Positions 1 through 38,780 of a stretch of 38,780 nucleotides of DNA are shown here, piece by piece (positions within the stretch are counted from its first letter, which is position 1; every line of letters starts with the position of its first letter). The position numbers were made by a program, and so were the translations under genes. The notes beneath the pieces were generated by a model that saw nothing but the letters and a program-made list of their open reading frames with translations, searched no databases and was not told where the DNA came from. Origin of the DNA: Verrucomicrobiales bacterium (GTDB lineage Bacteria; Verrucomicrobiota; Verrucomicrobiia; Verrucomicrobiales; DEV007); assembly GCA_016795505.1 (NCBI GenBank), contig JAEUHH010000073.1, positions 1-38,780 on the forward strand. Direction: 5' to 3'.

Positions 1-3000
1 TTCAACCGACGCAGGAAAAAGCGCGCGTTGATGTTCTGCACCGTCGCGGCCTGCTTCGGCTCGCTCCAGGTGCGGCCGCCGTCGCTCGAAAAGCTCTCGT
101 GAGGCTGCCCTTTCGTCCTCGCCAGCATCCAGATGCGGCCGTCCTTCAGCTCGACCATCATGTGTTCGTCGAATTCCCACTCGGGAAACTTCAGATTCCC
201 CCGCTCGGCCCAAGTCGCGCCTTCGTCGGTCGAGGCATAGACCCGCGCCGTCTTTTGGTGCCAGTCCGAGACGGGCAGGAGCCAGTCGCCGTTGGCGAGG
301 ATGGTCGGTTTGTTGAGGGTGCAGCCTTCGGAAAAATGCACCGGATCGGTCCACTCCGGCTCGGCCGCATCGGGGTTGTCGCAGCGCATCCACCAGTTCG
401 TGATGCGTTTGTCAGGATCGCCGAGCTGCTGGTCGAAGAAAAGCCAGAGCCGGCCCTTCGGATCGGTCCAGAGATTGCCGACGAGGGCTCCGCTGATTTT
501 TTGCGAAGCCTCGGTGCGCGCGCCGACGGCGAGACGCGGCTTCGACCAGGATTCGCCACCGTCGTCGCTTGTCGCGAGCAGGAAATAGCCGTCCGCCTTG
601 TCGCCCGTGCCGGTCCAGCAGCCCCAGATGCGCCCATTCGGCGTGCGGTCCATCCCGATGATCATCGCGCCAGCGCGAGCCTCGTCCTGGAACTCCTCAC
701 CCGGATCCGTGACCACGACCGGCGCGTAGGGATCCTGCTCCTTCACCTCCGTCCCCTCGCCCATGACGAGGAAAACCAGCTTCCTGAAACGCAGCTTCTC
801 GCCCTTCCCGACCTGCTTTTGGTAAAGACTGACCCGGTTGATCTCGCCGGGGAAAAATTGGGTTTCGGGCACGTCCACCTTCGTGAAACCGGCCTTCACG
901 AGCGGGTCTTCCTGGCTCGCGGCCTTCGGCCGCTTTGTCGGGGTGAGTGCGTAGAGCAGGCCCGGCTTCGTCACCGTCACTTCGGTGCGCTCGATGCTGG
1001 TGCGGAGAAAGGGTTTGCCCATCACCGCTTCCGGCGCCTCCTCCAGCACGTAGTCGCGGTCGGTGAAGAGCTTCACGCCGGTCGTCAGCTCGGCCTTCTC
1101 CACCGGCGGCAGGGGGATCGGTTTCCGCTTCTTGCCCTCCTGCGAAGCGAACTCGCCGAGCTTCTCGAGTTTCCCAAACACGATGCGCTCCTTGCGGCTC
1201 GCCGAGGTGTCACCCTGCGTCGCGCAGAGCCAGATCACGCCCTCGTGCTCGCGGAAGGTCGGGTATTGGAAGGACTTCGTCGATTCGAAGCGATACTTCC
1301 GCTCCCAGGTCTTTCCGTCACGCGAGATATCGACGTTGAAAACGCTGCGGCTCACGCCGTGGATGCGGGTCGCCTCCTGCCAGCCGAGGTAATAGAGATC
1401 GCCGAACCTGTCGAAGGTCGGCTTCGAGTTCCCCCCGTTCTGAACAAAGGGCATCTCGCGTCCTTCCATCCAGGTGCGGCCGTCCTTGCTCGTGGTGAAA
1501 TGGTAGTTCCCCACGTCGTTGCGGCAGATCGCCATCCAGGTGCCGTCGGGGAGCCGGTTCACCGCCGACTCGCTGAGCTGCTGCGACTGCGGTTCATTGT
1601 AGTGGCCGAGCACCTCGAAGGTGGCGAGGTCGTCGTGCACCAGAGCCAGGGCGTTCTGTTTGCCGCTGAAGTTGTTGATCGCGACATGGAGCTTCCCGTC
1701 GAAACGCTTGAAGGAATCGAAGAGGAAAAAGGAAGAGTCCACCGCCGGTTTCGCGAAGCCCTGTGCCGCCGCATCGGCATGGAAATGCTGTGGCTGGAAA
1801 TCGAAGGTGCCCGCCGCCGTCTTCAGCTTCGCCCGATGGATCGTGGGGGCGAAGGCGCCCGAGGAGAGATCGAAATCGCGATACCACAGTTGCGACTGTC
1901 GTTTGCCGGGGTCTTCGCTGGTGAAATAGCAGCGCAGCGTCTTCGCATCCTTTTGCAGGATGCGCGGCACGAAGCAGGCTCCGATGGGGAGTGTTTCGTT
2001 TTCGAAGACCTGTTCGCCCCGCGCGATGGGGATGACGTCTTCCAACTGAAGAGGGTCCAATCGGACAATCGACAGGGTTGCATAGATCTCCGGCCAACCC
2101 GCCGACTCGCCCGCGCGGACCTCGTTGACTTCGGCGACGAGGTAGGCCCGGTCGTCGACCATGACCATCTCCGCGTCGTGAGCGCCCTTCACGTGCGGGG
2201 CGGTGACGGTGATGAGGCTCTCCATCACCCGATCGCCGGCCAAGGCCGGATCCCAGCCGGAGGGAACGAGGGGTGCGGCGATCTTATCTACCAGCGCATC
2301 CGTCTCGCTGAGCTGAAAGCGCGTGCTCACGACGCTGTTTTTCTCAGGTCCGGCGGCATACTGGATGTAGGTGGTGGCGACGAGGGTGCCATCGGGGAGA
2401 AGTTCCAGATCGGAATAGCCACAGTCGGAGTTGCCCGAGCCGGGCCGGTCCTCAGGGGTTCGGGCGGCATTGTGGAGCAACTTGATGCGATATTGACCTT
2501 CACGGCGGTGGACGATGTCATCGAAGGTGCCGACCCACGCGACATAGTGTCCATAGGTGTCGCTCGTTTTGGCCATGTCGCGGAAGGCGACGACGAGCCG
2601 GCCGTTGGGCATCGCCTTGATGACATGGCGGTCGCCGGTGAGAGCGGCGGGAAGTTCCTGCGAGGCGGACCAGGTTTGCGCTCCGTCCCGGCTGATGGCA
2701 TAGAGCGAATGGTGTTGGCGGCTGTTTTCGCGCAGGAGCATGACCAGCGTTTTGCCATCCGCGGAACGCGTCACGGCCGGCTGGCCCCAGCGGGCGGGTA
2801 TTTTCAGAATGCGACGTTCCGGGCTCCAGGTGAGGCCACCGTCGGTGGACTCGCTCTGCACGACATACTCCGGCAGGTCGGACCACAAGATGAGACGTTT
2901 GCCCTCATCGAAGTCGAGCACCGTTTTCGGCGGCACCTCGCCCTGGATGCCGTTCGGCGCCATCGGCGACCAGGTCTTCCCGTCGTCTTCGGACACGGCC

Positions 3001-3458
3001 TGGTGCATCGGATAGGGCGGCTCGCCCTTGCGCCGCCAGTCGAGCCCATCGGCAAAAACAATGAGTCGCGCCTTCCCCTGCGGATCGACCAATCGGTGGA
3101 TGGCGGGCGTGTTGGCGGTGGTGTGCCAGTTCGCCGGCACCTCCAGCGGAGCGCTCCAGGTGAGTCCGGCATCGTCGCTGCGGGCCAAAGGTCCGACAGT
3201 GCGCGCATGATTCACCGTCCACGCGGTGAACATCGTCCTGCCATCGGGCAGCAGCACGGTGTCACAATGACCGTGGTAGGTCTCCGCCGTTCCGCGCGCG
3301 ATCACGACCTGCCGGCTGGTGTCGCCGGAGAGGTCCACGGTGGGGATGGTGATCGTGCGCAAGGTGCCCGGCGTGGGTCCGGTAAAGGCGGGAATGTCCG
3401 CCGTCTGGGCGAAAGCCGGAACGGCGAGAGCGAGAAGGGCGATGGGCAGCGCTTTCAT
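1..3458 (-). CDS. Secreted multi-propeller sialidase-like (BNR/Asp-box) protein, 3' end outside window
   Basis: Reading leftward from ATG at 3458, the frame stays open to the window edge (1152 codons, no stop), so the C-terminus is missing. Residues 1-18 form a signal peptide (MKALPIALLALAVPAFAQ). At least nine Asp boxes (S-x-D-x-G-x-T-W type) are visible near residues 94-101, 156-163, 204-211, 256-263, 656-663, 711-718, 964-971, 1076-1083 and 1124-1131. They cluster in three groups, suggesting two or three consecutive six-bladed sialidase-like propellers, whereas a typical sialidase of this fold has one. It is probably exported and acts on glycans; exo-sialidase activity is not proven, because Asp boxes are structural and also occur in non-sialidases. 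The gene is divergent from the marR gene, and palindromes lie in the shared intergenic region. The opposite strand carries a long open frame in register with this one, which is a codon-bias shadow. Fold confidence is high; substrate is unknown. Confidence 0.85.
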   Translation of the reverse strand, partial: MKALPIALLALAVPAFAQTADIPAFTGPTPGTLRTITIPTVDLSGDTSRQVVIARGTAETYHGHCDTVLLPDGRTMFTAWTVNHARTVGPLARSDDAGLTWSAPLEVPANWHTTANTPAIHRLVDPQGKARLIVFADGLDWRRKGEPPYPMHQAVSEDDGKTWSPMAPNGIQGEVPPKTVLDFDEGKRLILWSDLPEYVVQSESTDGGLTWSPERRILKIPARWGQPAVTRSADGKTLVMLLRENSRQHHSLYAISRDGAQTWSASQELPAALTGDRHVIKAMPNGRLVVAFRDMAKTSDTYGHYVAWVGTFDDIVHRREGQYRIKLLHNAARTPEDRPGSGNSDCGYSDLELLPDGTLVATTYIQYAAGPEKNSVVSTRFQLSETDALVDKIAAPLVPSGWDPALAGDRVMESLITVTAPHVKGAHDAEMVMVDDRAYLVAEVNEVRAGESAGWPEIYATLSIVRLDPLQLEDVIPIARGEQVFENETLPIGACFVPRILQKDAKTLRCYFTSEDPGKRQSQLWYRDFDLSSGAFAPTIHRAKLKTAAGTFDFQPQHFHADAAAQGFAKPAVDSSFFLFDSFKRFDGKLHVAINNFSGKQNALALVHDDLATFEVLGHYNEPQSQQLSESAVNRLPDGTWMAICRNDVGNYHFTTSKDGRTWMEGREMPFVQNGGNSKPTFDRFGDLYYLGWQEATRIHGVSRSVFNVDISRDGKTWERKYRFESTKSFQYPTFREHEGVIWLCATQGDTSASRKERIVFGKLEKLGEFASQEGKKRKPIPLPPVEKAELTTGVKLFTDRDYVLEEAPEAVMGKPFLRTSIERTEVTVTKPGLLYALTPTKRPKAASQEDPLVKAGFTKVDVPETQFFPGEINRVSLYQKQVGKGEKLRFRKLVFLVMGEGTEVKEQDPYAPVVVTDPGEEFQDEARAGAMIIGMDRTPNGRIWGCWTGTGDKADGYFLLATSDDGGESWSKPRLAVGARTEASQKISGALVGNLWTDPKGRLWLFFDQQLGDPDKRITNWWMRCDNPDAAEPEWTDPVHFSEGCTLNKPTILANGDWLLPVSDWHQKTARVYASTDEGATWAERGNLKFPEWEFDEHMMVELKDGRIWMLARTKGQPHESFSSDGGRTWSEPKQAATVQNINARFFLRRL

Positions 3459-3521
3459 ACGAGGGTGAGAAAGAGTAGCCGGATCGCCCGCCCGACGGGA
3501 AGGGCGGATGTCGTGAAAGAA

Positions 3522-3543
3522 TGTGTTATGTTAACGCAACTCA
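3522..3543. promoter_or_regulatory. Candidate MarR operator (imperfect 22-bp palindrome)
   Basis: The core GTTATGTTAACGCAAC (3525-3540) is an imperfect inverted repeat centred on the perfect hexamer GTTAAC. Including the flanking bases, 16 of 22 positions are symmetric. It lies between the divergent sialidase-like gene and the marR gene, where autoregulatory MarR proteins commonly bind. The assignment rests on symmetry and position only. Confidence 0.45.
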
Positions 3544-3579
3544 AAACACCAAGAACAATGCTTCTACTATGAAACATCT

Positions 3580-3589
3580 TGACGCGTCA
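3580..3589. promoter_or_regulatory. Perfect 10-bp palindrome upstream of marR
   Basis: TGACGCGTCA is perfectly self-complementary and ends 25 bp before the marR start. It overlaps a TTGACG hexamer (3579-3584) that could serve as a -35 box, although no good -10 follows. It could be a second regulator site; a 10-bp palindrome can also occur by chance. Confidence 0.3.
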
Positions 3590-3614
3590 GATTTTGCTTC
3601 CATACTGAAGCATC

Positions 3615-4115
3615 GTGAACCCAACCCGATCCACTCGCCGTCATTCCCGCGCGTTGAGGCCGTCCGCTTCCGATGGTTCGGCCTTGCTTCTTGGTCGCGC
3701 CTATTTGAACTACCAAACCGTTCTTCAAAGTGCCATTGAGGCGGAAGGATTGGAGAACCACTTCCGCCCCGGCCAGGGGTCGGTGCTCTTCTCCTTGTTT
3801 GAGGAAGACGGAGTTCTCATGAGCGATTTGGCCGCGCGCACTTCCCTTGCCGCTTCCTCCGTCACCCAGATCGTCAGCCAGATGGAGACCGCGGGCTTGG
3901 CAAAAAGGACACGTGATCCTGAGGACGGCAGAGCGGTGCGTGTCCATCTCACCCCGCTGGCGAGAAGGCTGGAGCCGCGTTGCCAGGCCTTGAATCATCG
4001 GATGCGCGGCCTTTTGGAGGCCGGCATGTCGGATGCGGAGGTTTCAGAGCTGCGCCGCTTGCTGGGCATCGTCGTCGGCAATCTCCACGGCTACTTCACA
4101 ACCTCTTCGAAATGA
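3615..4115 (+). CDS. MarR-family transcriptional regulator
   Basis: This is a 166-residue winged-helix protein of typical MarR size. Residues about 70-125 carry the DNA-binding core: LMSDLAARTSLAASSVTQIV is the helix-turn-helix, followed by a wing with the family signature R-x-P-x-D-G-R-A-V (here RDPEDGRAVRVHLTP). Helices on either side would form the dimer interface. It is divergent from the sialidase-like gene and 40 bp upstream of a secreted hydrolase on the same strand, so it probably controls one or both, in addition to itself. The first 20 residues are basic and poorly conserved in appearance, so the true start could be somewhat downstream. The ligand cannot be predicted. Confidence 0.9.
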   Translation: MNPTRSTRRHSRALRPSASDGSALLLGRAYLNYQTVLQSAIEAEGLENHFRPGQGSVLFSLFEEDGVLMSDLAARTSLAASSVTQIVSQMETAGLAKRTRDPEDGRAVRVHLTPLARRLEPRCQALNHRMRGLLEAGMSDAEVSELRRLLGIVVGNLHGYFTTSSK

Positions 4116-4155
4116 AGAACTCAACCTTTCCCAGCACCGAAACGCTGACCACACC

Positions 4156-5208
4156 ATGAAAGCCATCGCCCTGTGTTTCCTCATCCTGACAAGCCTGCAT
4201 GCCCCCTTGTGTCTCGCACAAACGGCTCCGGACACCGACTATTGGGAGCGCGCCCGGAAATTGTTGGAACGCAGCCAGAGAGGCGAATCGCTTTCCGAGT
4301 CGGAGCAGTCATTCCTTGCCGAAGCCAAGGCGCGCCGGGCGCGGGCGGCAATGGGCGGAAACACCGGCATGCAAGGCGATGGGGCCACCGCGCCTCTGAA
4401 ATGGCCCGTGCCTCCGGTTCCCGTATCCCTGGATCTGAGTCCGATCCTGCCACTCGAGATCACCGCCACCGATGGGCGGAACAGCACCATCTACTGGCGC
4501 AAACCGCAGGGTGAGGGCCCTTTTCCCGCCATCCTTTTCATCCATGGCGGACTGGATGAATACCCGGTCGAAAGTCTGCATGCCCACCTCACGGAGAATC
4601 CCATCATCACGCGGTTCCTCAGCGCCGGGCATGCCGTGGTGATGGCGACCTTCCGCACCTATTCGCAAGAGATCCAATCCCGCGGCCCCATCCTCGATGT
4701 CTCCGCCGCCCTCGATGGGATGGCCCGTCTTCCTTCCATCGATCCCGGCCGGATCTTTGTGTATGGAGGCAGCGGTGGTGGCAGCATTGCCCTCGAACTG
4801 GCGAGCGACGAAAGGCCCAGTGGTGTGATTGCCTGCGAACCAGCCACCGTCATCTATACCGGCATGTTGGACACGGCCGACTACGGCGTCCGCCTCGAAA
4901 TGATGCGTGAACCGGAACGCTTCTTTACCAAGGAAGTGGCGGATCGTACCCTCACCAAACTGAAAACCATCCAGGCACCGGTTCTCATCATCCACAGCGA
5001 TCGCCACGACCTCGTCAAATTAAACAAGCCAATGATTCTGCCGTTGATGCGCGAGGCCGGAGTCAAAGTAGACTATCGCGAGTATCCCGGCTACGGACAC
5101 GGGTTTTACTGGGGCGGTGGCGGAGACCGATGGGGAAAAGCAGCGGATACCGCGGTCGTCGAAGCCGTATTTGCCGACGTGCTGAAATTCGTCACCCAGG
5201 GAAAGTAA
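4156..5208 (+). CDS. Secreted alpha/beta hydrolase (prolyl-oligopeptidase-like)
   Basis: The ATG at 4156 is chosen because it begins a clear signal peptide (MKAIALCFLILTSLHAPLCL, cut near A-Q-T); the open frame upstream only overlaps marR. The mature protein has an alpha/beta hydrolase fold: an HGG oxyanion motif (H130-G-G), the nucleophile elbow G-G-S-G-G-G with Ser206, an acid at Asp282 or Asp285 (HSDRHD), and His315 in GYGHGF. Total length is 350 residues. The N-terminal 25-80 segment is helical and charged, with no recognisable domain. It is probably a periplasmic or exported esterase or peptidase; the substrate is unknown. It follows marR and ends 15 bp before the start of a LacI-type regulator, so the three genes may be co-transcribed. 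Confidence 0.85.
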   Translation: MKAIALCFLILTSLHAPLCLAQTAPDTDYWERARKLLERSQRGESLSESEQSFLAEAKARRARAAMGGNTGMQGDGATAPLKWPVPPVPVSLDLSPILPLEITATDGRNSTIYWRKPQGEGPFPAILFIHGGLDEYPVESLHAHLTENPIITRFLSAGHAVVMATFRTYSQEIQSRGPILDVSAALDGMARLPSIDPGRIFVYGGSGGGSIALELASDERPSGVIACEPATVIYTGMLDTADYGVRLEMMREPERFFTKEVADRTLTKLKTIQAPVLIIHSDRHDLVKLNKPMILPLMREAGVKVDYREYPGYGHGFYWGGGGDRWGKAADTAVVEAVFADVLKFVTQGK

Positions 5209-5223
5209 CTTTTCACCAGTCCC

Positions 5224-6258
5224 TTGCCCTCGCCATCCCCCATCACCCTCCACGACCTCGCCCGCGCCGCGGGTGTCTCCGTGATGACCGTCTCGCGCGC
5301 CCTGCGCGGCGAGGCGCGGGTGGCGCCGGCGACTCGGGAGCGCATCCTCGAGCTGGCGGAGTCGATGGGCTACCAGCCCGATCCCGATCTCGCCCGGCTC
5401 ATGCAGCGGGTGCGCTCGCGAAAAACGGTGAAATTCCGCTCCGTCATCGCCGTGATCCGCGAATGGGTGCCGGACGATGATCTGCTCAGCCCTTCCTACC
5501 AATACGTTCCGCTGGAACCGATCCGGGAACGCGCCCGCGGTCATGGCTACGAGGTGGAGGAATTCTGGCTCGGTCGCGACGGGCTCACTCCCAAAAAGCT
5601 CGGCAAAGTCCTTCATGCCCGCGGCATCGAGGCGGTGATCGTGTCGCCGCAAAGCACCCGTCTCCTCTGCGCCGAGGTCGATTACGCGCCCTTCGCCGCT
5701 GTCGCCTTCGGCTATGCGATGCGCGAGCCGGCGCTCCACATGTGTGCGGGGAACATGACCCTCGGCATCCAGACCGCGGCGGAGGAGCTGAGCGCCCTCG
5801 GCTATCGCCGCATCGGCGTGGCGGTGACGCAGTGGATTGTGAACCGCTCGCAGTTCGGCTACAGCGGCGGGCTCTTTCACTTCCAGCAGAGTCTCCCGGA
5901 AACGGACCGCATCCCCCTGCTGTTGCTGCCACACAACCGCATTGAGCGCGGGTTCGCGACCTTTTCCCAATGGATGAAGGAGAATGAACCCGACGTTCTC
6001 ATTTCATTCGACACCCATGTGCCGGAGTGGCTCGCCCGGCTGGGTTTGCGCGTGCCCGAGGACATCGGCTTTGTCGTCCACGACTGGACCCCGGCGATGC
6101 AGGGCTATGCCGGCATCTACCAGCGTCGCGACCACCTCGCGGCCTCGGCGGTGGACCTGATCGTGACGCAACTCTCCCAGCACGAGCGCGGCGTGCCTGC
6201 GGTGCCGCGGCAGATCATGATCCCGCCACAGTGGGTACCCGGTTCAAGTGTGCGCTAA
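5224..6258 (+). CDS. LacI-family transcriptional regulator (TTG start)
   Basis: The first possible start after the in-frame stop of the preceding gene (5206-5208) is TTG at 5224, which leaves exactly the N-terminal arm of a LacI helix-turn-helix: ITLHDLARAAGVSVMTVSRA at residues 7-26, then the hinge region near residue 50-60. The rest (about residues 75-344) is a periplasmic-binding-protein-like effector domain. The total of 344 residues is normal for the family. The effector half contains aromatic-rich, atypical stretches (SQFGYSGGLFHFQQ), common in LacI proteins of Verrucomicrobiota. It would bind a sugar or related ligand and control carbohydrate genes nearby. Its TAA stop overlaps the TAG of the convergent gene within the four bases CTAA at 6255-6258. 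Confidence 0.92.
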   Translation: MPSPSPITLHDLARAAGVSVMTVSRALRGEARVAPATRERILELAESMGYQPDPDLARLMQRVRSRKTVKFRSVIAVIREWVPDDDLLSPSYQYVPLEPIRERARGHGYEVEEFWLGRDGLTPKKLGKVLHARGIEAVIVSPQSTRLLCAEVDYAPFAAVAFGYAMREPALHMCAGNMTLGIQTAAEELSALGYRRIGVAVTQWIVNRSQFGYSGGLFHFQQSLPETDRIPLLLLPHNRIERGFATFSQWMKENEPDVLISFDTHVPEWLARLGLRVPEDIGFVVHDWTPAMQGYAGIYQRRDHLAASAVDLIVTQLSQHERGVPAVPRQIMIPPQWVPGSSVR

Positions 6259-7106
6259 TCCAGCGCACCGGTGACCCGCCGCATCTCATCCCCGGTCGAT
6301 CCGGTCTGACGGATTCGAATGAGGTAATCGCTCTGCTGCTCATCCGGACCGAAAGCCAGCCAGCGCACCAGATGCTCCGGTCGCTCCAGCCGCGAAAACA
6401 GCGCCCGCTGGATCCGGCTTTTCTCCACTCGCATCACCCCATAGCCGGCGCTGCCGTCGTCGTTCGCGGTCTGGCTCGACCAGACTTCGATGGCCTTTCC
6501 ATCCGCAGTCTCGCCGAGATACACGACGAGATGGCCGCTCTCGCCTTTGCCGATGTGTTCATTCCAGAAAATCTTGAGGAAATCGCCCGGCCTGGCTTTC
6601 GCGAAGTCGCTGAAATTCGTCCCCAGATTCAGCCGGTGAAACAACACTGCTGTGCCCGGTCCGTCAGCATTCCAGTGGCCGAAGATCCCGATGCCGTCGA
6701 GTTTTCCATGAATCACCTCCGTTTTGTCCCCCACCGCGGCAAGCGCCCGGCTCAGGGCGGGCTCGGACGGGACAACTCCCTCGCGCTGGAGACCCGCGAT
6801 CACGTCACAAAACAGGAGGTAGGTCGCGCTCGAGCAGAAGCTGTGCCGGTCCGCCGCACCGGGGTCGACCCGCAGCCGACCGTCCTTTCCCACCGCGATC
6901 GCCTGACCGAGATCCTCGACTGTGGCGTAAAGGTCATCAAAGCGCCGCGCCTCCGGCAGGTCTTTTCGGTACTTCGCATAGAGGCCTCCCTTCGGCATCC
7001 GCTCGATCGCGGCGAGGATGCGCTCGTTGTAGTCGGCGCCGATGGCCGGGACTCCGGACGACCAGGCCAGCCAGAGGAAGGGAATGAGGAACAGGGGACT
7101 CTTCAT
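6255..7106 (-). CDS. Secreted NlpC/P60- or CHAP-like cysteine hydrolase
   Basis: A start at ATG 7106 gives 283 residues beginning with a signal peptide (MKSPLFLIPFLWLAWSSGVP). The pattern of a papain-like NlpC/P60 or CHAP fold is visible: a Cys nucleophile candidate C91 at the start of a helix (HSFCSSATYLLF), then a KARPGDFLKIFW strand, and a candidate catalytic His192 in SGHLVVYLG. Proteins with this fold usually cut peptidoglycan stem peptides or amide bonds. The family match is from motif order only, so it could be a divergent member with another role. Its start lies about 60 bp downstream, in transcription direction, of a dispersed palindromic repeat. Its stop overlaps that of the convergent lacI-type gene by four bases. 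Confidence 0.6.
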   Translation of the reverse strand: MKSPLFLIPFLWLAWSSGVPAIGADYNERILAAIERMPKGGLYAKYRKDLPEARRFDDLYATVEDLGQAIAVGKDGRLRVDPGAADRHSFCSSATYLLFCDVIAGLQREGVVPSEPALSRALAAVGDKTEVIHGKLDGIGIFGHWNADGPGTAVLFHRLNLGTNFSDFAKARPGDFLKIFWNEHIGKGESGHLVVYLGETADGKAIEVWSSQTANDDGSAGYGVMRVEKSRIQRALFSRLERPEHLVRWLAFGPDEQQSDYLIRIRQTGSTGDEMRRVTGALD

Positions 7107-7167
7107 GGACGCGGCCGACAGTAAAAACCGACGTGTCGCGTGGCACAAGTCCCCCGGGCGGGTTTTC

Positions 7168-7210
7168 GATGAAACAGGGTTGGATCGGAGAGGCTACCCT
7201 GTTTGATCGG
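7168..7210. repeat. Dispersed palindromic repeat, copy A
   Basis: The element has a 22-bp unit (7168-7189) containing GATGAAACAGGGT and GGATCGGA, six spacer bases, and an inverted arm ACCCTGTTTGATCGG (7196-7210). The arms AAACAGGGT and ACCCTGTTT are perfectly complementary. Copy B at 19341-19383 has the same architecture and length and matches at 37 of 43 positions by eye. It sits between an M20 gene and a secreted-protein gene, both on the minus strand. Confidence 0.8.
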
Positions 7211-7221
7211 AAACAGGCGCG

Positions 7222-8382
7222 TCACAGGCTTTCGAGAAACCGGCGGTAGAAATCGGCGCCGGCTTCGAGATCGGCGATGGCGAGCCATTCGTCCTCGGTA
7301 TGGGCCTGGTCTATCGATCCCGGGCCGCAGGCGACCGATGGGATGCCGCCCAGGTCTGAAAGCCAGGCCGCGTCGCAGAACCAGGGTGCTCCCACCGGCC
7401 GGGCGCCGAGGGACAGCAGCTTTTGCACGCAAGGATGCTGGAGATCGGTGTCCAGCGGGCGGGTGTCGACGGTGGCTTTGACCGCGACTGTCTCCGCCCA
7501 TCCGTGGCGGTGCAGCAGCGCGCCGAGCCGGCCGACGGCCCCGCCGGCGGCGCTGAGGGCCGGCGTCTCGCGGAAATCCAGCGAGGCCGCGCAGTGGTCG
7601 GGCACGATGTTGGTCCGGGAGCCGCCGTGGATCAGGCCGATATTGACCGTGGCCGGCCCGAGCACGGGATCGGTGAAACGGGCCAGCTCCTCGCGCAGCT
7701 CGGTATCGATGGCTTGCAGCACCGGCAACAGCCGGGTGATCGCATTCACCCCACGCTCGGGCGAGGCGCCGTGACAGGCACGTCCAGCGACGCTGAGATC
7801 GACCCAGACACAGCCTTTGTGGGTGTAAACGACATCCAGCCCGGTGGGCTCGCCGACGATGGCAAAGTCGAACTCACCACGGTGATGTCGGGCGAAGTGA
7901 CGGGAGCCGGGTTGAGCGGTTTCCTCACCCATGAAGCCGGCAAAGGAGACGGTGGCATTGATCTCTCCCCAGCGGTCGCGCAATTCGTGGAATGCCCACA
8001 GCATGGCCGCCATGGTGCCCTTGGTGTCGCTCGCGCCGCGGCCCCAGACGCGGCCGTCGCGGATCTCGCCGCCGAAGGGGTCGATCGTCATGCCCGTGAC
8101 GCTGACGGTGTCCGTGTGCGGGGCAAAGAGGATGCGGGGCCGCCGGTCGCCGGGGTCCGGGGTGAGGTGACCGATGACATTGGGCCGGCCGGGCAGCACC
8201 TCCTCGTAGGTCACGGTGGCGCCGCACTGGGAGGCGAGGAAATCGCCGACGTAGCGGGCGCAGGCCGCCTCGCCGGCATGGGGAGAGCCCGGGTCACCGT
8301 CGGGATTCACACTGGGGATGCGAACCAGAGCCGCCAGGAGCTGGGCCGGCGAGGTGATTTCGGCTGGCGGAGTCGGTGTCAT
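7222..8382 (-). CDS. M20-family metallohydrolase (ArgE/DapE-like deacylase)
   Basis: This 386-residue protein is a zinc-dependent M20 amidohydrolase that removes an acyl group from an N-acylated amino acid. The metal ligands appear in order: H-T-D (APHTDTVS, residue about 90), D in GASDTKG, the general base pair in FMGEET, E in VGEPTG, and a C-terminal His in QAHTEDE. The lid or dimerisation domain lies between about residues 185 and 290 and includes RACHGASP, where the His contacts the substrate of the partner subunit. Candidates are acetylornithine deacetylase, succinyl-diaminopimelate desuccinylase or a general carboxypeptidase; no arg or dap gene is nearby to decide. It is transcribed leftward, away from the Pro/Ala-rich membrane protein gene. 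Confidence 0.9.
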   Translation of the reverse strand: MTPTPPAEITSPAQLLAALVRIPSVNPDGDPGSPHAGEAACARYVGDFLASQCGATVTYEEVLPGRPNVIGHLTPDPGDRRPRILFAPHTDTVSVTGMTIDPFGGEIRDGRVWGRGASDTKGTMAAMLWAFHELRDRWGEINATVSFAGFMGEETAQPGSRHFARHHRGEFDFAIVGEPTGLDVVYTHKGCVWVDLSVAGRACHGASPERGVNAITRLLPVLQAIDTELREELARFTDPVLGPATVNIGLIHGGSRTNIVPDHCAASLDFRETPALSAAGGAVGRLGALLHRHGWAETVAVKATVDTRPLDTDLQHPCVQKLLSLGARPVGAPWFCDAAWLSDLGGIPSVACGPGSIDQAHTEDEWLAIADLEAGADFYRRFLESL

Positions 8383-8484
8383 GGCAGGGTAGTGGGGCCG
8401 ACGGTCCGGGGCGGCGGAGGCAGTCTCGCCGCTCCAGTGCCAAATTCAAAATGAAGTTCCCGGCGTCGAATTGGGAATAAGGTA

Positions 8485-8515
8485 TTGACACGAACCGCGA
8501 TTACAGGCCTAAATA
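8485..8515 (+). promoter_or_regulatory. Candidate promoter of the Pro/Ala-rich protein gene
   Basis: A perfect -35 hexamer TTGACA (8485-8490) is followed, 19 bases later, by TAAATA (8510-8515), a weak -10 match. The leader down to the ATG at 8546 is strikingly AT-rich (TTTTTTAAAAATTTT), unlike the surrounding high-GC DNA. Confidence 0.4.
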
Positions 8516-8545
8516 GCGACTTAGATTTTTTAAAAATTTTCAGTC

Positions 8546-9397
8546 ATGAGCGACACCGAGCCCCAGACGCCCGAAACGCTGAAACCGTCGACCAAGACGT
8601 CGACGGTGCCGTTGAAGAAGGAAACTGTTCGTATCACCCTGCGGGCTCGTCCCGAGGAAACCGGTCCGGTGGCACCGAAAGGGTCCACGGCGCCGGTTCC
8701 GGCCAAGGGAGGTACCGCCGCCCCGGTGGTCGCTGTCGATGATACCGGTCCGACCCAGCCTGTGGTCGCTGTGCCAACACCGCCTCCGGCTGCTGCTGCG
8801 CCGCCTCCGCCGTCCACCATGGCGCCTCCGCCGCCCCGTCCGGGTGGGGCTCCGCCGCCACCGCCGTCCGCGGGTGGACCTCCGGCTCCGCCGCCGCCTT
8901 CCGCGCCTGCTCCGCGTCCGCCGGCACCGGCTCCCTCGGCTCCGGCCCCCGCTCCTTCTGCGCCTCCGGCTGCCGGAGCGCCGCCGGTGGCTCCCGGTGC
9001 CAAAACGATCCCGCTGGCGAAAAAGCCGGCCGCTCCGTCTCCGGGCGCCGCGGGTCCGGTCGGCGCCAAAACGATTCCTCTGGCCAAGGCGCCTGCTCCT
9101 GGTGGTCCCACGCCGGGCAAGCAGACTGCTCCGCTGCAAAGCGGCGGTGCCAAACCGCTCCCGAAAGCCACGGTCAAGCTGCAGCAGACCCAGCCCATGG
9201 CTGGTGGTGCTGCCGCGCCGGGCGGTGCTCCCTCGACCATCTCCAAGGCTCCCGACATCAAGTCGACCGCGGTCGTCGAGGAGGAGTGGGAGGAGGATTT
9301 CGAGGAGTCCGGCCTGATGCCCTTCTCCATCGTCGTCCTCCTGTTCGCGATTGCCGTGCTGGTGATCGAATTTCTCACCATGAACGCCGGCAAGTAA
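8546..9397 (+). CDS. Pro/Ala-rich disordered protein with C-terminal membrane anchor
   Basis: No known family is recognised in this 283-residue protein. Residues 1-35 are polar. Residues 70-150 are almost only Pro, Ala, Gly and Ser and must be disordered. Residues 245-254 are acidic (EEEWEEDFEE). A single membrane helix spans about 260-279, with Glu275 buried near its C-terminal end (VLVIEFLTM). With no signal peptide, it is probably a tail-anchored protein whose long arm lies in the cytoplasm. A short motif of the form T-[VIA]-x-L preceded by Lys recurs: residues 18-25 (TSTVPLKK), 25-32, 151-159 and 173-181 (GAKTIPLAK twice), 192-198 and 207-213. The next gene encodes a stand-alone copy of the anchor. 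A role as a tether or scaffold is speculation. Confidence 0.8.
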   Translation: MSDTEPQTPETLKPSTKTSTVPLKKETVRITLRARPEETGPVAPKGSTAPVPAKGGTAAPVVAVDDTGPTQPVVAVPTPPPAAAAPPPPSTMAPPPPRPGGAPPPPPSAGGPPAPPPPSAPAPRPPAPAPSAPAPAPSAPPAAGAPPVAPGAKTIPLAKKPAAPSPGAAGPVGAKTIPLAKAPAPGGPTPGKQTAPLQSGGAKPLPKATVKLQQTQPMAGGAAAPGGAPSTISKAPDIKSTAVVEEEWEEDFEESGLMPFSIVVLLFAIAVLVIEFLTMNAGK

Positions 9398-9448
9398 CGG
9401 TTGGTCCCTCCAGACCGCCCGATCATCGACCGATCCCTCCCTGATCCC

Positions 9449-9529
9449 ATGCCCTTCGCCATTCTCGTTCTGCTTTTCGCCGTCGCCGTGCTCGTCATCG
9501 AGTTCCTCACGATGTCGGCGGGGAAGTGA
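9449..9529 (+). CDS. 26-residue membrane microprotein copying the upstream anchor
   Basis: ATG at 9449 to TGA at 9527-9529 encodes 26 residues that are one transmembrane helix with a buried Glu. It aligns end to end, without gaps, with the last 26 residues of the preceding protein, with 22 identical. The DNA differs at 12 codons by synonymous changes (for example ATC/ATT, CTG/CTT, GAA/GAG, GGC/GGG) against four amino-acid changes, three of them conservative. This pattern indicates selection on the peptide and is the main evidence that so short an ORF is real. The spacing is 51 bp after the upstream stop. No Shine-Dalgarno sequence is visible, as for most genes here. It might pair with the larger protein's helix or act independently; the function is unknown. 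Confidence 0.75.
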   Translation: MPFAILVLLFAVAVLVIEFLTMSAGK

Positions 9530-9758
9530 CCCGCTTCGGAGGCCCTCTCAGGACCGTGCATGTGTCCGGATTTCCGGTGCGCCTTGGACTATGGCTGCCG
9601 GTGTTCGCCGATGACTCGCCGCGCACTTGACAGGCGGGGCAGGTGCTGGACACTTCCGGCTTTGTCACGGTCATTCCGCCGCGGGCGAGCGGTGCGGGGC
9701 GCATTTTTCGCGTTTTCGTAAGCTTCCCGGTGGCAGGATCGTCCATTTGTCCCTAGTC

Positions 9759-9774
9759 GGCGCGCTGTCGCGCC
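9759..9774. other. Perfect GC hairpin upstream of trxA
   Basis: GGCGCG and CGCGCC pair across a four-base loop (CTGT), 39 bp before the trxA start. There is no T-run, so it is not a convincing terminator. The rest of the 284-bp stretch between the microprotein and trxA (9530-9813) shows no supported gene; it may contain the trxA promoter, but no clear -35/-10 pair was found. Confidence 0.3.
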
Positions 9775-9813
9775 AAACCATTCAGTCATCTCACCTCATC
9801 CACCGTCATTCCC

Positions 9814-10143
9814 ATGGCCCACGAATCCATCGTCACCCTCAATGAAGACAATTTTGAGTCCGAAGTGCTCCAGAGCAGCGTCCCGGTGCTGGTCGACTTC
9901 TGGGCGGAATGGTGCGGCCCGTGCCGCATGATTGGTCCGGTGCTCGATCAGGTGGCGGCGGAAATCGGTGACACGGCGAAGATCGGCAAGGTCAATGTGG
10001 ACCACAATCAGATGCTGGCCGCCAAATACGGCGTGCGTTCGATCCCTCTGCTGCTGTTCTTCAAGGACGGCGAGATCAAGGATCAGGTCGTCGGGGCCGG
10101 CACGCCCAAGGATGCACTGATCCAGAAATTGAAGGCCCTCTGA
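9814..10143 (+). CDS. trxA: Thioredoxin
   Basis: This is a 109-residue classical thioredoxin that reduces protein disulfides in the cytoplasm using electrons from thioredoxin reductase. The active site W-C-G-P-C is at residues 33-37, and the conserved cis-proline follows at residue 78 (SIP). The FWAEWCGPC context and the C-terminal FFKDGEI strand are typical. It has no signal peptide, so it is not one of the exported thioredoxin-fold proteins. A GC-rich hairpin follows the stop codon, so the gene is probably a single transcription unit. Confidence 0.97.
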   Translation: MAHESIVTLNEDNFESEVLQSSVPVLVDFWAEWCGPCRMIGPVLDQVAAEIGDTAKIGKVNVDHNQMLAAKYGVRSIPLLLFFKDGEIKDQVVGAGTPKDALIQKLKAL

Positions 10144-10160
10144 GGGGGGATTTCCCCACG

Positions 10161-10175
10161 CCACGGCCGCCGTGG
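10161..10175 (+). terminator. Hairpin after trxA
   Basis: CCACGG and CCGTGG form a perfect six-pair stem with a three-base loop, starting 18 bp after the trxA stop. An alternative stem CCCACG/CGTGGG overlaps it. No T-run follows, so termination is plausible but unproven. Confidence 0.35.
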
Positions 10176-10223
10176 GTCCGGTTCGCCGGTCCTCCGGCAG
10201 CCGGGTGCGATCCGCTGAAGACC

Positions 10224-10859
10224 ATGTCGCCAATTTCCCAGTCCTCCCCAGCCTCACGGTGGCCACGGGTCACGTGGATCGCTGCCCTGATCGTCCTCAC
10301 GGCGGGCTATCGGCTGGCGACGGCTGGTTCGACGGACCTGATGAACACATCGCCTCTGATGGCGGCGTGTTTTGGCGGCGGCCTGCTGCTTGGCTGGCGC
10401 TATGCGTGGGTGCCTGCGGTGTTGTTGGTGATCGGCGATCTTTTTCTGGGTCTCGCGCATGGCACTGGGATCGGCGGCTACACCCTGTTCAGCGGCGTCG
10501 TCTACACCCTCGCCGCCGCGGTTGGGGCGGCTACGGGCAGCCGACTCGGAAACGGCCGCCCCGGCGTCCGGTGGGCGGCAATGCTGGGCGGCACTCTGGT
10601 GTCGAGCCTGTTGTTTTACGCGGTGGCAAACAGCTACGTGTGGTTGGTCTCGCCGCTGTATGACAAGAGCCTGGCTGGCTGGTGGCAAAGCCAGACCACC
10701 GGGTTGCCCCAGTTCCAGCCCCAAGCCTGGGTGTTTCTGGTGCGCTCCCTGATCGGGGACTCGGTCTGGTGTGTCCTGGCGGCGCCGTTGTTCTTCTGGG
10801 CGCCGGTTCGCGCCGCCGTCGCCCCACTGATGCCGCGTCCGGAAGGCCAGGCGGCCTGA
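10224..10859 (+). CDS. DUF6580-like integral membrane protein
   Basis: This 211-residue protein has about five hydrophobic segments: near residues 17-30, 45-60, 60-85, 88-105, 118-140 and 165-195. The stretch SPLMAACFGGGLLLGWRYAW followed by an LVIGDLFLG segment resembles the DUF6580 family, which looks like the substrate-binding S components of ECF vitamin transporters. No energising ECF ATPase genes are in the window. It lies directly upstream of the cobalamin-dependent metH on the same strand, 178 bp apart, with a putative promoter between them. Uptake of a small molecule such as a vitamin is only a guess. The family assignment is moderate. Confidence 0.6.
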   Translation: MSPISQSSPASRWPRVTWIAALIVLTAGYRLATAGSTDLMNTSPLMAACFGGGLLLGWRYAWVPAVLLVIGDLFLGLAHGTGIGGYTLFSGVVYTLAAAVGAATGSRLGNGRPGVRWAAMLGGTLVSSLLFYAVANSYVWLVSPLYDKSLAGWWQSQTTGLPQFQPQAWVFLVRSLIGDSVWCVLAAPLFFWAPVRAAVAPLMPRPEGQAA

Positions 10860-10883
10860 TGACTGGCCAGGTGCGGTGGCCGT

Positions 10884-10915
10884 CCGCTCTCCGTGCCTGC
10901 GCTGACGCGGAGCGG
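10884..10915 (+). terminator. Weak terminator-like hairpin after the DUF6580-like gene
   Basis: CCGCT-(CT)-CCG at 10884-10893 can pair with CGGAGCGG at 10908-10915, with a two-base bulge and a 14-base loop. A short T-run (GATTTTGG) follows within about 10 bases. The match is imperfect and the call is tentative. Confidence 0.3.
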
Positions 10916-10963
10916 GGATGATTTTGGCTCTTCGCACTACGGTGGAGCTCCCCAAAAACCGCC

Positions 10964-10992
10964 TTGACCCTGCACGGCAAAGAACGTATCAA
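10964..10992 (+). promoter_or_regulatory. Candidate metH promoter
   Basis: TTGACC (10964-10969) and TATCAA (10987-10992) are separated by 17 bases, matching the sigma-70 consensus at five of six and four of six positions. The predicted leader is about 40 bases. No cobalamin or SAM riboswitch consensus was recognised between the promoter and the ATG. Confidence 0.5.
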
Positions 10993-11037
10993 AGAATCAC
11001 GATATTTTAATTTGTTCTGAGCTTTATCCGCTGTCCC

Positions 11038-14000
11038 ATGACCGACCTGAAAGCCGAACTCACCGCCGCCCTGAACCAGCGCATCCTCGTCCTCGACGGG
11101 GCGATGGGCACGACCATCCGCACCTACGGCCTGAGCGAGGCTGATGCGCGGGGGGAGCGTTTTGCCAACAATGAGAAGGATCTGTTGAACAACGGCGACA
11201 TCCTGTCGCTGACGCGGCCGGATGTGATCGGCGACATCCACCGCCGCTTCCTCGAAGCCGGGTCGGACATCATCGAAACGAACACCTTTTCCGCCACCAC
11301 CCTGGCCCAGAGCGAGTTTTTCGTCGAGGATCCGCGGGAAAGGGGGCTCGGACGCAAGGATCCCGAGTTTTTCCAGGCCAAAGTCTGTGAAAACGCCTTC
11401 CTCAAGGACCTCGCCTGGGAAATCAACTACGAGTCCGCCCGGCTATGCCGGAAATGGGCCGACGCCATCGGTTCCGATACAGGGCGAAAACGCTACGTGG
11501 CTGGCGCCATCGGGCCGATGACGGTATCGCTGACGAATTCGCCCGACGCCGAGGACCCCGGCTTCCGCGTCGTCACCTTCGACCAGGTGCGCGATGCCTA
11601 CCGCCACCAGATCCGCGCCCTCATCGCCGGCGGAGCCGACATCATGATGGTGGAGACCATCTTCGACTCGCTCAATGCCAAGGCTGCGCTCGTCGCGCTG
11701 CGCGAAGTCTATGACGAAGACGGCATCGAACTGCCCATCATTGTGTCCGCCGCTGTCGGATTGGGTGGAGAGACCATGATCTCTGCGCAGAAGGTCGAGG
11801 CGCTGTGGAACGCCGTCGCCCACGCGAAACCCCTCGCCGTGGGTCTGAATTGCTCGCTCGGTCCCGACCTGATGGAGCCGCACCTGAAGGCCCTCTCGCA
11901 GGTCGCCGAGACCTTCGTCAGCGCCTATCCCAATGCCGGCATGCCCAATCCGCTGGCCCCGACGGGTTTTGACCTGCACCCGCCCGACATGGAGCGTTTT
12001 CTCGAAGGCTTTGCGGCCCAGGGACTGGTCAATCTCATCGGCGGCTGCTGCGGCAACACCCCCGACCACGTCGCCGCCATCGCGCGGGCGGCGGAGCGCC
12101 ACGCGCCCCGTCCCGTGCCCCACCTGCCGCCCACCCTGCGCCTCAGCGGCTCGGAGGCGTATAACCTGACGTCTGAGAAAAATTTCCTCATGATCGGCGA
12201 GCGGACCAACATCGCCGGCTCGCCGAAATTCGCCAAGCTCGTCAAGGAGGGCAAACTGGAGGACGCCGTCACCATCGCCCGCCAGCAGGTGGAGAGTGGC
12301 GCGCCGGTCATCGACGTCTGCATGGACGAGGGCATGATCGATGGCGTCGCCACCATGTCGCGCTTCCTCCATCTCACCGCCGCCGAGCCCGACGTGGCCG
12401 CGGTGCCCACCATGGTGGACTCCTCGAAGTGGGAGATCATTGAGGCCGGCCTGAAATGTCTCCAGGGGAAAGGCATCGTCAATTCCATCTCGCTGAAGGA
12501 AGGCGAGGAGAAATTCCGGGAGCAGGCCCGCCAGATCATGAAATACGGCGCCGCCGTGGTCGTAATGGCTTTCGATGAAAAGGGGCAGGCCGACAGCTAC
12601 GAGAGCAAGATCCGCATCTGCGAGCGCGCCTACCGCATTCTCGTCGATGAGGTCGGCTTCAACCCCTGCGACATCATCTTCGATCCCAACATCCTCACCG
12701 TCGCGACCGGGATGGATGAGCACAACAACTATGCGGTCGATTTCATCGAGGCCACCCGCTGGATCAAGGCGAACCTGCCTGGCGCCAGGGTCAGCGGCGG
12801 CGTGTCGAACATTTCCTTCTCCTTCCGCGGAAACAACGTCGTGCGCGAAGCCATGCACGCCGCCTTCCTCTACCACGCGGGTCGGGCGGGGATGGACATG
12901 GGCATCGTCAATCCCGGCATGCTCGAGGTGTATGACGAGGTCGAGCCGAAGCTGCTCCAACTGGTCGAGGATGTGCTGCTGAACCGCCATCCCGGTGCCA
13001 CCGAAGCCCTCATCGCCCACGCCGAGGAGCTGAAAAGCCAGGGGGCCAAGGGCCGCGACAAATCGTCCGGACCCGATCTCGCCTGGCGCCAGGGCAGCTA
13101 TGGCGATCGCATCGCCCATGCCCTGGTGAAGGGCATCGACGACTACATCGAAAAGGACACCGAGGAAGCCCGCCAGGCTCTCGGCAAGCCGCTCAATGTC
13201 ATCGAGGGTCCCCTCATGGATGGCATGCGCGTCGTCGGCGAGCTGTTTGGCGCCGGCAAGATGTTCCTGCCCCAGGTGGTGAAGAGCGCCCGCGTCATGA
13301 AAAAGGCCGTCGCCTACCTCGAGCCCTACATGCTGGCCGAGAAGCGCGAAGATGACGAAACCAACGCGCCTGTTTTCGTGATCGCCACGGTGAAGGGCGA
13401 CGTCCATGACATTGGGAAGAACATCGTCGGCGTCGTGCTCGGCTGCAACGGCTACAAGGTCGTCGACCTCGGCGTGATGGTCGACTGCGAGCGCATCATG
13501 GCGGCCGCGCGGGAGCACCGTGCCGACATCGTCGGACTCAGCGGCCTCATCACCCCATCGCTCGACGAGATGATCGCCAACGCGAAGGAGTTCGAGAAAC
13601 ACCAGTGGACTGTGCCGCTCCTCATCGGTGGCGCCACCACCTCCCGCGCCCACACTGCCATCAAGATCGCCCCGCACTATTCGCAGCCCGTGGTCCATGT
13701 CGGCGATGCCTCGCTCGTCGTCGGCGTGTGCAATTCCCTCCTCTCCGAGAACCTGCGCGACACTTTCCTCGCCGAGCACCGCGCCCAAGAAATCCGCGAG
13801 CGCGACCTTTTCGCCGGCCGCGGCACCAGCGCCGTTTACATTCCCTATGAGGAGGCCTGCCGGCAGAAATTCGCCGTCGACTGGGCCACGGCCGACATCG
13901 CCACGCCCGAGGCCATCGGCGCCCACCTTGAGGACCCCGTGACGCTGGCCGACATCGTGGAGGTCTTCGACTGGAGCCCGTTTTTCCACGCTTGGGAACT

Positions 14001-14811
14001 GCGTGGCGTCTTCCCGAAGATCCTCGACCACCCCGAGCATGGTGCCGAGGCGCGCAAGCTCCATGACGACGCCCGTCGCATCCTTGATGAACTGGTCGCG
14101 AATGATCGCGTCCACGCCCGCGGCGTCTGGGGCGTCTGGCCGGCTCATTCCACCGGTGAGGACATCGAGCTTTATCGTGACGAGACCCGCGCCGAGGTCC
14201 TTGCCACCTTTCATTTCCTGCGCCAGCAGAAGGAAAAGGTGAAGTCCGGCACTCCCTTCCAGAGCCTCGCCGACTTCGTCGCTCCACGCGGGAGCGGCCG
14301 GGCCGACTACCTGGGCGCATTTGCCGTCACCGCCGGCAACGAAGTCGAGGAGTATGCCCGGAGCTTCCGGGACAAACACGACGATTACACCGCCATCATC
14401 ATCCAGGCCCTCGCCGATCGATTCGCCGAAGGGCTGGCCGAGCTGTTCCACCGGCGGGCGCGACGCTTCATGGGCTTCGGGATTGGCGAAAACCTCAGCG
14501 TCGATGACCTGATCGCCGAACGCTATCGCGGCATCCGTCCCGCCGCTGGCTATCCCGCCTGTCCCGACCACACGGAAAAGGCTATCCTTTGGGATCTGCT
14601 CGACGTGAAGGCGCAGGTCGGCATCGAACTGACCAGCAGCTACGCCATGTTCCCGCCGTCGAGCGTGAGCGGCCTGTATTTCTTCAACCAAGCCGCCCGC
14701 TACTTCAATGTCGGCAGGATCGGGCGCGACCAGTTGGATGCCTATGCGAAGCGAAAGGGAATCAGCGTCGCCGAGGCGGAAAAGTGGCTGGCGCCGAATC
14801 TGGAAGAGTGA
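11038..14811 (+). CDS. metH: Cobalamin-dependent methionine synthase
   Basis: The 1257-residue protein is the full-length four-module enzyme that transfers a methyl group from 5-methyltetrahydrofolate through cobalamin to homocysteine. The homocysteine module (about 1-345) has LDGAMGTT near the N-terminus and zinc cysteines in GLNCSLGP (about residue 272) and GGCCGN (337-338). The pterin module (about 370-640) starts with [10 protein letters not shown]. The B12 module (about 660-900) has the D-x-H-x-x-G cobalt ligand in GDVHDIGKN, with His790. The activation module (about 930-1257) contains [13 protein letters not shown], the SAM-binding signature. Length equals that of the E. coli enzyme within a few tens of residues. 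It appears intact. The long open frame on the opposite strand is a shadow. Confidence 0.98.
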
Positions 14812-14860
14812 AAAGTGGCGGTGTATGTTGCCAGTTGCTGTGCCGAGATCCCGATACCAC

Positions 14861-16069
14861 ATGACGAGATACTCAGATCAGGAGCTTGAAACCCTGCTCA
14901 ATGACACCGAGTCGGATCTCGCCGAGCGAAAACAGTCACTCCGCGGCGATGTGACTACGCGCGCGCGTCAGGTTGTGTGCGCCTTTGCCAATGATCTGCC
15001 CAATCATAACAAGGCAGGAGTACTCTTCATAGGGGCTTGCGACGATGGGAGCCCCTCGCACGAGCCCATCACCGACGATCTTCTACTCTCTCTCTCCGAC
15101 ATGCGCTCCGATGGCAACATCCAGCCCATGCCCGCGTTGACTGTCGAAAAGCGATTCCTCAAGGGAGCCGAGATGGCCGTAGTAACCGTCGAACCATCGG
15201 ATATGCCGCCGGTGAAATATGCCGGTCGCATCTGGATTCGCACGGGTCCCCGCCGATCGATCGCGAATGATCAGGAAGAGCGAATCCTGGTTGAAAAGCG
15301 CCGCTACAAGAATTTGCCCTTCGATCTGTTCCCGATCCCCAACGCCTCGATTGGCGACTTGTCCAAGACCGTATTCCTGAACGAATATCTGCCCGCGGCA
15401 TTTGCTTCCGACGTTCTGGAGGAAAATCACCGCACCTACGAAGAGCGACTGGCTTCATGCCGGATGGTGGTCTCGCCCACTGATACGACGCCGACGGTCG
15501 CCGGCCTGTTGGCCATCGGAAAGAGCCCTCAGGACTTCTTGGAAGGTGCCTACATCCAGTTTCTGCGCATCGATGGAACGGAACTCGCCGACTCCGTCAT
15601 CGACGAGGAAGCGTTTAGTGGGTCGGTTTCCGACATGCTCCGAAGGGCCGAGGAAAAATTGCGCGCCCACAACCGTTCCGCGCTTGATGCCGTTTCGAGT
15701 CCCACCCACAAGCGGGAATCTCCCTATCCCCAGGCTGCCATCCAGCAGATCCTCTATAACGCAGTGCTCCACCGCACCTACGAAGGCACCAACGCGCCGA
15801 TTCGGGTCTATTGGTTCAATGATCGCATCGAGATCCACAGTCCAGGGGGGCCTTATGGCAATGTGACAGCGGAGAATTTTGGTACACCCGGAATCACCGA
15901 CTACCGCAATCCAAATGTCGGGGATGTCCTCAAAACTTTCGGCTACATCCAGGCATTTGGTCGTGGAATCGCCATTGCCCGCCGCGAACTTGAAAAGAAC
16001 GGCAATCCTCAGCTAAACTTCACTGTTTCTCCCAGTGCCGTCGTCGCCATCCTGAAAGCAAAGCCATGA
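14861..16069 (+). CDS. AlbA_2 (Schlafen-type) / GHKL ATPase protein
   Basis: ATG at 14861 (49 bp after metH) gives 402 residues. The N-terminus (about 15-135) resembles the AlbA_2 or Schlafen-type nucleic-acid-binding domain (FIGACDDGS, then MPPVKYAGRIWIRTG). The C-terminus (about 285-400) resembles the HATPase_c_4 version of the GHKL ATPase fold: an N-box-like QQILYNAVLHRTY with Asn300, a DRIEIHSPGG strand-turn, and AFGRGI near residue 366. Proteins with this arrangement are annotated as putative regulators or helicase-like proteins, and several occur in phage-defence or mobile loci. Its last four bases (ATGA) overlap the start of a ParA-like gene, so the two are translationally coupled. Sampled lines have about 55% GC against about 65% in metH. 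The biological role is unknown. Confidence 0.8.
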   Translation: MTRYSDQELETLLNDTESDLAERKQSLRGDVTTRARQVVCAFANDLPNHNKAGVLFIGACDDGSPSHEPITDDLLLSLSDMRSDGNIQPMPALTVEKRFLKGAEMAVVTVEPSDMPPVKYAGRIWIRTGPRRSIANDQEERILVEKRRYKNLPFDLFPIPNASIGDLSKTVFLNEYLPAAFASDVLEENHRTYEERLASCRMVVSPTDTTPTVAGLLAIGKSPQDFLEGAYIQFLRIDGTELADSVIDEEAFSGSVSDMLRRAEEKLRAHNRSALDAVSSPTHKRESPYPQAAIQQILYNAVLHRTYEGTNAPIRVYWFNDRIEIHSPGGPYGNVTAENFGTPGITDYRNPNVGDVLKTFGYIQAFGRGIAIARRELEKNGNPQLNFTVSPSAVVAILKAKP

Positions 16070-17085
16070 GCGCGCCGGTCCTGACTTTCTTCAACAACAA
16101 GGGTGGAGTTGGCAAGACTTCGTTGATCTACCACCTCGCCTGGACCTTCGCCGACATGGGAAAAAGCGTCCTGATCGCCGACCTCGATCCCCAGGCCAAT
16201 CTCACGGCGGCATTCCTTGATGAGGAAGAAATCGAACGCCTGTGGGAGGATCCGCAACCCGGGGCCACGATGTTTCGGGCAGTTAAGCCGCTTACAGCCG
16301 TCGGTGACATCGCCGAACCGCGACTGCAGCGGATCACCCCCCGTCTCCATTTGATCCCGGGCGATGTGGAACTATCCAGCTTCGAAGACACGCTCTCCTC
16401 CGAGTGGCCGGGAAGCATGGGGGACAGCAATCTCTACCGGCCGATGCGCATTCTCAGTGCCTTCTGGCAGGTCCTGAGAAAAGGGGCCGACCAGATTCAC
16501 GCGGACATCATCCTTGTGGACATCGGACCCAACCTCGGCGCCATCAACCGATCGGTTCTGATCGCAACGGACTTCGTCGTCATTCCGCTCGGAGCGGACT
16601 TGTTTTCGCTTCAGGGTCTCAAGAACCTTGGCCCGACACTCCGCAGTTGGAAGAGTCTCTGGACCAAACGTCTCGACAATTGGCGTGCCAGTCGGGAGGC
16701 GGGAGAGCATGCGGATTTTAGGTTGCCCCAGGGTTCGATGGAGGCCATTGGCTACCTTTGCCAACAACACGGCGTCCGACTGGACCGTCCGGTCAAGGCT
16801 TACGACAAATGGGTCAAACGTATTCCGCAGGTCTATCGCGAGGCCGTTCTCAACGAGTCGGAATACGCATCCGTGACGCCTGAGCTAGACCCGCACTGCC
16901 TCGCAACGATCAAACATTACCGCAGTTTGATACCGATGGCTCAGGAACATCGTAAGCCGATCTTCAAATTAACATCCGCGGACGGAGCGATTGGCAGTCA
17001 CGCGGGTGCTGTTCAGGACGCGCGCCGGGATTTCGATGAACTGGCTGGTAAGATTTTGAGAAAGATCGAGAAACACCACCCATGA
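16066..17085 (+). CDS. ParA/MinD-type ATPase
   Basis: A 339-residue P-loop ATPase with the deviant Walker A motif KGGVGKT (residues 12-18, signature Lys12), Walker A' IADLDPQANLT (37-47) and Walker B IILVDIGPNLGAIN (about 148-161). It belongs to the AAA_31/ParA group. It is longer than chromosomal ParA, with an insert of about 60 residues after residue 190 (LDNWRASREAGEHAD region) and a C-terminal extension. No parB, parS or replication gene is adjacent, so simple plasmid or chromosome partition is unlikely. Its start codon overlaps the stop of the AlbA_2/GHKL gene (ATGA), which points to a functional pair. GC is about 57% in a sampled line. The function of the pair is not known. Confidence 0.85.
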   Translation: MSAPVLTFFNNKGGVGKTSLIYHLAWTFADMGKSVLIADLDPQANLTAAFLDEEEIERLWEDPQPGATMFRAVKPLTAVGDIAEPRLQRITPRLHLIPGDVELSSFEDTLSSEWPGSMGDSNLYRPMRILSAFWQVLRKGADQIHADIILVDIGPNLGAINRSVLIATDFVVIPLGADLFSLQGLKNLGPTLRSWKSLWTKRLDNWRASREAGEHADFRLPQGSMEAIGYLCQQHGVRLDRPVKAYDKWVKRIPQVYREAVLNESEYASVTPELDPHCLATIKHYRSLIPMAQEHRKPIFKLTSADGAIGSHAGAVQDARRDFDELAGKILRKIEKHHP

Positions 17086-17163
17086 CTTCTGGCGCGGCGG
17101 CAGACCGCTGTTTACGATCTGGAGGAGTGATGCAGGGGTGCCCCGTCGGGCCGCTTTCGCCTT

Positions 17164-17191
17164 TTGACCCGCTGGAGATCGGGGCTATCCT
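17164..17191 (+). promoter_or_regulatory. Candidate promoter of the LamG-like gene
   Basis: TTGACC (17164-17169) and TATCCT (17186-17191) are 16 bases apart. The start codon at 17198 lies only six bases beyond the -10 box, so a transcript would be almost leaderless. The hexamers closely resemble those proposed for metH. Confidence 0.4.
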
Positions 17192-17197
17192 CGTCCC

Positions 17198-17818
17198 ATG
17201 AAAACCCGCAATCCCCTGTCACCATTTCGGGCCATTCTCGTGGCCTCGTCCGCCCTTTCCATCTCGGTCGGGATACTGGCCGCCGAAACAGTCGTTTCTG
17301 ACGATTTCTCCGGTTCCCAACTTTCCGGAAAGTGGAACGTCGCCAAGGGCTCCTGGACCCTCTCGGAGGGCAAGCTCAAGGGCGTCGAATTGGATGCCGA
17401 CAAGCACGCTGCCGTGGCGACCTATGCCGCGCCACACACGGACTCGAAGGTGACGTTCACGTCCCAACTCGCCGGCAGCACCGGATTCCACCTCAGCTTC
17501 AATCATGCGAAAGGCCACCTCTTTCGCGTCATCGTGACCGAGAAGGAGGTCTCCGTGCGCACCGACAAGGACAAAAAGGATCCCGCCTCGGTATCCGAAG
17601 TGATCGGCAAGACGGGGCTGCTCACCAGGCAGGGCGAGACTCACACCCTCACCTGCGAAACGTCCGGCGACCGGATCTCCCTCCTGATCGATGGAAAGGA
17701 GGTCGTCTCTGGACGGCACTCCGCCCTGACTTCCCCGAAAACCGGCTACCGGCTCGTGGTGCAGGGCACGGGCGTGCTGTTCGACGATTTCAGCGCGCGG
17801 CTGCCGGACCCAAAGTGA
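17198..17818 (+). CDS. Secreted LamG/DUF1080-like beta-sandwich protein
   Basis: The 206-residue protein begins with an N-terminal signal or anchor segment (hydrophobic about 12-31, ending in ILAAETVV). The mature part looks like a concanavalin-type jelly roll of the DUF1080/LamG kind: DDFSGSQLSGKWNVAKGSW at the start, alternating beta strands, and a closing strand LFDDFSARLP. Such domains are common in secreted proteins of Verrucomicrobiota and Planctomycetota and bind or cleave glycans; catalytic residues cannot be identified here, and a binding role is equally possible. It is convergent with the PQQ-propeller gene and separated from it by 77 bp. Confidence 0.65.
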   Translation: MKTRNPLSPFRAILVASSALSISVGILAAETVVSDDFSGSQLSGKWNVAKGSWTLSEGKLKGVELDADKHAAVATYAAPHTDSKVTFTSQLAGSTGFHLSFNHAKGHLFRVIVTEKEVSVRTDKDKKDPASVSEVIGKTGLLTRQGETHTLTCETSGDRISLLIDGKEVVSGRHSALTSPKTGYRLVVQGTGVLFDDFSARLPDPK

Positions 17819-17895
17819 TTGGGTGAAGCCGAAGCGAGAAAGGGAAGTGACCGATTTCTGGGTTATCTCGCCTGGAAAAGATCGGGGGTGCGACC

Positions 17896-19182
17896 TCACT
17901 CCTTCGGCCCCAGGCACCAGAGCGCTTCGTGGGTGCGAATGATGATCGCCTTTCCGGCGGGGACGGGAGATGAATTCGTATGCTCCCCGAGGTCGCTCTG
18001 GGCGAGCACTTCGAGCTTCTCGGGATTGGCCCGAAAAACGGCCGTGCTGCCCTTCTGGCTCAGGGCATAGATGCGATCACCGGCGAGCAGGTAGGATCCC
18101 CACGAACCTCCGGCTTCGGGGAGGCGGGCTTTCCAGATTTCCTTGCCGGTTTTGATCTCCATGCAGCTGACGACGCTGCCGCCGTAGTAGTAATAATCGC
18201 CCACTACCACTCCGGTGCCGATGCCGCCATTGTGCCGCACTTCGTGCCAGAGCCGGTGCGACGTGGTCACGTCGCCCGTGCCGCCGGCTTTTACGGCGAT
18301 GGAGTTGCCGTTGTACCCACCCATGGCGATGACGATGTCGCCCGCCACGACCGGGGAGGAGTAAACCAGCGGGTTCAGGCCGCTGCAGGTCCACAACACT
18401 TCGCCTGTCTTCAGGTCGAAACCCTTCATCTCCATCGGAAAACTCATCACCAACTCCTCCCGCTCGCCCGCCTTCACCACGATTGGCGTGCTGAAGGCCC
18501 CGATGATGCCGTCTGACTTGCCGGCGAAGCCGTCGGTGCGCTCGCCCGGTTGCCAGACCGGCTCATCCCACTTCCACACCGTTTTTCCGGTGCGTTTGTC
18601 CAGTGCGTGCAGGGCCGCGCCGGTGCCGGGTCCGTGGTAGATGTAGCAGAGGTCGCCGTGGAGGACCGGCGAGCTGGAACTGCCCCATTCGTGGTCGATC
18701 TTGCCCAGGTCGCGCCGCCAGAGTTCCCGGCCCTCGAAGTCGTAGGCCGCCGCGCCGGCCGATCCGTACACTGCCACCACCAGGGTCCCGTCCGTGGCGG
18801 CCGAGGCCGAGCAATACGGATTGGTGGCGTGGGTGCGCTCGGGCTGGTCGTAGGTCAGGCCGTTCTTCCACAACAGCCGGCCGTCCCGGAGGTCATAGCA
18901 CATCAGGCCGCGCCATTTTTCCGCCGTCACCGGCTGGGTGACGAAAATCTTGTCCCCATGGACGATGGGGGTGGAATTCCCCGCCTCGGGCAGCGCGACG
19001 CGCCAGCGGACATTGCGGTCCTTGCCCCACTCCAGCGGCAGGTCGGTCGCTGTCGTATGGCCGGAGCCGGCCGCATCGCCGCGCCACGCTGGCCAGGGAC
19101 TGGCTCCGGCGGGAACGGCGCAGGCGAAGGCGGTGATCAGGGGCAGCGCGAAGATCGACGGGAGGGAGGAGGCGGATTTCAT
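17896..19182 (-). CDS. Secreted PQQ-type beta-propeller protein
   Basis: The 428-residue protein has a signal peptide (residues 1-27, ending AVPAGAS) and repeated propeller blades of the PQQ/BamB type. Typical blade endings of the form A-x-D-x-x-T-G-K-x-x-W are visible: ALDKRTGKTVWKW, FDLKTGEVLWTC, CMEIKTGKEIWKA and YDLRDGRLLWKN, and GDKIFVTQ-type strands begin blades. The opening W-P-A-W-R-G-D-A-A-G-S-G-H is typical of the large family of secreted PQQ-like proteins in this phylum. No catalytic metal or PQQ ligands were identified, so an enzyme activity should not be assumed; it may be a scaffold or binding protein. A copy of the dispersed repeat lies about 160 bp upstream. Confidence 0.8.
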   Translation of the reverse strand: MKSASSLPSIFALPLITAFACAVPAGASPWPAWRGDAAGSGHTTATDLPLEWGKDRNVRWRVALPEAGNSTPIVHGDKIFVTQPVTAEKWRGLMCYDLRDGRLLWKNGLTYDQPERTHATNPYCSASAATDGTLVVAVYGSAGAAAYDFEGRELWRRDLGKIDHEWGSSSSPVLHGDLCYIYHGPGTGAALHALDKRTGKTVWKWDEPVWQPGERTDGFAGKSDGIIGAFSTPIVVKAGEREELVMSFPMEMKGFDLKTGEVLWTCSGLNPLVYSSPVVAGDIVIAMGGYNGNSIAVKAGGTGDVTTSHRLWHEVRHNGGIGTGVVVGDYYYYGGSVVSCMEIKTGKEIWKARLPEAGGSWGSYLLAGDRIYALSQKGSTAVFRANPEKLEVLAQSDLGEHTNSSPVPAGKAIIIRTHEALWCLGPKE

Positions 19183-19340
19183 GAGATGTTAGAAGCCATT
19201 TTCCGGGACACGGGGCCGGGTGTCCAATCCCGCATTGGCGGTTGAATAGGATACGGGTGAACGGCGCGAAACGCCTCGAGCCCGCTCCTGCGCAGGGGAT
19301 CGGCGGGGAAATTCTCCATCCCGCGTGACCGGCGATTGTC

Positions 19341-19383
19341 GATCATACAGGGTAGGATCGGAGATGAGACCCTGTTTGATCGG
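19341..19383. repeat. Dispersed palindromic repeat, copy B
   Basis: It has the same layout as copy A: a 22-bp unit (19341-19362), six bases, then the inverted arm ACCCTGTTTGATCGG (19369-19383). The outer arms pair over 13 positions with one mismatch. It lies in a 231-bp gap (19183-19413) between crcB and the PQQ-propeller gene, both on the minus strand; nothing else is seen there. Confidence 0.8.
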
Positions 19384-19413
19384 AATGGTCCGGCGTCCGG
19401 ATCGCGGCTCCAC

Positions 19414-19785
19414 CTACTTTCCGGCCCAGTATCCCAACCAGACGCAAGCCAGCCCCAGGGCGACGCTGCCGAGGAGGTTGGCAAAGGCGAGGCCGGCATG
19501 GCCCTGGCGCAGCAGGTCGAAGCTCTGCCAACTGAAGGTGGAAAAGGTGGTGAAGCTGCCGAGGAATCCGACGAACAACAGCCAGCGGGTCGCATCGGTG
19601 AGCCAGGCTCGGGTCTCGGCGAGGCCGTAGAGGAGGCCGATGATCAGGCAGCCGACCGCATTGACGGCGACGGTGCCCCAGGGAAAGCGGCTGCCACGGG
19701 CCCACTGGTCGATGCCGCCGGCCATGGCCCAGCGGGCAAGGGCGCCGGCGGCTCCGCCGAAGGCGACGAGGAGGATGGCTTTCAC
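19414..19785 (-). CDS. crcB: CrcB/FluC fluoride exporter
   Basis: A start at GTG 19785 gives 123 residues, the normal size for this dual-topology four-helix channel, which exports fluoride from the cytoplasm. Family signatures are present: FGGAAGALARW near the N-terminus, GTVAVNAVGCLIIG with the conserved Asn, and GFLGSFTTFSTFSWQ containing the TTFSTF break. A start further upstream would run into gltB; the GTG lies 25 bp after the gltB stop. It therefore probably belongs to the same transcript as gltB. No fluoride riboswitch motif was seen. Confidence 0.9.
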   Translation of the reverse strand: MKAILLVAFGGAAGALARWAMAGGIDQWARGSRFPWGTVAVNAVGCLIIGLLYGLAETRAWLTDATRWLLFVGFLGSFTTFSTFSWQSFDLLRQGHAGLAFANLLGSVALGLACVWLGYWAGK

Positions 19786-19810
19786 ATCGCCGGGCGGCCG
19801 GTGGTGGGGC

Positions 19811-24400
<4,590 letters not shown>

Positions 24401-24505
24401 TGAGGGAGAAAGTGGGAAAGGGTGTTTCGAAAGAAGGAGGGGGCGGTGAAGCCTGGCCATTGCCGGTCCGGGGATGTCCGGCTCTCAGGCAATACGTGAG
24501 TTTCG

Positions 24506-24526
24506 GGCGTTTGCAGGGCAAACGCC
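24506..24526 (-). other. Perfect 9-bp hairpin in the gltB leader
   Basis: GGCGTTTGC and GCAAACGCC pair perfectly across a three-base loop. It lies 106 bp upstream of the gltB start, in the 378-bp stretch between gltB and the prephenate dehydratase gene (24401-24778), where no gene is supported. It could be a leader structure of the gltB transcript or a terminator for the upstream gene, but no T-run follows in the minus direction. It could also be an operator. Confidence 0.4.
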
Positions 24527-24778
24527 GCGCCGTTTTCGTCGCAAAGCCAATTTCATACCGAGTCGCCTCACAAAAAACGCTTCAGAATCCCTTCCTCCCG
24601 GAGCGGAGCCGACAGTTCCACCCGGATGGCGACCGGGCAGACAGGCGGGGCGACGGAAAGAAATCCCCGGTCGGTCACAACCCGCTGCCCGGTAACGACC
24701 GGCTGCGGCGGGATTTTGGACGGCTGGGGGCGGGGATTGTAGCGGAAAAGCGCCGATCGTCAACGATGCGTGTGGGAA

Positions 24779-25630
24779 TCACGATTCCAGCTTACAATCC
24801 GTCGGATAGGATCCGAAATTCCGCAGGCTCAGGCAATGGGATTTGGCTTCCTCCAGCGTTTTTGCCACCAGAGGGGTGGCGGAGTTCCCTTGGATCTCAA
24901 TGAAGAACCGGTATTGGTGGGGCTTCCCCTTGATCGGCCGCGACTCGATGCGCTTGAGGTTGATCTCGTTGCGCGCGAGCGGCTCGAGGAAGCGGAACAG
25001 ACTGCCTGCCGCGTCGGGCAACTCCACCGCGAGGCTGGTGCGCGAGTTGTTTGGCGAATCCGGGTTGGCCTGGTGTGCGACGACGAAAAACTCGGTGATA
25101 TTGGGCACATCCGCCTGGACGGGATAGTGGATCACGTCCAAACCGTAGCGCTCGGCGCTCTCGCGGGATCCGAGGGCCGCCGAGCCGGTCTCCTGAGAGG
25201 CGGCGATGGCGGCCAGCGTCGTGCTCGGAGTCACCACCTGTTCGGCATCGGGGTAATTGGCCTTCAGCCACTTGGTGCAGTGGTGAAACGGGGCGAAATG
25301 GGAATACAGTTTCGAGATTTTCTCCCCTTCCCGGCCCAGCAGGGCGAGCTTCACATTCAGCGAGATTTCTTCCTGGATGTGAAATGGGGTGCCTTCCTCG
25401 ATCATTCGGTCGACCGTCGCGGTGATGATGCCGCCGGAGGAATTTTCGATCGGCACCACCGCCAAGCTGTCCGGAGCTGTCTCCAAGTAATTGAAAACGT
25501 CGTCCACGGAGCTGTGGGGAATCAATTCCTGATCACCGAAGCGTTTCCGGGCGACGAGATGGGCAAAACTGCCTTCCGGGCCCAGATAGGCGACGCGAAG
25601 CCGGGTCGGGGGATTTTCCGCAGCGATCAT
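24779..25630 (-). CDS. Prephenate dehydratase-like protein with ACT domain
   Basis: A start at ATG 25630 gives 283 residues. It converts prephenate to phenylpyruvate in phenylalanine synthesis if active. Residues 12-185 form the dehydratase domain (YLGPEGSFAHLVA, VVPIENSSGGI), and 198-275 an ACT domain with an intact ESRP motif (RIESRP, 229-232), which in the family binds phenylalanine for feedback inhibition. The catalytic N-x-T-R-F motif is altered to NITEF (177-181): Arg is replaced by Glu. This makes activity uncertain. It lies 189 bp downstream of a chorismate mutase-dehydratase gene on the same strand, giving two tandem paralogues. Arogenate dehydratase is an alternative substrate assignment. 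Confidence 0.85.
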   Translation of the reverse strand: MIAAENPPTRLRVAYLGPEGSFAHLVARKRFGDQELIPHSSVDDVFNYLETAPDSLAVVPIENSSGGIITATVDRMIEEGTPFHIQEEISLNVKLALLGREGEKISKLYSHFAPFHHCTKWLKANYPDAEQVVTPSTTLAAIAASQETGSAALGSRESAERYGLDVIHYPVQADVPNITEFFVVAHQANPDSPNNSRTSLAVELPDAAGSLFRFLEPLARNEINLKRIESRPIKGKPHQYRFFIEIQGNSATPLVAKTLEEAKSHCLSLRNFGSYPTDCKLES

Positions 25631-25819
25631 GATGGTATGGGGAAAGGGACGGCGAAACGGTTTTTCGGATTTACCATGGGGCATCCGGCAAGATCAAGCG
25701 CGAAAGCAAGCCGGTTACGACACCTTCCTTGTTGGTGCAGTCCGCCTGCCGGGGCCTGAAAACCGGGAAGATCGCAGGAACTCAGGGTTTTCCAACCGGC
25801 AACTTCGAACCGACAGGAA

Positions 25820-26881
25820 TCACGGATGCGGATAGCTGCCGAGGACCGAAACCACCCGGCCACGCTGGCGTAGCTCGGTGATCGAGGTGCTCAAGGGCTC
25901 GGTGTCGGCATGGCCAATCACCTCCACACGCACCAAGGCGTGCGATTCGGCTGCCTCCGGGAGGGGTTCGTGGCCGTCTACGCGGATCGCTTCGATACCT
26001 TTTTCATGGAACATAGCCAGCATCTCGACGAGGCACTTGCCCATGTCTCCCCCGCTTACGGTCATCAGAGTCAGGTCGTTCCCGGTGGGGGGGCAGGCTG
26101 CGCGCCCGACTACGGAAAACCGGGCTACGGGGGTCTCATCCTGGATCTGTCGGGCTACCGGATGCAGGCCGCTGATTTCGGCCGCCAGCACGCTCCCGAC
26201 CGCCGATCCGACAGGATCCTCCAGCGCCCGCTGCGCAGCGGCTGGTGTGCTCGCCACTTCGACCAGCTTCGCAGAGTCCAGATAATCCGACAGCCACCGA
26301 CGCACGGCTCCCAGTATCGACGGGTGCCCATAGACCCGTTCGATCTCCTCGAGTGGCCCCTGCGACATCAGGCAGATCTCGATCGGCAGGGGAATATCGG
26401 CGCAGATCTTGAGTGGATGCCGGTGAAACAATTGGAAAATGTCCCTCGCCGCTCCCTCGGTCGAATTCTCGATCGGCACCACGCCATAGTCGGCGAGCCC
26501 GCGGGTCACCTGATCGAAAACGTCGGCCAGGTTCGGCTGCGGCAGGTAGGCGACGCTGTGGCCGAACTTGCTGATCGAGGCCTGGTGCGTCCACGTGCCG
26601 GGAGGCCCCAGATAGGCGATTTTCAGGTCCTCTTCCAGCGCCAGGGCCGCTGACATGATTTCCCGGTAGATGGCCCGGATCGACTTCTCCGGCAGGCGCC
26701 CCTGGCTCTTGGCGATGAGGCTCTTCAGCAGCGCGTCTTCCCGCTCGGGAGCGTAGATCGCCAGTCCTTCCCGCTTCTTCAGCACACCGACCTCATGCAC
26801 CACATCGGCCCGCTCGTTGAGCAGCCGGAGCAATTCCGAGTCGATCGCATCGATCTTCTTGCGCAGTTCTTCTAATGTCAT
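25820..26881 (-). CDS. pheA: Bifunctional chorismate mutase / prephenate dehydratase (P-protein)
   Basis: The 353-residue protein carries three modules: an AroQ chorismate mutase (about 1-85, LRKKIDAIDSELLRLLNER with Arg7 and Arg24), a dehydratase domain (about 86-262, YLGPPGTWTHQAS, VVPIENSTEGA) and a C-terminal ACT-like domain (270-353). It would convert chorismate to phenylpyruvate. Two unusual points are seen. The dehydratase motif N-x-T-R-F reads PVARF (251-255), losing Asn and the catalytic Thr. The ACT domain lacks ESRP (RVDGHEP instead), so phenylalanine feedback may be absent. The mutase half looks intact. The downstream paralogue has the opposite pattern. Upstream, scpB ends 69 bp away on the same strand. 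Confidence 0.88.
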   Translation of the reverse strand: MTLEELRKKIDAIDSELLRLLNERADVVHEVGVLKKREGLAIYAPEREDALLKSLIAKSQGRLPEKSIRAIYREIMSAALALEEDLKIAYLGPPGTWTHQASISKFGHSVAYLPQPNLADVFDQVTRGLADYGVVPIENSTEGAARDIFQLFHRHPLKICADIPLPIEICLMSQGPLEEIERVYGHPSILGAVRRWLSDYLDSAKLVEVASTPAAAQRALEDPVGSAVGSVLAAEISGLHPVARQIQDETPVARFSVVGRAACPPTGNDLTLMTVSGGDMGKCLVEMLAMFHEKGIEAIRVDGHEPLPEAAESHALVRVEVIGHADTEPLSTSITELRQRGRVVSVLGSYPHP

Positions 26882-26950
26882 GGGGACTGGGGAAAAAGAC
26901 TATGGTGCCGGGATTCTGGCGGACACTTAAACCCGTTTTCCAACTCCGTC

Positions 26951-27769
26951 CTACTCTTCCTCCGACCGGGCCTCGCTTTCGGGGGTGTCCTCCTCCGCGT
27001 CTTCCATTTCTGACTCTGCTTCAGTGGCCGGTTCGTCTTCTGACGCCGCTTCTTCGGCTGGAGCTTCGTCATCGGCTGGGGCTTCTTCTTCCGCGGGCGC
27101 TGGCTCGTCGGCTGCGCTGCCACCCTCGCCGAGCACGCGTCCCTCTTTGTCGGCCAGCGGGAGCTGCACCTCGCGCGGCGGCTCCTCGGCTGGCTTGGCG
27201 GTTGGCAGCGGCATTTTGCGCAATTCGCCGGCATTCGGCAGGTCATCCAGAGACTTCACCCCGAAATGCTCGAGGAAAAGATCCGTCGTCTCATAGAGCA
27301 GCGGACGCCCTGGCAGGTCGGCCCGTCCGCCGATCTTCACCAGCCCGCGCTCGATCACCTTTTGCAGCACCCCGTCGACGGCGACGCCACGCACCGCCTC
27401 GATGTCGGCCTTCGTGATCGGCTGGCGGTAGGCGATGATCGCCAGCGTCTCCAAAGCCGGCGGACTGAGCCGCTCGGGCCGCATCCCCGGCAGCAACGCC
27501 CGGATGAAATCCGCAAACTCCGGTCGCGAGACAAAACGCCAGCCTACCGCCCCCTCGATCAGTTGCATGGCGCGGCCCGACTCGGCGTAGATCTCGCCCA
27601 ACTCGTCGATCGCCGCCTCCACCTCCTCCTGGGTGATCCGTTGCCACTCTGAGGCCTCAGGACCGGCGTGGTCTTCGGCTCCCCGGCGCACCGCCTTCAG
27701 GATCTCCGCCGTCGAGATCGGGTCCGGAGCCGTGAAAATCAGGGCTTCTATGATTTGGGTCAGGTGCAT
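26951..27769 (-). CDS. scpB: Segregation and condensation protein B
   Basis: This 272-residue protein is the winged-helix partner of ScpA in the SMC-ScpAB complex that condenses and segregates the chromosome. Residues 1-185 match ScpB: two winged-helix domains ([15 protein letters not shown] at the start; [20 protein letters not shown] near 103-122; [17 protein letters not shown] near 153-170). From about residue 195 an acidic, Ala/Glu-rich tail of some 75 residues follows, longer than in many ScpB proteins and certainly disordered. It lies 128 bp downstream of scpA and upstream of the pheA gene, all on the minus strand. Confidence 0.95.
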
Positions 27770-27897
27770 CAGTGGGCGCTGGGGAAAAGGGCCGACTCGC
27801 CCGGCGTCTGGCGCGGGAGCCTCAAAAACTCGTCAAAACCGGTCCTGTCAATGCTGTTCATCTCGTTCGGGCGATGCCATCCCGCGTCGGGCTTGTT

Positions 27898-28797
27898 TCA
27901 CGTATTCTCGGTCCGGTGCAACTCGATTTCACCCAGCAGCGAGTCCTGCCGCACGCGGAAATGGTTCAGCTTCATCAACTCCAGCACCGCCAGGAAGGTC
28001 ACGATGACCTCGACCTTGCCGCTGGCGGTCTCGAAGAGTGTGGAAAACCTCACCGATTGACCCGGTGGCACCGTCTTCAGCAGCAGCGCGATCTTGTCGC
28101 TCACCGTCCAGCGCTCGTCCACGATCTCGCGGAAGGCATCCTCGTCGTCGAAGCGGGAAATGACCGACTGGAACGCCCGGATCAGGTCGAAAATGCTGAC
28201 TTCCGCCAGCGGACGCTCCTCCGTCTTGCCTGGCTCGATCTTTTCCGGCACGTGGCGGAAGGTATCGAGTTGGTTCGCCTCGCGCCGCTGCAGGAAGGTC
28301 GCCGCGTCCTTGAATTTCTTGTACTCGATGAGCTGGCGGATCAAATCCCAGCGCGGATCCTCCTCCTCGGCGTCTTCCTCGGGCGGCTGGTGGTGCTTGG
28401 GCAGCAGCGTCCGGCTTTTGATGTAGCAGAGATTCGCCGCCATCACCAGGAACTCGCCCGCCAAGCCGATGTTCAGCATCCGGAAGGACTCGATGAAGGC
28501 CATGTACTGCTTCGTGATCTTCTCGATCGAGATGTCATAGACGTCGACCTCCTCGCGCTTGATCAGGTAGAGCAGCAGGTCCAGCGGGCCTTCGAAAATC
28601 TCCAGCTGCACCTTGTAGTCGTAGTCCGGCGGTGCCACCGCCGTCTCGCCGGGTTCCTCGAACTCCAGCGTGACCTCGTCCAGGGATGGGCCGTCGGACG
28701 CCTCCATCCGGTCGGCGGCGAGGGCTTCCTCGGCGCCGGCCTCCTGGAGAGCCTCTTCAGGCGGAGTGGGGTCGGTTTCGGACACGGGTGCGGACAA
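27898..28797 (-). CDS. scpA: Segregation and condensation protein A (kleisin)
   Basis: The 299-residue protein is the kleisin that bridges the SMC dimer. The conserved core begins near residue 60 with YKVQLEIFEGPLDLLLYLIK, followed by EEVDVYDISIEKITKQYM and AGEFLVMAANLCYIKSRTLLP, the N-terminal SMC-contacting domain. The C-terminal winged helix ends in LAVLELMKLNHFRVRQ. The first about 55 residues are acidic and disordered, longer than usual. Pairing with scpB downstream confirms the call. Its start is divergent in position from, but on the same strand as, the secreted hydrolase that ends 103 bp downstream of a short gap. Confidence 0.95.
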   Translation of the reverse strand: MSAPVSETDPTPPEEALQEAGAEEALAADRMEASDGPSLDEVTLEFEEPGETAVAPPDYDYKVQLEIFEGPLDLLLYLIKREEVDVYDISIEKITKQYMAFIESFRMLNIGLAGEFLVMAANLCYIKSRTLLPKHHQPPEEDAEEEDPRWDLIRQLIEYKKFKDAATFLQRREANQLDTFRHVPEKIEPGKTEERPLAEVSIFDLIRAFQSVISRFDDEDAFREIVDERWTVSDKIALLLKTVPPGQSVRFSTLFETASGKVEVIVTFLAVLELMKLNHFRVRQDSLLGEIELHRTENT

Positions 28798-28899
28798 TGA
28801 AAAAGAGCCCCGCCGCGGTCGCGGACCATCCCAGCCGCCGACGGGCCGGTATGAAAGCCCTCGCCGGGTCCGAATGCAACCGGCAACGGGGAGCGCCTC

Positions 28900-30888
28900 T
28901 CAAGACCCGCCCGGCCGCCACTCGCCCGCCGAGGCGATCGTCCGGATCTTGTCACCCGCCCCGAGGGCCTCGTAGACCTGCTTTGTCCACGCGTAAGCCG
29001 GCGGCATTTGCCCGATGAATGTGATCGGCCTCGGATAGAGCAGCGCGAGGTGCTGGGGCAGATCGCCGATCTGCAAAATGCCGGGAAACGTCGCCGTCCC
29101 CAGCGGATCCCGGTGCGTCTCCGGCGGCGCTTCGACGATCAGCTCGCTCACCTCCGGATCGAGGACCGCCGCGTAGATCGCCAGCGCGGCGGTATCGCCC
29201 CGGCCGTAGAGCGTCACTGGCCCCGTATTTGGATCGCGCCGCAGCAGCGCCGTGGCTGCCAGCAGATCGCAGGTCTGGCGCTCGGCCAGCGTCTGGCCCA
29301 GCAGCGGATAGACCCGTCGCAGCGTCCACAGGTAGCCGGGACCGACCGAGTGAGTGCCGGTGTTGCGCACCTCCACCGCTGCCGAAGCCACCCCTGCTGG
29401 CAGTGCCGGCCGCGACGAACCACCGCCACTGAAGGTCGAGCGGCCGTCCGGCTGCATCGCAAAAAGCACCAGCGGCACCCGGCCCGGCGTCGTCTGGGGG
29501 TGCCGCGTTTTCACCGACAGTGTCAGCCCGTCGACCGTGTCGAACTGCCGCGTCCCGTAGGCATCGCCGTCCCGCACCGCGCCGTCGTAGACGCTCTCCC
29601 GCGCGCGCGGCGTGGGATCGGCCGGCACGTGGCGGAAGGTCAGCTCCCGCAGCCTCGCCAGAGTGCGCTCGCGGTGCGCCAGCCAGTCCGATTCCGTCGC
29701 CGGGATCGACGGCACCGGGGCATAACGCACCAGTTGCTCCTCGATCCGTGCCATGGCGTCGTTCCGGGGCAGTTGCCCCCCGAAAACGAGCAGGTTTTCC
29801 TCCGGTTCGACGTAGTCGGTCACATCGTCGGTCACCGGGGTCGGATCGCCTTTCAGGTGGGTGTTGAAAAAGGTGAAGATCGCCTGCCGCAGTTTCGGCG
29901 TGTAGCCGTGGGGCGCCAGATCCTCGACCAGATCGAACTTCTCCGGCACGCCGAGGGTGGTGAACTGGTGCCGGATGCGGTTGGCCACATCGCGGTAGCC
30001 GGTGGGTCGCCACAGCACGTCCTCACTGCCCGAGGCGATGAGAAAGGCACGCGGAGCGATCAGCGCTCCCACGTCCGACCAGCACCAGCGGTGGTAATTC
30101 ACCCAAAAGGCACAGTCGCAGTGGCCATCCGTGGCCCGGTCGGCCGCCATGCCGGCGATGTTGCCGCTCTGGCAGACGGGCGCGACCGCCTTCACCCGCT
30201 CGTCCGCTGCGCCGAGGAACCACGACATCGCCCCGCCGCCGCTCAGACCCGTCACGCCGAGACGCCCGCTGTCGACATCGGGCCGGGACTCCAGATAGTC
30301 GAGCGCGCGCATCGCATTCCACACTTCCGTGCCCGCGGGGGTGTAGCCGCGGCTCTGCCAGTCCCAGCGCTCCTCGCGGTAGGTGCCGTGGTGAAAGCCC
30401 TGACACTCCCCGAGTTGCACCGGATCCAGCACCAGCGCCACATAGCCGTGCTGGGCAAACCAGCGGGGATGCGCCTGATAGCCGGGCGCGACCTTGCCCT
30501 TGGTGTGGCCGCAGAGGTACAGAACCGCGGGCAGACGACCCTCGATCTTGGCCGGCCGGTAGAGATTGCCCGCCACGTGCGCGCCCGGCAGGCTCTGGAA
30601 ATGGATCTTTTCCACCACATAGTCGCCGCGTTCCAGCGTGCCGGTGACGGTGGCCTGCATCGGTGTGCGCTCCGGCAGCGGCCAGAGCCCCAGCATTTCC
30701 AGCCACTGACGGCGCCGGTCCGGCAGCGTCTCGCGCCAGACATCGGGAGCCAGCGGGCGCGCCAGCGACTGGCCCGAGACGGCCTTTGCCTCCTGGACCA
30801 CGGAATCGTAGAGCGACAGGCCGGACTGGGCAGGCAGGAAAGCCGGCCAAGCCAGCAGGACTGCGAGGGAAAGCAGGGGAGTCTTCAC
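28900..30888 (-). CDS. Secreted two-domain alpha/beta hydrolase (acetyl xylan esterase-like), second domain degenerate
   Basis: GTG at 30888 is preferred over the ATG at 30948 because it begins a canonical signal peptide (MKTPLLSLAVLLAWPAFLPA). The 662-residue protein holds a first hydrolase domain (about 80-345) with the nucleophile in GLSGGG (Ser216), Asp290 (GSEDVLW) and His327 (LAPHGYT), typical of secreted acetyl xylan esterase-like proteins. A second domain (about 420-660) has hydrolase-like strands, but its elbow reads Y-G-R-G-D-T-A near residue 562, with no serine, so it is probably inactive. It is exported and likely deacetylates a polysaccharide or cleaves another ester; the substrate is unknown. 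A dispersed repeat lies about 95 bp upstream of the start. Confidence 0.82.
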   Translation of the reverse strand: MKTPLLSLAVLLAWPAFLPAQSGLSLYDSVVQEAKAVSGQSLARPLAPDVWRETLPDRRRQWLEMLGLWPLPERTPMQATVTGTLERGDYVVEKIHFQSLPGAHVAGNLYRPAKIEGRLPAVLYLCGHTKGKVAPGYQAHPRWFAQHGYVALVLDPVQLGECQGFHHGTYREERWDWQSRGYTPAGTEVWNAMRALDYLESRPDVDSGRLGVTGLSGGGAMSWFLGAADERVKAVAPVCQSGNIAGMAADRATDGHCDCAFWVNYHRWCWSDVGALIAPRAFLIASGSEDVLWRPTGYRDVANRIRHQFTTLGVPEKFDLVEDLAPHGYTPKLRQAIFTFFNTHLKGDPTPVTDDVTDYVEPEENLLVFGGQLPRNDAMARIEEQLVRYAPVPSIPATESDWLAHRERTLARLRELTFRHVPADPTPRARESVYDGAVRDGDAYGTRQFDTVDGLTLSVKTRHPQTTPGRVPLVLFAMQPDGRSTFSGGGSSRPALPAGVASAAVEVRNTGTHSVGPGYLWTLRRVYPLLGQTLAERQTCDLLAATALLRRDPNTGPVTLYGRGDTAALAIYAAVLDPEVSELIVEAPPETHRDPLGTATFPGILQIGDLPQHLALLYPRPITFIGQMPPAYAWTKQVYEALGAGDKIRTIASAGEWRPGGS

Positions 30889-30980
30889 GGTCTCGACGCT
30901 ATCGCAATCCCCCGCCGAAATCACGTCCCGAAGCCCGCAGTACCGCATCGCGCCGGTCCGGTGGCTGGCGGGTGATTTCC

Positions 30981-31024
30981 GATCAAACAGGGTAGGATCG
31001 GAGATGAAACAGGGTCCGATCGGA
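30981..31024. repeat. Dispersed repeat, copy C (two tandem units)
   Basis: Here two 22-bp units abut directly (30981-31002 and 31003-31024), 19 of 22 positions identical, both in the same direction; copies A and B instead have one unit and an inverted arm. Each unit contains GAT[CG]AAACAGGGT followed by GATCGGA. It overlaps by nine bases the left direct repeat of the fic cassette. Confidence 0.8.
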
Positions 31025-31063
31025 TCTCACCCTCGACCGGAGCGGATCGTTTTGCCGATCTGG
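31016..31063. repeat. Left 48-bp direct repeat flanking the fic cassette
   Basis: This sequence matches 33032-33079 at 42 of 48 positions; the 38-bp core (31026-31063) matches at 35 of 38. In the minus direction it still reads NQIGKTIRSGRG and a stop (TGA at 31027-31029), against RQIGETIRSGQG and a stop at the end of the DUF971 gene. It is therefore an ectopic copy of that gene's 3' end. The pattern resembles an attachment site, although no integrase lies between the copies. Confidence 0.75.
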
Positions 31064-31119
31064 TTCGGGAATGAAGTCAAAAGGGAAGTGATAGATCAAG
31101 GTTCCGGGTGGTGGCTGTT

Positions 31120-32685
31120 TCATGCTTCGAAAATCAGTCCCTTCCGGACGACTTCCTCGAGAGCAGCGATTTCGGTGTCTGTGAGAGGGGAAAACTCCGG
31201 CAGTTCTCGCTTTCGCTTCGAGAGCGTTCCTCCATTTTGCCGGCAAAGCTTCACGAAGAGATCGGCGATCCGATCGGGCAACTCGACGACGTTGCGCATC
31301 TCCCGCCGGATTTCATCGTACGCCGTCAGGAAGCGCAGCTCGGCCGGCAACTCGGTCTCGATCGTTTCCCGGATGAACTCGATCGTGATCCGCGTCGGCT
31401 CGGTGAGGTCGATGTAGCGATAGAAGTCCGCCGTGTCATTGGTCACGGTCATCCGCATGCGGTCGTCGAGAGTGTAATCGACCCGCTCCATGAGGGGTTT
31501 TGAAAAGCTCTCGAGCGCCTGGTCGTATTCTCGCGGACGGTTGAGGATCACGGCGGAGACGGGCAGAATGATGCCGTCGGGACCGAAATGGTTGTGCGCG
31601 AGGACGTGATGAATCAGGAACCGGTGGATGCGGCCGTTGCCGTTGCTGAAGGGATGGAGGAAGTTGAAGGCGAAGGAGATGACTGCCGCAGTGACCAGGG
31701 AAGAAACTCCCTCGGGTGTCCGCGAGGGGAAGTCCTTTCCGCGAAAATTTTCCTGATCGAACTGATTGATGAGGAGGTTTGCCATCTTTAAGAACTCCTT
31801 CATCAGTTCGTCCAGATCGTCTGGCTTCGGTCCTGCGAAATGGACCCGTTCGACATCAGGGGCGAGACTCTCGCCGACGTAGATCTGTTCGCCGATCTTG
31901 CTACGCCATCCATGATTCGCGAATCGGGAGTCCACAATGGCCTGTTGGAGCTCGACGAGGGCGTCCTTGTTCAGAAACGTCCTGTGCCACGCCTGTTCGA
32001 GAAGTGTGATGAACGACTCGGCCCGCTTTTGGCTCGGGGTTTCACGCTCGATTTCGTGGCTGCTCTTGCTTTCCTTAGCGTAAAGGTATCGAACAGCCCG
32101 GGCGAAGAGCGCCGGTGGGTAATCTCCGATGATGGAAGCGCATTGTTCCTTCATCGCGGACTCATCCCACTGCGGAAGTCCCTTCCACCGCACGAGGGGT
32201 GAGAAGTGCCCCGTGCCGAGGAGGTTGACGTTGATTCGCTGGCGCTGTTCCCTCCGGATCGGGCCTGTGACGTAGATTTCCGGATCGAGCAGGTCGACGT
32301 AGTTCCCCTGCTTCAGGTTCGGAAGATCCAATCGCTCTCCGGTGAACTCTTCGAAGAGATACCAAAGAATCCTCGCGTATCGGCCTGTCGGACGCGTTCT
32401 TATGTATTTCGTCAACTCAAGGGGGTCGAGTTTCTGATTCAGGAGCTTTCTGAGCAGTTCGAGGTGAAGGCCCTCGCGACGGATGGCGAATTCCAATTGT
32501 TCAAAGACATCGTCGCCGGGTCCTTGGGCGGTGGGCAGGTACTCGATCACCCGGCCTTCCCGATCGAGGACTCGGCGTGCCCCTTTCGAGAGCAATCGGC
32601 TCTCCTTCCAATGAGGCATCGTGACCAGATCGAAGCGTTCCGCCAACCAGGCGTATCCGAGAGGCTTGTTTTCAGGGATATCCAT
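31120..32685 (-). CDS. Fic-family protein with N-terminal extension and C-terminal winged helix
   Basis: The 521-residue protein would transfer AMP or another nucleotide moiety to a target protein. The Fic core carries HPFSNGNGRIHR at 344-355; the consensus HxFx(D/E)GNGR has an acidic residue where this has Asn, as in some other Fic subgroups, which affects magnesium binding. The inhibitory helix of the (S/T)xxxE(G/N) type is present as SHEIER (209-214), with Arg where Gly or Asn is usual. About residues 450-515 look like a winged helix-turn-helix (RIADLFVKLCRQNGGTLSKR). No antitoxin gene is adjacent. GC falls to 45-57% in sampled lines. The upstream region carries six 13-bp repeats and the gene sits between direct repeats, so it was probably acquired. 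Confidence 0.92.
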   Translation of the reverse strand: MDIPENKPLGYAWLAERFDLVTMPHWKESRLLSKGARRVLDREGRVIEYLPTAQGPGDDVFEQLEFAIRREGLHLELLRKLLNQKLDPLELTKYIRTRPTGRYARILWYLFEEFTGERLDLPNLKQGNYVDLLDPEIYVTGPIRREQRQRINVNLLGTGHFSPLVRWKGLPQWDESAMKEQCASIIGDYPPALFARAVRYLYAKESKSSHEIERETPSQKRAESFITLLEQAWHRTFLNKDALVELQQAIVDSRFANHGWRSKIGEQIYVGESLAPDVERVHFAGPKPDDLDELMKEFLKMANLLINQFDQENFRGKDFPSRTPEGVSSLVTAAVISFAFNFLHPFSNGNGRIHRFLIHHVLAHNHFGPDGIILPVSAVILNRPREYDQALESFSKPLMERVDYTLDDRMRMTVTNDTADFYRYIDLTEPTRITIEFIRETIETELPAELRFLTAYDEIRREMRNVVELPDRIADLFVKLCRQNGGTLSKRKRELPEFSPLTDTEIAALEEVVRKGLIFEA

Positions 32686-32686
32686 G

Positions 32687-32838
32687 CGAAATCGATTACA
32701 TTTCTGCGGAATGAATTACAAAATAGGCCTTCTGAGAAAATCTCATTACATTCCGCCGAGACAGCTATAAAAACAGCTGATTTCCGATTTTTTTCCGATA
32801 GCGATTACGTTTTCGGAAAAAATTACGAAATCAATTAC
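32687..32838 (-). promoter_or_regulatory. Fic promoter region with six 13-bp direct repeats
   Basis: The motif CGRAANNNATTAC (read on the plus strand) occurs at 32687-32699, 32707-32719, 32737-32749, 32796-32808, 32814-32826 and 32826-32838. All end in ATTAC; four keep the CGRAA start and the other two are looser. The first and last copies differ at one of 13 positions. Spacings between copies are 20, 30, 59, 18 and 12 bp. The copy nearest the gene ends two bases from the start codon. The region is very AT-rich. It looks like an operator array for a regulator, perhaps the winged helix of the Fic protein itself. Confidence 0.6.
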
Positions 32839-32930
32839 CGACGGCTTGATTCTTGGAGGCTTGGCTGTGCGCAAACGGTCAGCAAGACCAGCGGGGTTGG
32901 CGGGGACGCGCGCACGTGTCGTTCTTTAAG

Positions 32931-32949
32931 GGCGGGCTGCCCTCCCGCC
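32931..32949. other. GC hairpin between DUF971 and fic
   Basis: GGCGGG and CCCGCC pair perfectly with a seven-base loop (CTGCCCT). In the minus direction it follows the DUF971 stop by about 94 bp and may end that transcript, but no T-run follows. The remainder of the 357-bp gap 32686-33042 holds the repeat array and no supported gene. Confidence 0.3.
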
Positions 32950-33031
32950 ATGACAAAATCGCGCTGGGGCGATGTGCTACGTCGCGGGAAATAGCGGGCG
33001 CGGCTCTCGGTTGGACCCGCGAGCGTGGGGG

Positions 33032-33079
33032 CCGATCAAAACTCACCCCTGACCGGAGCGGATCGTTTCGCCGATCTGG
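33032..33079. repeat. Right 48-bp direct repeat (3' end of the DUF971 gene)
   Basis: This is the partner of 31016-31063, in the same orientation and exactly 2016 bp away. It covers the last twelve codons and stop of the DUF971 gene plus 11 bp beyond. Recombination between the two copies would remove fic and still leave a complete DUF971 reading frame, as expected for integration into a gene's 3' end. Confidence 0.75.
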
Positions 33080-33366
33080 CGCAGATAATTGAAGGAATAA
33101 ATGCCGGTACGATGCCCGTCGCTGAATTGGAACTGGATCGCGTAGCCGCCGATGGGCGCGTAGCCGACCACGGTGACGCCGGTGAAATCGCGGCCTGGCT
33201 CGCCGCCGCCGATCAGGTTGCCGAGCAGGTCGCGCTCGCCTGCCGTCTCGGCGCTGGGCGAGAGGGCGCGAAGCCGGTCCATCGGCAGGTAGTCCTCCAC
33301 GCCATCGGCCCAGCGGATCGCGACTTCCTGGCCGATGAGTTGGATGTTTTCTGGTCGGGTCATCAT
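33043..33366 (-). CDS. DUF971 (GBBH-like N-terminal domain) protein
   Basis: The 107-residue protein starts at ATG 33366 (a second ATG follows at once) and matches the size of stand-alone DUF971 proteins. Family features are VAIRWADGVEDYLPMDRLRA near residues 15-35 and the closing HRTGIYSFNYLRQIGE. The domain occurs alone, fused to gamma-butyrobetaine hydroxylases or to ApbC/Mrp proteins, and is linked to iron-sulphur or metal handling, though its biochemical role is unclear. An insert of about 25 residues (RALSPSAETAGERDLLGNLI) lies mid-domain. It is divergent from the RlmD-like gene 99 bp away. Its 3' end is duplicated 2 kb downstream, on the far side of fic. Confidence 0.85.
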   Translation of the reverse strand: MMTRPENIQLIGQEVAIRWADGVEDYLPMDRLRALSPSAETAGERDLLGNLIGGGEPGRDFTGVTVVGYAPIGGYAIQFQFSDGHRTGIYSFNYLRQIGETIRSGQG

Positions 33367-33465
33367 GGTGACGGCCACGGTAGCGCCGGTGCCGGGCATC
33401 TCAAGCCTGTGGGGGGTGGAATTCCGCGTTGATTCGCGGCGGTTCGCGGTTCCTGTAGGCGTCGC

Positions 33466-34698
33466 ATGTCCGACCAACCTTCGCGGAATTTCCATCCCCA
33501 TCCCTACGCCTGGCACGAGATCATCGAGCTGACCATCGACTCGCTCAGCAATCTCGGCCACGGGGTGGGCCGTGCGGCGGGCGACTGGGTGGTCTTCGTC
33601 GCCTACGCGCTGCCGGGCGAGCGGGTCAGAGCGCGTATTTATCGGAATTCGCCGAATTATTCCGAGGCCGATCTGGTCGAGGTGCTCGTGCCGTCGCCCG
33701 ACCGGGTGGAGCCGTTTTGCCGGCTGTTCGGCGACTGCGGGGGATGTCAGTACCAGCATTTTGCCTACCCGGCGCAACTGGAGTGGAAGCGGCGCCAGGT
33801 GGAGGAACTGCTGCTGCATCTGGCGGGACTGAGTTTTCCGGTGAATCCGGTGGTGCCCTCGCCGCGGCAGGATCACTACCGGTCCAAGATCACGCCGCAT
33901 TTTCAAAAGCCGCGCAAGGGAACGATCGACGAGATCGGCTTCCTGCGGCACGGGCGGCGGCAGCAGCTCATCGATGTGCCGCAGTGCCCGATCGCGTCGG
34001 AGGCGATCAATGCCGCGCTGCCCCGGGTGCGCAAGGCGGTGCATGATCGGGCCGCCACCTACAAGCGGGGCGCCACGCTGTTGCTGCGCGAGTCGGCCGA
34101 TGGGTCGGTCTGCACCGAGCCGACGGATGTCTGCGAGGCGGAGGTGGGCGGGGTGCGGTTTGAATTTCCAGCCGGGGAGTTTTTTCAGAACAATCCGCAC
34201 ATCCTGCCCGATTTCGCGGCTCATGTCGCGCGGCAGGCGGCCGCGGGCGGTGCCTGTGCCTATCTGGTCGATGCCTACTGCGGCTCGGGCCTGTTCTGCC
34301 TGACGGCGGCCCGTCATTTCAGGCAGGCGGCCGGCATCGAGATCAGCGAGGCCGCGATCGACTGGGCGCGGCGCAACGCGGAGCGCAATGGCATCGACAA
34401 CTGCCGTTTCCAGGCGGGCGAGGCCCACGCGATCTTCGACACGGTGCGGGGCGATTTCGATCCGGCCCTGACGGCGGTGGTGATCGATCCGCCGCGTCGC
34501 GGCAGCACGCCGGAGTTCCTCAATCAGCTGCTGGACTTCGGGCCGGCGCGGGTGGTCTATGTCTCCTGTGATCCGGCCACCCAGATGCGCGACCTCGGGC
34601 ATCTGGTGCCGGCCTACCGCCTGGTCGACGTGCAGCCGTTCGACCTGTTCCCGCAGACCAGGCACCTGGAGTGCGTGGTGACGCTGGAAAAGGCCTGA
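33466..34698 (+). CDS. rlmD: RlmD-type rRNA (uracil-5-)-methyltransferase
   Basis: This 410-residue SAM-dependent enzyme methylates C5 of a uridine in RNA, most likely in 23S rRNA. It begins with a TRAM-like RNA-binding domain (about 16-75). Cysteines of a 4Fe-4S cluster follow: C85, C91, C94 (CRLFGDCGGC) and C174 (VPQC), as in RlmD/RumA. The methyltransferase part has DAYCGSG for SAM, DPPRRG near 341 and the catalytic Cys368 in YVSCDPATQ. All catalytic elements are intact. The exact target (RlmD versus RlmC or TrmA) cannot be settled from sequence alone; the cluster favours RlmD/RlmC over TrmA. It is convergent with hflC, only 13 bp apart. Confidence 0.9.
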   Translation: MSDQPSRNFHPHPYAWHEIIELTIDSLSNLGHGVGRAAGDWVVFVAYALPGERVRARIYRNSPNYSEADLVEVLVPSPDRVEPFCRLFGDCGGCQYQHFAYPAQLEWKRRQVEELLLHLAGLSFPVNPVVPSPRQDHYRSKITPHFQKPRKGTIDEIGFLRHGRRQQLIDVPQCPIASEAINAALPRVRKAVHDRAATYKRGATLLLRESADGSVCTEPTDVCEAEVGGVRFEFPAGEFFQNNPHILPDFAAHVARQAAAGGACAYLVDAYCGSGLFCLTAARHFRQAAGIEISEAAIDWARRNAERNGIDNCRFQAGEAHAIFDTVRGDFDPALTAVVIDPPRRGSTPEFLNQLLDFGPARVVYVSCDPATQMRDLGHLVPAYRLVDVQPFDLFPQTRHLECVVTLEKA

Positions 34699-34711
34699 GC
34701 GGTCCGGCTGT

Positions 34712-35737
34712 TCAAGGCGCCGTGGGCAGGGCCGGGGCGCCGGCTTTGGGCTCGATCCGCTTCAGGTACTGGAAGATATCGCTATCAGTGGACAGGATGA
34801 CGGTGCTGTCGCCGGCGAGCATCTCGAGGTAGAGCTCCATGGTGCGGTTGAACTGGTAGAATTCGGCGGCTTCGGGGCCCTGGTTGAAGGCTTTGGAATA
34901 GATCTCGGTGGCTTTGGCGTCGGCCTGACCCTTGATGGTCTCGACCTCTTTGTAGGCGCCGGATTCGATCTCGCGCAGCTCTTTCTCCATGTTGCCGAGG
35001 ATCTTGGCCGCCTCGCCGGCACCCTCGGAGCGGAAGCGCTCGGCGATCTGCTGGCGTTCGGAGATCATCCGCTCATAGATGCGTTCTTTGACGCTTTCGT
35101 TGTAGTTGACCCGCTTGAAGCGCACGTCGAGCAGCTCGATGCCGGACTTGGCGAGCTTGGCTTTGCTTTTGTCGAAGATTTCCTTTTCGAGCTGGGTCTG
35201 GCCCTGGCGGATGGGGAGCAGTTTGCCAACGGTGCCGGTCATGTCGGCCTCGACCAGTTCCTCGGCGCGGAGGGGCTGGCGGTCCTTGGTGGTGCGGATC
35301 ACCTCGATCAGTTCATGTTTGGCGATAGTGTTGCGGGTCTCGGAGCCGAGGATGTCGTCGAGCCGGGACAGGGCGGTGCGTTCGTCGCGGAAGAGGCGGA
35401 AGAATTCCAGCGGATCGGAGATGCGCCAGCGGCCGAAGGTGTCGACGCTGATGTAGGTCTTGTCCTTGGTGGGCATCTCCTCGGTGCGGCCATCCCACTC
35501 GAGAATGCGCTTTTCGAAGCGGTTCACGTCCCAGATGAAGGGGATTTTGAAATGCAGTCCGGCTTCGTTCTTTTGGGCTGTTGCTGCATTGATCGGATCG
35601 CCGACGGGGTTGCCGAATTGGGTCAGCACCACCTGCTCCGTCTCATGGACGGTGAACACGGCGCCGCTGACGACGAGCAGGCCGGCAAAGGCGGCGAGGG
35701 CGACGACACAGCCGGAGGCTTTGGCTTTGTTGGTCAT
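34712..35737 (-). CDS. hflC: HflC, SPFH-domain membrane protein
   Basis: The 341-residue protein begins with a single membrane helix (residues about 9-29, CVVALAAFAGLLVVSGAVFT) and then an SPFH/band-7 domain (VLTQFGNPVG; TYISVDTFGRWRISDPLEFF), ending in a long coiled coil rich in Glu and Ala (RFRSEGAGEAAKILGNMEKE) and a short hydrophobic tail. It follows hflK on the same strand with a 34-bp gap. HflK and HflC assemble a large cage in the inner membrane that surrounds the FtsH protease and controls its access to substrates. The start at ATG 35737 gives a well-placed N-terminal helix. No ftsH gene is in the window. Confidence 0.95.
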   Translation of the reverse strand: MTNKAKASGCVVALAAFAGLLVVSGAVFTVHETEQVVLTQFGNPVGDPINAATAQKNEAGLHFKIPFIWDVNRFEKRILEWDGRTEEMPTKDKTYISVDTFGRWRISDPLEFFRLFRDERTALSRLDDILGSETRNTIAKHELIEVIRTTKDRQPLRAEELVEADMTGTVGKLLPIRQGQTQLEKEIFDKSKAKLAKSGIELLDVRFKRVNYNESVKERIYERMISERQQIAERFRSEGAGEAAKILGNMEKELREIESGAYKEVETIKGQADAKATEIYSKAFNQGPEAAEFYQFNRTMELYLEMLAGDSTVILSTDSDIFQYLKRIEPKAGAPALPTAP

Positions 35738-35771
35738 GGAATGGGTGGGGGTAAGGGGTGGACAATCGGGG

Positions 35772-36752
35772 TCACTGGCCGCTCTTATCGCCCAACTGGA
35801 GCAGGGGCAGGATCTGCTGGGCGTCCTCGTCGATGATGACTTTTTTGCCGATCTGGGGCAGCACGCTCTGGATCGTCTCCAGATAGATGCGGCGCTTGGT
35901 GACTTCCGGAGCTTTCTGGTATTCGGCAAAGAGGGCGGTGAATTTCGCCACGTCGCCCTCGGCTTCGTTCACCCGCTGGGTGGCGTAGCCCTGGGCCTCG
36001 CTGATTTTCTGTTCAGCTTCACCGCGGGCCTTCGGGATCTCGCGATTGTACTGGCCGTTGGCCACGTTGATGGACTTCTCGCGCTCCTGCTGGGCCTGGT
36101 TCACCTCATTGAAGGACGCCTGAACGGGTCGGGGCGGATTCACGTTCTTGAGCTGCACCTGATCGATGGTGATACCCATGTTGTAGAGTTTGACCAGATC
36201 CTGCAGCAGCTTCTGGGACTCGATTTCGATCTCCTGGCGGCCGACGGTGATGACCTCGTCCACGGTGCGGTCGCCGACGACCTCGCGCATCACGGATTCG
36301 GAGGCGTGGCGCAGGGTGGTGTCGGGATCGCGCACCTGAAACTCGAAGGCGGCCGGATCGGTGATGCGATACTGGATGACCCATTCGACGAGGGCTGAGT
36401 TCAAGTCACCGGTGACCATTTCCTTTTCCATGGCCTGCTCGTTAGGTGAGCTGGCTTGGTAGGGATTGGTGGCTCCGGGCGTGCTGAAGCCGAATTCCTG
36501 CTTCAACTGGCGTTTGACCGCGAGGACCTTGACCTGGTCGATTCCGAAGGGGAGCCGGAAGCGCAGGCCGGGTTGCTCGGTTTTGATGTAGCGTCCGAAA
36601 CGGGTGACGATGGCCTCCTCCTCGGTGCGGACGGTGTAAAAGGACGACATCAGTCCGAGGAAGAGCAGGCAGGCGGCAGCGATGCCCAGAATGGTCTTTC
36701 CGCCCGGGAGGGGCAGCTTTACGGTCTTGCCTCCGATATTGAGTTCGATCAT
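35772..36752 (-). CDS. hflK: HflK, SPFH-domain membrane protein
   Basis: The 326-residue protein, started at ATG 36752, has a membrane helix (about 19-40, TILGIAAACLLFLGLMSSFY) followed by the SPFH domain (EEEAIVTRFGRYIKTEQPGL) and a coiled coil (EQKISEAQGYATQRVNEAEG). It is the partner of HflC in the FtsH-surrounding cage. It lacks the long glycine-rich N-terminal stretch of E. coli HflK, as in many non-enterics. It is transcribed away from the class IV aminotransferase; the 77-bp divergent region would contain both promoters. Confidence 0.94.
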   Translation of the reverse strand: MIELNIGGKTVKLPLPGGKTILGIAAACLLFLGLMSSFYTVRTEEEAIVTRFGRYIKTEQPGLRFRLPFGIDQVKVLAVKRQLKQEFGFSTPGATNPYQASSPNEQAMEKEMVTGDLNSALVEWVIQYRITDPAAFEFQVRDPDTTLRHASESVMREVVGDRTVDEVITVGRQEIEIESQKLLQDLVKLYNMGITIDQVQLKNVNPPRPVQASFNEVNQAQQEREKSINVANGQYNREIPKARGEAEQKISEAQGYATQRVNEAEGDVAKFTALFAEYQKAPEVTKRRIYLETIQSVLPQIGKKVIIDEDAQQILPLLQLGDKSGQ

Positions 36753-36829
36753 GGAGGGGACTGTAGGCCCCAATCCGGAGGGAACCAAGAGAATCCGGCC
36801 CCGATTTTGTAACTGACAACCCCGCCGCC

Positions 36830-37744
36830 ATGTCCGAACCCCTCGTTTTTCTCAATGGCCGGTGCCTTCCGGCCTCGGAAGCGAAGCTCAACATCTACGA
36901 CCTTGGCATCGTGCTCGGCGCGACGCTGACGGAGATGACGCGGACCTTCCACCATCGACCGTGGCGGGCTGAAGACCATGTGGCGCGGCTCTACCGGTCC
37001 CTGAAATACGCCGGCATCGCGGTGCCTCTGACGCGGGAGGAAATGCTGGCAAAAACGCTCGAACTGGCCGAATCCAACGCCCGTCTCATCGGGCCAGATG
37101 AGGATCTCGGCATTGTCCATTTCGTCACCCCGGGGGAAAATGCGCTCTATGCCGGCAGTGCCGGTGGAAGCAGGCCGATGATGCCGACGATCTGCATCCA
37201 TTCCTTTCCGCTCCGCTTCGAGCTGTGGCGGCACCTGTTCACGGACGGCGCTCATGTGGTGACGCCGTCGACCCGCCATATCCCGCCGCAGTGTCTGGAG
37301 CCGAAGATGAAAAATCGCAGCCGGTTGCACTGGTTCCTCGCTGACCGCGAGGCCCGGACGGTCGATCCGCGGGCCATCCCGCTGCTGCTCGATCTCGACG
37401 GTAATGTCACGGAGTGCGCCGGCTCGAATTTCGTCCTCGTGCGGGGTGACGCGATCGTGTCGCCAACCCGCCGCAACATCCTCTGGGGGGTGAGTCTGGA
37501 AACGGTGCGGGAATTGGCCTCGTCGGTGGGAATGACCTTCGAGGAGCGGGATTTTCAGCCCTTTGATGTGGTCAACGCCGACGAAGCCTGGTTGACGACC
37601 ACGCCCTACTGCCTCGCGCCCTGCACCCGGATCAATGGCATGCCGATTGGCGACGGCCGGCCGGGACCGCGGTTCCGCGCCCTCCTGGACGCATGGAGTA
37701 AACGGGTGGGCCTGGATATCGGGGCGCAGGTGCTGGGCGGTTGA
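36830..37744 (+). CDS. Class IV PLP aminotransferase (branched-chain type)
   Basis: The 304-residue enzyme belongs to fold-type IV, which includes branched-chain aminotransferase (IlvE), D-amino-acid aminotransferase and aminodeoxychorismate lyase. The PLP-binding lysine is probably Lys161 in EPKMKNRSRLHWFLADREA; the next signature is LLLDLDGNVTECAGSNFVLV (about 186-205), with the Glu that contacts the cofactor. The pattern is nearest IlvE-like proteins, but residues that define the substrate side-chain pocket are not clear, so the gene symbol is left open. It has no signal peptide. No ilv or pab genes are adjacent to settle the assignment. Confidence 0.8.
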   Translation: MSEPLVFLNGRCLPASEAKLNIYDLGIVLGATLTEMTRTFHHRPWRAEDHVARLYRSLKYAGIAVPLTREEMLAKTLELAESNARLIGPDEDLGIVHFVTPGENALYAGSAGGSRPMMPTICIHSFPLRFELWRHLFTDGAHVVTPSTRHIPPQCLEPKMKNRSRLHWFLADREARTVDPRAIPLLLDLDGNVTECAGSNFVLVRGDAIVSPTRRNILWGVSLETVRELASSVGMTFEERDFQPFDVVNADEAWLTTTPYCLAPCTRINGMPIGDGRPGPRFRALLDAWSKRVGLDIGAQVLGG

Positions 37745-37841
37745 TCCCGAGGGGCTTCTTTCGATGGCGCGATGCTGCGAATTGGCCCGCGGGGATTCGG
37801 ACGTAGCGTTGAGGCGACTTTCCTCTCCAAGAAACGATCCG

Positions 37842-38780
37842 ATGATTTCTCTTTTCCGCCAACTGCCCGGTCTGGCTGCCGTGTTTGCCATGGGTAGCCA
37901 GATTGCTGCCGGTGCCGAGCCGACTCCCGCGCCCGCCGCGAAGCCTCTTCACTTCGTCAACGACATCATCCCCATCTTGACGAAGGCCGATTGCAACACG
38001 GGCGGCTGCCACGCCAAGGCGATCACGGGCCAGCGCGGCTTCCGCCTTTCCCTGCTGGGCTTCGAACCGGAGGAGGACTACGAGCACATCGTCAAGGAAG
38101 GCCGCGGCCGCCGCGTCTTTCCCCCGGCGCCGGAGCAGAGCCTGCTGCTGTTGAAGGCGGCGAACATCGTCCCCCATGGTGGCGGAAAAAAACTCGATCC
38201 GGGTTCCGAGGGCTACCAGACCCTCGTCCGCTGGATCAGCGAGGGCATGCCCTACGGCACCGAGACCGATCCGAAGATCGCCGCCCTCGAGGTCGAGCCC
38301 GCCCATCACATCATGAAGCCGGGCACGAGCCAGCAGCTCAAGGTCACCGCCCGATACTCCGACGGCAGCACCCGCGACGTCACCGGGATGGCGCTCTACG
38401 AGGCGAACGACCGGAGCATGGCCGAGGCCGATCACCACGGACTCGTCAAGACCCTCGACCTGCCCGGCAAAGTTGCGGTGATGGTGCGCTACTCGGGCCT
38501 TGTCTCGGTGTCGAACATCTCCATTCCACTCGGCGCGCCGGTCGAGTCGGTGCCGCCATCGAAAAACTTCATCGACGACCTCGTCTTCGCGAACCTGAAG
38601 GAGATCGGCATCCCGCCCTCGCCGGTGATCGATGACGCGACCTTCCTCCGCCGCGTTTCGCTCGACATCGCCGGACGGCTTCCCACGATCGACGAGACGA
38701 AGGCCTTCCTCGCCAGCACCGATCCGAAGAAGCGCGACCAGGCCATCGAGACCCTGCTCGCGACGCCCGACTACGCGGAT
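37842..38780 (+). CDS. Secreted DUF1549-type cytochrome-like protein, 3' end outside window
   Basis: The frame opens at ATG 37842 and is open to the window edge (313 codons). Residues 1-25 are a signal peptide (FRQLPGLAAVFAMGSQIAAG). CNTGGCH at 51-57 is a C-x4-CH haem-c motif of the kind found at the start of Planctomycete/Verrucomicrobia DUF1549/DUF1553 proteins, and GQRGFRLSLLGFEPEED is the usual following segment. About residues 150-230 form an Ig-like (BIG2) domain (ARYSDGSTRDVTGMALYEAN), then the DUF1549 domain begins (NFIDDLVFANLKEIGI; DATFLRRVSLDIAGRLPT). Full-length members exceed 700 residues. They are secreted, often beside DUF1501 proteins and sulfatases, and their function is not firmly established. 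Confidence 0.88.
   Translation, partial: MISLFRQLPGLAAVFAMGSQIAAGAEPTPAPAAKPLHFVNDIIPILTKADCNTGGCHAKAITGQRGFRLSLLGFEPEEDYEHIVKEGRGRRVFPPAPEQSLLLLKAANIVPHGGGKKLDPGSEGYQTLVRWISEGMPYGTETDPKIAALEVEPAHHIMKPGTSQQLKVTARYSDGSTRDVTGMALYEANDRSMAEADHHGLVKTLDLPGKVAVMVRYSGLVSVSNISIPLGAPVESVPPSKNFIDDLVFANLKEIGIPPSPVIDDATFLRRVSLDIAGRLPTIDETKAFLASTDPKKRDQAIETLLATPDYAD

Follow-up and report, generated by a model that had tools for sequence, protein, structure and literature searches.

The window analyzed here is a 38,780-nucleotide stretch of DNA from a Verrucomicrobiales bacterium (contig JAEUHH010000073.1 of assembly GCA_016795505.1). In it, a 26-codon ORF lies between the gene for a Pro/Ala-rich membrane protein (the Pro-rich protein) and a thioredoxin gene (trx). 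The features that concern us are the following.

8546-9397, plus strand: Pro/Ala-rich protein of 283 amino acids with one C-terminal transmembrane helix (from the ORF list)
9317-9394, plus strand: C-terminal helix (anchor) of the Pro-rich protein, residues 258-283, first residue Met258, MPFSIVVLLFAIAVLVIEFLTMNAGK
9368-9370, plus strand: Glu275, at position 18 of the anchor helix
9429-9448, plus strand: G-poor leader of the peptide gene (low in G over 93 homologues)
9449-9529, plus strand: 26-residue single-helix microprotein gene, one of 93 such ORFs, which reads MPFAILVLLFAVAVLVIEFLTMSAGK
9500-9502, plus strand: Glu18, the polar residue of the peptide helix
9814-10143, plus strand: thioredoxin (trx), the next gene (Pfam PF00085, E 6.4e-32)

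The peptide and the anchor helix in the window

The peptide ORF starts after a spacer of 51 nt that follows the Pro-rich stop codon. When the peptide was aligned end to end with residues 258-283 of the anchor, 22 of the 26 residues were identical. Ten codons are the same, 12 differ synonymously, and four differ nonsynonymously; the original prediction had reported this match and its 12 synonymous differences, and we reproduced both. At the DNA level, 19 of 78 nucleotides differ, including 14 at third positions, and the Jukes-Cantor distances are 1.86 for synonymous sites, which is near saturation, and 0.096 for nonsynonymous sites. The best identity reached in 300,000 residue shuffles was 12/26. 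The peptides of five other genomes of the clade match their own anchors at only 8, 9, 12, 14, and 15 positions. By this comparison, so close a match between the two helices is peculiar to the window's genome. The peptide had been described as a duplicate of the anchor. The likeness is real in the window, but the peptide gene is older than that likeness.

Neither the peptide nor the Pro-rich protein had a match in Pfam or PHROGs, and NCBIfam returned nothing above cut-off; the short-protein model TIGR02808 gave the peptide 13.4 bits (E 0.054), below its curated cut-off of 40 bits. An antisense ORF of 343 codons (window 8530-9561, minus strand) spans the Pro-rich gene and the peptide and most likely arises from high G+C codon usage.

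The Pro-rich protein (8546-9397) contains ten T-x-[PKR]-hydrophobic motifs (TVPL, TVRI, TIPL twice, TVKL, TQPM, and others), and its N-terminal TVPL/TVRI pair and its TVKL are conserved in relatives. T-x-x-hydrophobic is the kind of site bound by FHA domains when the Thr is phosphorylated. The repeated T-x-P-L type motifs may be binding sites, and by analogy the Pro-rich protein may be a multivalent ligand.

Distribution and conservation of the peptide ORF

We searched the phylum with the Pro-rich N-terminus as the query, and searched for the peptide within the order, which we infer to be Verrucomicrobiales. The N-terminal profile matched 32 of 387 phylum-wide genomes, with strong matches within one order only; the matching contigs include those of Prosthecobacter, Roseibacillus, and many Verrucomicrobiales MAGs. 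The C-terminal profile matched 280 of the 386 genomes of the order and 67 of the 74 genomes of the window's family, f1. We parsed 129 loci (68 from f1, 14 from f2, 2 from f3, 44 from f4, and 1 from f5). The 61 loci outside f1 were taken from the best-scoring matches among 213 genomes (280 less 67), and none came from family f6.

An ORF of 21 to 30 codons encoding a single helix followed the Pro-rich gene in 93 of the 129 parsed loci: 32 of 68 in f1 and 61 of 61 in f2 to f5. Ninety-one start with ATG and two with GTG, and the start lies 11 to 90 nt from the Pro-rich stop codon, the single f5 locus being the exception at 196 nt. Thus, homologues with a conserved place, start, and stop after Pro-rich genes, which had been proposed as a check, do occur. 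Before these counts were made, a chance hydrophobic ORF was taken out by hand in G065, start and distance filters removed further candidates in G023, G134, G138, and G185, and the peptide starts of G150 and G185 were placed by hand at the conserved start. The trx gene was downstream in 57/65 loci of f1, 14/14 of f2, 2/2 of f3, 6/44 of f4, and 0/1 of f5. Because this varies by family, the constant unit is the pair of Pro-rich gene and peptide ORF, not the trio.

In genus g19, which we take to be Akkermansia, six loci (L256, L257, L258, L259, L267, and L268) had no peptide gene between the Pro-rich gene and trx and lacked a Met where the helix begins. Their Pro-rich membrane proteins directly precede trx and have an acidic tail behind the helix. 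Therefore, the peptide is not required by every Pro-rich protein. The distribution is narrower than the suggestion of an ORF overlooked across the phylum would imply: strong matches to the N-terminus of the partner protein are found within one order only, a related Pro-rich protein from a different order adjoins trx with no peptide gene, and the Akkermansia-type loci are without the gene.

Three further loci or assemblies can be described here. L170, from another order of the class, encodes a Pro-rich protein with KKETVRITL in a 218-codon frame that adjoins trx, with no peptide gene between them. L263, in another genome of the class, has a short Pro-rich single-helix ORF between trx and a frame that by eye is ScpA-like. 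G085 has two Pro-rich loci of different kinds (L041 and L066), one of which gives the same values as G042, and this suggests that the assembly is contaminated.

Over 35 disjoint nearest pairs, the peptide ORF had a pN/pS of 0.278. This agrees with the earlier proposal that the peptide itself is under selection. In the same pairs, DNA identity was 0.80 in the peptide ORF, 0.58 in the spacer before it, and 0.57 in the 78 nt after it, and the ORF exceeded the preceding flank in 31/35 pairs and the following flank in 32/35. A buried Glu had been noted in both helices; it is at position 18 in each, and the aligned column holds N in 42, E in 27, Q in 12, A in 8, and S in 4 of the 93 peptides. That is, N, E, or Q is present in 81/93 and Ala or Ser in 12/93. 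In each of the 13 successive columns ahead of this one, a polar residue was found in 0/93.

A Shine-Dalgarno motif was found at 0/93 peptide starts, and it is rare at the neighboring genes too (4/49 trx and 2/113 Pro-rich starts). We therefore rejected it as the start signal. Extracts of PMC10783764 count Akkermansia muciniphila among organisms in which such motifs are scarce. On average, G made up a fraction of 0.071 of the 20 nt upstream of the peptide ATG and 0.243 of the 60 nt that follow the ORF, and the leader value was the lower one in 93/93 peptide loci. The G fraction was also low before Pro-rich starts (0.10, n = 113) and trx starts (0.12, n = 49). Inside the stand-alone peptide ORFs, third-position G was found in 21/380 of codons 2 to 7 versus 224/893 of codons 8 to 20. 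By these counts, the start mark in these Shine-Dalgarno-poor genomes is G depletion. The start signal expected at 9449 is present in this form, as a G-poor leader; there is no Shine-Dalgarno motif, which the neighbors hardly have either. From its conservation, the ORF is an old, conserved gene for a predicted single-helix membrane microprotein under purifying selection, with the start signature present.

Loci without a separate peptide gene

Among the parsed loci, members without a peptide gene are confined to the window's family (36 loci). Two of these, in G062 and G077, end at contig ends, and the first copy in G085 repeats that of G042, which leaves 33 gene-less loci: G001 to G003, G011, G015, G018, and 27 from genus g2. 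The cut locus of G077 has no internal Met. For G001 to G003, neither inspection by eye of the 420 nt after the Pro-rich stop codon nor an ORF scan revealed a remnant of a peptide gene. On an rpoB tree of 30 genomes, the best tree has six changes between presence and absence, three of them forced by well supported branches. The gene is present in most basal rows, which makes repeated loss the simplest explanation, although regain is possible. Across the tree, there was no significant link between presence of the gene and a Glu or Met in the anchor.

The Pro-rich protein ends no more than 8 residues from the helix match in 33/33 gene-less loci. Among loci with the gene, this is true of 16/32 in f1 and 0/61 in the other families. 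The motif E-E-S-G-[LV]-M-P that precedes the helix is also found in G014, in a protein whose C-terminus is longer, and simple fusion of the peptide gene into the Pro-rich gene is therefore no more than a possibility. A further locus, L205, has no peptide gene and the context GAAGAATCCGGACTTATG, and it matches no member of the set across the 63 nt compared.

All 33 gene-less loci have a Met at the first helix position. In f1 loci with the gene, our pattern found this Met in 12/32, and it missed one more, G007. The codons around this Met are strongly depleted of synonymous third-position G in the 33 gene-less loci: codons -7 to -1 contained 2 where 62.0 were expected, and codons 0 to +6 contained 4 where 30.8 were expected. 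The 12 f1 relatives that have both the gene and the Met gave 20 versus 19.5 expected and 10 versus 11.8 expected, respectively. Other bins in the gene-less group were at 0.68 to 1.44 of expectation (z of -3.6 to +4.3); because 27 of the 33 loci are from one genus (g2), kinship inflates the large z values. At the second codon before the Met, Gly is encoded by GGA in 31 of the 33 gene-less rows that have Gly (which include the contig-cut G062 and the G085 copy) versus 0/11 rows with the gene. The exceptions are G059 (GGT) and G062 (GGC), and mean background use of GGA is 0.20 in gene-less rows and 0.25 in rows with the gene.

The same region is unusually unfolded in gene-less loci. Compared with synonymous random versions, positions -24 to +24 had a mean folding z of +1.63 across the 33 gene-less loci, as against -0.58 across 26 gene-bearing loci of f1 and f4. 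By lineage, z was positive in 7/7 gene-less and 4/14 gene-bearing lineages. For both the G depletion and the folding analyses, the groups left out the first G085 copy and G062. Well supported branches allow three independent pairs, which is too few for significance; all three agreed in 137/200 pairings, two agreed and one tied in 63/200, and none disagreed. Weak cases among the gene-less loci are G011 (2 G observed, 3.6 expected) and G053/G055 (2 observed, 4.4 expected). The last two, L082 and L083 of g2, encode a divergent Pro-rich protein with LMII and a Gln in the helix; they have no peptide gene, and the start marks are partial.

The contig-cut G062 was without the marks (2 G observed, 1.9 expected; folding z of -2.19), which is the profile of a gene-bearing genome. 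A separate matching ORF, MLFAIIVFLMSAGVLALEVMTKMMSSGG, was then found in G062, starting at base 2 of contig C320. This ORF is on a different contig from the Pro-rich gene, with its adjacency to the Pro-rich gene and the contig join out of view, and kinship alone predicts the result because the nearest relative of G062 in the tree, G021, has the gene.

In the window's own Pro-rich gene, the codons before Met258 are G-rich, GAGGAGTCCGGCCTG, and the Met258 site is more folded than its synonymous random versions (z of -1.91). Therefore, the internal start looks disused in this genome. We also considered the GAGGAG before Met258 as a Shine-Dalgarno motif and rejected it, as it is the opposite of the G-poor start signature.

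We also scored anchors with a matrix built from 25 f1 peptides, with that of the window left out. In the derived clade, gene-less anchors scored above gene-bearing anchors (p of 0.006 for 10 versus 11 rows, uncorrected for kinship), which fits a single helix serving both as anchor and as peptide. The anchor of G011 scored low (17.0), and those of G053 and G055, which were outside this test, scored below zero. The marks around the helix Met strongly suggest internal initiation in the relatives that have no separate gene.

A microprotein paired with a larger membrane protein

We propose that the ORF encodes a conserved membrane microprotein that accompanies a Pro-rich, helix-anchored protein in five families of the order, that gene-less relatives make it from an internal start, and that the two helices assemble together. 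We give this reading a probability of about 0.62. In the gene-less relatives, the Pro-rich mRNA would carry an in-frame internal start, free of a Shine-Dalgarno motif, at the Met opposite the first residue of the peptide, and the peptide would thus still be produced from within the Pro-rich gene. The window would represent the split state, in which the separate copy is present and the marks of the internal start have been lost. The free helix might then assemble with that of the Pro-rich protein into a single membrane oligomer through the polar residue, which sits equally deep in both, and this mixed oligomer could determine how the Pro-rich domains are spaced, how many there are, or how stable they are. 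Of these steps, we infer joint assembly of the free and anchored helices. In general terms, this is probably a transmembrane microprotein with two addresses, a separate gene and a nested start, the latter written or kept by synonymous codons in genomes that lack the gene and erased in those that have it, and the pair probably forms one mixed-helix assembly.

The strongest alternative, which we still judge unlikely, is that the peptide serves another membrane complex and that the Pro-rich helix resembles it through a shared third partner. The peptide is present in f2 to f5, whose Pro-rich helices are more divergent and have an additional C-terminal stretch behind them, and a fixed polar residue would be well suited to contacting a third protein. 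However, the ORF follows the Pro-rich gene in 61/61 loci outside f1 even though the next gene changes (trx in 6/44 in f4), and in the 129 parsed loci its absence is limited to cases in which the Pro-rich helix is C-terminal. A different possibility is that the G-poor, unfolded stretch at the internal Met is not a peptide start and instead causes pausing before membrane insertion or is an RNA element. In its favor, the Met immediately precedes a transmembrane helix. However, relatives that have a similar protein, the Met, and the separate gene do not have the effect, and where it occurs it extends to both sides of the ATG, as at stand-alone peptide starts. We consider this explanation improbable. 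A recent local duplication that left a decaying, functionless copy of the anchor would fit the 22 of 26 residues common to both and the three same-genus relatives without a separate copy at the site, but it is very improbable, given near-saturated synonymous sites (1.86) with few amino acid changes (0.096), the start signature in the leader, and such ORFs in four other families, a family-wide conservation that contradicts it. Just as hard to believe is a role for the ORF as a translated leader controlling trx, with an unimportant peptide. Its place upstream of trx in much of the order might speak for this, but the amino acid sequence is under selection and f4 contradicts it, with the ORF present and no trx found next in 38/44 loci.

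Our proposal of a paired microprotein has partial precedents, although no published description of the peptide and Pro-rich pair was found among the matches listed from open-access papers. Among known systems, SctQ/HrcQ of type III secretion comes closest. In that system, the two-gene HrcQa/HrcQb form corresponds to the internal SctQ product. The available extracts of PMC8553256 describe a C-terminal SctQ/HrcQ product that arises by internal initiation with a Shine-Dalgarno-like GAGG, give HrcQa and HrcQb of Pseudomonas syringae pv. tomato as separate proteins, and conclude that the short SctQ product stabilizes and joins the large one. As there, we propose that a C-terminal part is additionally produced by itself, through an internal start or a separate gene depending on the lineage. 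However, the SctQ product is a soluble domain with a GAGG, whereas here it would be a bare 26-residue membrane helix with a start that has no Shine-Dalgarno motif, and the switching here is repeated within one bacterial family. The pair would work like SctQ/HrcQ and is not a member of that family, as neither protein had a Pfam match or an NCBIfam match above cut-off.

Dual-start phage holins such as lambda S107/S105 are two membrane products of one frame that begin two residues apart and act as a lysis timer. We likewise propose two same-frame membrane products set by the choice of start codon, but these would differ by about 257 residues instead of two, and the timing of lysis belongs to the holins. 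Plant and other eukaryotic microProteins, for which the terms cis-miP and trans-miP are in use, are small single-domain relatives that are thought to engage a larger protein, according to extracts of PMC7534434 and PMC5381583. The peptide similarly corresponds to one segment of a larger relative (22 of 26 residues of the anchor helix), but those proteins are eukaryotic and this is a bacterial transmembrane helix. Extracts of PMC10576120 describe MgrB as a regulatory single-helix protein that acts on the larger membrane protein PhoQ. Here too a tiny membrane protein goes with a larger one, on which it may act. We know of no nested form of MgrB-type proteins and of none that copies the helix of its target.

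Gene callers commonly skip proteins of 21 to 30 residues, and this finding adds a membrane protein family in that size range. Internal starts are hard to predict in bacteria in which Shine-Dalgarno motifs are scarce. If our reading is true, there would be natural replicates of a change from nested product to separate gene or the reverse, together with a sequence mark by which internal starts could be recognized in bacteria that rarely rely on Shine-Dalgarno motifs. A scan for G depletion could then uncover further in-frame products that are now hidden, in Verrucomicrobia and possibly in other Shine-Dalgarno-scarce bacteria.
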